Below, piece by piece: positions 1 through 54,141 of a stretch of 54,141 nt of DNA (position 1 is its first letter; each line of letters opens with the position of its first letter). Below the pieces are notes generated by a model that worked only from the letters and a program-made list of their open reading frames with translations, did not search any database and was not told the origin of the DNA. The position numbers and the translations under genes are program-made. The DNA comes from Longimicrobiales bacterium (lineage in GTDB: Bacteria > Gemmatimonadota > Gemmatimonadetes > Longimicrobiales > Gaopeijiaceae): assembly GCA_028278645.1 (NCBI GenBank), contig JANQDZ010000046.1:1-54141 (forward strand), given 5' to 3'.

Positions 1-325
1 CCCCAGGTGCCACTTCCTGGAGGAACGCCATACGCTCCTCACGACGATCCCACTCCTCCGGCACAAAAACGACGACCTTTTCGGGGGGGACCCACCCTGG
101 GGAGTCGCTGATGGGCGTATCTCCTTCCCGGAGGCCGAACACCTGGATCAGCTGATCAGAGGTGAAATCTTCGTAAGACCCGGTGGGTGGAGCGGTTGGT
201 TCGGGGAAAGCTGACGAAGCGGGCGGCGCGTCCTCCCCGCCGGTGCAGGCAAGGGCCAGGGCAAAGACTCCTATCAGGACGGGAAAACGAATATGCGGCT
301 TGGGTAGGGAACAGGTGTTAGCCAT
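1..325 (-). CDS. Putative secreted lipoprotein, 3' end cut by window edge
   Basis: The frame begins with ATG at 325 and runs off the left edge of the window, so only about 108 residues are visible. The N-terminus has a basic stretch, a hydrophobic core and a lipobox ending ALAC (Cys27), followed by a Pro/Ala/Ser-rich linker, as expected for an exported lipoprotein. The visible mature part has a beta-strand-like VVVFVPEEW segment and a charged helix, and gives no family signature I trust; an exported D-2-hydroxyacid dehydrogenase-like protein is one weak possibility. It is divergent from the sulfatase, with about 200 bp of shared upstream DNA. Confidence 0.7.
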   Translation of the reverse strand, partial: MANTCSLPKPHIRFPVLIGVFALALACTGGEDAPPASSAFPEPTAPPTGSYEDFTSDQLIQVFGLREGDTPISDSPGWVPPEKVVVFVPEEWDRREERMAFLQEVAPG

Positions 326-527
326 TGAACCACTCCCGTTTTCGGCATTGTTCGGGGACCGTCGCTCAGAATACCCGTCCGGTTCCACCGTGTCGATGGG
401 GCGATGATCGCGGCTGTACTCTTCTTCTAGGGCCTGTTCCTTGGATTAACTGTTACCCGAGTGAAGCGCGGGCCGTATCTTCCAGGCCTGAGCAAAAGAG
501 GAAGAATCGTACTGTCAGGAGGCGCGG

Positions 528-2045
528 ATGGACCGCCGGACCTTCGTGCAAGCCACATCAGCTGCTATGGCAGTGGGGGCTTTGGCCGGGTGCGATGGAC
601 TCCTGCCCACCGAGAAGCCCAACGTTCTATTCATCTCCCTGGACGATCTCAACGATTGGATTGAGCCCCTGGGCGGCCATCCACAAGCCAGCACGCCTAA
701 TCTCAGCCGGTTCGCTAAGGAGTCCGTCAACTTCACCCATTCCTACTGCGCCTCACCGTCCTGTCTCCCCTCCCGGACGGCCCTTCTCACTGGGATGCCG
801 AGCTATCGCACCGGTTTGTATTCGAATTATCAATATTGGCGGGAAGTTCTCCCCGATGCCGTCACCCTGCCTCAACACTTCCAGGATAACGGATACTATG
901 TGGCTGGGGCCGGGAAGATCTTCCATAACGATCAACCCGATCCGGATTCCTGGGACGAGTATTTCCCTTCGAAAGAACAACACATGCCCAGGTATCACTA
1001 TCCCGCCCCTGGGCAGACCGTGAACATGCCGGTCTTTGAGGATATGTACCGGGACTTCGACTGGTCGCCCATACAGATCGAAGACGAAGAAACGGGGGAT
1101 TATTCCTCGGTAGAGTGGGTGATGGACCAGTTGGGCCGAGGGCACGATGGGCCGTTCTTTTTGGCGTGCGGTATCTATCGTCCCCACGTCCCCTGGTACG
1201 TTCCGCAACAATACTTCGACATGTTTCCTTTGGAGGACGTCCAACTTCCTCCGGTCCTGGAGGGGGACCTGGACGACCTGGGGGAAAGAGCCGTCGAACT
1301 GGCCTACCGCAGTGGGCGCTACCATCACCATGTGGTTGAGGCAGGCCAATGGCACGAGGCGGTCCAGGGCTATCTGGCCTCCATCGCCTTCGCCGACGCC
1401 ATGTTGGGAAGGTTGCTCGACGCCCTGGCTGCGAGCCCCCACGCTGAGGATACCGTGGTCGTGCTATGGTCCGATCACGGGTGGCAGCTGGGGGAAAAGG
1501 AGCACTGGAGGAAGTTCGCTCTCTGGGAGAACCTCATTCGGACAGTCCTTATGATGAAGGTCCCAGCCGGGACGCTCGGGTTGCCCGAGGGTTCGATTTC
1601 CGGTGGGCGGTGCGACAGGATCGTATCCCTGGTCGACCTCTATCCCACTCTGGTGGCGCTGTGTGGATTGAGCCCAAAGGATGGCCTCGAGGGCCGGAGC
1701 CTGATTCCTCTTTCGCGGGATCCGGGAATGGATTGGGATAATCCGGCCATCACCACGTATGACTTCAACGAATTCTCCATCCGAACTGAGGGTTGGCATT
1801 ACATCCACTACATCGACGACTCCGAGGAGCTCTACGACCTCCGAGCCGATCCCGAGGAGTGGGCGAACCTGGCGGACGATCCGGATTTCCAGGGTGTGAA
1901 GGAAAGGATGGCAGCCATGATGCCTCGTGACCCAGCCCCTGTGGTCGATACGTCGTACGAGCTGGCACCCCACCATATTCCGCCCCTGAAGAGCAAGGAG
2001 GAGTACCTGCGGCGTCGTGCAGCTTCGGGCCAGGGTGAGGAATAG
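528..2045 (+). CDS. Sulfatase, iduronate-2-sulfatase-like, Tat-exported lipoprotein
   Basis: Predicted to hydrolyse sulfate esters, probably of sulfated polysaccharide fragments, outside the cytoplasm. The N-terminus carries a twin-arginine motif (DRRTF) and a lipobox LAGC with Cys22. The metal-binding Asp pair is D39-D40 in SLDDLNDW. The sulfatase signature is C79-L-P-S-R83, the Cys type that must be converted to formylglycine. Further along, a WSDHGWQLGEKEHW segment matches the conserved second metal/substrate region. Length (505 aa) is usual for the family. An AGGAGG ribosome site lies just before the ATG. No formylglycine-generating enzyme is in this window, so maturation must be encoded elsewhere. 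Substrate is not determinable from sequence. Confidence 0.93.
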   Translation: MDRRTFVQATSAAMAVGALAGCDGLLPTEKPNVLFISLDDLNDWIEPLGGHPQASTPNLSRFAKESVNFTHSYCASPSCLPSRTALLTGMPSYRTGLYSNYQYWREVLPDAVTLPQHFQDNGYYVAGAGKIFHNDQPDPDSWDEYFPSKEQHMPRYHYPAPGQTVNMPVFEDMYRDFDWSPIQIEDEETGDYSSVEWVMDQLGRGHDGPFFLACGIYRPHVPWYVPQQYFDMFPLEDVQLPPVLEGDLDDLGERAVELAYRSGRYHHHVVEAGQWHEAVQGYLASIAFADAMLGRLLDALAASPHAEDTVVVLWSDHGWQLGEKEHWRKFALWENLIRTVLMMKVPAGTLGLPEGSISGGRCDRIVSLVDLYPTLVALCGLSPKDGLEGRSLIPLSRDPGMDWDNPAITTYDFNEFSIRTEGWHYIHYIDDSEELYDLRADPEEWANLADDPDFQGVKERMAAMMPRDPAPVVDTSYELAPHHIPPLKSKEEYLRRRAASGQGEE

Positions 2046-2175
2046 GCAGCCACTCACATCCGGGCCTCTTCCAGGAATTGCTTGCGTCCATGACCCCCGG
2101 GTCGGCAGTTTGACAAGCTATCGTTCGTTCCGACTGCGTTCGATTCACCTGTCTCCAAATGCGGCGCCCGGATCT

Positions 2176-2769
2176 ATGAATGACCCGAATGTCTTTTCCA
2201 AAATTGATGCCGATCGGATCCTGAAACGAGCGGCGGAGATCGAGGGATCGGAAGACGCAAAACCTCTCACCCTCCAGGAACTCCGGTCGATAGCCCAGGA
2301 AGCCGGTTTTGGCGTCCACGCCGTGGAGCGAGCCATCGCTGAAGCAAAAAGGGCTGCTTCCCGGGAGGTCCGGACTCCGCCTGTCCAGAAGACAGGATTG
2401 GTCATCACTCACCTTTCCACCCACCGATCAGTCCCGGTGAGCGTCAGCTCGGAAGAACTGATGAGGGCAGTCCGGCTCTTTCAGCCCTATAGGGAGGGCC
2501 CGGCGCAGGTGAAGCTCGGAGAAGAGCAGATTACCTGGCGTGACCGGAAGGGAATCAGGTTCACGGTGACTTCTTCAGAGGCTGTGACCGAGATCCACGT
2601 CCATGTATCGAAGCCGATCCTCTTTCGCGGCAAGTGGATCGGATGGGTGAAATCGGCGGCAGATCGACTCGAGACCATGGTCTTCATGGTGGCGACTCAG
2701 GGTGCCGGGAGCGTGGACCTTCTCCCTTCTCTTCCGAAACCCGATGATCTGGGCGGTGCTGCGGGATAG
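2176..2769 (+). CDS. Conserved hypothetical protein with N-terminal helical domain
   Basis: A 197-residue protein starting at the ATG at 2176; the frame is open further upstream but that part does not look coding. The first 60 or so residues form an amphipathic helical domain (ILKRAAEIEG, LTLQELRSIAQEAGF, VERAIAEAKRA) of a kind often seen at the N-terminus of Gemmatimonadota proteins. The rest is beta-rich, alternating charged and hydrophobic residues, with no membrane segment until a weak one near the end. It lies 36 bp ahead of a small membrane protein and may be co-transcribed with it. I do not recognise a function. Confidence 0.7.
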   Translation: MNDPNVFSKIDADRILKRAAEIEGSEDAKPLTLQELRSIAQEAGFGVHAVERAIAEAKRAASREVRTPPVQKTGLVITHLSTHRSVPVSVSSEELMRAVRLFQPYREGPAQVKLGEEQITWRDRKGIRFTVTSSEAVTEIHVHVSKPILFRGKWIGWVKSAADRLETMVFMVATQGAGSVDLLPSLPKPDDLGGAAG

Positions 2770-2805
2770 ACCTCCACATTCCCACTCCGAACTCGGAACG
2801 GACCG

Positions 2806-3159
2806 ATGAAGGCCGAATACCCTACGGACGAAGAACCACGAGACTCCTTGACCCTCCGGGCTGTTCGGATCGTGGGCCTCCTCCTGGCTGTGCTCAGCGT
2901 CGCGGTTGGGGTATTCCTCTTCGAAAAAGGGGGGCTCGACGCGATCTACCCGGAATGGGGCTGGCTGATGGATGGCCTCATCGGCGGGGCTTTTATGGGG
3001 CTAGGCGCTGGTCTTGGTGTGACTTCCGTTGTCGGGGAAGGCCGCTGGCTCGACAAGCTTCGGGCTCGGAGAGCCGCCCGAGCCAGACTGGCCGAGGATA
3101 CGGCCCGGTCTCTGCCGGCCAGCGAACGGCCAAACCGAACCGAGGACTCTTCCAATTGA
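2806..3159 (+). CDS. Small two-helix membrane protein, hypothetical
   Basis: A 117-residue protein with two predicted membrane helices, roughly residues 20-38 (VGLLLAVLSVAVGVFLF) and 50-75 (GLIGGAFMGLGAGLGVTSVVG), followed by a strongly basic cytoplasmic tail rich in Arg and Ala. The second helix is glycine-rich, which favours helix packing. It follows the hypothetical protein at 2176 closely. No family assignment; the function is unknown. Confidence 0.65.
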   Translation: MKAEYPTDEEPRDSLTLRAVRIVGLLLAVLSVAVGVFLFEKGGLDAIYPEWGWLMDGLIGGAFMGLGAGLGVTSVVGEGRWLDKLRARRAARARLAEDTARSLPASERPNRTEDSSN

Positions 3160-3232
3160 TTCCCGGGTCAGGGGCATCTGCCCGTTCCCCGTTCTTGCCA
3201 CCCGCGGACCTTGATTGGAGCTGTACCGAGTT

Positions 3233-3988
3233 GTGAAGAAGTCCGCTGGTTTTCTGATGATTCTCCTGCTGGGAGTTCTCTCCTGCGACCAGGGTGTGGC
3301 GACCCTGGAGTACGAGGTGGTTCGGTCTCTCCCCCATGACGAGGGGGCCTACACGCAGGGCCTCCTGTTCCACGATGGGTTCCTGTACGAGAGCACAGGC
3401 CAGTACGGAACCTCCGGGATTAGGAAGGTCGACCTCGAGTCGGGGCAGATTCTTCATAGTGTGGATTTGGCCGACGAACGCTTCGGAGAGGGTTTGGCTT
3501 TGGCCGGATCGGAGCTGTATCAGCTCACCTGGAAATCCGGGCAGGCCTTTGTTTATGACGTGGACTCCCTTTCCCTCCTCAGGACGGTGGAGTATGAGGG
3601 GGAGGGGTGGGGCCTGTGTTTTGATGGAAACTCCTTCTTCATGTCCAATGGCTCGAACCGCCTCCTCCGCCGGAGTCGGGAGACGTTCGAGGTTCTGGGC
3701 CAGGTGTCGGTGACCAAGAACGGGTTCTCCGTTCCACAGTTGAACGAGTTGGAGTGTGTCGGCGAGCACATCTACGCCAACGTGTTCCAGACCGACCGGG
3801 TTCTTCGAATCGACAAACTGACCGGCCAGGTGGTGGGCGAGCTGGACGGCTTCCGCCTTTCCTTAGCTGCTCGGCGGGCCCCAAATCCGGAAGCCGTGCT
3901 GAACGGGATCGCCTTTGATCCTGAGCGCGGCGTGTTCTTCCTGACCGGGAAGTTGTGGCCGGTTCTTTATGAGATTCGACTGAACTGA
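3233..3988 (+). CDS. Glutaminyl-peptide cyclotransferase, secreted lipoprotein
   Basis: Matches the glutamine cyclotransferase family (plant/bacterial QC, five-bladed beta-propeller), which forms N-terminal pyroglutamate on peptides. Family landmarks are the opening HDEGAYTQGL block, YGTSGIRKVDL, LTWKSG, GEGWGLCFDG, LNELE and the closing PNPEAVLNGIA and FLTGKLWP segments. I take the GTG at 3233 as start: it gives a textbook lipoprotein signal (KK, hydrophobic core, LLSC-type lipobox) and has a GGAG site 12 nt upstream. A TTG at 3215 is the longer alternative. Length of about 251 aa is normal. Expected location is the periplasm or outer membrane. Confidence 0.9.
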   Translation: MKKSAGFLMILLLGVLSCDQGVATLEYEVVRSLPHDEGAYTQGLLFHDGFLYESTGQYGTSGIRKVDLESGQILHSVDLADERFGEGLALAGSELYQLTWKSGQAFVYDVDSLSLLRTVEYEGEGWGLCFDGNSFFMSNGSNRLLRRSRETFEVLGQVSVTKNGFSVPQLNELECVGEHIYANVFQTDRVLRIDKLTGQVVGELDGFRLSLAARRAPNPEAVLNGIAFDPERGVFFLTGKLWPVLYEIRLN

Positions 3989-4039
3989 CTCTGTCCTTAC
4001 TCTGAAAACTCTCCCGCTTCCCCGGAGGAGGCTAAGCCG

Positions 4040-4483
4040 GTGTCTGTTGGTTTGAGGGTCGTCGTAGGATTCCACATCGTCAGCTTTTTTCTGTGGTTGG
4101 TTGGACAGACAGGCGCTGTCTTCATGTACGACACCGTGGCCGGCTGGGGCCTCCAGGACCCCAGGAACCTGTTGGATCCAGTGATTGTGGAAGTGAACCG
4201 AGGCATCGGGTTGGCGGACACCCTGGTCATGCTTCCCCTCCACTCCGTTGCTGCATTGGGGCTTGTGAAGCGGAGGACCTACGGCCTCATCACCTCGTGG
4301 CTGGTTTTTGGAATGACGATCTACTGGCCAACGGTTTTCTGGAGCACACAGTACTTCTATGGCAAGGCCGGCGTGACCCACCAACCGACCCAACCCGAAG
4401 CCATCGTCCTTCCTGGTATCATGATGCTGATCGCCATCTGGGGCAGCTGGTTCCTGGCCAAACACAGGGGTGAATTCCAGTGA
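4040..4483 (+). CDS. Four-helix membrane protein, hypothetical
   Basis: A 147-residue protein starting at GTG with a strong GGAGGAGG ribosome site 8-15 nt upstream. Four hydrophobic segments are visible, near residues 7-28, 58-75, 83-103 and 122-140. A loop contains YFYGKAGVTHQPTQPEA. The C-terminus ends in a basic, charged tail. The next membrane protein starts within or just after its stop, so the two probably form a translationally coupled pair. No recognised family. Confidence 0.7.
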   Translation: MSVGLRVVVGFHIVSFFLWLVGQTGAVFMYDTVAGWGLQDPRNLLDPVIVEVNRGIGLADTLVMLPLHSVAALGLVKRRTYGLITSWLVFGMTIYWPTVFWSTQYFYGKAGVTHQPTQPEAIVLPGIMMLIAIWGSWFLAKHRGEFQ

Positions 4484-4940
4484 GCGAAGCGAGATGCTAG
4501 AGCCGACTCCGGTTACTTGGATCCTGGTTGTGTTCGGCTTCACGACCTGTCTCCCCCTGTTCTTGGCCCAGACGATCATCCTGAAGGATCCTGAAGGCCA
4601 GAAGGCGAAGGAGTGGCTGGTGGGGGAGGGAGAAGAGTGGCGAGATCGGATGCACTTTCGATCCGCCGTTGGAATGGCCTGGGCGGATTGGATCGTGTTT
4701 GTGCCTCTCCTGGTAGTGGGGAGCGCAGGAGTCGTTCTGGGCGAGGTCTGGGGGTACCTGACCTGGGCAGCGGCGGGGTCCATCTCTCTTTACATCAACG
4801 TCGTGCTTTGGTTCATGGAGCGCGAATATGTGTATCCGTCCAGAGGCCCGGTGAAGTACTTCACCTATTACTGGGGCTTTTTTGTGTATTGGGGCCTGCT
4901 GGCGATAGGCTACTCCGTTCTCCGGTTGGTGAACGTATGA
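4470..4940 (+). CDS. Membrane protein, partner of the preceding gene
   Basis: A 156-residue protein with about four membrane helices (near residues 15-35, 65-90, 95-115, 130-150) and a charged loop EGEEWRDRMHFRSAVG. The GTG at 4470 overlaps the previous gene by 14 bp; an in-frame ATG at 4494, 10 nt after that gene's stop, is an equally good start. The overlap and matched topology suggest the two products act together. No family recognised. Confidence 0.68.
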   Translation: MNSSERSEMLEPTPVTWILVVFGFTTCLPLFLAQTIILKDPEGQKAKEWLVGEGEEWRDRMHFRSAVGMAWADWIVFVPLLVVGSAGVVLGEVWGYLTWAAAGSISLYINVVLWFMEREYVYPSRGPVKYFTYYWGFFVYWGLLAIGYSVLRLVNV

Positions 4941-4941
4941 A

Positions 4942-5088
4942 CCGGCCCCTGGCCCTGAGCTGGCCCAGGGGGAAATCCGGGACGACTATATCGTGGGCCT
5001 CTACAGGGACGAGCTCGAAGTGGAATACGCGCATGTCTATGAGCTGGTGAAGCCGGCGCCGGTCCCGACGGAGCCTTCGGGGCGGTGA
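4942..5088 (+). other. Open segment without a start codon, possible small gene
   Basis: This frame stays open for 48 codons before a TGA at 5086, and its composition is gene-like: acidic residues, an aromatic pattern (DDYIVGLYRDELEVEYAHVYELV) and a Pro-rich end. It has no ATG, GTG or TTG near its beginning, only an internal GTG. The ATG at 4937, which overlaps the preceding stop as ATGA, is in another frame. Either a single-base change has broken a small coupled gene, or an unusual start is used, or the frame is accidental. Confidence 0.2.
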
Positions 5089-5134
5089 AGGGTTGCAGAT
5101 TTCCATATCGCCCCTGAAGAGAGCTGAAGGGAAC

Positions 5135-5572
5135 GTGTCCAAAGTCAAAGTCACCCGCCACATCGAGGCCCCTGTCCAGAAGGTCTTCCAGACCGTTTCG
5201 AACATCGAGGGGTTTTCCAAGGCCGTTCCACACATCGTCGATGTGGAATTCCTCTCCGAAACGAAGACCGGTGTTGGTACCCGCTTCCGCGAGACCAGGA
5301 TGATGGGCAAGCGGAAGGCATCCACGGTTCTGGAGGTCACTGAGTATGTGGAGAATGAGCTGGTCCGTCTGGTGTCCGACGCCGGCGGGACGATCTGGGA
5401 TTCGGCGTTTATCGTAGAGCCGGACGGCGTGCATACCCTTCTGACGCTCAGGATGGACGCCAAGCCCTATAAGTTCCTCCAGAAGATCATGGTCCCGCTC
5501 ATTATGAAGGGATTCATGACCAAGGCGCTGGCGGCGGACATGGACGCGGTAAAGGAGTACTGCGAGAAGTGA
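5135..5572 (+). CDS. SRPBCC (START-like) family protein
   Basis: A 145-residue protein of the polyketide cyclase/dehydrase type with a START-like hydrophobic pocket. The N-terminus KVKVTRHIEAPVQKVFQTVSNIEGFSKAVP is the classic opening strand-helix-helix of this fold, followed by the antiparallel strands and a long C-terminal helix (LAADMDAVKEYCEK). I chose GTG 5135 (preceded by GAAGGGA) because the domain begins directly there; a TTG at 5093 would add 14 residues without homology. Such proteins bind small hydrophobic ligands; the ligand here is unknown. Confidence 0.85.
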   Translation: MSKVKVTRHIEAPVQKVFQTVSNIEGFSKAVPHIVDVEFLSETKTGVGTRFRETRMMGKRKASTVLEVTEYVENELVRLVSDAGGTIWDSAFIVEPDGVHTLLTLRMDAKPYKFLQKIMVPLIMKGFMTKALAADMDAVKEYCEK

Positions 5573-5596
5573 CCACCCGGCGAGCCGGCTTTTGAC

Positions 5597-6796
5597 ATGC
5601 CCAAGCGGCCCGGACGGCTCCCATCTTACGTCTGGACCTTTCTGGCCCTGGCCTTCGGCCTCACCCTGGGAGGCCTGTTCCCGAACCCGTTTGAACCCGT
5701 AGCTACCGCAACCTCACTCCTGATCCGGGGAGTCGTGGCGGTGGTTCCCCTTCTAATCCTCGCAGCGCTGAGTCCGGCAATCGCCACCCTCGTTCGTCGT
5801 GGATTGGCGGGGCGCTTCGCTGGTTCGGTGGTCGGGTGGTACGTAGGGACCTCACTACTGGCAGGGATGCTGGCCCTGGTGGCTTCGTCTCTGGTGTTCA
5901 GGATTCCATTCTCCACCGGAGGGGACGGGGCGTTGGCCGAAGCCTTGGCCATGCTCCGGACGTTCGGATCGGGAGGGGCTTCTCTTCCCCTGCTGGCAAT
6001 CCTCGCCGGAGTGTTTCTGGGGATCTTCGGCGCTCGGCACGATCCGACCTATGCCGTCCTGACCCGGATCGCCAGATGGATCGAAGGGGCTGGGACCCGG
6101 TTGGGTTATGTCCTCCTCCCGCTGATCTTGGCATTCGGAATCACCCTGGGCGTGCGCTTCGGTGCCCGGATGGGGGTGTCGCACTACCTCTCGATGGCGG
6201 GATATACCGCCATCCTCTGCTTGGCGTGGTGGGCCTTCTACACCTATGTGCTGGTCCGATGGGTTGGACGGCGGGAGGTAGGACCGGTCATCAGGGACTA
6301 CTATGTGCCCACGGCCGTGTTTGCGGCGGGCACCTGCTCGTCTCTAGCCACTCTTCCGGTCAACCTTGCCAACGCAAAAAAGGTCGGGGTTCGGGACGAG
6401 GTAGCGGACTTTGTGATCCCTTTTGGGGCCGTGGCGAATTTGGACGCCAGCGCGTTGGCTTACATGGCGTACGGCCCTTTTGTCATCAGCTACGTCTTCG
6501 GATTTGAGTTGAGCTGGGTGACCATGCTGGCCGCTTGGCCGGCCATCGTTCTCTTCACCATCGCGGCACCCGGCCTTCCGGCTGGGATGGGAACAGCTCT
6601 TTGGAGCGCCACCCTGTTTGCCAACGTGCTGGGACTTGAGGGGCAGGCTCAAGGGGACTTCATCGCAAGCTGGATTGCCCTTTCTGGCGGTATTCCCGAC
6701 ATGCTGCGGACGGCAACCAACTGTACCGATGATGGCTTTACAGCCATCATCTTCGACAACCGTTTTGACGAATTCTTCGGGAGATCCAATGAGTGA
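5597..6796 (+). CDS. Dicarboxylate/amino acid:cation symporter (SLC1/DAACS family)
   Basis: A 399-residue inner membrane transporter for dicarboxylates or acidic/neutral amino acids coupled to Na+ or H+. Family landmarks are present though diverged: re-entrant hairpin 1 reads TCSSLATLPVN (usually SSSAATLP), TM7 reads IPFGAVANLDASALAY (usually LPLGATINMDGTA), and TM8 reads GIPDMLRTATNCTDD (usually DMxRTxxNVxGD). The gene is followed by, and overlaps by 8 bp, the first of two metalloenzymes, suggesting that the imported substrate or its product is handled by them. Divergence of the binding motifs means the substrate should not be assumed to be glutamate or aspartate. Confidence 0.9.
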   Translation: MPKRPGRLPSYVWTFLALAFGLTLGGLFPNPFEPVATATSLLIRGVVAVVPLLILAALSPAIATLVRRGLAGRFAGSVVGWYVGTSLLAGMLALVASSLVFRIPFSTGGDGALAEALAMLRTFGSGGASLPLLAILAGVFLGIFGARHDPTYAVLTRIARWIEGAGTRLGYVLLPLILAFGITLGVRFGARMGVSHYLSMAGYTAILCLAWWAFYTYVLVRWVGRREVGPVIRDYYVPTAVFAAGTCSSLATLPVNLANAKKVGVRDEVADFVIPFGAVANLDASALAYMAYGPFVISYVFGFELSWVTMLAAWPAIVLFTIAAPGLPAGMGTALWSATLFANVLGLEGQAQGDFIASWIALSGGIPDMLRTATNCTDDGFTAIIFDNRFDEFFGRSNE

Positions 6797-7826
6797 CCCT
6801 TTGGAGGAGAGTGGAAAAGGTGTTCCCGAGGCGAACAGCCGTGATGAAGGGGGGGTGGACGCGGGAGATCTGAACCTCGGAGCCCGCCGCCTGGCGGAGG
6901 TGAACGGACGGATCAAAGACGGTGAAGCCGTCGTGATCGTCACCGACCCGGAGCTGGAGCACTACGCTGCCTTGGTGGAGGAAGCCGCCCGGTCGTGTGG
7001 CGGGGTCGTGACAACCTGCGTCATTCCAGTCAGGAGGCAGGACGGGGAAGAACCACCCGAGCCCGTCGCCAAGGCCATGGCTCGAGCCGATGTGATCTTC
7101 TCACCTGTAAGCATTTCAATCACACACACCCGAGCCATGAGATCGGCACTGGAAGCCGGCGCCAGAGCGATCCTCATGACGGCTTACACCGACGAGATCC
7201 TCACCAGCCCAGCCCTTCTAGAGACGGACTTCCACGCGCAGGCGGCGGTCTGTCACAAAATCGGGGATGCTTTTACCGAGGGAAGTCAGGTTCGCCTCAC
7301 ATCGCCCAGGGGAACGGATCTTTCTTTCTCCATCGAGGGGAGAACGGCCAATGTTCTCACCAACGTTCCGGATCCTGGACAGCTAGCTCCGGTCCCGGAC
7401 ATCGAGGTGAACGTGGTGCCGGTGACGGGGAGTGCCAACGGGCTACTGATCGCAGATGCCTCGGTGCCTTATCTAGGAATCGGAATCCTGGAGGATCCAG
7501 TAATCTGCACGGTGGAGGACGGTTACATCACAAGAATGGAGGGCGGTGCGGAGGCGGATCGAATAAGGGTTTACCTGTCTTCCTTCGGGGACCACAACTG
7601 TTTCAACGTGGCCGAGTTGGGGGTTGGCTTGAACCCGAACGCTCGCCTCACCGGTGAGATGCTGGAGGACGAAGGTGTGCTGGGCACCATCCACATCGGG
7701 ATCGGTACCAGCCATACCCTGGGGGGGGAGATCGTGGCCCCCACTCACTACGACCTGTTGATGTGGGAACCGACCATCGAGGTGGACGGACGAGTCGTCC
7801 AGAGGAACAAGGAGATCTTCGGGTGA
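6789..7826 (+). CDS. M29 aminopeptidase / NicX-like metalloenzyme, paralog 1
   Basis: A 345-residue protein of the AmpS/M29 superfamily, which includes leucyl aminopeptidases and the Fe(II) 2,5-dihydroxypyridine dioxygenase NicX. Putative metal ligands are in the C-terminal half: E276 in NVAELGVGLNP, the acidic EDEGVLG block, H302 in GTIHIG, and H320/D322 in THYD. The ATG at 6789 overlaps the transporter stop (ATGAGTGA). It ends with a 4-bp overlap (GTGA) into paralog 2. No signal peptide, so it is cytoplasmic. Whether it is a peptidase or a ring-cleaving dioxygenase is not decided by sequence alone. Confidence 0.85.
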   Translation: MSDPLEESGKGVPEANSRDEGGVDAGDLNLGARRLAEVNGRIKDGEAVVIVTDPELEHYAALVEEAARSCGGVVTTCVIPVRRQDGEEPPEPVAKAMARADVIFSPVSISITHTRAMRSALEAGARAILMTAYTDEILTSPALLETDFHAQAAVCHKIGDAFTEGSQVRLTSPRGTDLSFSIEGRTANVLTNVPDPGQLAPVPDIEVNVVPVTGSANGLLIADASVPYLGIGILEDPVICTVEDGYITRMEGGAEADRIRVYLSSFGDHNCFNVAELGVGLNPNARLTGEMLEDEGVLGTIHIGIGTSHTLGGEIVAPTHYDLLMWEPTIEVDGRVVQRNKEIFG

Positions 7827-8785
7827 AAACAGGGGCGGCAGTCCTGGTGAACGACTGTGCCGTCGTTGGCCAGGGAGATCAGGTGGCCGTGGTCACGGAC
7901 GCCGGGTTGAGGGCCATCGCGGATGCCCTGGTGGAGGCCGTTTCAGGTGCCGGGGGTACCCCAACCCTTGTACTTCCTCCCACCCGCGCCATCGACAATG
8001 AAGAGCCGCCGGCCACGGTGGCCAGTGCTCTCAAGGGTGCGGACGTGGTCTTCCTACCGGTGGCATTGGCCATGGCCCACACCCGGGCGGTGCGGGAAGC
8101 CATCGCAGAGGGCGCCCGCGTTGTATCCATGACGGCTTTCACGCCGAGGATGATGCGAGAAGGAGGGTTGTTCACCGACTTCCGGGCCCGGCAGCCCGTT
8201 TGTGTTGCCCTGGCTGATCGACTGTCCGGGGGCTCTTCCCTCAGGGTGGTCAATCCAGCCGGGACCGAACTATCCATGGGGCTGAAGGGCGTGGAGGGAA
8301 ACAGCCACGCGTGCCTCCTGGACGGTCCGGGATTCACCGCCGTTCCCAACATCGAAGCCAACTGCTCTCCCACCCAGGGAACGTGTGCCGGCCGCCTGGT
8401 GGTTGATGGGAGCATCCCCTATTACGGCGTCGGTGTGATCCAAGAGAACGTAGAGTTCGTCATGGAGGAGGGGTTCGTCACGTCCATCTCCGGTGGTGAT
8501 CAGGCCCGCTTCCTCTCCGACCTCCTGGCCGACCAGGACGATCGCTGGGTGTACAACGTCGCCCAGTTCGCGTTTGGGCTGAACCCGGACTGCACCGACT
8601 TCACCGGGGAGATGCTGAACGACGAAGGAGTGAACGGGACGATCCACCTGGGAATCGGGACCTCGGCAAACCTCGGTGGCACCGTGTCCGCAAAGACCCA
8701 CTTCGACGCTATCATCCGGGAGCCTACCGTCTGGATCGACGACGAAATCGTGGTGCGGGAGGGCGAGGTTTTGGTGACGCCTTAG
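7823..8785 (+). CDS. M29 aminopeptidase / NicX-like metalloenzyme, paralog 2
   Basis: A 320-residue tandem paralog of the preceding gene, starting at GTG 7823 with a GTGA overlap. It shares the EEPP, AHTRAxR, LNPD..GEML.DEGV.GTIH.GIGTS and THFD blocks. The position of the first Glu ligand of paralog 1 is Gln here (Q248 in NVAQFAFG), while the His of GTIH and the HxD are kept. This looks like two related subunits or enzymes with different metal sites rather than a simple duplicate. Cytoplasmic; function inferred only at superfamily level. Confidence 0.85.
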   Translation: MKTGAAVLVNDCAVVGQGDQVAVVTDAGLRAIADALVEAVSGAGGTPTLVLPPTRAIDNEEPPATVASALKGADVVFLPVALAMAHTRAVREAIAEGARVVSMTAFTPRMMREGGLFTDFRARQPVCVALADRLSGGSSLRVVNPAGTELSMGLKGVEGNSHACLLDGPGFTAVPNIEANCSPTQGTCAGRLVVDGSIPYYGVGVIQENVEFVMEEGFVTSISGGDQARFLSDLLADQDDRWVYNVAQFAFGLNPDCTDFTGEMLNDEGVNGTIHLGIGTSANLGGTVSAKTHFDAIIREPTVWIDDEIVVREGEVLVTP

Positions 8786-8899
8786 GCTTGGCACGGACCG
8801 GTGTCGGCCCCGTGCTTGGCGATGCTGACTTCCTCCTGCTAGGCAGGTCCGACATCCACTTGCTGGGCCGGATTCTGAAAACCTTCGTACATTCCCGTC

Positions 8900-8921
8900 C
8901 GGGAGGCAGGGGAGCCTCCCG
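8900..8921 (+). terminator. Perfect 8-bp hairpin, possible terminator of the symporter operon
   Basis: CGGGAGGC and GCCTCCCG form a perfect stem around a six-base purine loop, followed by TTCTAA. The short T run makes it a weak intrinsic terminator; it lies in the 162-bp gap before the S9 peptidase. A second, longer-range pairing GCACGG/CCGTGC occurs just after the stop of the previous gene. Confidence 0.4.
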
Positions 8922-8947
8922 TTCTAACCCACTTCGGGAGGACCCCC

Positions 8948-10960
8948 ATGACCACCGGGTTTCGTGCCGCCGTCGTCCTTTTGTCTTTTTTCGTCTTCAC
9001 GCCTCATGCGTCTGCCCAGGACACCACGCCCGAGGGCGGGAAGAAGCACATGACCATGGAGGAGTCGCTCCTGCTTCCCTCATGGGGCAGCTACCAACTC
9101 TCCCCTGACAACACCAAGCTGGTTTTTACGAAACGGGAGATGGATTCGGAGGAGTGGGAGAGCGTCACCCACATCTGGGTTTATGATCTCGAGTCCGGAG
9201 AGTCGTTCCAACTCACGAACTCGGCGCGAGGCGAGAGCAATCCCCGGTGGCTTCCGGACGGACGAGTGATATTCACCTCCCGGCGGGGGGAGGGGGAAGA
9301 CGCGGAAAACCGCCTCTGGGTCATCTCACTCCAGGCGGGAGAGGCCCGTCCTTTCTTCGATGACGAGGAGGCGCCCACCAGCGGTGACTTCACCGAGGAC
9401 TACTCCAAGGTGGCCTTTACGGAAACGTCGGATCGCCCCGATAAAGAAGAGTGGGAGGAGCGGGAGAAAAAAAGGGACGACGCATACTATGCCGAAAAGA
9501 AGCTCACCTACAGTCACATCTGGGTCTACGACGTCGAGTCGGGGGAGAAAGCCCAGATCACCGACGGCGAGTTCGATCACTCGGGTCCTCAGTGGTCCCC
9601 TGACGGGGAATGGATCGCTTTCACCTCCAATCGGACCCAGTCTCGCATGGGGGATCCGGATCGAAGCGACAACTCGGACATCCTCGTCGTCTCGGCCGCC
9701 GGCGGAGAACCACGAAACCTCACGCGGCCCAACCGTGGTCCGGACCGAGGGCCAGTCTGGTCCCCCGACGGATCTTTGATTGCCTTCACGGGCAGCGTCA
9801 CAGAGAACAGCGGGGCCAGTCAGAGCGACCTTTTCGTGGTGCCGGTTTCCGGAGGACCGCCTCGGAATCTCACGGAGGGTTTGGACTATTCGGTTTCGGG
9901 GGTCCAGTGGTCCGAGGATGGCCGGGACATCTTCTTCGGTATTTCGAAGGGCCTCACGTCCCTCTTCTACCGGGTCGCGGTTGGCGGCGGTGAGCCGGCG
10001 GTGGTCCTTCCCGACGACGACTTCATCTACGGTGGGGTGAGGCTCTCAGACGACGGCACGAAACTCCTCTTTACCGGGAGCACTCTCGATACATCGGGGG
10101 AGGTGTTCATCGCCAACGTCGATGGATCCGACATCGAACATGTTCTGAGCCCGACGAACCAGATGGAGGATTTTGAGCTGGCCCGCTCCGAGCTACTCAC
10201 CTGGACCGGTCCGGACGGATGGGAGATCGAGGGGATTCTCACCTATCCTCTGGAGTACGTGGAGGGTCGGGAATACCCCCTGATTCTGCAGGTTCACGGG
10301 GGTCCCCACGGCCGATTCTCCAAGAGCTTCAACTCGGGATCACAGATTTGGGCGGCGCGGGGCTACGCCGTCCTCCGCGGGAACCCGCGGGGCAGCTCCG
10401 GCCGGACGCTGGAGTTCTCAAACGCCAACGTCATGGATTGGGGCGGGAAAGATTTCCAGGACATCATGGCAGGCGTTGATCACGTCATCGGAATGGGTGT
10501 AGCGGATCCCGACAGGATGGCCATCATGGGTGGCAGCTACGGTGGCTTCATGACCTTTTGGGCCGTCACGCAGACGGACCGCTTCAAAGCAGCCATCGGC
10601 CACGCGGCCATATCGGATTGGTTCTCCTTCTATGGCCAGACGGACATCCCGTACCTGTTGGAGTTCGGGTTCGGTGGACTGCCGTGGGTCACCAAGGACG
10701 TGTTCGAGCGTTGGTCACCTATCGAACATGCAGAGAACGTGGTGACGCCTCTACTCATTACCCACGGTGAGGAGGACCTTCGGGTGCCCATTCCCCAAGC
10801 CGAGCAGTACTACCGGACGCTGAAAAAGATGGGTAAGACCGTGGAGTTCCTGCGCTTCCCGAGAGAGGGTCACGGGATCAGAGAGCCTCGTCACCGCCTC
10901 TTCCTGGATAAAGAGCAGAGCAAATGGTTCGAGAGGTACGTCCTCGGAGCAGGAGGCTGA
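8948..10960 (+). CDS. Secreted S9 family peptidase (prolyl oligopeptidase superfamily)
   Basis: A 670-residue exported serine peptidase of the dipeptidyl-peptidase / acylaminoacyl-peptidase type. It has a signal peptide (hydrophobic residues 6-23, cleavage near ASA-QD), an N-terminal beta-propeller with several WSPDG-type PD40/WD40-like repeats, and a C-terminal alpha/beta hydrolase domain. Catalytic residues are Ser530 in GGSYGGF, Asp610 in GEEDLRVP and His642 in REGHG. A GGGAGG site precedes the ATG. RidA follows 2 nt after the stop, so the two are co-transcribed. Expected role: trimming of extracellular or periplasmic oligopeptides. Confidence 0.95.
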   Translation: MTTGFRAAVVLLSFFVFTPHASAQDTTPEGGKKHMTMEESLLLPSWGSYQLSPDNTKLVFTKREMDSEEWESVTHIWVYDLESGESFQLTNSARGESNPRWLPDGRVIFTSRRGEGEDAENRLWVISLQAGEARPFFDDEEAPTSGDFTEDYSKVAFTETSDRPDKEEWEEREKKRDDAYYAEKKLTYSHIWVYDVESGEKAQITDGEFDHSGPQWSPDGEWIAFTSNRTQSRMGDPDRSDNSDILVVSAAGGEPRNLTRPNRGPDRGPVWSPDGSLIAFTGSVTENSGASQSDLFVVPVSGGPPRNLTEGLDYSVSGVQWSEDGRDIFFGISKGLTSLFYRVAVGGGEPAVVLPDDDFIYGGVRLSDDGTKLLFTGSTLDTSGEVFIANVDGSDIEHVLSPTNQMEDFELARSELLTWTGPDGWEIEGILTYPLEYVEGREYPLILQVHGGPHGRFSKSFNSGSQIWAARGYAVLRGNPRGSSGRTLEFSNANVMDWGGKDFQDIMAGVDHVIGMGVADPDRMAIMGGSYGGFMTFWAVTQTDRFKAAIGHAAISDWFSFYGQTDIPYLLEFGFGGLPWVTKDVFERWSPIEHAENVVTPLLITHGEEDLRVPIPQAEQYYRTLKKMGKTVEFLRFPREGHGIREPRHRLFLDKEQSKWFERYVLGAGG

Positions 10961-10962
10961 GC

Positions 10963-11505
10963 GTGAGAGGTTTTCCCCTTTTTGGCCCGGCATCCAGGGT
11001 GGTTCGACGGGCTTCCGTTCTAGCCACATTTGGGCTGGCGGCGGGCGCAACCCCCGGGGCTCTCATGGGCCAGGTGGATGTTGAGTATCTCCAGTCTGCG
11101 GTGACAAAAAAGATGGGCCTCCCTTTCTCGGATGCCGTGAGGGTTGGAGACATGCTCTTTCTGTCGGGTCAGATAGGGAATCGTCCCGGCGAGATGGAGT
11201 TGGTTCCCGGAGGAATTCAGGCTGAAACCCGTCAGACCATGGAGAACATCAAGGCCGTTCTCGAAGCGAACGGATCTTCCATGGAGCGTGTGGTGAAGTG
11301 CCTCGTAATGATGGCCGACATCGAAGAGTGGTCAGCCATGAATGAGGTCTACGTCACGTACTTCCAGGACCACTTCCCGGCGAGAAGCGCCCTCGCGGGG
11401 ACGGGCCTTGCTCTTGGAGCAAGAGTGGAAATCGAGTGCTTGGCCACGGTCGGAGAGCCTGCTACTCCCGCAGGCTCTCCATGGGATCCACTCGACTGGC
11501 CGTAA
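10963..11505 (+). CDS. RidA/YjgF family protein with signal peptide
   Basis: A 180-residue protein of the RidA family, which deaminates reactive enamine/imine intermediates or acts as a related amidase. The core VGDMLFLSGQIG and the active-site arginine segment ARVEIECLA are present. The GTG at 10963 is preceded by AGGAGG at 10951-10956. Unlike cytoplasmic RidA, the first about 45 residues look like an export signal (RR, hydrophobic AxxFGLAAGA, small residues). The last about 15 residues (after TVGEP) are an extension translated across a strong hairpin that overlaps the end of the opposite-strand permease gene. Confidence 0.88.
   Translation: MRGFPLFGPASRVVRRASVLATFGLAAGATPGALMGQVDVEYLQSAVTKKMGLPFSDAVRVGDMLFLSGQIGNRPGEMELVPGGIQAETRQTMENIKAVLEANGSSMERVVKCLVMMADIEEWSAMNEVYVTYFQDHFPARSALAGTGLALGARVEIECLATVGEPATPAGSPWDPLDWP
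11452..11480. terminator. Bidirectional hairpin inside overlapping 3' ends
   Basis: GGAGAGCCTGC and GCAGGCTCTCC form a perfect 11-bp stem with a 7-nt loop. The stop codon of the minus-strand permease (11462-11464) falls at the stem-loop junction, while the plus-strand ridA reads through it to 11505. There is no clear T run, so it may act as a stall or RNA-end stabiliser rather than as a classical terminator. Confidence 0.55.
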
Positions 11506-14101
11506 GGGCTGGGACAAGGCTCGCCATCACGGCTACGGCCAGCAGGGTGAGAGCCACTGAACTGTAGGTCAGGGGATCGGTGGCGACGACCCCCGTGAGG
11601 AACCCTCGTATGAAGCGCGAGAGGGCCAGGGCCAATCCGATTCCCAGTGCGACCCCGATCCCCACGATGCCCACCGACTGGCCCACCACTTCTCTCACTA
11701 CGCGCGAACGCTTAGCGCCCAAGGCTACCCGGATTCCGATCTCTCGTGTCCGGGAGGCCACTGATCTGGACACGACTCCGTAGATCCCGATCCCTGCCAG
11801 CACAAGGGCCACCCCGGAGAAGATAGCGATGAGAAGCATGTTGAACCGGGGCTGAACCAGGCGGCTCCCGATAAGGGCATCGTAATCGTTCACCGTTCCC
11901 ACCTGGATGTCTGGATCCACGGAGTGGATCCGGTCGGTTACCTGGAGCTGAACGGCAGCGGGATCCGTCTCGGTGCGGATCACGAAGTAGGAGAAGGGGC
12001 GGGTGTACTGGGCCTGAGGCCAGTACATCTCGGCCCCCGTTGCCGCGTCGGGGTTGAAGGGAGGGACATCGGCCACCACGCCTACGACCTGACGGGAGCC
12101 GTCATGGAGCTCCATCCAGACTTCTTGGCCCAGGGGATCCTCGCCCGGCCAGAGGCGGTTGGCAAAAGTCTCGTTCACCACCATGACCATTGGCGCGTCC
12201 GGGTTGTCCGCCGTCGTAAGGCCCCGTCCCCTCAACACCGGGATGCTCAGGGTTTCAAAGAAGGACGGACTTACATCGAACCACCGGGCCTGCTGACCGG
12301 TTCCTCCCTGTCCGGCCTCCTCAGCCCTGAGGACCTGATCCGACTCGAAACCGCCGAACAAAGGTCCGGCCGACGTCCGGGCTACCGACCGCACCCCTGG
12401 GAGAGCCAAGAGCTCCAGGTCCAGGGTCCGGTACAGGTTCATGATGGCGTCGGTGCTCTGGTAGGAACTGGTGGCCGCGTAAACCGAAACCACCAAGAGG
12501 TGGTCCCGATCGATGCCTGGATCCCATCGATAGAATGATGCGAAGCTGCGAGTCAGAAGTCCGGCGCCCACCAGGAGTGCCAGGGCCAGCGCCACCTCGG
12601 AGACCACAAGGGCACCGTTGATCCCACCTACAGGGCCCTTTCTTTTTCCATGGCGGGTTTTCCGAAGGGCATCCATGGGTCGGATGCGGGATGCACGGGC
12701 CAGCGGGGCAATTCCAAAAAGGACCGTGGCCAGGACGGCGAGACCAAGGGTAAAAACCAAGACTCTGCCGTCGACTGCCACTTCGCTCAGGCGCGGGATG
12801 CCGGCTGGGGCCAGGGAAAGGAACACAGGGGTGGCTACCCAAGCGACGGCCAGCCCGACGCCGGCGCCCAGGAGTGCCAGGATCAAACCCTCAGTCAGGA
12901 GTTGTCCCGTCAAACGGCCTGTCCCAGCGCCAAGGGCGGTCCGGATCCCCATCTCCGACTCGCGACTGGAAAGCCGGGCCAGGATCAGGTTTGCTATGTT
13001 CGCGCAGGTGATGAGTAGCACCAATCCCACGGCGCCCAGGAAAAGAAAGAGTGTGTTCTTTACCGGACCGACGACCCGGTCGTGGAGCGTGGTGAGCTGG
13101 AGTCCCCAACCCTGGTTCGCCTCAGGGTATTCCTGAAGGAGCCCCTGGCGAATGACGTTCAATTCCTGCCTCGCGACCTCCAGGGAGGCATCCGGATTCA
13201 AGCGGCCGATGGCGTAAAAGCCCCTCCAGTCCCGGTATTCGTTGTCCCGTGGATCGATGTGGAGGGGCAGCCAAATATCGGCCCCTCGCTCTCCAGCGGT
13301 CTGGGGCGGCTTATGTCCCTCCCGGAGGACCCCAATCACCTCAAAGGTCTCACCGGAGAGCGTGAGCGTGGTACCTACGATGGTAGGGTCGGACCCGAAC
13401 TGGGCCTCCCAAAAGTCGTAATCGAGGACGGCTCGATACCGGTTCCCCTCCAGCTGGTCTTCGTCTCGAAAAACTCGCCCCACTGCCGGTTGGTAGCCCA
13501 TGACCCGGAAGAGTTCGGGATTGGCAAGGAGGCTTGAGAGGTCCTGGGCGCCATCCGAGGTCTCCAGGATGTGGCCCCACCACCGAAATACGCCGATGTC
13601 CTGGAAAGACCCGCTTCTCTCTGCCCAGTCCGCTACGTTCGGGGGTGATGCCGTCACACACCGGCCCGGATCGTCGGGAAAGGTCTCGCAGATGGACACC
13701 AACTGGTCGGGAGCGTTGAAAGGCAGGTCCCGGAAGAGGATGCCGTTCACCACCGAGAAGATTGCGCTGTTCGCTCCGATTCCGAGCCCGAGGGTGAGGA
13801 TGGCGACAAATGCGAAGGTGGGGTTTCGCCGGAGGGTCCGGAACGTGTGTCGGGCGTCGATGCGGAAGTTCTGGACGGTTCCGACTCCCCAGGATTCTCT
13901 GGCTTTCTCTTTGTGGTACTCTGGCTCACCAAAATCCCGCCGGGCCTTCCTGACGGCTTCGTCAGGCGGGACCCCCGAGTCCATGAGCTTCTTGGCTTCC
14001 ATCTCCATGTGGAAGGCCATCTCCTCTTTCATGGCCTCTTCTAGGCGGCTGGGGAAAAGGACGGCCCGGAGCCGGAAGAACAAGCGGGAAAAGAATCTCA
14101 T
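11462..14101 (-). CDS. ADOP-type ABC transporter permease (MacB/FtsX domains)
   Basis: An 879-residue permease of the duplicated orphan permease family typical of Acidobacteriota and Gemmatimonadota. A short N-terminal helical region (RLEEAMKEEMAFHMEMEAKKLMDSG) precedes a MacB periplasmic core, an FtsX block of three helices near residues 350-450, a second MacB core and a second FtsX block at the C-terminus. Such proteins export peptides or drugs or transmit mechanical force in the envelope, with an ATPase supplied from elsewhere; none is adjacent. It lies 9 bp downstream of a PadR regulator, the usual pairing for this family. Its 3' end overlaps ridA by 44 bp. Confidence 0.92.
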   Translation of the reverse strand: MRFFSRLFFRLRAVLFPSRLEEAMKEEMAFHMEMEAKKLMDSGVPPDEAVRKARRDFGEPEYHKEKARESWGVGTVQNFRIDARHTFRTLRRNPTFAFVAILTLGLGIGANSAIFSVVNGILFRDLPFNAPDQLVSICETFPDDPGRCVTASPPNVADWAERSGSFQDIGVFRWWGHILETSDGAQDLSSLLANPELFRVMGYQPAVGRVFRDEDQLEGNRYRAVLDYDFWEAQFGSDPTIVGTTLTLSGETFEVIGVLREGHKPPQTAGERGADIWLPLHIDPRDNEYRDWRGFYAIGRLNPDASLEVARQELNVIRQGLLQEYPEANQGWGLQLTTLHDRVVGPVKNTLFLFLGAVGLVLLITCANIANLILARLSSRESEMGIRTALGAGTGRLTGQLLTEGLILALLGAGVGLAVAWVATPVFLSLAPAGIPRLSEVAVDGRVLVFTLGLAVLATVLFGIAPLARASRIRPMDALRKTRHGKRKGPVGGINGALVVSEVALALALLVGAGLLTRSFASFYRWDPGIDRDHLLVVSVYAATSSYQSTDAIMNLYRTLDLELLALPGVRSVARTSAGPLFGGFESDQVLRAEEAGQGGTGQQARWFDVSPSFFETLSIPVLRGRGLTTADNPDAPMVMVVNETFANRLWPGEDPLGQEVWMELHDGSRQVVGVVADVPPFNPDAATGAEMYWPQAQYTRPFSYFVIRTETDPAAVQLQVTDRIHSVDPDIQVGTVNDYDALIGSRLVQPRFNMLLIAIFSGVALVLAGIGIYGVVSRSVASRTREIGIRVALGAKRSRVVREVVGQSVGIVGIGVALGIGLALALSRFIRGFLTGVVATDPLTYSSVALTLLAVAVMASLVPALTASRVDPMESLRE

Positions 14102-14110
14102 GGGAGTTCC

Positions 14111-14443
14111 TCAGGAGGTAGCCATGACGCGCGTTACGGCTGACGCGAGGCGAGACCAGTGGGCCGCTTCGACGGCCAGCTGCTTCTGACCCGCCCGGGT
14201 GAGCCGGTAAAACCGAGCCTTCCTGTTGTTCTCCGTGAGGCCCCAGTAGGACCTGATCCATCCTTCCTGTGTGAGCTTGTGCAGTGCCGGGTAAAGGGAC
14301 CCTTGGTTCACCTGGAGTTCGTCGTCGGAGATGAGCTTGATACGCTCGCAGATTCCCCAGCCGTGCATGGGATCCATGGAAAGGACCTTCAAGACGAGCA
14401 TGTCCAGCGTCCCGCGGATCATGTCGGATTGTTGCTTGCCCAC
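14111..14443 (-). CDS. PadR family transcriptional regulator
   Basis: A 110-residue winged-helix repressor. The opening GTLDMLVLKVLSMDPMHGWGI and the QGSLYPALHKLTQEGWI recognition segment are diagnostic for PadR proteins, and the wing reads NRKARFYRLTRAG. The start is GTG at 14443 with a GAGGGG site upstream. It sits directly ahead of the ADOP permease and very probably controls it and itself. Candidate operators lie immediately upstream (14479-14522). Confidence 0.93.
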   Translation of the reverse strand: MGKQQSDMIRGTLDMLVLKVLSMDPMHGWGICERIKLISDDELQVNQGSLYPALHKLTQEGWIRSYWGLTENNRKARFYRLTRAGQKQLAVEAAHWSRLASAVTRVMATS

Positions 14444-14478
14444 GTTAGTGCCCCTCGGCTGATGGCATAGTCAGGGTT

Positions 14479-14522
14479 CCTCTAGAATTTCTACATCTAG
14501 AAAAACTAGAGGTATACATACC
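14479..14522. promoter_or_regulatory. Candidate PadR operator cluster
   Basis: An AT-rich island in GC-rich DNA upstream of padR. CCTCTAG (14479-14485) and CTAGAGG (14506-14512) are exact inverted repeats, with a third TCTAGA at 14496-14501, and the abutting GGTAT-AC-ATACC (14511-14522) is a perfect 5-2-5 palindrome. PadR proteins usually bind short palindromes overlapping their own promoter, which fits this location. Confidence 0.5.
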
Positions 14523-14613
14523 TATGACGGATCGAGATCGCAAAAGGTTTCCTGTGGCGGTGGCTCCCACCGTTCCGCACCTTTATTTCGGATGGTGACC
14601 TCAGGGCGGGAGA

Positions 14614-15351
14614 GTGGCGAAAAAGTGGAGCCAACATCAGGAGGATCGCGTGCTCATAGCGGGCATGAACTGGATGCAGGTTGAGGAATACCTGAAGACG
14701 GATGACAGGGCGGTGGTCCCTCTGGGGAGCACCGAGCAGCATGCGTATCTGAGCCTCATGGTGGATGCCCTCATCCCCGAGAAGCTGGCCGCGGAAGCAG
14801 CAGAGCCGCTCGGGATACCCGTCTTCCCCGTGATCCCTTATGGGATCAGCCCCTACTTCACCGCTTTCCCGGGCACAGTATCTCTAAGGGTCGAGACCTA
14901 TCTGTCGCTAATCCGAGACGTCCTCGACTCCCTGTCGCGGGCGGGTCTTCGACGGATCGTGTTTGTGAATGGTCATGGAGGGAACGCACCGGCTGCCGCT
15001 CTTGCGGCCGAGTGGATGGCGGACAACCCCGGCCACAAGGTGAAGACCTTCAACTGGTGGCTGGATCCGAAGACCGTCGAGAAGATGAAGGAGTTCGATG
15101 AGGTAGGGTCCCATGCATCATGGATGGAGAACTTCCCGTGGACGCGCCTGGAAGGAGTAGTACTCCCGGACGAGGCGAAGCCCCTTTTTGACTATGCCCG
15201 CAAGGCCGTGCTGGATCCGGCCTCTTTCAGGGCGGTTCTTGGGGATGGGAACTACGGTGGGGTGTACCAGAGGCCTGACGAGGAGATGCTTGCCATCTGG
15301 GAGGTCGCGGTAAGGGAAGCCAGAGCGCTCTTGGAGAAGGGGTGGGACTGA
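14614..15351 (+). CDS. Creatininase family protein
   Basis: A 245-residue protein of the creatininase/creatinine amidohydrolase family, Zn- or Mn-dependent amidohydrolases acting on cyclic or linear amides. Landmarks are PLGSTEQHA (first Glu and His ligands), VDALIPEKLA, and FVNGHGGN. The usual HLP triad after EQH is replaced by YLS. It starts at GTG 14614 and is followed 2 nt after its stop by an SDR dehydrogenase, implying one pathway. True substrate unknown; creatinine is unlikely without companion genes. Confidence 0.85.
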   Translation: MAKKWSQHQEDRVLIAGMNWMQVEEYLKTDDRAVVPLGSTEQHAYLSLMVDALIPEKLAAEAAEPLGIPVFPVIPYGISPYFTAFPGTVSLRVETYLSLIRDVLDSLSRAGLRRIVFVNGHGGNAPAAALAAEWMADNPGHKVKTFNWWLDPKTVEKMKEFDEVGSHASWMENFPWTRLEGVVLPDEAKPLFDYARKAVLDPASFRAVLGDGNYGGVYQRPDEEMLAIWEVAVREARALLEKGWD

Positions 15352-15353
15352 CC

Positions 15354-16112
15354 ATGAACATCGATTTATCCGGGCGGACGGCCGTCATCACAGGTGGGGG
15401 GCACGGACTGGGGCAGGAAATGTCTCGTGCCTTCGCAGCTCTAGGCGCGACCGTATGGACCTGTGACCTGGACCAGAAAGAGCTCGATGAGACCCGGGAT
15501 CTTTGCGGGGACCGGTGCGAGGTGCGGGTGGTGGATGTCAGAGAGAGGGGAGACGTCAGCGCGTTTGTCGCGGAAGCTTCCAAGGAATCCGGTCGCATAG
15601 ACGTGCTGGTGAACAACGCCGGGGGAGTGGCTGGCCAGACCGGAAAGCCCTTGGAGGAGATCACCGAAGAGGAGTGGCGGGTGATCTTCGATGTGAACTT
15701 GAACGGTGCATTCTATTTCTCCCAAGCCGCGATTCCCGGGATGAAGGGCTCTGGCTGGGGACGGATCATCAACATCTCTTCGGGAGCCGGCCTGAGGGTC
15801 AGCCTGACGGGGATCCAGGCCTACGCGTCGGCAAAGGCCGGCTTGATCGGATTCACTCGGCAACTGGCATCGGAGTTGGGGCCATGGGGAATCACCGTGA
15901 ACTGCGTTGCTCCGGGATTTATCCGGTGTAACCCGATGACCGAGAGGCAATGGCAGTCGTATGGAACGGAAGGTCAGGAGAAGCTGGTGGCGTCCATCGC
16001 CACGCGCCGGCTAGGCCGCCCCGAGGACATAGCTCACGCCGTGCTCTTCTTCGCCTCGGATTTTGCTTCTTGGATCACCGGTCAGACGCTGGCGGTGGAT
16101 GGCGGGCGGTAG
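15354..16112 (+). CDS. SDR family oxidoreductase
   Basis: A 252-residue classical short-chain dehydrogenase/reductase. The cofactor motif is TGGGHGLG, followed by NNAGG, the catalytic Ser in NISSG and YASAK (Tyr and Lys), with a C-terminal SWITGQTLAVDGG typical of FabG-like enzymes. An acidic residue after beta-2 (CDLD) suggests NAD(H) rather than NADP(H). The ATG at 15354 lies 2 nt after the creatininase stop; a GTG at 15342 is a less likely overlap start. Probably acts on a product of the creatininase-like enzyme. Confidence 0.93.
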   Translation: MNIDLSGRTAVITGGGHGLGQEMSRAFAALGATVWTCDLDQKELDETRDLCGDRCEVRVVDVRERGDVSAFVAEASKESGRIDVLVNNAGGVAGQTGKPLEEITEEEWRVIFDVNLNGAFYFSQAAIPGMKGSGWGRIINISSGAGLRVSLTGIQAYASAKAGLIGFTRQLASELGPWGITVNCVAPGFIRCNPMTERQWQSYGTEGQEKLVASIATRRLGRPEDIAHAVLFFASDFASWITGQTLAVDGGR

Positions 16113-16125
16113 CGCCTGCCCTCCC

Positions 16126-16944
16126 CTACCGGGTCCAGATCAGAAGCACGCCACACCCGCCATTGGTGCCACCCCACTGCGAGGGCACGTTGGATGCCCG
16201 GGTATACAACTCCACCGCCGCGATCTGGTCGAGGTCTACCGCACCCTCCAAGCCAGTCCACGGAGAGTCCATGCCGGCCTCGGCGTTTACGAGCACACCA
16301 TCGACATAAACGGCTGGCCAACAGAACCCCGGCATACCAACGACCGCACTGGGGCCACTAACAGTGCCGGAACGGAATGCGATCCCCGTTCCGGATCTCC
16401 CGTGAACCAGTCGTATGCCGGGAGCATTCCGGAAGAAGTCCTCCACGGTACGGGGGTTTCTCCGCCGGATCTCCTCGGGGGTAATGAAGTGTCCGAAACT
16501 GCTGGCCTGCCGATCAGTGTACCCAGCACGCCTTAGGTGTTGAAACATCAGGCTTCGTTCGGCCGCCACCTTGATGGAGTCCAGGATAATGGGCTTGGGC
16601 TTGAGATAGATCTCCACCGTGATAGACCCACCCTCCGAAAGCTCTAGGATCCCATCGATGGAGGGACTGTATCCCAGTGCCTCGGTCAGGACGTAAAAGG
16701 AGCCTGGGCGGGGAGCTTTCAGGGCGAAAGCACCATTCGAGCTGGTCGCCGACCCTGCAACGGAAACGAAAGTCGTATCCAACAACACTACGCTCGCCGA
16801 CACCACCGGGACGCCAGATTGGAACTCAAACACCCGACCCAAAACCGTCTGGGCCTGGGCCGGAATGGGGTTTGTGAAAAAAGCGAGGGCCAAAGCCCCT
16901 CGGATCAACAAACCTCGGTCCAGGCGGGAATTCGAGTCACCCAT
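16126..16944 (-). CDS. Carboxypeptidase-regulatory/TonB-plug domain protein without barrel
   Basis: A 272-residue exported protein: a signal peptide ending near AQAQ, a CarboxypepD_reg-like beta-sandwich (VLGRVFEFQSGVPV, SNGAFALKAPRPGSFYV), a linker, and a TonB-receptor plug-like region (ITPEEIRRRNPRTVEDFFRNAPGIRLV, YVDGVLVN, LDQIAAVELYTRA). It ends where a receptor barrel would begin, so it is a stand-alone plug-type protein, a class common in Gemmatimonadota, rather than an obvious truncation. It converges with the SDR gene, with 13 bp between them. Confidence 0.8.
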   Translation of the reverse strand: MGDSNSRLDRGLLIRGALALAFFTNPIPAQAQTVLGRVFEFQSGVPVVSASVVLLDTTFVSVAGSATSSNGAFALKAPRPGSFYVLTEALGYSPSIDGILELSEGGSITVEIYLKPKPIILDSIKVAAERSLMFQHLRRAGYTDRQASSFGHFITPEEIRRRNPRTVEDFFRNAPGIRLVHGRSGTGIAFRSGTVSGPSAVVGMPGFCWPAVYVDGVLVNAEAGMDSPWTGLEGAVDLDQIAAVELYTRASNVPSQWGGTNGGCGVLLIWTR

Positions 16945-17300
16945 TCGACAGACCTCCCAAGAATGCTAGAGGAGCCAGGTGAGTTCCCCAGAGAGACGCC
17001 GACGCCAGATGGGTCCCTGGATCCACTGCGATTGATACTCCCGCACCGCGTGAAAGCTCCTCTTTCTCGGAATCAATAATGGGGGAACGGTATGCCTCAA
17101 GGTGCGGCCAAGGCCCGAGCCAGGCACGCGCGTCCTCACAGCAGGCACCCGAACGGGCCGCTTTTTCTGACGTCTCCCTGGCGGGGCCCGCTACCAGCGG
17201 CGCACCATTGGGTGCGCTTCAACGGCAGCGCTCAACTTCGAGCGCTTTAACAGCCGCGCACCACTGGGTGCGCTGGCTGCCGCGCCCCCGGGGGGGCAGG
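16945..17300. other. 356-bp non-coding stretch with hairpin array
   Basis: No convincing gene. The first half is ordinary intergenic DNA ahead of the TonB-plug gene; the second half holds three consecutive perfect hairpins (listed separately) and a C-run/G-run segment at 17283-17297, just downstream of the minus-strand ATPase gene. Confidence 0.7.
17200..17273. repeat. Array of three consecutive hairpins
   Basis: Hairpin A: GCGCACC (17200-17206) pairs with GGTGCGC (17211-17217), loop ATTG. Hairpin B: AGCGCTC (17227-17233) pairs with GAGCGCT (17240-17246). Hairpin C repeats the arms of A at 17256-17262 and 17267-17273, loop ACTG, and can extend by a CAGCC/GGCTG outer stem. All stems are perfect. 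The array follows the 3' end of the ATPase gene and could be a processing, termination or REP-like element. Confidence 0.65.
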
Positions 17301-18716
17301 CTACACCGTGAAGGGCGGCTTGGAGTATCCTGCCTCCGTTCGGCTGATCCTACGTTCCGCCACCAGGGCTTCCAGGACCAGTTCGCATGCTGCGGCCTTC
17401 ACCCCGGCTGCCGCTGACGAGGGGGCGAGGCCCACCCAATCCACCAGCTCCAACAAACCCGGTACGAGGCCAAAAGCTTCCAAGCAGGCGTCTGCTGAAG
17501 CGTCCTCCGAGAGCTGAAGGGCGCCACCTTCCTCGAAGTAAGCGACGATTCCCTCTACATCAGCTCCGCCAGCCCGATCAGCGTAGGCCTGGGATGCTGC
17601 AGCGCTGATGAGCTCGCGGGCGATCTTTTCGGCGCCGTGGAGCTCTCCCTCGTATTCCAACTCCATCTTGCCGGTAATGGAGGGGAGGGCCGCATAGAGG
17701 TCTCCGATTCGGGGAATCACAGCTTCCTCTCCCAGAAGAAAGGCCCGGCGCTCGGCGCTGGACACCACGTTTTCCGTCAGCGTGATGGGGAGGCGCTGGC
17801 TTACGCCGGACCTCTGATCGATCCTACCGTCCTCCCTGGCCAGGAAGGCGACCCGCTCCACCACCTCCTGGAGGAAGCCCGGGATTTGTATGGGCAGGTC
17901 TTCCCGATCGATCCAAGCTTCTTGTTGGGTGATCGCCACCCCCGTGTCCACCTCCAGGGGATAGTGGGTCCGGATCTCCCCCCCGATCCGGTCCTTGAGG
18001 GGAGTGATGATCTTGCCCCTGGCCGTGTAGTCTTCCGGGTTGGCCGTGAAAACCATGAAAACGTCCAGGGGAAGGCGGATGGGATAACCTTTGATCTGGA
18101 CGTCCCCTTCCTGGAGAATGTTGAATAGGCCAACCTGAATCTTCCCGGCCAGGTCCGGCAGCTCGTTGATAGCGAAGATGCCACGGTTCGCGCGGGGAAG
18201 AAGCCCGTAATGGATTGTGAGCTCGTCGGCCAGGATGTGCCCGCCTCGGGCGGCTTTGATGGGATCTACGTCACCGATCATGTCCGCGATGGTGACATCG
18301 GGTGTGGCCAGTTTTTCCACGTAGCGGTACTCCCGGGAGATCCACTCCACAGGAGCAGCGTCCTCCATCTCCTCGATCATTACTCGGCCCTGCTTTGAGA
18401 TGGGACTCAGGGGATCGTCGTTCACCTCGCTTCCCGCCAGGATTGGTAGCTCAGGATCGAGGAGATCGGCCAGTTGCCGAAGGATGCGGCTCTTCGCCTG
18501 ACCCCTGAGGCCCAATAGGATGAAATCGTGCCGAGCGAGGACGGCGTTCACCAGTTGGGGCACCACCGTGTCGTCATACCCGACGATCCCGGGGAAGAGC
18601 TCTTCTCCCTCCCGAAGCTTTCGGACCAGGTTCTTCCGCATCTCGTCTTTGACGGGGAGGGTCCGATAGCCGGAGGCTCTGAGTTCGCCGACGGTGGAGG
18701 CTTGAGGAGAAGGCAT
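17301..18716 (-). CDS. MoxR/Mg-chelatase I-like AAA ATPase with altered Walker motifs
   Basis: A 471-residue protein of the magnesium-chelatase subunit I / MoxR AAA+ group. These ATPases remodel protein partners, usually together with a von Willebrand A protein. The Walker A position reads GLRGQAKSR (residues 69-77), lacking the normal GKS/T, and the Walker B position reads GIFAINELPDL instead of hhhhDE; the sensor FTANPEDYTARG is kept. ADELTIHYGLLPRANRG matches the chelatase insertion. No VWA partner gene is adjacent; only a 58-codon frame precedes it, coupled by TGATG. It is unlikely to be a real Mg chelatase since no bch genes are near. Confidence 0.85.
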   Translation of the reverse strand: MPSPQASTVGELRASGYRTLPVKDEMRKNLVRKLREGEELFPGIVGYDDTVVPQLVNAVLARHDFILLGLRGQAKSRILRQLADLLDPELPILAGSEVNDDPLSPISKQGRVMIEEMEDAAPVEWISREYRYVEKLATPDVTIADMIGDVDPIKAARGGHILADELTIHYGLLPRANRGIFAINELPDLAGKIQVGLFNILQEGDVQIKGYPIRLPLDVFMVFTANPEDYTARGKIITPLKDRIGGEIRTHYPLEVDTGVAITQQEAWIDREDLPIQIPGFLQEVVERVAFLAREDGRIDQRSGVSQRLPITLTENVVSSAERRAFLLGEEAVIPRIGDLYAALPSITGKMELEYEGELHGAEKIARELISAAASQAYADRAGGADVEGIVAYFEEGGALQLSEDASADACLEAFGLVPGLLELVDWVGLAPSSAAAGVKAAACELVLEALVAERRISRTEAGYSKPPFTV

Positions 18717-18892
18717 CAGTAGAACACGCTCCCGAGGCTGGTTCCGCGCATGACGTCGAACAGGCCGTGCAGAGACGCCAGCTTTTGGCTAAGGTAGTGC
18801 GATTGGGGCTTCTCCCTTACCCCGGTCGAGTGGGCTGGATCCGCCCGACACGGGTGCTTGGGTCCGCCCTTGTTCTGGAGCGGGTTCTTCAT
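18716..18892 (-). CDS. Small ORF coupled to the ATPase (58 aa)
   Basis: An ATG at 18892 opens a 58-codon frame whose TGA overlaps the ATPase ATG as TGATG, the arrangement of translationally coupled genes. The N-terminal half is basic and low-information, but the end (HYLSQKLASLHGLFDVMRG and then TSLGSVFY) is well-ordered and looks like the conserved C-terminal tail of a larger protein. It may be a genuine small protein or the decayed remnant of an upstream partner gene replaced by the Fe-S oxidoreductase locus. Confidence 0.4.
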   Translation of the reverse strand: MKNPLQNKGGPKHPCRADPAHSTGVREKPQSHYLSQKLASLHGLFDVMRGTSLGSVFY

Positions 18893-18916
18893 CGGACGGT
18901 TTCAGGAGGGACACAG

Positions 18917-20776
18917 ATGGCTTGGATCGAGCCGACTCTGGTGGCACTGGTTCTTCTCGGGAGCGTAGGGGCGTTCGGGTATGTCTTGTGGACTCAGAGG
19001 TTGGGTCATGTGTGGCCAAAGCGAGGTGAGGTCAAGATCACGAACCCGGGCGGTTTTTTCCCCGGCGTCTGGGAGGTTTTCTCGCAGAACGTGGTCCTGA
19101 GGAACCGCCCATGGGTGGGTCTCTTCCACTTACCTCTCTTCTTCGGGCTCCTCTTCTTCCTGTTCAAGAGCGCCCTCTACGTCCTGGCTGGCCTGGGAAT
19201 GGAGGTACATGCCCCTGAGTGGTACAACCGGTTCCTTGATGTGGTAGCCATCGTGGTGTTGGTGGCCATCGTTTTCCTGGCTGTTCGCCGGTACCTGGTG
19301 GACCGGGAGAAGATGACCCACCCGCTGGAGTCGGGGATCATCCTGGGCCTTATTGCCCTTCTCATGGTCACCCACCTTCTGGAGCGTGCCGTCGTCGCCG
19401 ACTCGGCGGCTGGAATCGCCAACTGGTGGGGGCACTATCTGGTTCTGGCGGTGTTCCCGGCGGTCATCGCCCATGGGAAACACCTCCACCTCATCCTGGC
19501 TCCGGTAAACGTCGTCCTGAAGCACATGACCGAAAAACCTTCGGATCGACCGGTGTTCGGGAACGATCTGGACATGGATCTGGAGGACGAATCGAAGCTG
19601 GAAGCGGAGTACGAGCGACTGGGGATGCCGGGGGGTGTGGCGGACTTCGGGTTCGGCCCCCTGTTCGACCAGACGGCCTGCATCCAATGCGGTCGGTGCA
19701 ACGACGCCTGCCCGGCCGGACCGGACCTCAAGCCCAGGGAACATTTTGTTCTCGCTCTGCAGGACCCGGCGCTGACTGGAGGGGAGCTTGCGAGCCTCAT
19801 CGACGCCGACGTGGCCGCCACGTGCGTCCAATGCCGGGCCTGTGAAGTGGCGTGTCCCACCGGGTGTAGGCCCGGGCGGAACGCCCTCGAGATCCGGGGC
19901 CGTTTGATGCTGGAAGGACTCTACCCGCCTCGAGCCCTTCGGGACACGGCCATGAAGGCTCTGGCCGGGTCGGGGAACATCTTCGGGGTGGACGGTGGCG
20001 AGCGGGCCCGATTCATCAAGGAAAACGACTTCCCCATCTACGATTCAGCCGACCACGATGTGCTCTTCGTCCTCGGGTGCCAGGGCGGCAACAGCCCGGA
20101 AGTCCAGCCCGTGGTTGTGGCTACGGCCAAGCTCCTGGACGCGGCTGGGATAAAATGGGGAGTCCTGGCCGACGAGCAGTGCTGGGGCGAGGGCCTCCTC
20201 CACGGAGGTGGCCTGATGGAGGATTGGCCCCTCTGGGCTCAGGAAAGGATCGAGTTCCTTACGGAGACCCTGGGGGGGAACCAGCAAGCGGCCATCCTGA
20301 CCATCTGTCCACACTGTCGGGACACGATTCAGACTCAGTACCAGGCCTTCGGCGCGGACTTCTCCAACGTGCGGCTCCATACCCCTTACCTGGCCAACCT
20401 GGTGAAAACCGGACGCCTCGACCTGGAGCCCAAGCCTCTGACAGCCGCGATCCATACACCATGTAAGGTCTTCCACAACGACGAAGACCGGGAAATGGCT
20501 GGGCTCCTCCGGTCGGCGGGACTGACCCTCGAGAATCCCGAGAGCAGCGGCGGCGGATTCCCGACGACCTGTTGTGGCGGTGGAGGCGGTGGGTTCCTCT
20601 GGGACTCCCCAGCCAAGGTGAACCAAAAGCGGTGGGACCAGATCCAGGCCACGGGTAAGAAAAACGTGGTGACGGGGTGCCCTGGCTGCCACCGAATGCT
20701 TGGGGTCATGAAGGACGAGGAGAGCAATATCGTCGACGTATCTACGATCCTGGCCGACCGAATAGCGGACGGTTGA
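18917..20776 (+). CDS. Membrane-anchored Fe-S/CCG oxidoreductase (HdrD-like)
   Basis: A 619-residue fusion. Residues 1-220 hold about five membrane helices with His residues resembling the b-type cytochrome of nitrate reductase gamma/HdrE. Then come two 4Fe-4S motifs, CIQCGRCNDACP and CVQCRACEVACP, and two cysteine-rich CCG-type regions, the last containing HTPCKVFHND and TTCCGGGGGG. This is the architecture of membrane quinone:disulfide or quinone:acyl-CoA/flavoprotein electron carriers. AGGAGG precedes the ATG. The likely role is passing electrons between a soluble dehydrogenase and the quinone pool; the partner is not in this neighbourhood, apart from the acyl-CoA dehydrogenase 33 kb away. 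Confidence 0.9.
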   Translation: MAWIEPTLVALVLLGSVGAFGYVLWTQRLGHVWPKRGEVKITNPGGFFPGVWEVFSQNVVLRNRPWVGLFHLPLFFGLLFFLFKSALYVLAGLGMEVHAPEWYNRFLDVVAIVVLVAIVFLAVRRYLVDREKMTHPLESGIILGLIALLMVTHLLERAVVADSAAGIANWWGHYLVLAVFPAVIAHGKHLHLILAPVNVVLKHMTEKPSDRPVFGNDLDMDLEDESKLEAEYERLGMPGGVADFGFGPLFDQTACIQCGRCNDACPAGPDLKPREHFVLALQDPALTGGELASLIDADVAATCVQCRACEVACPTGCRPGRNALEIRGRLMLEGLYPPRALRDTAMKALAGSGNIFGVDGGERARFIKENDFPIYDSADHDVLFVLGCQGGNSPEVQPVVVATAKLLDAAGIKWGVLADEQCWGEGLLHGGGLMEDWPLWAQERIEFLTETLGGNQQAAILTICPHCRDTIQTQYQAFGADFSNVRLHTPYLANLVKTGRLDLEPKPLTAAIHTPCKVFHNDEDREMAGLLRSAGLTLENPESSGGGFPTTCCGGGGGGFLWDSPAKVNQKRWDQIQATGKKNVVTGCPGCHRMLGVMKDEESNIVDVSTILADRIADG

Positions 20777-20779
20777 TGC

Positions 20780-21628
20780 CTATCGGGCGGTGATCCTGAA
20801 GCGGACTCCGCCTTCGGTTCTTTCCGGCGCGGGCATCAGCCGGGACACCGCTTTCCCCCGGAGGGAGTCCAGCGCCGCGCTGGGTGTATCAAATGGCCTC
20901 AGTTCTTCCAGTGCGACCATGGTGGGGACTACGAGGGGGAAGTTCCCGCCCCGGTTTCTGTCCAGGGCTTCGGCCGGGGAGATCCATACGGCGTCCGCCA
21001 TCTCCTTCTCATATGGATCCACTCGCGTCGCCCGGTCCACCTCGGCGGCGAAGAATCGGGTTTCGTACCGGCGAGGTTCACATTCCGGCGTGAGCCAGTG
21101 GCCGCAATACTCCAAGGCGCCGCCGTCCAGCATGATTCCCAGGCCATCCAGGACCTCGCCGAAACCCTGTTTTCCCGAGAGTAGGTCCTCCCTGGCGGAG
21201 GCCATGTCCTCGAGATCGGGGCCGGTGGTGGATGGGGCGGGTCCAGGAGGGGCCCAAAGGAGGACTCCCGTCTCTTCGAAAGTTTCCCGGAGGGCAGCCA
21301 CCCAAAAAGCCATCGCCGGGTGACCGTTGGAATGGATGGGTCCCAGCCGGGCGGCGGCTTCATCCGGTCCGATGCCGTGGACTTTGGAGAAAAGGGTGGG
21401 GGCCCCGTCGTCCGGGTCGACCGTTCCTCCCGGGAATACCCACGCGCCTGGGATAAAACCCGAGCCTGGGCTTCGCTTCAAAAGCAGGACTTCCAGGCCC
21501 TCCACGGCGTTCCTGAGGAGAACGAGCGTTGCCGACGGTCGTGGGATCGCCGGAGGGTCCGGGGGGTCATCCAGGAACCGGAGGAATCCGTCCGGGAGGC
21601 GCTCGAAGGGGATAACCGGATCGATCAA
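20780..21628 (-). CDS. Nudix hydrolase
   Basis: A 282-residue Nudix family pyrophosphohydrolase. The Nudix signature core is RETFEETG, preceded by GAWVFPGGTVDPDD. C-terminal residues resemble the NUDT19-like group that acts on CoA derivatives and similar nucleoside diphosphate compounds. I place the start at TTG 21628, which overlaps the stop of the upstream ggt gene as TTGA; an ATG at 21676 would overlap it by 52 bp and is the alternative. It is the last gene of a three-gene minus-strand operon (hydrolase, ggt, nudix). Confidence 0.85.
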   Translation of the reverse strand: MIDPVIPFERLPDGFLRFLDDPPDPPAIPRPSATLVLLRNAVEGLEVLLLKRSPGSGFIPGAWVFPGGTVDPDDGAPTLFSKVHGIGPDEAAARLGPIHSNGHPAMAFWVAALRETFEETGVLLWAPPGPAPSTTGPDLEDMASAREDLLSGKQGFGEVLDGLGIMLDGGALEYCGHWLTPECEPRRYETRFFAAEVDRATRVDPYEKEMADAVWISPAEALDRNRGGNFPLVVPTMVALEELRPFDTPSAALDSLRGKAVSRLMPAPERTEGGVRFRITAR

Positions 21629-23310
21629 TGTCCGGCGGCCATCCCGTCCTTTCTGGGATCCGATCCGGCGGCCCATCCCTTGGGCAGCTTCAGTACGACC
21701 TGAGCCCCGCCGAAGGACCCGCCGGCGGAGATGGAATGACCCATCTCCCAGAGCCTCAGCCGGACGTCATCGGGCACCGGAGATTCGAGGACGATCCTGG
21801 TGCCTCCCATGTGCCGAACGCGTGGCGCGTCGATGGCATCTTGGAGGTCCATTCCAAAAACCAGGAGGTTCAATAGGAGCTGGACGTGGCCCTGGGGCTG
21901 CATGGATCCTCCCATGACGCCGAATGCCATGTACGGCTCCCCGTCCTTGGTCACGAATCCGGGGATAAGGGTGTGGAATGGACGCTTCCGTGGGGCGATC
22001 TGGTTCGGGTGCCCGTCCTGCAGGGTGAACCCTGCCCCCCGGTTCTGGAGCACGAACCCGGTTCCCGGCACTACCACCCCCGACCCGAAATACTCGAAAA
22101 CACTGTTGATGAAGGAGACCATGTTACCCTCGCCATCCGCCACCGAGAGGTAGATGGTTTCCCCGCTGTCGAAGGGCCTGCCCGGATCGACCCGATCCGC
22201 CGCCCGCCCGGGATTGATCAGAGCCCGGCGCCTTTCGACGTAGGCGTCGTCCAGAAGTGCGTTGAGATCACCCTCCAGATGGTCCCGGTCAGAGACGTAC
22301 CGAGCCATGTCCGCGAAGGCCAGCTTTTTTGCCTCGATGATGTGATGCAGGTAATCGGCCGAGTTATGACCCATGGATTCCAGGTCGATGGGGTCCAGGA
22401 TCTTCAGCATTTCAAGGGCCGCGATGCCCTGGCCCGCCGGGGGTAGCTCCCAGACCTGATAGCCCTTGAAGTCCACGGAAATGGGCTCGATCCATTCGGG
22501 CTCGTGGTCCTTCAAATCGTCCAGGGTCAGGAAACCGCCCTGGGCCTGGACCTCTTCCACGATGCGGGCGCCCAGGGAGCCGCCGTAGAACGCCCCGATC
22601 CCCTCACGGGCCAACGTCCGGAAGAAGGCGGCGATATCCGGGTTCTGGAACCACTCCCCGGCGGCAGGGCTGCGTTGGCCATCCAGAAGGAAGGTCGCTG
22701 TGGCTCCCGGATCCTGCCGTAGTACTCGGGAGCTCCCCCTCCACTGACTTGCGATGATTGGGGTGACGGGGAATCCCCCTTCCGCGATCTCGATGGCCGG
22801 CGTGAGGGCTTCGGCTAGCGAAAGCGTCCCATACTCCTCCAGGAGGGCCGACCAACCTGACAATGCGCCGGGCACGGTTACGGACCGGGCACCCCGATAA
22901 GGGACGTCGTCGAGGCCTAAGGCCCGGACGGCGTCCGGTGTGGCCAAGGAACCCGACCTTCCCGACGCGTCCAGACCGCCCAGTTGCCCCTCCCGAGCCG
23001 ACCAGAATAGAGCGAACACATCCCCGCCCATGCCCGTCATGTGAGGTTCGACGACGTTCAAAACGGCGGCCGCGGTCACGGCCGCATCAAAGGCGTTTCC
23101 CCCGTCCTGGAGGACCTTCAACGCGGCCCCGGTCGCCAAGGGCTGACTAGTGGCAACCGCCCCGTTGGGAGCATAAACGGTGGACCGACCCGCCAGCGTG
23201 GAGGGACGGGATGAGGGTGTCATCTGGGCCTCGATACAGTTCGGGATCAGCTGGAGGATGGCGAGGACAAGGATGAGGGGGGTGGGATTGGTTTTGGTGA
23301 TGGCTTTCAT
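21625..23310 (-). CDS. ggt: Gamma-glutamyltransferase
   Basis: A 561-residue secreted N-terminal-nucleophile enzyme that cleaves gamma-glutamyl amide bonds of glutathione and related compounds in the periplasm. A signal peptide covers about residues 1-28 (cleavage after EA-Q). Family blocks include ATSQPLATGAALKVLQDGGNAFDA-type opening, PHMTGMGGD, the autocleavage Thr385 in ETIYLSVADGEGNMVS and the GGSMQPQGH loop. The usual Thr-Thr-His after the nucleophile is Thr-Ile-Tyr here. It starts with a 4-bp overlap (ATGA) on the MBL hydrolase gene. Confidence 0.92.
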   Translation of the reverse strand: MKAITKTNPTPLILVLAILQLIPNCIEAQMTPSSRPSTLAGRSTVYAPNGAVATSQPLATGAALKVLQDGGNAFDAAVTAAAVLNVVEPHMTGMGGDVFALFWSAREGQLGGLDASGRSGSLATPDAVRALGLDDVPYRGARSVTVPGALSGWSALLEEYGTLSLAEALTPAIEIAEGGFPVTPIIASQWRGSSRVLRQDPGATATFLLDGQRSPAAGEWFQNPDIAAFFRTLAREGIGAFYGGSLGARIVEEVQAQGGFLTLDDLKDHEPEWIEPISVDFKGYQVWELPPAGQGIAALEMLKILDPIDLESMGHNSADYLHHIIEAKKLAFADMARYVSDRDHLEGDLNALLDDAYVERRRALINPGRAADRVDPGRPFDSGETIYLSVADGEGNMVSFINSVFEYFGSGVVVPGTGFVLQNRGAGFTLQDGHPNQIAPRKRPFHTLIPGFVTKDGEPYMAFGVMGGSMQPQGHVQLLLNLLVFGMDLQDAIDAPRVRHMGGTRIVLESPVPDDVRLRLWEMGHSISAGGSFGGAQVVLKLPKGWAAGSDPRKDGMAAGH

Positions 23311-23930
23311 GTCGTCCGTTCGAGTAGTTCCACTTTTCCAGAAAAATACCTCTGGATCCGCTCCACCTGTTGGGGGCCGTCAGGGCTGTCGTCCCAATGG
23401 AGGGGCACCAGCACGGAAGCGCCACACGCCTCCGCCACGCCTCCGGCCTCTTCGGGTCCCATGGTATAGTCCGAGCAACAAGGAATCAGGGCAACGTCGC
23501 ATCGGATTCCCACCATGGATTCCAGAGGGTCGGTGTGACCGGCGTGAAAGTACGTGATGTTGTCCAGGGTGAACACAAAACCCAGCCAGCCGGACTCCGG
23601 TGGGTGAAACTTCCTGTTAAGGTTGTGGGCCGGGACGGCGAGGATGTCGATTCGATTCAGCTGGATGAGATCTCCTGGCCGAAGAAGATGGTCCACGCCC
23701 CCGAGTTGCTTGCGCATGGTGGCCGGCGCGACGACCACCGTACCCTCACCGCGGACCCGTGCGATGTCCTCTTCCGAGAAGTTGTCGTAGTGAGGGTGGG
23801 TCAGGAGGATATAGTCAGCCACGCCCCTTTCGGCGACACCCCATGGATCCACATGGATCTCAACCCCGCCTCTGCGGATTCGTATGGATGAGTGCCGGAA
23901 CCAGGTGACGCCGTCGAGAACGTCGGTCAT
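23307..23930 (-). CDS. UlaG-like metallo-beta-lactamase-fold hydrolase
   Basis: A 207-residue protein starting at ATG 23930 with a GGAGG site; the frame is open upstream but not gene-like there. The metal motif is H45-P-H-Y-D49-N, a variant of HxHxDH as in the UlaG/L-ascorbate lactonase-like group, with later HAGHTDP and PLHWDDSP supplying further ligands. Probably cytoplasmic. It is the first gene of the operon with ggt and the Nudix hydrolase; substrate unknown. Confidence 0.85.
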   Translation of the reverse strand: MTDVLDGVTWFRHSSIRIRRGGVEIHVDPWGVAERGVADYILLTHPHYDNFSEEDIARVRGEGTVVVAPATMRKQLGGVDHLLRPGDLIQLNRIDILAVPAHNLNRKFHPPESGWLGFVFTLDNITYFHAGHTDPLESMVGIRCDVALIPCCSDYTMGPEEAGGVAEACGASVLVPLHWDDSPDGPQQVERIQRYFSGKVELLERTT

Positions 23931-24076
23931 GGCTCCTCCAAGGAAAAGAATGCGAAGACAACCCTCCCAAAACTCGGGACAGTCGGTAGATCGAGCTAGG
24001 GGAGTGACAGCAAGGAAGTTAGGGGGGGGCGGGCAATCAAAAAAGGCCGACACCACTTCCACCGGTCCGGCCAGTT

Positions 24077-24138
24077 TGGCAGGAATCCTGCTCTTTCGGC
24101 ACAAAATCGGGCCCTCCGGGGTTGGCAAGGATCCTGCG
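24077..24138 (+). promoter_or_regulatory. Two tandem sigma-54-like promoters before lon
   Basis: TGGCAGGAATCCTGCT (24077-24092) and TGGCAAGGATCCTGCG (24123-24138) each match the -24/-12 consensus TGGCAC-N5-TTGC, with the invariant GG and GC correctly spaced. They lie 135 and 89 nt ahead of the lon ATG. The two are also near-identical to each other. Prediction only; no enhancer site was identified. Confidence 0.45.
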
Positions 24139-24211
24139 TAGATGCGGGAATCCCGCCCTGTCGATAGGATAAACGGGCTGGAAGGCTCCTGGGGCGGATC
24201 ACGAGGAAGGC

Positions 24212-26770
24212 ATGGAAAGAGAACTCATGGGTGAGCGATACTCCCTTCCGGTACTTCCCCTGCGGGATACCGTGGTTTATCCCGGGGTGGCAGTACCGAT
24301 TTCGGCGGGGCGACCCGGCACGGTTGAGGCTGTGCAGGAAGCCCTAGAGGGTGATCGGCGTCTTTTTGCCGTGGCCCAGCGTGAGAACGTGGACGACCCA
24401 CATCCCGACATTCTCTACAACATCGGGACGGTGGTGAGGATCATTCAAACCCACCGGGTGCGTGGGGGTATGCAGCTCTTGGTTCAGGGAGAAGGGAGGG
24501 CCCAGGCTCTTTCCTACTTCCAGGACGGGGAGGCCATGCTCCAGGCCCACCTGATGACCCTCGAACGCCTCCCACCTCCCGCTCCGGAAGATCCCGCTTT
24601 CCAGGCGATGGACGGGGAGCTTCGTGAGCGTGCAGCTGAGTTGGGAACCCGGCGCGGCGTTCCGGTGGAGGCCCTGAACCAACTCATCCAAGGTGTGGAC
24701 GACCCGGGCGCCTTCGCCGATCTGGTGGCTTTCTACCTTGAGCTGCCCACGGAAGACAAGCAGGACCTCCTGGAGATTCTCCCGGACGAAGAGCGCATGC
24801 GTGCGGCTCTGGTGGCGGTGGAGCGGGAGTTGGCCAGGATTGAAGCCCAAGAAGACATCCAGGCGAAGGTCCAGGAGGAGCTGGGCGAGAGGCAGCGAGA
24901 GATGCTGCTTCGGGAGCAGCTGAAACAGATCCAGAAGGAGCTCGGGGACGAGGACGAACGAAACGACGTTGAAGAACTCCGTGAGAGGGTAGCGGAGCTG
25001 GAGCTCACCGAGGACGCCCGAACGGAAGTGGAGCGGGAGCTCAAGAGGTTGGAGCGAACCAGTCCCCAATCCGCCGAATACCAGGTGATTCGCACCTTCC
25101 TGGAGTGGGTGACCGAGTTGCCGTGGGGCGACCGGACCGAAGACAAGCTGGACCTCAATAAAGCCGCCAAGATTCTCGACGACGACCACTACGGCTTGAA
25201 GGACGTGAAGGACCGTGTCCTGGAGTTCCTTGCGGTCCGGAAGCTCCAGACTGAAAGGGCTCTCGAGGACGAGGAGGCGGAAGCGGCAGCGGCGGCGGAG
25301 GCGGAGGCGGAGGCTCAGGAAGACGGGGCTGACGGTGCGGGGGACGAGGAAGCTGAAGACGTCTCCGAGGACTTCGACGACGGCGTAGGCCGTGGCCCCA
25401 TCCTCCTTTTCGGGGGGCCTCCCGGAACGGGGAAGACAAGCATCGCCCAATCCATCGCGAGGTCTCTTGGGCGGAAATACGTTCGGATTTCCCTGGGTGG
25501 GGCCAGGGATGAAGCCGATATCCGAGGGCACCGCAGGACCTATGTGGGAGCTATGCCCGGCAGGATCATCCAGGGCATGCGCCAGGTGAAGAGCAAGAAC
25601 CCGGTTTTCCTTTTGGACGAGGTGGACAAGCTCGGTGTCTCCTTCCAGGGGGATCCGAGCTCGGCTCTACTGGAGGTCCTGGACCCGGCGCAGAACTCTT
25701 CGTTCACGGATCACTACCTTGGGATTCCCTTCGACCTCTCCGAGGTCCTGTTCATCGCTACGGCCAACTATGTGGACCGGATTCCGCCTCCGCTCCTGGA
25801 CCGGATGGAGCGGGTGGAGTTCGTGGGATACACCGAGAATGAGAAGCTGGAGATCGCGAAGCGGTACCTCCTGCCCCGGCAGGAGAAACAGGCCGGCCTC
25901 CGAGAGGACGAGATGGAAGTGGGAGACGAAGCCCTTCTCTCGGTGATCCAGCAGTACACCCGGGAAGCCGGTGTCAGACAGTTGGAGCGGGAGCTGGGCA
26001 AGTTATCCCGGAAGGTGGCGCGAAAGATCGCGGCCGGGGATGTGGAAGAAGTTGAGATGGACGAGGAGAAAGTCAGGGACCTCCTCGGACGGCCCCGGGT
26101 CCATCCGGAGCAAATGGCTCCCGTCGACTCCGTGGGAGTGGCCACGGGGATGTTCTACACGCCCATGGGCGGGGACATCATGTTCGTGGAAGCCTCCGTC
26201 ATGCAGGGGAAAGGAGGCTTGGTCCTTACGGGGCAGCTCGGTGACGTCATGAAAGAATCCGGGCGGGCGGCGTTGAGCTACGCCAAGGCTCAACACGACC
26301 AGTTGGGAATCCCCAGCGAGGCCCTGGACGACCGAGAGGTCCACATCCATGTACCGGCTGGAGCTGTCCCCAAAGACGGTCCGTCCGCCGGTATCACCAT
26401 GGCGACGGCCTTGGTCTCGGCTCTCTCCGGAAAGCGGGTCCGGCGGGATGTGGCCATGACCGGAGAGCTCACGCTCACGGGTAGAGTCCTGCCCATCGGT
26501 GGACTGAAGGAGAAGATCCTGGGTGCCGTCCGGTCCGGAATCTCCGAGATCATCCTGCCCAAGGAGAACGAGGCGGACCTGGAGGACATTCCGGAAGAGG
26601 TGGCGGAGAATCTCACTTTCCATTGTGTGGAAGATCTGGATTCCGTCATCAAGATCGCGTTGGTGACAGAGCGTCGTCGGGCGAGGAAGACGAAGAACAC
26701 GTCCACCGGGGGATCCGGTAAAGGCCGGGCCACCGGCACGAAGAAGCCGGAGAAGGAGATTCGAGCCTAG
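24212..26770 (+). CDS. lon: ATP-dependent protease Lon
   Basis: An 852-residue LonA protease that degrades misfolded and regulatory proteins in the cytoplasm. It has the N-terminal substrate domain (LPVLPLRDTVVYPG), the coiled-coil linker (QREMLLREQLKQIQKELG), the AAA+ module with Walker A at 402-409 (GPPGTGKT) and Walker B FLLDEVDK, and the protease domain with Ser725 in DGPSAG and Lys768 in GGLKEK. An acidic, Ala-rich insert of about 40 residues (about 351-391) sits just before Walker A, and the C-terminus carries a basic tail. An in-frame downstream ATG at 24230 (MGERYSL) is an alternative start. Confidence 0.97.
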   Translation: MERELMGERYSLPVLPLRDTVVYPGVAVPISAGRPGTVEAVQEALEGDRRLFAVAQRENVDDPHPDILYNIGTVVRIIQTHRVRGGMQLLVQGEGRAQALSYFQDGEAMLQAHLMTLERLPPPAPEDPAFQAMDGELRERAAELGTRRGVPVEALNQLIQGVDDPGAFADLVAFYLELPTEDKQDLLEILPDEERMRAALVAVERELARIEAQEDIQAKVQEELGERQREMLLREQLKQIQKELGDEDERNDVEELRERVAELELTEDARTEVERELKRLERTSPQSAEYQVIRTFLEWVTELPWGDRTEDKLDLNKAAKILDDDHYGLKDVKDRVLEFLAVRKLQTERALEDEEAEAAAAAEAEAEAQEDGADGAGDEEAEDVSEDFDDGVGRGPILLFGGPPGTGKTSIAQSIARSLGRKYVRISLGGARDEADIRGHRRTYVGAMPGRIIQGMRQVKSKNPVFLLDEVDKLGVSFQGDPSSALLEVLDPAQNSSFTDHYLGIPFDLSEVLFIATANYVDRIPPPLLDRMERVEFVGYTENEKLEIAKRYLLPRQEKQAGLREDEMEVGDEALLSVIQQYTREAGVRQLERELGKLSRKVARKIAAGDVEEVEMDEEKVRDLLGRPRVHPEQMAPVDSVGVATGMFYTPMGGDIMFVEASVMQGKGGLVLTGQLGDVMKESGRAALSYAKAQHDQLGIPSEALDDREVHIHVPAGAVPKDGPSAGITMATALVSALSGKRVRRDVAMTGELTLTGRVLPIGGLKEKILGAVRSGISEIILPKENEADLEDIPEEVAENLTFHCVEDLDSVIKIALVTERRRARKTKNTSTGGSGKGRATGTKKPEKEIRA

Positions 26771-26807
26771 GCACTGGTCGGGAATACCGGGAGTAGAGGC
26801 GCTGTAG

Positions 26808-26820
26808 GGCCCGTTGGGCC
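26808..26820. terminator. Small GC hairpin between converging lon and selD
   Basis: GGCCC and GGGCC pair around GTT in the 55-bp gap between the two converging genes. No T run on either side, so the terminator call is weak. Confidence 0.25.
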
Positions 26821-26825
26821 GGGAT

Positions 26826-27887
26826 TCAGACCACCTGAATTCGGCCTGGCGGGCCCTCCTCCGTTTGGCCGATGACCACGGCGGCCGGGACCCGGTCCTG
26901 GAGCTTGGATAGAAGGACTGGGAGGACATCCGGGGAGACCGCCATCAGGAGACCGCCAGAGGTCTGGGCGTCGGCCAAGAGCAGTCGCCTGGCCTCGGGC
27001 AGGTGGTCCGAGAAATCGACTTCTCCCTCGACGTCTCCCAGGTTCCTCTTCGTCCCACCGGGGAACCTCTCGGTTTGAGCCAACTCCCACGCGCCGGCAA
27101 GGAGCGGTACTGCTCCGCTCTCGATCCTGGCTGACACACCGGAAACCCGGAGCATTTGTCTGAGGTGGCCCAGGAGTCCGAAGCCGCTCACATCCGTGGC
27201 CGCCCGTACCCCGGCTTCCATCATGCTCTCACCTGCCGCCCGATTGAGCTCCGCCATGGAAGCGGTGGCAGCTTCAATGGCCAGAGCCGGCGCTTTGCCA
27301 GCTTTGATGGCAGTGGCGATGATCCCTGTCCCGATGGGCTTGGTGAGGACCAGGCTTTGTCCAGGGAGCGCACGGTCGTTCGTGCACATGTGGGCAGGGT
27401 CAACTTCTCCGATGGCCACGAGGCCGTACTTCGGTTCGGCGTCGTCGACGGAGTGGCCGCCGAGGATGGGTATGCCGGCTTCACGACATTTTTCGGCGCC
27501 GCCTTTGATGATCTCCTCCAGGGATCCCTCCTCCAGGTGTTTTCGGGGGTAAGCCAGGAGGTTCAGGGCGAAGAGAGGGGTGGCTCCCATCGCATAGAGA
27601 TCCGAGAGAGCGTTGGCGGCGGCGATCTGGCCGAAAGCATAAGGATCGTCGACAACGGGCGTGAAAAAATCCACCGTCACGACGAGGGCCCGGTCCTCCT
27701 CCAACAGATACACTGCGGCGTCGTCGCCGGTGGAAGCGTCCACGAGCGTGTTTGCGTCCGCGGTGGGAGATACGTGGCGCAGTACCTGCGCCAACTCGGC
27801 CATCCCGAGCTTACAGGCTCAACCCGATCCGTGGGAAAGCTGTGTCAAGCGAAGCTTGGGTTTTTGGTCTCTCGGTTCGTCCTTCAT
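26826..27887 (-). CDS. selD: Selenide, water dikinase (selenoprotein)
   Basis: Makes selenophosphate from selenide and ATP for selenocysteine and selenouridine synthesis. The true start is ATG 27887 (preceded by GGAG), giving 353 residues; the frame reads through an in-frame TGA at 27819-27821 at position 23. That position is the catalytic Cys/Sec of SelD: the context is LSHGSG-U23-ACKLG with the essential Lys26. The rest of the protein is intact (TGDDAAVY, DFFTPVVDDPY, AAANALSDLYAMG, GGHSVDD). Simple gene callers would begin at the internal ATG 27803 and lose the active site. A SECIS-like hairpin follows the UGA. Implies SelA, SelB and tRNA-Sec elsewhere in the genome. Confidence 0.93.
27785..27818 (-). 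promoter_or_regulatory. SECIS-like hairpin after the selD UGA
   Basis: Read on the minus strand, the first bases after the UGA fold into a lower stem CCTG/CAGG and a perfect upper stem CTCGG/CCGAG closing a 5-nt loop GAUGG. The loop begins about 15 nt after the UGA, as expected for bacterial SECIS elements read by SelB, which tolerate much primary-sequence variation. Confidence 0.6.
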
Positions 27888-28089
27888 CTCTCTCCGATTG
27901 TGGGCCGATGGAAACCCAGAGGGTTACGCGGGTATCTCGTGCACTCGGCTTGGGACCCGAAAGGCCCAATCTAGGCATCCCGGTTTTCCCAGGTAAGTGA
28001 AACGTTCTGAATCAGCGATGTCTTCTGAAGATGCCATCCAACATGCGGTCCGTCGGTAGCACCCCTATCGGCTCAGGAGCCACTGGGGC

Positions 28090-28932
28090 ATGACACCGCC
28101 GGATCCGTCCCTGCGCCACCGGTTCCTGACGGAAGTAGGAAAGGCCGACGAGGAGGTGAACCTGGCCCGGGCGGCTTTGATGGTCGCTCGGGAGGAGTAC
28201 CCTCAGCTCTCGGAGGAGCGGTACCTGGGCCGTCTCGATCTGCTGGCTGAGGAAACCCGGGACCGCCTGGATGACGAGAACGCCCACCTCGTGGTTCTTC
28301 AGGAAGTCCTGGATTCCCTCTACACTCGGCATGGATTCCGAGGGAACCGGAAAGCCTACTACGATCCCCGGAATTCCTTCCTCAACGACGTGCTCGACCG
28401 GGGTTTGGGGATCCCCCTTACTCTGGGGATCGTCGTGCTGGAGGTGGGTTGGCGCCTGGGGCTTCCCCTGGAGGGAGTGAACTTCCCCGGGCACTTCCTC
28501 GTTCGGTTCTCGGGGGACGCCATCGATCTCCTCATCGACCCCTATGATGGTGGAGCCGTCCGGTTCGAGGATGAGGCCCAGGAGCTTCTCGACCGGGTGT
28601 ATGGAGGCATGATCCGGGTCCAGGACTCTTTCCTGAAGGCCGCCTCGAAGCGGGAAATGCTGGTCCGTCTCCTGATGAACCTGAAAAGCCTCTATTTGAA
28701 CGTCCGTGACCATAACCGAGCCCTTGCCGTCGTGGAGCGCATTCTTCTTGTGCGGCCCATTGCTGCTGGGGAGATTCGCGACAAGGGCGTGATTCTGGCA
28801 CGGATGGGTCGTAAGGAGGAGGCCCTCGAGCAGCTCGAAGCCTACCTCAACGTCGCTCCGGATGCTTCGGACTCGGAGCGGATCCTGGCGTTGGTGGAAG
28901 ACCTAAAAAACGGTTCGGGAGCGGATGGCTGA
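28090..28932 (+). CDS. SirB1-type transglutaminase-like/TPR protein
   Basis: A 280-residue protein of the SirB1 family: a transglutaminase-like N-terminal domain and TPR-like C-terminal helices (VVERILLVRPIAAGEIRDKGVILARMGRKEEALEQL). Landmarks are NSFLNDVLDRGLGIPLTLGIVVLEV and GVNFPGHFLVRF, where the Cys of true transglutaminases is absent at the usual N-terminal site, so enzymatic activity is doubtful. It overlaps the following ygfZ by 8 bp. Often involved in unknown maturation steps. Confidence 0.82.
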   Translation: MTPPDPSLRHRFLTEVGKADEEVNLARAALMVAREEYPQLSEERYLGRLDLLAEETRDRLDDENAHLVVLQEVLDSLYTRHGFRGNRKAYYDPRNSFLNDVLDRGLGIPLTLGIVVLEVGWRLGLPLEGVNFPGHFLVRFSGDAIDLLIDPYDGGAVRFEDEAQELLDRVYGGMIRVQDSFLKAASKREMLVRLLMNLKSLYLNVRDHNRALAVVERILLVRPIAAGEIRDKGVILARMGRKEEALEQLEAYLNVAPDASDSERILALVEDLKNGSGADG

Positions 28933-30022
28933 AAAGACCGAAACCGGCCCGGGGTATGATGCCGTTCGGAACGGCGCCGCGGTAGCCCGGCAGCCCCACC
29001 GGCGGTTTCTGGGAGTCTCGGGGCGTTCTCCCGGGGAAATGCTCAACGGCTTGCTGAGCAACAGCCCTCCGGCCCCTTTGAAGGCCAGGCCGCCGGCCTC
29101 ATCCGAGAAGGGTACCGAGGGCATCCGGTTCGGCTCGGCGGTCTACTCCACTTTGCTGACGGCAAAGGGACGAATCATCACGGACCTCCGGATTCTGCGA
29201 GATCTGGACGACGGGTTTCTCCTGGACCTTCCTTCCGCCGGGCTGGAGGGAGCCCTCACCCACTTCCGGAAGTTCCTGCCACCCAGGCTGGCGAAGGTGG
29301 ATGATCGATCCGGGGAGTTCGACGAGCTGAGTGTCTTTGGACCTGAGGCTGCTGCGATGCTCTCCGAGTTTTTGGGTACCCGGGGTGTGGTTTTGTCGCC
29401 GGAGACCTTGTCCGAGGTGGTAGAGGGTGAGGAATTCGTGGTGTCACCGGCCGCCGACGCCATCCGGATTCTGGGATCCGGGGAAACCGCCGCTCCGGGT
29501 TGGGACGTTCTCCTCTCGCCCGGCCAAGCGGACGAGGCCCAGGCTTGGCTGGAGAACGCTGGGGTGGTTCCTCTCGCGGAGGCCGATTTTGAGTTACTTC
29601 GGATCGAAAGAGGTCGGCCAGTGTTCGGCAGAGACATGGACGAGGACACCATCCCCGTTGAAGCGGGGATCCAAGGCCGGGCCATCGACAACGACAAAGG
29701 ATGCTACACCGGCCAGGAGGTGATCATCCGGATCAGGGACCGCGGGCAGGTGAACAAGGCACTGCGAGGTATCCTGCTAGGGGATGCATCTCCCCCACCA
29801 ACAGGGGAGGAGCTCTTTTTGCCCGGGAAAGAGAAGAGTGTGGGCTGGGTTACCAGCTCAGTCGTGTCTCCGGCCTTCGGCCAGACGATTGCCTTGGCCT
29901 ACCTCCGGCGTGCGGTGACGCCGGGTGACGATGTGCGTGTGGGCGGTCAGGAAGGTCCCGCCGGCCTGGTCAGGGGTTTGAGCGACGAAGGTTGGATTCT
30001 GGACCGAGCGGAGCCGGACTAG
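28925..30022 (+). CDS. ygfZ: YgfZ/GcvT-like folate-binding protein
   Basis: A 365-residue relative of the glycine cleavage T-protein that supports iron-sulfur protein assembly and repair in a tetrahydrofolate-dependent way. The diagnostic motif KGCYTGQE is at residues 258-265, with the reactive Cys260. The N-terminus is about 30 residues longer than in E. coli YgfZ and of low complexity. Presence next to many Fe-S proteins in this region fits the role. Converges with ypdA, with a 4-bp overlap. Confidence 0.9.
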   Translation: MAEKTETGPGYDAVRNGAAVARQPHRRFLGVSGRSPGEMLNGLLSNSPPAPLKARPPASSEKGTEGIRFGSAVYSTLLTAKGRIITDLRILRDLDDGFLLDLPSAGLEGALTHFRKFLPPRLAKVDDRSGEFDELSVFGPEAAAMLSEFLGTRGVVLSPETLSEVVEGEEFVVSPAADAIRILGSGETAAPGWDVLLSPGQADEAQAWLENAGVVPLAEADFELLRIERGRPVFGRDMDEDTIPVEAGIQGRAIDNDKGCYTGQEVIIRIRDRGQVNKALRGILLGDASPPPTGEELFLPGKEKSVGWVTSSVVSPAFGQTIALAYLRRAVTPGDDVRVGGQEGPAGLVRGLSDEGWILDRAEPD

Positions 30023-31008
30023 ATCTGACCCGCCAAGGCCTCCACGATTTGCCCGCCGTGGGCCCGTCCGTTCTCGATGAAGATCTTGTTGGCGTTGTTT
30101 CCAGCCGCCAGCACCCCGGCGATAAAAACCCCCGGAACATTGGTCTCCATGGTCACAGGATCGTGCGTGGGGATGCCGGTCTCACCATCAACCTCCACGC
30201 CCAGGTCATGGAGCAGGGTCGGGTTCGGTCGCCACCCGGTGAGAGCGACGACCCAATCGTTCTGCACCTCGGTCAGTTCCCCGGTCTCTTCGTGTCGTAA
30301 CACCACGGTCTCCGGGGTGATTTCGGCCACTCGGTGCCTCCAGTGGACTCCTATGTCTCCCTGCTCGAGGCGATTCGTGATGTCAGGGACGACCCATGAC
30401 TTTACCCCATTGTCCAGCTTATCCAGGAAGTGCACCATGGTGACCCGGACACCATTCCTGAACATCTCCAGGGAGGCTTCCACGGCCGAGTTGCTTCCCC
30501 CAACCACCAGGACGTCCTGGTCGTAGAAGGGGTAGGGCTCCTTGTAGTAGTGGAGGACCTTGGGCAGGTCTTCCCCTGGAACCTCGAGCATGTTGGGGGC
30601 GTGGAATCCGCCGGTGGCCATGGCGATCGCCTTGGCCCTGTACTCCTGCTCCCTCCCGGACATCTTCTTGGTTTTCAGGACGAACGAACCCTTTGAGCCC
30701 GTGATGGATTCAACCATCTCGTATTGCCTCACATCGAGGGCGAAGTGCTTCGCCACGCGGCGGTAGTAGACCAGCGCTTCCTGCCGGCTCGGGTTCTTCT
30801 CCGGTATGGCCCAGGGGATCCCTGCGATCTCAAGTCGGTCCGAGGTGGAGAAGAAGCGCATGTAGTAGGGGTAATTCAGCATGGACGCTCCGACACATCC
30901 CTTGTCGAAGAGCATGGTGGTCAGCTCTGCTTTTCGGGCAGCGGCGCCTACGGCGATCCCACAGGGCCCCGCTCCTACAACGGCGATATCGATGGGGTCC
31001 ATGCTCAA
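30019..31008 (-). CDS. ypdA: YpdA-type bacillithiol-disulfide reductase / FAD-NADPH oxidoreductase
   Basis: A 329-residue flavoprotein of the YpdA (Bdr) family that reduces bacillithiol disulfide with NADPH. The FAD-binding GAGPCGIAVG motif is at the N-terminus, MATGGFHAPN marks the second half of the FAD site, VVGGSNSAVEASLE is the NADPH site, and the C-terminus has the TNVPGVFIAGVLAAGN FAD motif. The Cys of GPCG is conserved in the family. Suggests that this organism uses bacillithiol or a related low-molecular-weight thiol. Confidence 0.92.
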   Translation of the reverse strand: MSMDPIDIAVVGAGPCGIAVGAAARKAELTTMLFDKGCVGASMLNYPYYMRFFSTSDRLEIAGIPWAIPEKNPSRQEALVYYRRVAKHFALDVRQYEMVESITGSKGSFVLKTKKMSGREQEYRAKAIAMATGGFHAPNMLEVPGEDLPKVLHYYKEPYPFYDQDVLVVGGSNSAVEASLEMFRNGVRVTMVHFLDKLDNGVKSWVVPDITNRLEQGDIGVHWRHRVAEITPETVVLRHEETGELTEVQNDWVVALTGWRPNPTLLHDLGVEVDGETGIPTHDPVTMETNVPGVFIAGVLAAGNNANKIFIENGRAHGGQIVEALAGQI

Positions 31009-31215
31009 TCCCGGACTCTCAGGTCAGCTGGAGTTTTCTCCCGGTTCCCCGAGGCGCACCATCTGGCCGCTCCGGGGTCCAATCTTTAGAGGTTTCAATC
31101 TTAAGAAAGGGGCGAGCCGGAGTATAGGTGCCCGGATTGACCGCATTGCCGCCCCTCGCGGGGCTGGGCATCTTGTTCTGGTCCCTGATCTATTCCCTGT
31201 GGGAGTATCTCGCCT

Positions 31216-31476
31216 GTGGATTCGCCTGAAAAAGAAGGTCGAAAAGCTCTCAACCGTCTCCGAAGAAGTATGGAAAAAGGCTCCAGGGAGCTGGACGCCC
31301 TCGAGGGTGCCATTCGGCATGCGGAGGGTGAGGACTTCCCCGCAGCAGAGTATGAGATCACAAGGGGGAAGCTTCAGGAGATCGTGGATTTCCTGGAGGA
31401 GGAGGGGGCTAGGTTGGAGGCAAAAGTCCTGGAACGAGGGGGCTTGGAGGCCGGGCGCATCAGGCGTTCCTCGTGA
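31216..31476 (+). CDS. Small coiled-coil protein
   Basis: An 86-residue, highly charged protein starting at GTG 31216, predicted to be almost all helical (ALNRLRRSMEKGSRELDALEGAIRH and EITRGKLQEIVDFLEEEGARLEAKVL), likely two helices forming a hairpin or dimer. Its TGA overlaps a GTG as GTGA at the start of the next frame, so it probably begins the deacylase-luxE-luxC operon. No family recognised. Confidence 0.65.
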   Translation: MDSPEKEGRKALNRLRRSMEKGSRELDALEGAIRHAEGEDFPAAEYEITRGKLQEIVDFLEEEGARLEAKVLERGGLEAGRIRRSS

Positions 31477-31532
31477 CAGGGGTGGCGGGCTCGCCTTGTG
31501 TCGGATCGGCGCATCCTGAGAGGAAGCGGAGC

Positions 31533-33203
31533 ATGAGAAGCATGGACCGGAGGGAGTTCGTTGGTGCCGGAGCGGCGCTGAGCCTCACGTCACTTTCTGG
31601 GATACGGGGGCTTCCTTGGTGGAAGGCCCCGGACCTGGTGCTCAGAGGCGCTACGGTTTTTGACGGGACCGGTGCACCCGGTGTGGAAGCGGATGTGTCC
31701 GTGGTGGGGGACAGGATCCAAACCATTGGACGGGTGCCGGAGCAAGGGGTCTTGGAGGTAGACCTGAAAGGTCAGGCTCTGGCTCCCGGGTTCATTGATA
31801 TCCATACACACGCGGATCGACCGCTCCTCGATGTGCCCCGGGCAGAGAACCGTGTGCTCCAGGGCATCACGCTGGAAGTGGGCGGCCAGTGCGGCGGATC
31901 CCCGGGACCATCCAGTGAAAGCGCGGCACAGTCGGCTCGGGAACGGTACCGGGAGCGGTACGGGGTGGATGTGGATCTCCGAGAGCTTGGAGGGTTCTTT
32001 CGGGCCCTGGAGATAATCCCGCCGACGGTGAACGCGGCCAGCATGGTGGGCCACGGTACGGTACGGGGACTGGTGGTCGGGAACGAGAACCGGCCTGCCA
32101 CCCAGGAGGAGCTGGCGGAGATGAGGCGACTGGTGGCTCGAGCCCTGGCCCAGGGGGCCGTGGGGTTTTCCACCGGCCTGGAATACACTCCGTCCGGATT
32201 CGCTTCGAAGGAAGAGCTCGTGGAGCTTGCCAAAGCGCTCCGAGGGACCGGATATCCCTACGCCTCCCACATGAGGAACGAAGACGACCGTGTCCTGGCA
32301 GCTGTGGAAGAGGCGCTCCACATCGGGAGGGTTGCGGGTGTTCCGGTTCAGGTTTCCCACCTGAAGGCTCAGGGGGAGAGGAATTGGTGGAAGGCCCCGG
32401 TCATTCTGGACCTCCTGGAAGACGCCAGGGAGGCAGGGGTGGATGTGCACTTCGACCGGTATCCGTACGTGGCCTACTCCACGGGCCTCTCCAACCTCTT
32501 CCCGGCATCAGCCCGGGCGGGGGGAACCGAGGCGTTTTTGGCCCGACTCCAGGATCCGGATGAGCGGCCCGCTCTCGAGGCCTTTTGCCGAGGAAAAATT
32601 GCACAACTCGGTTCGTGGGACTCGGTTCAGATTTCCAGTATCCGTAGGGAAGAGAACGCCTGGATGAGGGGAAAGCGGCTGGGAGAAATCGCCTTGGAGC
32701 TGGGGGAGGAGCCGTTCGAGCTGACCGTCCGGCTCCTGGTAGGTGAGGGAGGAAGCGTTGGAATGATCGGGTTTGGGATGTCGGAGGAGAATACGGCGCT
32801 CATGTTGTCTCACCCCCTGGGCATGATTTGTTCTGACGGCTCCGTTCACTCCCCGTCGGCGACCGGATCCACTCATCCTCGCTCCTACGGGACCTTCCCC
32901 CGGGTGTTGGGTCACTACGTCCGCGAAAAGAAGGTCATGCCTCTGGAGACAGCCATTCATAAGATGACCGGGATGCCCGCAAAGAAAATCCAGCTGAAGG
33001 ACCGGGGCGTTCTTCGCCCAGGTGCGTTTGCCGACATGGTGGCCTTCGATCCGGGCACTGTTCGGGATGAGGCTACTTTCGAGGAACCCCGTAAAACCCC
33101 CACCGGGATAGGAACCGTGATCGTGAACGGTGTCGTGACGGTCCGGGAGGGTGCGTTGACGGGCGAGATGGCTGGACGCCCAGTCCGTGGAGTTGGTGCG
33201 TGA
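31533..33203 (+). CDS. N-acyl-D-amino-acid deacylase (amidohydrolase), Tat-type signal
   Basis: A 556-residue amidohydrolase of the D-aminoacylase/N-acyl-D-glutamate deacylase group, which removes acyl chains from N-acyl-D-amino acids. Metal and catalytic landmarks: DIHTHAD, the family Cys in GGQCGGSPGP, SHMRNED, VQVSHLKA and ICSDGSVHSP. The N-terminus DRREFVGAGAALSLTS is a twin-arginine signal. I place the start at ATG 31533 (GAGG upstream); GTG 31473, overlapping the preceding stop, would add 20 residues, and ATG 31542 is also possible. The stop overlaps luxE as GTGA. Confidence 0.9.
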   Translation: MRSMDRREFVGAGAALSLTSLSGIRGLPWWKAPDLVLRGATVFDGTGAPGVEADVSVVGDRIQTIGRVPEQGVLEVDLKGQALAPGFIDIHTHADRPLLDVPRAENRVLQGITLEVGGQCGGSPGPSSESAAQSARERYRERYGVDVDLRELGGFFRALEIIPPTVNAASMVGHGTVRGLVVGNENRPATQEELAEMRRLVARALAQGAVGFSTGLEYTPSGFASKEELVELAKALRGTGYPYASHMRNEDDRVLAAVEEALHIGRVAGVPVQVSHLKAQGERNWWKAPVILDLLEDAREAGVDVHFDRYPYVAYSTGLSNLFPASARAGGTEAFLARLQDPDERPALEAFCRGKIAQLGSWDSVQISSIRREENAWMRGKRLGEIALELGEEPFELTVRLLVGEGGSVGMIGFGMSEENTALMLSHPLGMICSDGSVHSPSATGSTHPRSYGTFPRVLGHYVREKKVMPLETAIHKMTGMPAKKIQLKDRGVLRPGAFADMVAFDPGTVRDEATFEEPRKTPTGIGTVIVNGVVTVREGALTGEMAGRPVRGVGA

Positions 33204-34471
33204 GCTCTCAGGAGCTGGCGGGAGATCCGGTTGGGGGACTGGCTGGGGGACTGGCTGGGGAGCTGGCTTTGGAGCTCATCGAGCTCATGCGGCGAGGTCC
33301 TGAAAGCCTGTTGTCGGACGGCGCTTTTAACGATCTAGCCCTTCGGGTCTTCCGTTTTCAGTGCCGGACCAACCAAGCTTATGCCGGGTTCGTTTCCCGC
33401 CGGGGCTTGGATCCCCAGGCGGTGGCGGCCTGGGAGAGCATCCCGTTCTTGCCCACTCGGGCTTTTAAGGCCGCACGTCTCGTATCGGGTGACCAGTCCC
33501 GGGTGGAGCTGGTTTTCCGGACCAGCGGTACCACGAGCGGGACGCAGGTTCGGGGGGAGCACCACGTCCTGAGTCGGGTGCTCTACCGGGAGAGCTTGCT
33601 CCCCAACTTCGCCGCCCATCTGATTCCCGATCTCCTCCCGGCTGGAGGGCCGGACAACGATTCCCTGACGGCCAAAGGGTCTCACTCGGCCGGGGATTTT
33701 TCCTCGGGCAACGCTGCGATTCCCATCCTGTCCCTGCTCCCTTCTCCGGAATCGACTCCCGATTCCTCCCTGAGCTTTATGATGGGAAGTGTGGTGGAGG
33801 CGTTCGGGTCGGAGACGTCCGGTTTTTTTTTGAGGTCGACGGGGGAGGTTGACTGCCCCGCGTTCTTCGAAAGGTTGAGCGACCTTTCCGCCGGAACTCG
33901 GCCGGTGCTGGTGGCCGGGACGGCCTTCGCTTTTGTGGCCTGGTTGGACCATGCTGAAGAGAGCGGCTATCAGGTATCCCTTCCGGAAGGGTCCCGCATC
34001 ATGGAGACGGGTGGGTACAAGGGACGCAGCAGGGCCCTGAGGAGGGAGGACCTATATCGAGGCTTGTCAGCCGTCTTCGGGGTGGAGGAGTCTCTTATTG
34101 TGAACGAATACGGAATGACGGAGCTCCTCTCCCAGTTCTACGAACCTCATCTGGCCACGAATCGGTGCCCGGGGAGGGCTTGGCCCGCCGAGAGTCCCGA
34201 TCTCGCACACCGGTTCCATCGGGGGCCGCCATGGACCCGGACCAGAGTCTTGGATCCCATGACTCTGGAGCCCAAGGCCACTGGGGAAATCGGGGTGTTA
34301 GCCCATATGGACCTGGCGAACCTCGGCTCCGTTTCCTCCGTCCTCACCGAGGATTTGGGGAGGGAGGTCCCCGGCGGGTTTCAATTGGTGGGACGATCTC
34401 CTGGAAGTGAGCCCCGAGGTTGTTCGCTTGCCATGGAGGACTTCCTGGCCTCCCGGGAGGCGGGACCATGA
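33200..34471 (+). CDS. luxE: LuxE-like acyl-protein synthetase
   Basis: A 423-residue ANL-related enzyme resembling LuxE, the subunit that activates fatty acid with ATP and carries it as a thioester to the reductase. Landmarks are FRTSGTTSGTQVRGEHH, ETGGYKGRSR, NEYGMTELLSQFY and the C-terminal acyl-carrying Cys408 in PRGCSLAMEDF. The N-terminus contains a short GGLAGGLAGE repeat from duplicated 12-bp units. It overlaps the deacylase upstream and luxC downstream by 4 bp each. Symbol given for family only; there is no luxAB. Confidence 0.87.
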   Translation: MSSQELAGDPVGGLAGGLAGELALELIELMRRGPESLLSDGAFNDLALRVFRFQCRTNQAYAGFVSRRGLDPQAVAAWESIPFLPTRAFKAARLVSGDQSRVELVFRTSGTTSGTQVRGEHHVLSRVLYRESLLPNFAAHLIPDLLPAGGPDNDSLTAKGSHSAGDFSSGNAAIPILSLLPSPESTPDSSLSFMMGSVVEAFGSETSGFFLRSTGEVDCPAFFERLSDLSAGTRPVLVAGTAFAFVAWLDHAEESGYQVSLPEGSRIMETGGYKGRSRALRREDLYRGLSAVFGVEESLIVNEYGMTELLSQFYEPHLATNRCPGRAWPAESPDLAHRFHRGPPWTRTRVLDPMTLEPKATGEIGVLAHMDLANLGSVSSVLTEDLGREVPGGFQLVGRSPGSEPRGCSLAMEDFLASREAGP

Positions 34472-35955
34472 CCTTGTTCAGAGCCTGGTTTTCCCCTCCG
34501 GGTTTTTCCGTCGCGCCGGAAGAGATGGCGGAACGGTTTGTGGGTGTCGGTGCGGGGTCCCGGGAGCCGGTGGGTGCTGTTGACGTGGCGGAGGCCGGCC
34601 CCGGGCCAGCCTATCAATATGCCGCGCTGTCCGAACCTCGGCTCCTGGAAGTGGTGGAACTCCTTCGTGGGGCGTGGTCCGAGGGGATCCCCGACTTCTC
34701 GGTGAACCGTGTGGTGGAGACCGTGGATGGCGTGGCAGGACGACTCCTCGAGCCTGGAAACCCCCTGCGGGAGAGGGCAGTGACCTCGGTCCAGGACTTC
34801 AGCGGTTATTCCATGCCAATGGCTGAAGCCGTCCTCGATGGCATGGCCCGGAGCTGGATGAGGGAAGGTCTGTGGGATTTGATTCGATCCGAGTTTCCGG
34901 ATCCGGGGGTTTTGGAAACCTTCCGGACAGGACCCACAGGCGATGAAACGAGAGCCTCCGGGTACCCCCTCACGTTCCATCTTGGGGCGGGGACGGTACC
35001 GGGTGTTGCCACGACCTCTCTGATCAGAAGCCTCCTCGTGAATTCCTCCGTCCTCATGAAGCCTGGGGAAGGAGACATTCCCCTTTCGGTCCTCTTTGCC
35101 GAGGGCCTCCAGGAGGAAGACCCGGAGCTGGCGAAGCGGATCGCCGTTTTTTACTGGCCGGTGAGTGAGAGCGGACGAACCAAAACGGTGCTCAACGCCA
35201 CCGACCTGGCCGTGGTGTATGGAGGTGACGAGACCGTCCAGTGGGTCCGGGAACGTCTGCCCTCCCATGTGCCGCTTCGGGCCTACCGGCACCGTATTGG
35301 TTTCGGGTTGGTAGGGCGACACGCGCTCACCCGAGACGACGGAGGGGCAGGAGAGGGTCGGCGCTCCGCCCGAGCCGCAGCCGGTTCCGTTGCCATGTTC
35401 GATCAAAGGGGGTGTGTATCTCCTCATGTCTTCCTGGTCGAAGCCGGCGGAGACGTGGCCCCGGAGGAATGGGCGACCTACCTGGGGGAGGCTCTGGGAG
35501 AGCTGGAGAGTATCCTTCCTACGGGAGATCTCAGGTTGGAAGAAGGCGCGGCGATCCAGCAGATCCGTGGCGCAGCAGAGCTTTCCGAGAGTATGGGAGA
35601 GGGTGCCGTCCACCATGGCGGTGAGGGCGGGAGCTGGACGGTTCTTTTTGTGCCGGATGGAACCGTGGAGCCGTCCTGCCTGGGCCGGACCGTGAGGGTG
35701 GTTCCGGTGTCAAACGCGAACGAAGCTTTGAAAATCCTCGGTGACTGGGCCCCCTACCTCCAGACCGTGGGGGTGGCCGGGGTGGACGACGGGATGCCTT
35801 CTTTGGCGGAAGGATTGGCCCGGATGGGGGTGAGCCGCATTACGCGGCTCGTGGGCATGCCCTGGCCACGGCCCTGGTGGCACCACGACGGCTCTGGGCC
35901 CTTGAGGGATCTGGTGAGGTGGACGGACGTAGAGGGGGGCGGTGCCGTCAGCTGA
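34468..35955 (+). CDS. luxC: LuxC-like acyl-CoA/acyl-enzyme reductase
   Basis: A 495-residue NADPH-dependent reductase of the LuxC family that reduces an activated acyl group to a fatty aldehyde. The catalytic Cys316 lies in FDQRGCVSPH, and HLGAGTVPG, LMKPGEGD and the C-terminal WPRPWWHHDG are family blocks. It starts at ATG 34468 overlapping luxE (ATGA). The pair LuxE-LuxC would form a fatty acid reductase; no LuxD thioesterase is present, so acyl supply may come from the deacylase. Its 3' end overlaps the macro-domain gene by 8 bp. Confidence 0.87.
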   Translation: MTLFRAWFSPPGFSVAPEEMAERFVGVGAGSREPVGAVDVAEAGPGPAYQYAALSEPRLLEVVELLRGAWSEGIPDFSVNRVVETVDGVAGRLLEPGNPLRERAVTSVQDFSGYSMPMAEAVLDGMARSWMREGLWDLIRSEFPDPGVLETFRTGPTGDETRASGYPLTFHLGAGTVPGVATTSLIRSLLVNSSVLMKPGEGDIPLSVLFAEGLQEEDPELAKRIAVFYWPVSESGRTKTVLNATDLAVVYGGDETVQWVRERLPSHVPLRAYRHRIGFGLVGRHALTRDDGGAGEGRRSARAAAGSVAMFDQRGCVSPHVFLVEAGGDVAPEEWATYLGEALGELESILPTGDLRLEEGAAIQQIRGAAELSESMGEGAVHHGGEGGSWTVLFVPDGTVEPSCLGRTVRVVPVSNANEALKILGDWAPYLQTVGVAGVDDGMPSLAEGLARMGVSRITRLVGMPWPRPWWHHDGSGPLRDLVRWTDVEGGGAVS

Positions 35956-36457
35956 GATAGCGCCTCAGCGTTGCGGCCTGGTCGGGGGTGTACCCGAAAA
36001 AGACGATGGATTCCAGCTTCGGGTCGGTGGCCGTGAATGCTTTGATTTCGGCCACCATAATACGGGCAGCCTCCGAGAAGGGGAATCCGCCGACCCCAGT
36101 TCCCAACACGGGAAAGGCGATGGACCGGAGGTCATGCTCCTCGGCCAGTTCCAGGGCGGTGCGGGTTGCGTTTCGGATGGATTCGGGGGTGACAGGGAGA
36201 TCTCCCATTGCCGCAGCGTGGATTACGTAACGGGCTGGGAGGTTTCCGCCGCCCGTGATGGCGGCCCCTCCCACCGGCAGGGGTCCGTGTTGCCTGAGGA
36301 ACTCGTCACACTCCTCCTGGATTCTCCCGCCACCCCTCTTGGCCAACGCTCCAGCTACCCCGGTGCCGAGACGAAGGTGATTGTTCGCCGCGTTGACTAC
36401 GGCGTCTCCATCGAACGTGGAGATATCACCTTCTACCACCCGTATGATCGCTGGCAC
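35948..36457 (-). CDS. Macro domain protein (ADP-ribose/O-acetyl-ADP-ribose)
   Basis: A 169-residue single macro domain. Landmarks: EGDISTFDGDAVVNAANNHLRLGTGVAGAL (ADP-ribose binding and the catalytic Asn/Gly region), ITGGGNLPARYVIHA and FPVLGTGVGGFP. Members bind ADP-ribose or hydrolyse ADP-ribosyl-glutamate, thymidine-ADP-ribose or O-acetyl-ADP-ribose. It lies 25 bp downstream of the AbrB-like gene and probably shares its transcript. No DarT-like toxin is adjacent. Confidence 0.92.
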   Translation of the reverse strand: MPAIIRVVEGDISTFDGDAVVNAANNHLRLGTGVAGALAKRGGGRIQEECDEFLRQHGPLPVGGAAITGGGNLPARYVIHAAAMGDLPVTPESIRNATRTALELAEEHDLRSIAFPVLGTGVGGFPFSEAARIMVAEIKAFTATDPKLESIVFFGYTPDQAATLRRYLS

Positions 36458-36482
36458 GGTTCCCCTGTCCCCTGCGGGCGGA

Positions 36483-36674
36483 TTATTCTTCCGGCTGCGG
36501 GTCGGCTCGCCAGATCACCATCTGACGAGTGTTGTTTGGGGCTTCTTCGACCCTGAGCGTGAGGACATCGCCCTCCGAAATCCGGAGATCGTCCCGGATT
36601 TCCTGAGGGATTGTGATTCGTCCACCTACCCCGATCGTCACGTCGCCGTAGTACAAAGTCCGGAAGATGGCCAT
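36483..36674 (-). CDS. AbrB/SpoVT-type DNA-binding protein
   Basis: A 63-residue swapped-hairpin DNA-binding protein: VTIGVGGRITIPQEIRDDL followed by GDVLTLRVEE. This size and domain are those of the MazE/VapB-type antitoxins and small transition-state regulators. No toxin gene lies next to it; the following gene is a macro domain. May regulate itself. Confidence 0.82.
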   Translation of the reverse strand: MAIFRTLYYGDVTIGVGGRITIPQEIRDDLRISEGDVLTLRVEEAPNNTRQMVIWRADPQPEE

Positions 36675-36749
36675 TCAGCCTCCCGCAATCCCAAATGTAT
36701 CAGAGAAATATCAATCTAAGCTTTTGCCCTGTAGCCCGCACCATTTTTG

Positions 36750-36770
36750 CCGGAAGGCACCCCGTTCCGG
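36750..36770. promoter_or_regulatory. Inverted repeat ahead of the ABC transporter
   Basis: CCGGAA and TTCCGG pair perfectly across a 9-nt loop in the divergent gap between the AbrB gene and the ABC transporter. A TTGACG at 36777 just downstream is a possible -35 box of the plus-strand promoter, with only a poor -10 match. Could be an operator. Confidence 0.3.
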
Positions 36771-36854
36771 AAGGACTTGACGCCTTTTGAAGGGCCATGT
36801 CAGATGGAGCGTAGGGTGAGGTGATGCAGTGGACCAACACCAGGAGGCGCGCCG

Positions 36855-37796
36855 ATGTCGAGTTCCGGACAAAACGGAACCCCTATCAGACTGTCAGGTG
36901 TGACCAAACGATTCGGTAGCCACACCGCCGTCTCCTCATTTGACTTGGAGATTCCCCGAGGGTCGGTCTATGGCCTCCTGGGCCCGAACGGCTCGGGAAA
37001 GACCACGACCCTCCGAATCATCATGGGTATCCTTCTCCCCGACGAGGGGGAGGTTGAGCTCCTGGGCGGGCCTCCAGGGGTCCTGGCGAACCAACGGGTG
37101 GGGTACCTGCCAGAGGAGCGGGGCGTCTACCGGAAGATGAAAGTACGGGATCTGCTGGTGTTTTTGGGTGAGATCCGGGGATTGGAGCGGAGAGAAGCCC
37201 GGAGGCGGGCAATGGATTGGCTGGACCGCCTGGATCTGGCCGAGTGGGCTGACAAGAGGACCCAAGACCTCTCTAAGGGCATGCAGCAGAAGGTCCAGTT
37301 CATCGGGACCGTCCTCCATGATCCTGAGGTCCTCATTCTGGATGAGCCCTTCAGCGGGTTGGATCCCATCAACCAGGAGGTTCTTGAGGAGATCGTCCGA
37401 GAGTTCCAGGCCCGAGGGACCACTATCCTGTTCTCGACCCATCTCATGGACCACGCCGAGAGGCTCTGCGAGAGGGTTTGCCTGATTTCAAAGGCCGAGA
37501 AGGTCTTGGACTCTGACCTCAAGGAGTTGAAGAGGCGGGAGCGAAAGGGCCTCGTGGCGGTGGAGTTCGAAGGATCGGATTCCTGGCTCCGGGGACCCGA
37601 GGTCGCCGAGATCCGGGAGGAGGAGGACGCCATACACCTGGTCCTGAGGGAGGGTGCGGACCACCAGGAGATCCTCCGGCGAGGTGTGGCGGCAGGGGTC
37701 CGGATCGACCGCTTCGACCTGGTTGAGCCTCGACTTCACGAGATCTTCGTTCGCCATGCCGGCGAGCTGGACAACGGGGAAGGAGGCGTCCGATGA
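36855..37796 (+). CDS. ABC transporter ATP-binding protein (NatA-like)
   Basis: A 313-residue ATPase of an ABC-2 exporter. Walker A is GPNGSGKTT, the signature is LSKGMQQKVQ, Walker B is VLILDEPFSGLD, followed by the H-loop STHLMDHAERLC. The C-terminal about 80 residues form the DUF4162-like extension seen in NatA-type proteins. It overlaps the permease by 4 bp, so they are one export system; sodium or lipid/peptide export cannot be told apart. Confidence 0.95.
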   Translation: MSSSGQNGTPIRLSGVTKRFGSHTAVSSFDLEIPRGSVYGLLGPNGSGKTTTLRIIMGILLPDEGEVELLGGPPGVLANQRVGYLPEERGVYRKMKVRDLLVFLGEIRGLERREARRRAMDWLDRLDLAEWADKRTQDLSKGMQQKVQFIGTVLHDPEVLILDEPFSGLDPINQEVLEEIVREFQARGTTILFSTHLMDHAERLCERVCLISKAEKVLDSDLKELKRRERKGLVAVEFEGSDSWLRGPEVAEIREEEDAIHLVLREGADHQEILRRGVAAGVRIDRFDLVEPRLHEIFVRHAGELDNGEGGVR

Positions 37797-39043
37797 AGAC
37801 CGTCTTCGCCGTTATCCGCCGGGAGTACATCCAGCGCGTGAAGAGCAAGTGGTTCGTGATATCCACCGTAGCGGCCCCGGCCTTCATGATCGCCTCCATG
37901 GTTGTTCCCATCCTCTATGAGACCAGCCAGCTGGAAACAAGGCGCAATCTGGCGCTGGTAGACGAGACTGGTGTCCTTGCCGATCGGGTAGAACCGAGGC
38001 TGAAAGAGGCGGGGTATACCGTGGCCCTGGCCCCTCCCGGCTCCGAGGATTCTCTGAGGGTTCAGGCGTTGGAAGGGGAGCTGGGCGGCTATCTGGTCTT
38101 GGGGGACGATGCCCTCTCCCGGGGCCATCTCACGTTTTATGGCCCTCAGGGCCCCGGGGCCATCAGGGGGATGACCATTCGTGGCGTCTTGGTCCAATCG
38201 GCCCTGGAGGCCCGGTTGGCGGAGGCGGGAACCGAGGTGGACCTGGACGCGCTGTTCGCCGGTGGCAGCATGGACATCCAGGTCCTGGAGGAGGCTTCTT
38301 CCGGAGCTTCGGAGGACGAGCCAGAGTTTGTCGGAGTGCTCATCGGCGCCATGCTCCTCTACATGGTCGTGCTCATGTACGCGGCTGCGGTCATGCGGGC
38401 CGCTCTGGAGGAGAAGACCGGGCGAATCGTGGAGATTCTCATTTCGTCCATCCGGCCCTGGGAGTTGATGCTCGGTAAGATCGTGGGTGTGGGGTCCGTG
38501 GGCCTCACCCAGTTGGGTGTTTGGATCGTCTGTGGACTTTTGGCCCTGACCTTTGGTGTGCCCGCCCTGGCGGCGAGCCGGCCCGAACTTCTGAATCCAG
38601 AGGCCATTGCACAAGGCCTCCCTGACGCGGGCCTGGTCATCCTCTTTCTGCTCCTGTTCTTGGGCGGCTACTTCCTCTACGCAGGGGTTTATTCCGCCGT
38701 TGGCGCCATGTGTTCGACCGAAGAGGAGGCTCAACAGGCCCAGTTCCCAGTGGTCTTCATCCTGGTGGCTCCCATCATCCTCCTCATGCCTATCATGGAG
38801 AACCCCAACGCCCCCTTCGCGGTGATCATGTCCATGATTCCGCTGTTCACCCCGGTCCTTCTCTACGCCAGGGCCGGTGCCGGGGCAGTGCCTTTCTGGC
38901 AGATCGCCACGGCTCTTGCCCTGCTATACCTGGGCGTGTGGGTAGTCGCGTGGATCGCGGGCCGGATCTACCGCGTGGGAATCCTCATGCAGGGCAAACG
39001 CCCGACACTTCCGGAACTATGGCGCTGGGTGAGGGAGGCCTGA
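37793..39043 (+). CDS. ABC-2 type permease (NatB-like)
   Basis: A 416-residue permease. One N-terminal helix (residues 18-40) is followed by a long extracytoplasmic domain of about 140 residues and six C-terminal helices, the ABC2_membrane_3 layout. The conserved YAAAVMRAALEEKTGRIVEILISSIRPWELMLGKI loop matches NatB-type proteins. Partner of the preceding ATPase. Confidence 0.94.
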   Translation: MKTVFAVIRREYIQRVKSKWFVISTVAAPAFMIASMVVPILYETSQLETRRNLALVDETGVLADRVEPRLKEAGYTVALAPPGSEDSLRVQALEGELGGYLVLGDDALSRGHLTFYGPQGPGAIRGMTIRGVLVQSALEARLAEAGTEVDLDALFAGGSMDIQVLEEASSGASEDEPEFVGVLIGAMLLYMVVLMYAAAVMRAALEEKTGRIVEILISSIRPWELMLGKIVGVGSVGLTQLGVWIVCGLLALTFGVPALAASRPELLNPEAIAQGLPDAGLVILFLLLFLGGYFLYAGVYSAVGAMCSTEEEAQQAQFPVVFILVAPIILLMPIMENPNAPFAVIMSMIPLFTPVLLYARAGAGAVPFWQIATALALLYLGVWVVAWIAGRIYRVGILMQGKRPTLPELWRWVREA

Positions 39044-39054
39044 CGGGATCGAGC

Positions 39055-39351
39055 CTACGGCAGGGCCGAACGGAGGAGGGCCTGGAGCTGGACGTCTTCC
39101 AGACTCCGGGCCTTGAGCATGGCCTCCTCGAACGTCTCCTCGATGATGATGACCGTGGTTCGGATGGCCTCCTCGTCATCTCCGGGGTCCCCGGGGAAAT
39201 AACAGAGCAGGGCCCGATAGGTATCGGGTCGCCGGGGATCGTCATCGAATTCCAGATAGACGTCCCAGAAGCGACCCTCATGGCTGATGGTCGCCAGGTG
39301 ATGCCCCGAAGACGGCGGGGGCGGTGACGGGTTCTTGGTTGAGGCATTCAT
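39055..39351 (-). CDS. Hypothetical acidic protein (98 aa)
   Basis: Starts at ATG 39351. A short Pro-rich N-terminus (NPSPPPPSSGHH) leads into a compact alpha/beta sequence with WDVYLEFDDDPRRPDTYRALLCYF and a C-terminal helix EETFEEAMLKARSLEDVQLQALLRSAL. Strongly acidic. Resembles no family I can name. Convergent with the ABC permease. Confidence 0.65.
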   Translation of the reverse strand: MNASTKNPSPPPPSSGHHLATISHEGRFWDVYLEFDDDPRRPDTYRALLCYFPGDPGDDEEAIRTTVIIIEETFEEAMLKARSLEDVQLQALLRSALP

Positions 39352-39808
39352 CGGAGTAAGAGTAGTAGAGCCTGGTCGGGTTCTCAATCTCCTCATGTGG
39401 TTCTTATCACACTTGGCACCCTTTCCGCAAGGAAATCCCCTTTTGTTGTCCGAAAGGCTTCGTGGGTTTCCCCCTTTCATCCTCCCGGTCGAATGGTGTT
39501 CCTAGGAATTCGATCCTGCGCGTTTGCTGGGCGAAGATCTCCTGCCGTAAGCGTATACGAGGGAGGCCGGGGGAAGGTAGGGATGGTTTCCCATCGGCTC
39601 TCTTTCCCGACCCGGCACCGGGTGTCATTCGGGGCGGAATTGTACCCACGGGAAAACTCTAACAACACTAAGGAAGAACGGGGTTCTGAGGCGCTCTTTC
39701 GGCGTTGACACCCCTATGGACCGACTCTAGCTTCCCCTACCGTTTCTCAACGGAACTATTTCGAGAACTAGCCGTTATTTTGCGGGCCTTTTCAGGCATT
39801 TTGAGCCT
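39352..39808. other. 457-bp regulatory gap before the act operon
   Basis: No credible gene. The stretch is less GC-rich than its surroundings and contains the promoter candidate at 39705-39733. A second, weaker sigma-54-like match (TGGCACCCTTTCCGCA, 39414-39429) occurs upstream. Its length suggests controlled expression of the respiratory operon. Confidence 0.6.
39705..39733 (+). promoter_or_regulatory. Sigma-70-like promoter of the act operon
   Basis: A perfect -35 box TTGACA (39705-39710), a 17-bp spacer and a partial -10 box TAGCTT (39728-39733), with actA starting 75 nt downstream. Match only; not tested. Confidence 0.45.
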
Positions 39809-40363
39809 ATGAAGAAGCCGTGGCGATTCGCGGCCATTAGCGCCATCGCGATCTTTGCTACCCTGGCCTTCGTGCGGTTGCAGGAGGGAGACTCGCCTCC
39901 CCCCCCAACGACCGGCACGACGGTTCACCCTATCGCCTTCCCCCACAATACCCACGCGGGGACACCCGATGCCGGTGGATTCCAGATCGACTGCCAGTAC
40001 TGTCACTTCGCGGCAGAGCGGTCCGTCGATGCAGGAATGCCCACCGTGTCAGACTGCATGGGGTGCCATCTGCTCGTTCCGGGAAGGAACAAGCCTGAGG
40101 AAGTTGACATCCTCAAGGATTACTACTCCCGGGGTGAGCCCATTCCGTGGGTGAGGATCTACAAAGTGGCGGACCACGTGAGATTCCCCCACATGCGCCA
40201 CGTGGCGAAGGACGCAGGCGCTCTGGAATGCCAGGAGTGCCACGGCGTTGTGGAGGAAATCGAAGTCATCGAAGAGGTGGAACAGCCCTTAAAGATGGGC
40301 TGGTGCGTGCAATGCCACGTAGACAACGACGCCTCAATCGACTGCACCGTTTGCCACTACTGA
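39809..40363 (+). CDS. actA: Alternative complex III, pentaheme cytochrome c subunit ActA
   Basis: A 184-residue multiheme cytochrome. Five CxxCH sites are visible: CQYCH, CMGCH, CQECH, CVQCH and CTVCH. A single N-terminal membrane helix (residues 7-23) anchors it, and the body faces the periplasm. In ACIII it relays electrons from the Fe-S subunit toward cytochrome oxidase. First gene of the act operon, 67 bp ahead of actB. Confidence 0.94.
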   Translation: MKKPWRFAAISAIAIFATLAFVRLQEGDSPPPPTTGTTVHPIAFPHNTHAGTPDAGGFQIDCQYCHFAAERSVDAGMPTVSDCMGCHLLVPGRNKPEEVDILKDYYSRGEPIPWVRIYKVADHVRFPHMRHVAKDAGALECQECHGVVEEIEVIEEVEQPLKMGWCVQCHVDNDASIDCTVCHY

Positions 40364-40430
40364 TGGCCCTAACCCCCTGCGTTGGAGTTGGCCGGTTGTT
40401 GCGGCAGGCTCCCGATAAAGGTTCGAGTTC

Positions 40431-43400
40431 ATGACCGAAGGAATCAAACGGCGGGACTTCCTCAAGGTAGTCGGAGCTGGAGGGGCCGGAGCCAGCATGT
40501 TCGGCTGCTCCACCGAGCGAGTGGAAAAGCTCCTTCCCTATGTGGTTCCCGACGAAGAGACCGCCCCTGGAGTGGCGACCTGGTACACCTCCGTCTGCGG
40601 CGAATGTCCGGCGGGGTGTGGGGTTTGGGTCCGGACCCGGGAGGGCCGGGTGGTGAAGGTCGAGGGAAATCCGGACCACCCGATCTCCCAGGGGACCCTC
40701 TGCTCGAGGGGTTACTCGGCTATCCAAGGTCTCTACAACCCTGATCGCCTCTCTTCTCCCATGGTTCGGGGACCAGACGGCTTTTCTCCCATCGGCTGGG
40801 ATGAGGCCGAGGACCTCCTGGCCCGGCGGTTGGGCGAGGGGAACAACCATCTATTCCTGGCTGGTAGTCTGGGCCCTTCTCTGAAGGAGTTGGTAGACAA
40901 TTTTCTCTCCGGGGTCGGCGGAACCAGGCGTGAATACGATGGACTGTCCGAAGCACCCCTTCGAGAGGCGACCCGTATCGCCTTTGGGCGGGACCGAATT
41001 CCCACCTACGATTTTGGACAAGCACGACTGATCTACTCTTTCGGAGCCGACTTCCTCGAGACCTGGCTCTCCCCCGTTTCGCACCACAGGGGTTTTGCGC
41101 AGATGGCCGGGGTGGACGACCATGGATCGAAGGGCCGGATGGTTTTCTTGGCTCCCCGCCTCTCGCTCACCGGACAGAACGCAGACGAGTGGGTGCCGCT
41201 ACGGCCCGGGTCGGAAGCCGTCGTGGCTCTCGCCATGGCCAATGTCATCGTCAGGGAAACCGGAAGCTCCGATACGTATTATCAGCGTTTGCTGGAGGGC
41301 TATGATCCCCGGAGCGCTGGAGAGGTGTCCGGTGTGCCAGCGGACCATATCGAAACCATGGCCCGGCAGTTTGTTGCCGATGCCCCCAGCCTGGCGGTGG
41401 GCCCAGGATTGGCCGGGCATCACCGGAACGCCACCGCGGCCAACCTGGCGGTCCACATCCTGAACCACGTGGCCGGGAATGTTGGCCGCACAGTCCGCCT
41501 CACCGACGTCGACCAGGGTGCGCCCAATCGGCCCTTTGCCGAGCTGGCCTCGGCCATGGAGGCCATGCCCCAGGCTGGCGTGGTGATGGTCCACGGAACC
41601 AACCCCGCATACTCCCTCCCGGCCGGCGCCGGTTTCAACGAGGCCTTCGCCGCCGCCGGCTTCCGGGTTTCGTTCGCATCAAGCATGGACGAGACGGCCG
41701 AACTATGCGATCTGGTTCTCCCGGACCGCCATCCGCTGGAGGCATGGGGGGATTCCAACCCCCGGCCGGGTCTCTACGCCCTTCAGCAGCCCGCCATGCA
41801 ACCCGTTTCGACCTTCGAGTCGAAGCAGGTTGGCGATGTTCTTCTCTCCGTCTCCCTTCGAATGGGGAATGACCTTGGGGCGGCCACCTTCTTCGACTTC
41901 CTCCGAGGGGAATGGCAGGGGATCCAAGCCCAAGTAGCTCCCGGCGATGATTTCGACGCCTTCTGGCGAGAAACCCTCCGAAGAGGGGTGGCCGGCTCCT
42001 ACGTCCAGGCTTCGGAAAGTGGAGCGCAACTCCGGTCCCCCGACGCGATTCTGAACTTTGACGTGCCTGAGCTGGATGGCTCGGGGGAGTTCGCCTTGAT
42101 CGTGTATCCCTCACCCCGTTTCGGAGACGGGAAACACGCCGATCGTCCCTGGCTTCAGGAGCTCCCGGATCCGGTCAGCAAGATGGCCTGGCACTCTTGG
42201 GTGGAGGTACATCCGTCAGCCGCGGAGAGATTGGGTGTGGAGACTGGAGACCTTGTCCGGGTCCAGTCGCCCCATGGAGAGGTGGAGGTTCCGGTCTGGG
42301 CCTACCCGGGAATTCGAGAGGACGCGGTGGCTCTCGCCATGGGCGGAGGGCACAAAAGCTTCGGCCGCTACGCCCGGGGCATGGGCGTGAATGCCATGGA
42401 CCTGCTGCCTGCGGAGGTGGAACAGCCTTCCGGGGCCTTGGTCCACCTGGCTACCCGCGTAAGCCTGGTGCCCACCGGGAACCGGCGGCCCCTGGCCACC
42501 ATCGAAGGCTCGTCGTCACAGCACAATCGGCCCATCGCGCCGGCCGTGGCCCTTTCCAGCATCGCGCACACCGAATCCGGCGGTCAGGCGGATCATGCTG
42601 AAGGAGGTCAGACGGACGAAGGGCACGGCGAGGGTGGTCACGGTGAGTTGAAAGAGATCCAAGCCATGGGGGGCTTTGCCCCCGTTCCCACGGAAGGGAA
42701 GCCGGAAGATTTCCCTCTGGAAGGGAGCCGGTACGGTCAGTACGACCCGGAGGCGAATCCTCGGTGGGCCATGACCATCGACCTGGACAAGTGCACGGGA
42801 TGCAGCATCTGCGTCACGGCTTGCCAGTCCGAGAACAATGTGCCCTGGGTGGGAGAAGAGCAGGTGGCTATGGGCCGGGACATGCATTGGATCCGACTCG
42901 AACGCTACTACGAGACCGTCGACGCCAGCCACGCGGGTCCGTTGGACGTTCGTTTCCTGCCCATGATTTGTCAGCACTGCGGGAATGCACCCTGTGAGCC
43001 GGTCTGCCCGGTGTATGCAGCATATCACACACCGGAGGGGCTGAACGCTCAGGTCTACAACCGCTGCGTTGGGACCAGGTACTGCGCCAACAACTGCCCG
43101 TACAAGGTGCGGGTGTTCAACTGGTTCGGGTTCGCAGACATGGCCAAACCGGGAGACGAGCCTTCTGTGGCGGCGGCGGAGCCCATGAACTGGGGTTACA
43201 ACCCGGACGTGACGGTTCGCAGCAGTGGGGTCATGGAGAAATGCTCCTTCTGCGTGCACCGCATCCGCGAGGTCCAGAACCAAGCCAGGATCGAGGGCCA
43301 ACGACCGTTGGAGGACGGTGAAGTCATGCCGGCCTGTCAGCAGGCCTGCCCGGCCCAGGCCATCACCTTCGGGGACATCCGGGACTCACACTCCAGGGTG

Positions 43401-43520
43401 GCCCAGGCAACCCAGAACGAACGCGGGTACCGGGTCCTGGACGCACATATCAACACGCAACCAGCGGTGACCTACCTGAAGAAGGTCACCTTCCACGATG
43501 TCGATTCCGGGGAGCACTAG
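40431..43520 (+). CDS. actB: Alternative complex III, iron-sulfur/molybdopterin-like subunit ActB
   Basis: A 1029-residue fusion. A twin-arginine signal KRRDFLK starts it. The first about 720 residues resemble a molybdopterin oxidoreductase (N-terminal CGECPAGC and a later Cys in TLCSRG), which in ACIII is thought to lack the cofactor. The C-terminal domain has ferredoxin-type motifs CTGCSICVTAC, CQHCGNAPCEPVCP, CVGTRYCANNCP and CSFCVHRI...CQQACP for the 3Fe-4S/4Fe-4S chain. The TAG stop (43518-43520) lies in the CTAG flank of the inserted element that follows it. Confidence 0.94.
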   Translation: MTEGIKRRDFLKVVGAGGAGASMFGCSTERVEKLLPYVVPDEETAPGVATWYTSVCGECPAGCGVWVRTREGRVVKVEGNPDHPISQGTLCSRGYSAIQGLYNPDRLSSPMVRGPDGFSPIGWDEAEDLLARRLGEGNNHLFLAGSLGPSLKELVDNFLSGVGGTRREYDGLSEAPLREATRIAFGRDRIPTYDFGQARLIYSFGADFLETWLSPVSHHRGFAQMAGVDDHGSKGRMVFLAPRLSLTGQNADEWVPLRPGSEAVVALAMANVIVRETGSSDTYYQRLLEGYDPRSAGEVSGVPADHIETMARQFVADAPSLAVGPGLAGHHRNATAANLAVHILNHVAGNVGRTVRLTDVDQGAPNRPFAELASAMEAMPQAGVVMVHGTNPAYSLPAGAGFNEAFAAAGFRVSFASSMDETAELCDLVLPDRHPLEAWGDSNPRPGLYALQQPAMQPVSTFESKQVGDVLLSVSLRMGNDLGAATFFDFLRGEWQGIQAQVAPGDDFDAFWRETLRRGVAGSYVQASESGAQLRSPDAILNFDVPELDGSGEFALIVYPSPRFGDGKHADRPWLQELPDPVSKMAWHSWVEVHPSAAERLGVETGDLVRVQSPHGEVEVPVWAYPGIREDAVALAMGGGHKSFGRYARGMGVNAMDLLPAEVEQPSGALVHLATRVSLVPTGNRRPLATIEGSSSQHNRPIAPAVALSSIAHTESGGQADHAEGGQTDEGHGEGGHGELKEIQAMGGFAPVPTEGKPEDFPLEGSRYGQYDPEANPRWAMTIDLDKCTGCSICVTACQSENNVPWVGEEQVAMGRDMHWIRLERYYETVDASHAGPLDVRFLPMICQHCGNAPCEPVCPVYAAYHTPEGLNAQVYNRCVGTRYCANNCPYKVRVFNWFGFADMAKPGDEPSVAAAEPMNWGYNPDVTVRSSGVMEKCSFCVHRIREVQNQARIEGQRPLEDGEVMPACQQACPAQAITFGDIRDSHSRVAQATQNERGYRVLDAHINTQPAVTYLKKVTFHDVDSGEH

Positions 43521-43866
43521 AAGGGTGTTGAAGAGGTGGAGTGCGGCCGCGCACAGGGGTTTTGCGGATGCCAGACAAGGAAGGGCGACGAATGCGATGC
43601 CGAAGCATCGGGGAGGAGCCATGACGCCGTATGGCGCCGCAACCCCCCTGTGCCCTGCGGGTTACGCCTGCGCTTCGCTTGGCGGTCTCGCGGAAGACCA
43701 CCGCGAACCTTCCAGCGGGCAGGCCGCTCGGCTCGGCGGCGCGGGGCCATCTGCATCGTTGGGGCTCCTTGACGTAGCTCAAGGCTATGCCTGCGGAGCC
43801 CCGCCTTGCACCTGGCCCCGTGGCGCTCGTAACGCGGCTCGCTCCACCTCTTCAACACCCTTCTAG
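43517..43866. mobile_element. MITE-like element between actB and actC
   Basis: About 350 bp bounded by perfect 25-bp inverted repeats (43517-43541 and 43842-43866), each beginning with CTAG then AAGGGTGTTGAAGAGG. The outer CTAG copies can be read as the target site: IS630-type elements prefer CTAG (TA duplicated) and IS5-type elements duplicate YTAR. The inside has further hairpins, such as CGATGC/GCATCG near 43600 and GGGGCTCC/GGAGCCCC near 43765-43800, and no credible transposase. Excision would leave one CTAG, keep the actB stop and bring actC to 33 nt. Confidence 0.75.
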
Positions 43867-43899
43867 CTCCTAGGCAGCTTCGGAGCCGAGAGGCAACGA

Positions 43900-45276
43900 A
43901 TGGCGACTGTTTTGAACGAAAAAGAACGGGGAGCGCTGACCCATCCGGACGTCGAGTCCTTTGGGCAGGTAAACCGGGATATTCTGAAGATCCTTTCCCG
44001 CCCGGGTAAGGGTTGGTGGGCCCTCTTCTCCGTTGCGGTCCTGGGGGTCGGGCTCTTCTTCACCTGTTGGATCTATCAGATCATCACCGGGATCGGTGTC
44101 AGCGGGCTAATGAGTCCGGTGGGGTGGGGAGTCTACATCACCACCTTCGTGTTTTGGGTGGGAATCGCCCACTCCGGGACTCTGATCTCGGCTATCCTCT
44201 TCCTGTTCCGGGCGCCCTGGCGTCAATCCATCTACCGGGCCGCCGAGGCCATGACCGTGTTCGCCGTGATGACGGCGGGACTTTTCCCTCTCATCCACCT
44301 AGGGCGGGTTTGGCACGGCTACTGGCTCATTCCCTATCCGAACTCCCGGTTCCTCTGGCCCAACTTCCGGTCGCCTCTGCTGTGGGACGTCTTCGCGGTG
44401 ACGACCTACTTCACCGTGTCGGCGGTGTTCTTCTACCTGGGAACCATCCCTGACGTAGCCGCAGCACGGGATCAAGCGAAGGGACTCAGGAAGAAGCTCT
44501 ACCAGGTCGTGGCCATGGGGTGGAGGGGTACGGACCGGGAATGGCACCACTTCGGGAAGGCGTACATATTCCTGGCCGCCTTCGCCACTCCGCTGGTTCT
44601 CTCCGTGCACTCGGTGGTGTCCTGGGACTTCGCCATGTCCATCGTTCCCGGATGGCACGCCACCATCTTCGCCCCTTACTTCGTGGCCGGCGCCATCTTC
44701 TCCGGTGTGGCCATGGTCATCACCCTCACGGTTCCACTGAGGAAGATCTTCGGTCTGGAAGCTTACCTGACGGTCAAACACTTCGACGCCATGGCGAAGC
44801 TGATCCTCCTCACCTCGCTCATTGTCTTATATGCCTACATGAGCGAGTTCTTCATGGCGTGGTACAGCGGGGAGGAGATCGAGCGGGCGAGTTTCTGGAA
44901 TCGTCTCTTCGGCAACTACTGGTGGGCTACCTGGACCATGTTGGTGTGTAATGGGCTGATCCCCATCATGCTTTGGTTCAAACGGGTGAGGCACTCCATC
45001 CCGGCTCTTTTCGTGATCTCGCTGTTCATCAACATCGGTATGTGGTTCGAGAGGTACGTAATCATCGTGACCTCCCTTTCCCACGAGTACGAACCGTTCG
45101 CATGGGGGCTGTACAGGCCCTCTTTGGTCGAGATGGGAATCATGGTGGGGAGCTTCGGATGGTTCTTCTTCTGGTTCCTGCTCTTTACGCGGATCCTCCC
45201 GCCTGTGGCAATCGCGGAATTGAAGGAGGTGCTTCCGCCACCCCTGAGAGGCTCCAGGAAGGAGGGGGCGGCCTGA
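43900..45276 (+). CDS. actC: Alternative complex III, membrane subunit ActC (NrfD-like)
   Basis: A 458-residue integral membrane protein of the NrfD/PsrC family with about ten helices, forming the quinol-oxidising part of ACIII together with ActF. Helix blocks such as FYLGTIPDVAAARDQ and MSIVPGWHATIFAPYFVAGAI are typical of ActC. A GAGAGG site lies ahead of the ATG. Its TGA overlaps the actD start as TGATG. Confidence 0.94.
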   Translation: MATVLNEKERGALTHPDVESFGQVNRDILKILSRPGKGWWALFSVAVLGVGLFFTCWIYQIITGIGVSGLMSPVGWGVYITTFVFWVGIAHSGTLISAILFLFRAPWRQSIYRAAEAMTVFAVMTAGLFPLIHLGRVWHGYWLIPYPNSRFLWPNFRSPLLWDVFAVTTYFTVSAVFFYLGTIPDVAAARDQAKGLRKKLYQVVAMGWRGTDREWHHFGKAYIFLAAFATPLVLSVHSVVSWDFAMSIVPGWHATIFAPYFVAGAIFSGVAMVITLTVPLRKIFGLEAYLTVKHFDAMAKLILLTSLIVLYAYMSEFFMAWYSGEEIERASFWNRLFGNYWWATWTMLVCNGLIPIMLWFKRVRHSIPALFVISLFINIGMWFERYVIIVTSLSHEYEPFAWGLYRPSLVEMGIMVGSFGWFFFWFLLFTRILPPVAIAELKEVLPPPLRGSRKEGAA

Positions 45277-45812
45277 TGAGTGCATCCAAGCAGGGAATCC
45301 TGGCTTCCTTCGACTACCTGGATTCGGCCGTCGACGCCATCAAAGCCCTCCGGGAGGCAGGGTTCAAACGGAAGTCCATCCAGGCGTATGCACCGGTCCC
45401 GGAGCACGATCTGGAACATGCCATGGGATACGGTCAGAGCCCGGTCCGGGTGTTTGCCTTGGTTGGGGCACTCACAGGAACGGCCACTGGGTTCGCGCTG
45501 TCCATTTTCACCTCCATGGATTGGCCCCTGGTGGTCGGTGGGAAGCCCATCGTGTCCATTCCGGCGTTCGTCATCATCGCCTTCGAGTTGACGATCCTGT
45601 TTGGGGCTCTTTCCACCGTGATCGGCCTGTTCATCAACACCCGACTTCCACACCTGAAGCCACTGGTGGTTTACGACCCCGAATTCAGCTCGGGCCGATT
45701 CGGCGTTTATGTGTCCGCTTCCGAGGAGAAGGTGGGGGAAGCCCGAAAGATCCTGGCCGACAGAGAACCGGCGGAAATGCGGGAAGATCCGGAGGGGGTG
45801 GCCAATGTCTAG
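45276..45812 (+). CDS. actD: Alternative complex III subunit ActD (DUF3341)
   Basis: A 178-residue membrane protein with a cytoplasmic N-terminal domain (FDYLDSAVDAIKALREAGF, a ferredoxin-like fold), two membrane helices (near residues 62-84 and 95-122), and a short C-terminal part. This is the DUF3341 architecture of ActD. Overlaps actC by 1 nt and actE by 8 nt. Confidence 0.92.
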   Translation: MSASKQGILASFDYLDSAVDAIKALREAGFKRKSIQAYAPVPEHDLEHAMGYGQSPVRVFALVGALTGTATGFALSIFTSMDWPLVVGGKPIVSIPAFVIIAFELTILFGALSTVIGLFINTRLPHLKPLVVYDPEFSSGRFGVYVSASEEKVGEARKILADREPAEMREDPEGVANV

Positions 45813-46434
45813 GCGCGTAAAGACGCTTTTGGCCCGGCTTGGCCTGGTGAGCCTACTTCTGGTTTCCTCGGGCTGCACCCCTCTGGATGACTTTTTGGCC
45901 GGTGTTTTCGGAAGAAGTATGAGGGACCAGTCTTCTTTCGATCCCTACGAGGACCCTCTGAAAGCCCCGGAAGGCTCCGTGCCCTTCGCATCGGGGAACC
46001 TCCCGGCCCGGGTCGGAGAGGTGAATGTGGGGCAGGCCGAGGGTTTGGAGGATGTCCCACCGCCGTTTACGGCGCTGGACGTGCTCAATGAAGTGGATGT
46101 GGTGGTTAGTCTCGAAAACCCGGTTCCGGCCACTACTGAATCCCTGGATCGCGGTCAGGAGCTGTTTCTGCGCTTCTGCGCGCCCTGCCATGGTCCCAAC
46201 GGTGATGGGAGCTCGGGATACATGGCGGCGGTGTTTCCCCCCTATCCCCTCATCGCCGACCGGGTAGTGGCCTTTTCCGACGGGTACCTCTACGGGATGG
46301 TCCGGGTGGGGAGAGGGCTGATGCCCGGGTACGGCCACCGGATAAGCCATTTTGACCGGTGGCATGTGGTGAACTACCTACGGGTGCTTCAGGGAGTGGC
46401 GTCTCCGCCGGCAACGGAAGGAGGGGGGGAGTAG
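45805..46434 (+). CDS. actE: Alternative complex III, monoheme cytochrome c lipoprotein ActE
   Basis: A 209-residue lipoprotein. The signal ends with a lipobox SSGC, and one heme site CAPCHG is present, with a distal Met likely in GRGLMPGYGH. ActE receives electrons from ActA and donates to the oxidase. The ATG at 45805 overlaps actD by 8 nt. Confidence 0.93.
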   Translation: MSRRVKTLLARLGLVSLLLVSSGCTPLDDFLAGVFGRSMRDQSSFDPYEDPLKAPEGSVPFASGNLPARVGEVNVGQAEGLEDVPPPFTALDVLNEVDVVVSLENPVPATTESLDRGQELFLRFCAPCHGPNGDGSSGYMAAVFPPYPLIADRVVAFSDGYLYGMVRVGRGLMPGYGHRISHFDRWHVVNYLRVLQGVASPPATEGGGE

Positions 46435-46436
46435 AG

Positions 46437-47747
46437 ATGGCTCAGATCCATATTCCCAAAGAGATCCCTGTCCGCTACCTGCCCCGATCCAGGAGCGCGA
46501 CTGCGTTCTTTCTGGTCTTGATTCTGATCGGGGGAGCAGCCTTCGCTGGAACCTGGATGCGTGACCCAGACCAGGCCTGGCGGGCTTATGTGGTGAACTG
46601 GCTCTTCTTCACGTCGGTCGCTTGTGGAGCCCTGGTTCTGGTGGCGGCAACGACCATCGTGAAGGCCCGGTGGAACTGGTCGGTCCGGCGGATCGGGTTG
46701 GCCTTCTCGGCGTTTCTGCCGTTCTCCTTCATTCTCCTCCTTCCCATGCTGGGCCTCGGGGAAGACTATTTCCCCTGGATCGAGGCCATGGCCCACGATC
46801 CCATCGTTCAGAAAAAAGCCGCCTACCTGAACATGCCCTTCCTCATCACCAGGAATCTGGTGGGATTGGCACTGCTCTTCGGGGGGTTCCTTTACATGGC
46901 TTATCTGTACGTCCGGCCCGACCTCGGGTTGGTGAAGGACGGCGGGGGCTCGGGGGGGGACCCGGGGCGTGGGAAATGGGTGGAAAGGTTCACCCAGGGG
47001 TGGCAAGGCCAGGAACAGGAGGAAGTGCGAAGCTATCGGACTCTCAAAACGATGGCTCCGGTGTTGGTCCTCCTTTATGCGGTGGTCATGAGCGTGGTGT
47101 CGTTCGACTGGGCAATGTCTCTCGAGCCCCACTGGTTCTCGACGATCTTCGGTGCCTGGTTTTTCATGGGGGCTCTGTGGGGTGGGGTTGCCGCAACGGC
47201 CTGGACCACCGTGTACGCCAAAGGGAAAGATCCGGACCTCAACAAGCTCATGGGGGTGCAGCAGCTCCACGACCTGGGGAAGCTCGCCTTCGCCTTCACC
47301 GTTTTTTGGGCCTACCTGTTCTTCTCCCAGTACCTCGTAATCTGGTACGGGAAGCTCCCCTGGGAGCAGGCTTGGATAATCCACCGGGCCGAGGCCCCGT
47401 GGAGCTATCTGACAGTTCTGGCCATCCTCCTCTGCTTTGTGGTTCCCTTTGCGGGCCTCCTCGGCCGGCGGGCGAAGATGACGCCGTGGACCCTCAGGCT
47501 TTTTGCCACGGTGATCCTGGTTGGCCTATGGCTGGAGAGGTACCTCATGGTGGTGCCGTCCATCCACGACGGTCACCCCACCATCACGTGGATGGAGCCT
47601 GCCATCGGACTCCTCTTCCTTGGGCTGTTCCTGGGAAGCGTGAGGTGGTTCATGAGCACGTTCCCCACGGTGCAGATTTGGCAGCCCATGGGTGAGCCCG
47701 AATCGCTGGAGGCTGAGATTCGAGACGCGGAGGGCGCGCCCGTGTGA
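46437..47747 (+). CDS. actF: Alternative complex III, membrane subunit ActF (NrfD-like)
   Basis: A 436-residue homologue of ActC with about ten helices, second quinone-module subunit of ACIII. Segments MSVVSFDWAMSLEPHWFSTIFGAWFF and LHDLGKLAFAFTVFWAYLFFSQYLVIWYG are family-typical. A GGAGGGGGGA site precedes the ATG, 3 nt after the actE stop. Last gene of the operon; no cytochrome oxidase genes follow. Confidence 0.94.
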   Translation: MAQIHIPKEIPVRYLPRSRSATAFFLVLILIGGAAFAGTWMRDPDQAWRAYVVNWLFFTSVACGALVLVAATTIVKARWNWSVRRIGLAFSAFLPFSFILLLPMLGLGEDYFPWIEAMAHDPIVQKKAAYLNMPFLITRNLVGLALLFGGFLYMAYLYVRPDLGLVKDGGGSGGDPGRGKWVERFTQGWQGQEQEEVRSYRTLKTMAPVLVLLYAVVMSVVSFDWAMSLEPHWFSTIFGAWFFMGALWGGVAATAWTTVYAKGKDPDLNKLMGVQQLHDLGKLAFAFTVFWAYLFFSQYLVIWYGKLPWEQAWIIHRAEAPWSYLTVLAILLCFVVPFAGLLGRRAKMTPWTLRLFATVILVGLWLERYLMVVPSIHDGHPTITWMEPAIGLLFLGLFLGSVRWFMSTFPTVQIWQPMGEPESLEAEIRDAEGAPV

Positions 47748-47789
47748 AGGGAGAAACCGCGGGAATCAGCTAGGTCTCACTGATTCAAA

Positions 47790-47812
47790 GGGGCCGCCGG
47801 TGAGGCGGCCCC
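47790..47812. terminator. Rho-independent terminator after actF, bidirectional
   Basis: GGGGCCGCC and GGCGGCCCC form a perfect 9-bp stem with a GGTGA loop, followed by TTCTGT on the plus strand and preceded by an AAAG stretch that serves the minus strand. It separates the converging act operon and the phosphatase gene. Confidence 0.85.
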
Positions 47813-47821
47813 TTCTGTATG

Positions 47822-48604
47822 TCACTGGCCGTTGAGGAGCTCCAGGATCCGGTCGTGAAGAAGGCCGTTGGTTGAAATGCCGGAGCCCCCGTCTACGCGG
47901 GCCTTCCCTTCCAGGTCGGTGAAGCGCCCCCCGGCCTCTTCCAGGATGGGAACGAAGGGCGCGGCGTCCCAGGGATGGAGGATGGGATCGATCATGATTT
48001 CCGCCCTGCCTGTGGCTACGAGGGAGTGCCCGTAGCAATCTCCCCAGGTACGAGCCAGCGAACACTCCCTGACCAGCGTTTCCCATCCTCGGGCTACCGG
48101 ACCCTCCAATAGCTCTATCGGATCGGTTGTGAGGGCAGCGGCGTCCGAGAGCCTCTGGACCCGTGAAACCCGCGTGGGCCGACCGTTCCACAGACAGCCA
48201 TGACCCAGGGCTGCCCCGACGGTGTCCCGAAGGGCCGGGAAGTGGGCCACCCCTACCGAAGGGGCTCCTTCAACTTCGACCCCGATGAGAACTCCGTAGA
48301 TCGGAATGCCCCTGACAAAAGAGCGGGTGCCGTCGATGGGATCCACGATCCACCGCACGGCGGCCCCCGGATTGGCTTCTCCGAACTCCTCTCCCAGGAT
48401 CCCGTGGTGGGGGTATTCCCGGCCGATTCTCTCCCTGAGTAGCGTTTCCGCTGCCCGGTCGGTCACGGTAACGGGGGTGCCGTCGCCCTTCGTGTCCGAA
48501 TCCAGGACAGCTCCGAAGTGCTGGAGGGTGACAGCCCCGGCCTCCTGAGCCCAATCGAGAGCGTTCTGAAGGAGTTCACCCAGCTCCCTGGTCCCAGCTT
48601 GCAT
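47822..48604 (-). CDS. Inositol monophosphatase family phosphatase (HisN-like)
   Basis: A 260-residue Mg-dependent, lithium-sensitive-type phosphatase. Metal motifs: GEEFGE, VDPIDGTRSF and the C-terminal PWDAAPFVPILEEAGG. The DGTRSF form is typical of HisN-type histidinol-phosphate phosphatases, so histidine synthesis is a real option besides inositol phosphate. I use ATG 48604; longer in-frame starts upstream are not supported by the family. Converges with the act operon. Confidence 0.9.
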   Translation of the reverse strand: MQAGTRELGELLQNALDWAQEAGAVTLQHFGAVLDSDTKGDGTPVTVTDRAAETLLRERIGREYPHHGILGEEFGEANPGAAVRWIVDPIDGTRSFVRGIPIYGVLIGVEVEGAPSVGVAHFPALRDTVGAALGHGCLWNGRPTRVSRVQRLSDAAALTTDPIELLEGPVARGWETLVRECSLARTWGDCYGHSLVATGRAEIMIDPILHPWDAAPFVPILEEAGGRFTDLEGKARVDGGSGISTNGLLHDRILELLNGQ

Positions 48605-48632
48605 TGGCTTGTTCCGGATTATGTTGGGAGGA

Positions 48633-50138
48633 TCAGCGGCCCTGTTTGTCTTTGCCCCGAGCTTGTTTGGCCCGATATAGGTCCCGGTCGGCCTCCTCCA
48701 CAAGGTCTTCGACCTCGAACATCTTCACGGGATCAAACTCGGCGATCCCGTAACTGATGGTCACGCCGTACTTCGAAAGCTCAGGATGGGCGGCTACCCG
48801 GCGCTCGACACGCTTTGCTTGGCTCTCGGCGCCGTTTCGGGGGATGTCGGTAAGGACAGTAACGAACTCGTCTCCTCCGTAACGGGCAGCCAAGTTCATG
48901 GCCCGGGTTTCGCTCAAAAGGATCCGACCGAAGTGCCGAAGAATCTGGTCGCCTACGACGTGGCCCAAACGGTCGTTGTGCTTCTTGAAGTCGTTCAGGT
49001 CGTAGAGGCAGACACAGACATTCCGACCACGCCTGGCCGCGGCCACTTCCCTCCGGAGGTGCATGTCCAGATGGCGTCGGTTCGGAAGATCGGTGAGGGG
49101 ATCGGTGAGTGAGAGGTTCCGGATGCTCTCGTGGAGTCGGGCATTCGAGAGAGCAACGCTGGTCTGGTTGGCCAAGCGCTGAAGGATCTCCACCTCCTCG
49201 GTGAGGATTGCTCCCTTCTGGACCTTGCTCGCGGACAAAGCCCCCGCCACTTCGTCCTCCAGGATCAGAGGTACCAGGAGCAGCGATCCTGCACGGGTTT
49301 CGCTGGCTAGGTCGGGCGGAATGAGCTGGGACTTGGAGAGGTCCTCGATAATCAGAGGCCGGCGGTCTCGGACAACGGCTTGGTGCAGGCCGTCGCTCAA
49401 ACTCCAGAGGGTGCCTTCCTGGAGGCGGATCTTCCCGAGGGAGGAAGCGACCTTGGCCTGGCCTCCCTCCAGGAGCCAAACCGTGGACGCGTCTGCTTGA
49501 AGAAGCTCCAACACAGCATCGTTGACGGTACGGAGGACCTCCTTGGCGTCCAACGAGCTGGCCACTGCCCGCCCGATCTCCTCGATGCGCTCGGCCTCCC
49601 TTCGCCGGGAGTCCAACTCGGTGACGTGCCGGGAGTTGTTGATGGCAACCACCGCAAGATCCGCGATGGCCTGGAAGAGCTCCAGGTCGTCCTCGGTGTA
49701 GGCGTGAGGCTGGTAGCTCTGGGCCGAAAGTGTCCCCATGGCTGCCCCTTCGTACAGGAGCGGCACCGAGAGGGCAGATCGGGTGAGCTCGGTCCCCTCC
49801 TCGCCCAAAACCATCAAAGACTGGTTTTCGGCTCGGTCGGAGACCATCGAGCTCTTTCCGAGCCGGAGCACGTCGCTTTCGGACCCCTTGTACGTGATCT
49901 CCACATTCCGTTCGACGCCCTGGTCCGCATAAAAGACGACGGTGGCCATGTCGGATTCGGAGTCGTAGAGAGCCACGTAGAACCCGGTGGTCTCGAGAAC
50001 CCTGCTCGTTTCAGTGTAAATCGCCTGATAGAGCTCGGCCGGGCTGAGGGTACGGGCGAGTTTGTGCCCGATATCCAGAAGCACGCGGTAGCGCTCAGCT
50101 AGTCCTGTGCTGGCGATCACGGGTTCTGGAGGGGACAT
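48633..50138 (-). CDS. Diguanylate cyclase with two GAF domains
   Basis: A 501-residue soluble protein: GAF 1 (about 20-170), GAF 2 (about 190-335), and a GGDEF domain (about 350-495) with intact RYGGDEF and DLNDFKKHND, so it should make cyclic di-GMP. The inhibitory RxxD site that normally lies just before GGDEF reads RAMN here, so product feedback inhibition is probably lost. No membrane segment. The GAF domains may sense a small ligand or redox signal. Confidence 0.94.
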   Translation of the reverse strand: MSPPEPVIASTGLAERYRVLLDIGHKLARTLSPAELYQAIYTETSRVLETTGFYVALYDSESDMATVVFYADQGVERNVEITYKGSESDVLRLGKSSMVSDRAENQSLMVLGEEGTELTRSALSVPLLYEGAAMGTLSAQSYQPHAYTEDDLELFQAIADLAVVAINNSRHVTELDSRRREAERIEEIGRAVASSLDAKEVLRTVNDAVLELLQADASTVWLLEGGQAKVASSLGKIRLQEGTLWSLSDGLHQAVVRDRRPLIIEDLSKSQLIPPDLASETRAGSLLLVPLILEDEVAGALSASKVQKGAILTEEVEILQRLANQTSVALSNARLHESIRNLSLTDPLTDLPNRRHLDMHLRREVAAARRGRNVCVCLYDLNDFKKHNDRLGHVVGDQILRHFGRILLSETRAMNLAARYGGDEFVTVLTDIPRNGAESQAKRVERRVAAHPELSKYGVTISYGIAEFDPVKMFEVEDLVEEADRDLYRAKQARGKDKQGR

Positions 50139-50533
50139 AGGGGGCCGTTGATCGGGTTCCGGTCGAGTTTCGACTTCGAACTAAAAAGTTAAGCCCTGTT
50201 TCAGGCTGTAAACAACAGTTTCCTGTTTCCGACGCGGCTTGGTGTTTGTCCGGCCTTCTCCCGCTGCCCCTCCGGGGGCGCTCGCCTTTCCGGTCAGGAT
50301 TCCGTCGGAGTCTCGCTAAGCCGACGCGGTCCCGCGAGTACGTCCTCATCCTCCTTACGTCCGCGCTGGCCCGCGTCGGATGCCCCGGAGGGGCAGGGCC
50401 CAACCTAGCAGCCTTTGCGCATAAGAGCACCCCTAGGCGGCACCGGAAAGCGGACCTCACCAGGTCGCGGGAATCCCCTCGAGGAACCGACCTGACCCTG
50501 AACTCTCGCGGCCAGAATGGTGAAAGGTATCGG
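50139..50533. other. 395-bp non-coding gap holding a palindromic element
   Basis: Apart from the structured element at 50264-50396 no gene is visible. The first 125 bp form the upstream region of the cyclase gene (minus strand) and the last 135 bp lie downstream of the toxin gene. Confidence 0.6.
50264..50396. repeat. Left copy of a palindromic element flanking the toxin-antitoxin operon
   Basis: A 133-bp unit with perfect 14-bp terminal inverted repeats (CTGCCCCTCCGGGG at 50264-50277, complement at 50383-50396). Its reverse complement aligns with 51786-51922 over about 137 bp at roughly 88% identity by eye, including a long exact core GGCATCCGACGCGGGCCAGC. See the right copy. Confidence 0.75.
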
Positions 50534-51031
50534 TTAAGGCCGTTTCCTTCCCAACCAATCCTGGTGCGACAGCCAAAGCTGGACGCGCCCAGGGGCTCCA
50601 GCGAAAAAAAGATCCTCTCGCGCTCTGTAGATCCGGGCAATGAAAGGTGGGCGGTGGGTTCCAAGGAACCGCAGGAGTTTTGGGATGGTCTGAATGAGAT
50701 TCTGCGCGAGCACGGGGTGGGAGTGCTTACCGATCAGCAAAAACAAAGGGACCCTGGCCCGCATGACCATGTCCCTTTCCTCAGAGTTGTACCTGATCTG
50801 CTTGTTGTGGGATAAGGCCACCCACCCCTTCCTCCCAACCTCCTCTAGCCATTCGACATCGGGGGTTAGCGGACCGAAATGATCGTCGTGGCGCTCGACG
50901 GTGAGCCCCCGCTCCCGCAAAGTCTCAGGAAGGAGGTGTCCGAGGTCCCGGTCGGTAAAGAAGACTGGGTTAGGCAGCGGCTTCGAAGAGGATGGCTTCT
51001 TCGAGCTCGGCTTGGGTGATCCGGTAGTCAC
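50534..51031 (-). CDS. PIN-like (DUF5615-type) toxin
   Basis: A 165-residue protein with a PIN-like RNase fold: FFTDRDLGHLLPETLRERG at the start, then WLEEVGRKGWVALSHNKQI with acidic and His residues in the expected catalytic places, and a basic C-terminus. Such proteins pair with DUF433 antitoxins. Its GTG start at 51031 overlaps the antitoxin by 62 bp; no other normal start lies closer to the domain, which leaves the N-terminus uncertain and suggests coupled translation. Probable RNase activity is inferred from the family. Confidence 0.75.
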   Translation of the reverse strand: MTTGSPKPSSKKPSSSKPLPNPVFFTDRDLGHLLPETLRERGLTVERHDDHFGPLTPDVEWLEEVGRKGWVALSHNKQIRYNSEERDMVMRARVPLFLLIGKHSHPVLAQNLIQTIPKLLRFLGTHRPPFIARIYRAREDLFFAGAPGRVQLWLSHQDWLGRKRP

Positions 51032-51689
51032 CTAGGATGATGTCCTCTGCCTCTCCGGCGTCGAGACGTTGCACGATGGCCCGAGTCGAAACCCCCTGGC
51101 TTTTCAAGACAGGACGCCCGAAAGAGATGAACGGGCTAAGGAGGATTATCTTCTGCCCCTGGTTTCGCTGGCTCCTTTCGAATGGGTAAAACTCAGCCGG
51201 GAGTTTGGATTCGTCGTACTCGACTCTCTCCAAGTACTGGTTGAGCACAACCCTCATCGCATACTGCTGTGAGCGGCTGAGCTCGAGCAAGTCAGTGTAT
51301 CGGTCAAGAAAGAGCCGTCCAGCGGCGGTCTTCAGATCTGGACTGATCAGAAGCCTTGAGATACGGAACTCGGTTTGAGCCAGATCGGCCGCTTCCCGGA
51401 TCAAGCTCATCTTGACCTCGTGTACCGTCCGGAGAGCCCGCAGGACATGGGCCTCGATAAGGTTGGTGAAAGAAAGCCGAGTGTCATTGGGGTCGGGTCG
51501 CTGGATCACTGGTTCGAAGTAACCGACGTCTGACTTTCGTTGGTACCTCTGTCCCACGAACCAGGCCCGGAGGGTACTCGAAGGAATCCCGGTTGACCTC
51601 GTGGCCTCGGGAAACGTGTAAAGGGGACGGTCCCGGGGGTCTTGCCCGTGATAGAGCGGATGGACCTTTGATTGAGCGGCGAGAGTCAT
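50970..51689 (-). CDS. DUF433 family antitoxin with HTH N-terminus
   Basis: A 239-residue protein starting at ATG 51689 with GGAGG. The N-terminal YTFPEATRSTGIPSSTLRAWF resembles a MerR-type helix-turn-helix, and the C-terminus SPFISFGRPVLKSQGVSTRAIVQRLDAGE is the DUF433 block. DUF433 proteins act as antitoxins of PIN-like toxins and usually repress their own operon. First gene of the pair. Confidence 0.82.
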   Translation of the reverse strand: MTLAAQSKVHPLYHGQDPRDRPLYTFPEATRSTGIPSSTLRAWFVGQRYQRKSDVGYFEPVIQRPDPNDTRLSFTNLIEAHVLRALRTVHEVKMSLIREAADLAQTEFRISRLLISPDLKTAAGRLFLDRYTDLLELSRSQQYAMRVVLNQYLERVEYDESKLPAEFYPFERSQRNQGQKIILLSPFISFGRPVLKSQGVSTRAIVQRLDAGEAEDIILGDYRITQAELEEAILFEAAA

Positions 51690-51777
51690 TTGCCTCCGCA
51701 ACCTGATTGGGATTGCACGCTTCCCTCCCGAAAACAACCCGAATCTAAGCTTCAGGTTCCACGGCGACCAGTTCGAA

Positions 51778-51937
51778 GGCGCGGGCGCCCCTGCCCTTTC
51801 GGGGCATCCGACGCGGGCCAGCGCGGACGTTAGGAAGATGAGGACGTGCTAGCGGGACCGGGTCGGCTTAGCGAGCCTCCGAAGGAATCCAAGGCGGAAA
51901 GGCGAGCGCCCCCGGGGGGGGCAGGGGCGCCCGCGCC
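51778..51937. repeat. Right copy of the palindromic element
   Basis: A 160-bp unit with perfect 18-bp terminal inverted repeats (GGCGCGGGCGCCCCTGCC at 51778-51795, complement at 51920-51937). Its inner 137 bp match the reverse complement of the left copy. The two units enclose a 1.38-kb interval that holds only the toxin-antitoxin operon. The right edge lies 4 bp from the end of the trmJ-like gene. Confidence 0.75.
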
Positions 51938-51941
51938 TGGC

Positions 51942-52721
51942 CTACCGTTCCCGGCCTGTTGGGTCATTCTGGCCCGTTTCTTCCAACCGGTCCAGGTACT
52001 TCCCAATCTCGAACCCGATGGCCCGGAGGAGTCCTGCCTCCTGGAGATCCGGTTCGGCCCTGGAAATCACTGTTCGGAGGGTCCGAAGGATCGCAGCCGG
52101 CTCCCTGGCCTTGTAGAACTCGATGCGGTGGAGGCCATCTGCCAAAGCGGCGTAGGTGTTCTCCAGTTCCTCCACGGTGGCTGGGCGGGTGGACCTCCTG
52201 CCTCTGGGCAGTGGATCCCACTCCCCCTCTGCCGAAAGAAAGATCTCATAGGTCAGGAGGAGGACGGCCTGAGCCAGGTTGAGGCTCGAATAGTCGGGAT
52301 CGGTGGGGATGACGGCTACGGCGTGACAGAGATCCAGAGCATCATTATCCAGCCCTCGGTCCTCCCGTCCATACAGGAGGGCCACGGTCCCTCCCTGGGC
52401 ATGATCCACGACCTTTCCTCCTACATCCCGGGGCCGCACGTAGTTACGGTGGGCTGTTCGGGCCCGTGCCGTGGTTCCCAACACGAACGTCGCGTCCTTT
52501 ACGGCCTCGGGCAGGGTTTCAAATATCTCGGCCTGGTCCGTGACTTCCTCGCTTCTGTGAGCGATCCCTCCGATGCGCCAGGCGTCAAACTCGGCTGGCC
52601 GCACCAGACGGAGACGCTTGAGCCCCATGTTCATCATGGCACGAACCGCACCGGCAATGTTCACCAGGTTTTGCGGCTCGTTCAGCACCACGACGACGTT
52701 CTGGAGGGGAGAGGTGCCCAT
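51942..52721 (-). CDS. TrmJ/TrmH-type tRNA/rRNA methyltransferase (SPOUT)
   Basis: A 259-residue SPOUT-class 2'-O-methyltransferase. Motifs: VVLNEPQNLVNIAGAVRAMMNMG (motif 1), ALLYGREDRGLDNDAL (motif 2) and IPTDPDYSSLNLAQAVLLLTYE (motif 3). Closest in pattern to TrmJ, which methylates position 32 of tRNAs. The C-terminal about 90 residues are helical, as in TrmJ. Specificity cannot be read from the sequence. Confidence 0.88.
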   Translation of the reverse strand: MGTSPLQNVVVVLNEPQNLVNIAGAVRAMMNMGLKRLRLVRPAEFDAWRIGGIAHRSEEVTDQAEIFETLPEAVKDATFVLGTTARARTAHRNYVRPRDVGGKVVDHAQGGTVALLYGREDRGLDNDALDLCHAVAVIPTDPDYSSLNLAQAVLLLTYEIFLSAEGEWDPLPRGRRSTRPATVEELENTYAALADGLHRIEFYKAREPAAILRTLRTVISRAEPDLQEAGLLRAIGFEIGKYLDRLEETGQNDPTGRER

Positions 52722-52772
52722 GGGGAGGGTGGTCCTCCTGGGTTGGGTGCCCAGGGGTCAGGGGAATCCTCG

Positions 52773-52970
52773 TTATTCGTTCAGGCGCCGTGGGCCGTCG
52801 GACCCGTCCTCCAGCTCCCCGACGTCCTTCTCTTCGTCTTTGATGGAGGTTCGGAAGTTCCGGATTCCTTCACCCAATCCCCTGGCGATGAGGGGAATAC
52901 GCTTGGCCCCGAAGAGCAACACCAGGGCTCCGATGATGAGCGCGAGTTCCATTACGCCCAAGCCGAACAT
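52773..52970 (-). CDS. tatA: Sec-independent translocase subunit TatA/TatE
   Basis: A 65-residue protein: one membrane helix (ELALIIGALVLLFGAKRIP) followed by the conserved FGxxRIP-LxRGLGEGIRNFRTSIK amphipathic helix and an acidic tail. This is the normal TatA layout. It fits the several twin-arginine substrates in this window (sulfatase, deacylase, ActB). TatB and TatC are not in the window. Confidence 0.93.
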   Translation of the reverse strand: MFGLGVMELALIIGALVLLFGAKRIPLIARGLGEGIRNFRTSIKDEEKDVGELEDGSDGPRRLNE

Positions 52971-53063
52971 GCCTACCTGCCTTCGGACCGAGGAATAGAA
53001 GATCCCCGCCGCCGCCCGTTCCCGGGCACTCCGGCGGGGATCGTAAAGATGACAGCCCAGGCC

Positions 53064-54141
53064 TCACTTGAGAAGGATCTTGGCGATTGTCTGGAGCTGC
53101 ATGTTGGAGGTTCCCTCGTAGATGGCCCCGATCTTTGCGTCCCGGTACAACTTCTCCACCGGGTACTCACGGGTGAACCCGTACCCCCCGAAGAGGTCCA
53201 CCGCCGTCGAGGAAACCCGACCAGCCACCTGGGAAGAGAAGAGCTTGGCCATGGCGGCTTCTTTGACGAACCCTTTCCCGGAGTCCTTCAGGCGGGCGGC
53301 GTTGTAAACCATGTGCCGTGCGGCCTCAACCTCGGTGGCCATCTGGGCGATCTGGAACTGGACCCCCTGGAAGGCACCGATGGGCCGGCCGAACTGCTCC
53401 CGGTCCTGGACATACTTCACGGCGTGGTCCAGGGCCCCTTGTGCCAACCCGACCATCTGCGCCGCGATACCGATCCGGCCTTCGTTGAGGGTCTCGATGG
53501 CAACCTTGTATCCCTTGCCTACCTCGCCCAACACGTTCTCGGCCGGGATCCGGACGTTCTCCAGAATCAACTCCGTGGTGGACGAAGCCCGGATTCCGAG
53601 CTTGTCTTCTTTCTTGCCCACCGTGAACCCCTCCATGCCCTTCTCGACAATAAAGGCCGTGATCCCCTTGTAACCGGATTCGGGGTCAACGTTGGCGAAC
53701 ACGATGAAGACCCCAGCCTCGTTCCCGCTGGTGATCCAGAGTTTCTGGCCGTTCAGGAGCCAGTGGTCACCGTCCTGGGTCCCCCTGCAAGCCAGGGCAA
53801 AAGCGTCCGATCCGCTTCCAGCTTCAGAGAGGGCATAGGCTCCAACGGTGTCGGCGGCCAGTCGGGGTAAGAACCGCTCCTTTTGAGCTGATGTTCCCCA
53901 TCGTATGAGGGCGTTGATGCAGAGGGTGTTCTGGACGTCCACGAGCGTGCCCACGGCCGGGTCCACCCGGGAAAGCTCTTCAACCACAAGACAGGCCGTG
54001 AAAAACGAAGACCCAGCACCGCCCAGCTCTTCAGGAATCTCGATCCCCATAAGACCGAGCTCGAAGAGTTGGGGAAGGAGGTCGGGGTCGTAGGCCTGGT
54101 TTTTGTCCATCTCGATCACCCGTGGGGTGATCTCACTTTCG
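53064..54141 (-). CDS. Acyl-CoA dehydrogenase, N-terminus beyond window edge
   Basis: At least 358 residues; the frame continues through the right edge (upstream codons read ESEITPRVIE, as in the family), so the start is missing. FAD enzyme that oxidises acyl-CoA to enoyl-CoA. Landmarks: YALSEAGSGSDA, WITSGNEAG, REQFGRPI and FGGYGFTREYPVEKLYRDAKIGAIYEGTSNMQ, including the Glu of YEGTSN that acts as base in the short-chain group. Electrons normally go to ETF, and perhaps onward to a membrane Fe-S oxidoreductase like the one at 18917. Confidence 0.96.
   Translation of the reverse strand, partial: ESEITPRVIEMDKNQAYDPDLLPQLFELGLMGIEIPEELGGAGSSFFTACLVVEELSRVDPAVGTLVDVQNTLCINALIRWGTSAQKERFLPRLAADTVGAYALSEAGSGSDAFALACRGTQDGDHWLLNGQKLWITSGNEAGVFIVFANVDPESGYKGITAFIVEKGMEGFTVGKKEDKLGIRASSTTELILENVRIPAENVLGEVGKGYKVAIETLNEGRIGIAAQMVGLAQGALDHAVKYVQDREQFGRPIGAFQGVQFQIAQMATEVEAARHMVYNAARLKDSGKGFVKEAAMAKLFSSQVAGRVSSTAVDLFGGYGFTREYPVEKLYRDAKIGAIYEGTSNMQLQTIAKILLK

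Follow-up and report, generated by a model that had tools for sequence, protein, structure and literature searches.

The selD gene of an uncultured Longimicrobiales bacterium very probably encodes selenocysteine at its active site, with a candidate SECIS hairpin downstream of the one first noted

An in-frame TGA in the selD gene of a Longimicrobiales bacterium raises the question of whether the selenophosphate synthetase encoded there is itself a selenoprotein and, if so, which RNA hairpin marks the codon for recoding. We analyzed a stretch of 54,141 nucleotides carrying the gene (the window), together with the genome assembly to which it belongs. With the TGA taken as selenocysteine (Sec), the minus strand from 27887 to 26826 translates as a single frame of 353 residues (MKDEPRDQKPKLRLTQLSHGSG-U-ACKLGMAELAQ...), which contains only one internal TGA, at residue 23, and terminates at a second one (Table 1). 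In a profile search the product scored 383 bits against TIGR00476 (selD; cut-off 125), placing it in that family, and both the AIRS and AIRS_C domains were found in it. A standard ORF caller sets the start at 27803 and returns 325 amino acids, which confirms the warning of an earlier note on this DNA that automated annotation would drop 28 residues including the active site. The same note had followed the frame through the TGA up to an ATG at 27887 with a ribosome site; the translation agrees, GGAGAGAG (27895-27888) stands immediately 5' of the ATG (27887-27885) and is probably the ribosome binding site of selD, with a short spacer, and the start region and its position are kept among relatives. 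TGA terminates 14 of the 32 selD genes examined in the order, the present gene included. Because this selD also ends in TGA, UGA would mean both Sec and stop within one message, which is consistent with context-dependent recoding.

Table 1. Features of the selD locus, in positions of the window.
Feature	Position	Strand	Basis and remarks
selD coding sequence	26826-27887	-	353 residues with Sec23, own stop TGA at 26826-26828; translation, TIGR00476, AIRS/AIRS_C
In-frame TGA read as Sec23, catalytic position	27819-27821	-	Translation, conservation in relatives, alignment to Cys17 of E. coli SelD
Best-supported SECIS hairpin, UGGCGCAG-GUA-CUGCGCCA	27775-27793	-	Fold energy, covariation, Sec versus Cys genes
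Upper stem of the first-noted hairpin, AGCUCGG-gaugg-CCGAGUU	27793-27811	-	Stable in the order, without covariation
Start codon ATG and GGAGAGAG	27885-27895	-	Sequence; start position conserved in relatives

Alignment with E. coli SelD (PDB 3u0o, a Cys form) over 311 residues placed the TGA residue on Cys17 and matched Sec23-Ala-Cys25-Lys26 to Cys17-Gly-Cys19-Lys20, so that the N-terminal glycine-rich loop of each protein has its Cys or Sec ahead of a Cys and a Lys. Both share the SHG-G-x-x-C-K block, which reads U-A-C-K here, C-G-C-K in E. coli and U-G-C-K in Desulfosporosinus; E. coli SelD, with Cys17 instead of Sec23, needs no SECIS. From general knowledge of the family, we take Cys17 to be the catalytic residue. 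The alignment to Cys17, along with the sharing of the block by relatives, substantiates the identification of LSHGSG-U-ACKLG as the SelD active-site block.

We assessed conservation of the UGA across 117 genomes of Longimicrobiales, the order to which the bacterium belongs. Exactly one in-frame TGA was found in 66 SelD genes, and a 67th gene is split over two contigs. Only two genes covering the site lack the TGA, and both belong to one genus, g23 (L141 in genome G045 and L142 in genome G025), where Cys stands in a SHGAG-C-ACKLG block that is otherwise identical; tRNA-Sec is still present in G025 despite its Cys-SelD. The closest named relative (L058, a Gemmatimonadetes MAG, 87% identity) has the TGA too, and in the relatives fetched from Gemmatimonadetes and from further afield, including Chloroflexi, Rokubacteria, Acidobacteria, Latescibacteria, Marinimicrobia, Deltaproteobacteria and Desulfosporosinus, the TGA lies inside the same G-U-[AG]-C-K block. 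Cys occupies the site in retrieved SelD proteins of Paenibacillus, Bacillus and Lentibacillus, as it does in most of the Bacillaceae and Paenibacillaceae genes retrieved, and is the sole alternative to TGA among the relatives inspected. The gene thus shows the pattern of a selenoprotein: an in-frame UGA that aligns with Cys of homologues and is kept as UGA in relatives.

Two groups within the sampled genomes depart from this picture. Members of genus g12 (G013 and others; L144 and L150) gave only a distant SelD-like match (36-38% identity), which lies within a frame some 810-860 amino acids long and may belong to the fused SelD forms already known; G013 carries a good tRNA-Sec (74.8 bits). In the sampled members of family f3, no tRNA-Sec above the cut-off was found, and a SelD match was absent with few exceptions.

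The earlier note had made its reading depend on the presence of selA, selB and tRNA-Sec in the genome, and all three were found in the same assembly: SelA at 533 bits, SelB at 318 bits and tRNA-Sec at 75 bits with anticodon TCA. The assembly is fragmented (103 contigs), and since different contigs carry these three genes and selD, correct binning is assumed. A search of the genome for mnmH/selU (selenouridine synthase) found no such gene, making selenouridine unlikely as a use of selenophosphate here.

Other genes of the genome also carry in-frame TGA codons. A Rdx/SelW-like gene (L155; contig C27, 9694-9909) has the CxxU motif IEIEYCVQ-U-NFLP; a hairpin follows its UGA at a distance of about 22 nt, with a GUU apical loop of the same kind as that proposed below for selD, and, judged from its sequence, the gene is a clear second selenoprotein gene. 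Furthermore, four AhpC/TSA-type thioredoxin-fold genes (L160, C74:10481; L163, C74:63804; L164, C39:190235; L165, C18:66184) carry a TGA within the domain. In three, the sequence is VVYRGHW-U-PHC, FWGDW-U-GPC and FWGDW-U-GPC, so that UxxC occupies the site of an expected redox Cys; the remaining one reads ARTGG-U-TVQM. Counting such candidate genes, the selenoproteome of this genome appears sizeable. Neither the formate dehydrogenase-type genes of the genome, the best of which has Cys in the expected RVCH motif, nor its AhpD-type proteins contain a TGA, and a codon-composition scan for more TGA frames near selA, selB and tRNA-Sec and in the window returned noise only. A DsbA-like match with a TGA on contig C10 was set aside, its sequence not confirming a selenoprotein reading.

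The RNA downstream of the UGA can form more than one hairpin. For the full 50 nt after the UGA, the preferred fold consists of two adjacent hairpins, H1 (27793-27811) and H2 (27776-27792, or 27775-27793 with the outer pair). H2 has eight base pairs, an apical loop that begins GU 33 nt after the UGA, and an energy of -12.9 kcal/mol (z -3.87). The published bSECIS model (PMC13188914) describes a small apical loop with G then U, a stem of 4-16 pairs, a distance of 16-37 nt from the UGA and an energy below -7.5 kcal/mol, and H2, with its GUA loop, falls within each of these ranges, as well as showing compensatory changes. Sites within the order vary too little to judge between hairpins, and the decision therefore required Sec genes of other phyla. 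In a gap-free alignment of 60 distinct Sec-SelD sequences (L076, with an inserted codon, was left out), 95% of cells in H2 are paired, with compensatory changes at five of the eight pairs and in 34 cells, a cell count that overstates independent events because the relatives are partly akin; none of 500 shuffles reached the score.

Comparison with synonymous recoding and with Cys genes points the same way. Sec genes of the order keep 7.83 of the 8 H2 pairs (5.49 expected) and other Sec genes 7.28 (5.47 expected), compared to 3.77 against 3.29 in Cys genes. The H2 stretch folds at -4.5 kcal/mol or lower in 60 of 65 Sec genes but in only 2 of 44 Cys genes, one of which is the g23 gene L141, where H2 still folds at -9.5 kcal/mol beside a Cys codon, which looks like what is expected of a recent Sec-to-Cys change. 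In the first 39 nt, a segment that cuts H2 and offers a weaker test, folding relative to synonymous shuffles gave a mean z of -1.02 for the 65 Sec genes versus -0.01 for the 44 Cys genes. An independent sign of RNA-level selection is the raised codon identity at codons 24-35, where 61% of pairs with the same amino acid share the codon, versus 39% in the remaining gene; the stretches with the most conserved synonymous codons begin at codons 25-27. H2 is thus the best-supported SECIS, and a candidate for SelB binding.

The earlier note had instead placed a SECIS-like hairpin at 27785-27817, directly after the UGA. Such a hairpin can fold, at -19.1 kcal/mol once the downstream half is cut off, and its upper stem (that of H1) is kept in the order beyond synonymous expectation (6.66 of 7 pairs versus 5.55). 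In Sec-SelD genes outside the order, however, that stem has fewer pairs than under synonymous recoding (4.31 versus 5.08), and the covariation analysis gave the first-noted hairpin two compensatory cells and a score equalled in 497 of 500 shuffles. The apical loop of this hairpin comes 14 nt after the UGA, short of the 16-37 nt of the bSECIS model (PMC13188914), and its lower stem takes bases of the H2 loop, the full-length fold favoring H2. We therefore rejected it as the SECIS, a role that it probably does not have and in which we consider it quite unlikely to replace H2; of the earlier claim, the folding stands and the location of the conserved, covarying SECIS moves to 27775-27793. H1 is possibly an accessory stem. 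The two alternative folds, H2 or the upstream and longer hairpin in which the lower stem engages the loop of the SECIS, might also act as a switch tuning the amount of SelD; we regard this as a long shot, although, if it were true, a selenium-activating enzyme would sense its own supply via its own UGA codon.

Two further readings would remove the Sec codon altogether. The TGA might stand for TGT or TGC through a sequencing or assembly error, making the protein an ordinary Cys-SelD of the kind that the two g23 genomes and most of the retrieved Bacillaceae and Paenibacillaceae genes encode. Against this stand 67 separately assembled genomes of the order with one TGA in SelD, the TGA of the 87% identical relative and the conservation of the SECIS hairpin alongside it; these independent genomes make the TGT or TGC that the earlier note had named as its counter-case very unlikely, and we give the error next to no weight. 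The true start might instead be the ATG at 27803 returned by the ORF caller, with the upstream frame untranslated or translation stopping at the TGA. That upstream frame, however, encodes the conserved LSHGSG-U-ACKLG block behind a conserved start, and a SelD without the block would miss its catalytic residue and the nearby lysine; a start at 27803 is accordingly hard to credit.

Taken together, these data argue that the product of selD is a bacterial selenophosphate synthetase of the standard kind and at the same time a selenoprotein, with UGA as Sec23 through the H2 SECIS, a reading to which we assign a probability of about 97%. The sequence shows directly that the frame is open, that the UGA is conserved with Cys as the alternative, that the machinery is present and that the RNA hairpin is conserved. 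Recoding as Sec is the best explanation of the UGA because selA, selB, tRNA-Sec (TCA) and one or more other clear selenoprotein genes occur in the genome; with the homology to Cys17 and the conserved TGA/Cys alternation, this also sustains the earlier proposal that the UGA encodes Sec at the SelD active site. By analogy with the family, SelB loaded with Sec-tRNA-Sec (anticodon UCA) would bind the hairpin at 27775-27793 and deliver Sec at the UGA, yielding Sec23 in a flexible N-terminal loop. SelD would convert selenide and ATP to selenophosphate, and SelA would use this for Sec on tRNA-Sec, including the Sec of new SelD.

SelD is established as a selenoprotein, the Sec form making up about 19% of prokaryotic SelD genes, and the protein described here is a Sec-SelD of an already known bacterial type. 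The Sec-SelD proteins of bacteria and archaea and eukaryotic SPS2 belong to the same enzyme family and have Sec at the same single position; nothing essential differs in the present protein. E. coli fdhF carries the prototype bacterial SECIS, whose GCAGGUCUGC apex is presumably similar to that of H2. With respect to the bSECIS consensus (PMC13188914), H2 is alike in loop, stem, distance and energy, although at 33 nt it is close to the far end of the range and, in the order, a second stable stem stands between it and the UGA.

The value of the analysis therefore lies in the right annotation and the relocated SECIS: the corrected gene model restores 28 residues and a catalytic residue otherwise lost, the case being mainly an annotation trap. 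The phylum's name is absent from the main text of two reviews or surveys of prokaryotic selenium use in which it was sought; in this uncultured order, probably of Gemmatimonadota, Sec-SelD is common, accompanied by a full Sec machinery and several more candidate selenoproteins. Elsewhere in the window, at 40593-41492 on the plus strand, a 1033-amino-acid open frame shows weak matches to the formate dehydrogenase alpha family and is probably a molybdopterin oxidoreductase-like gene.
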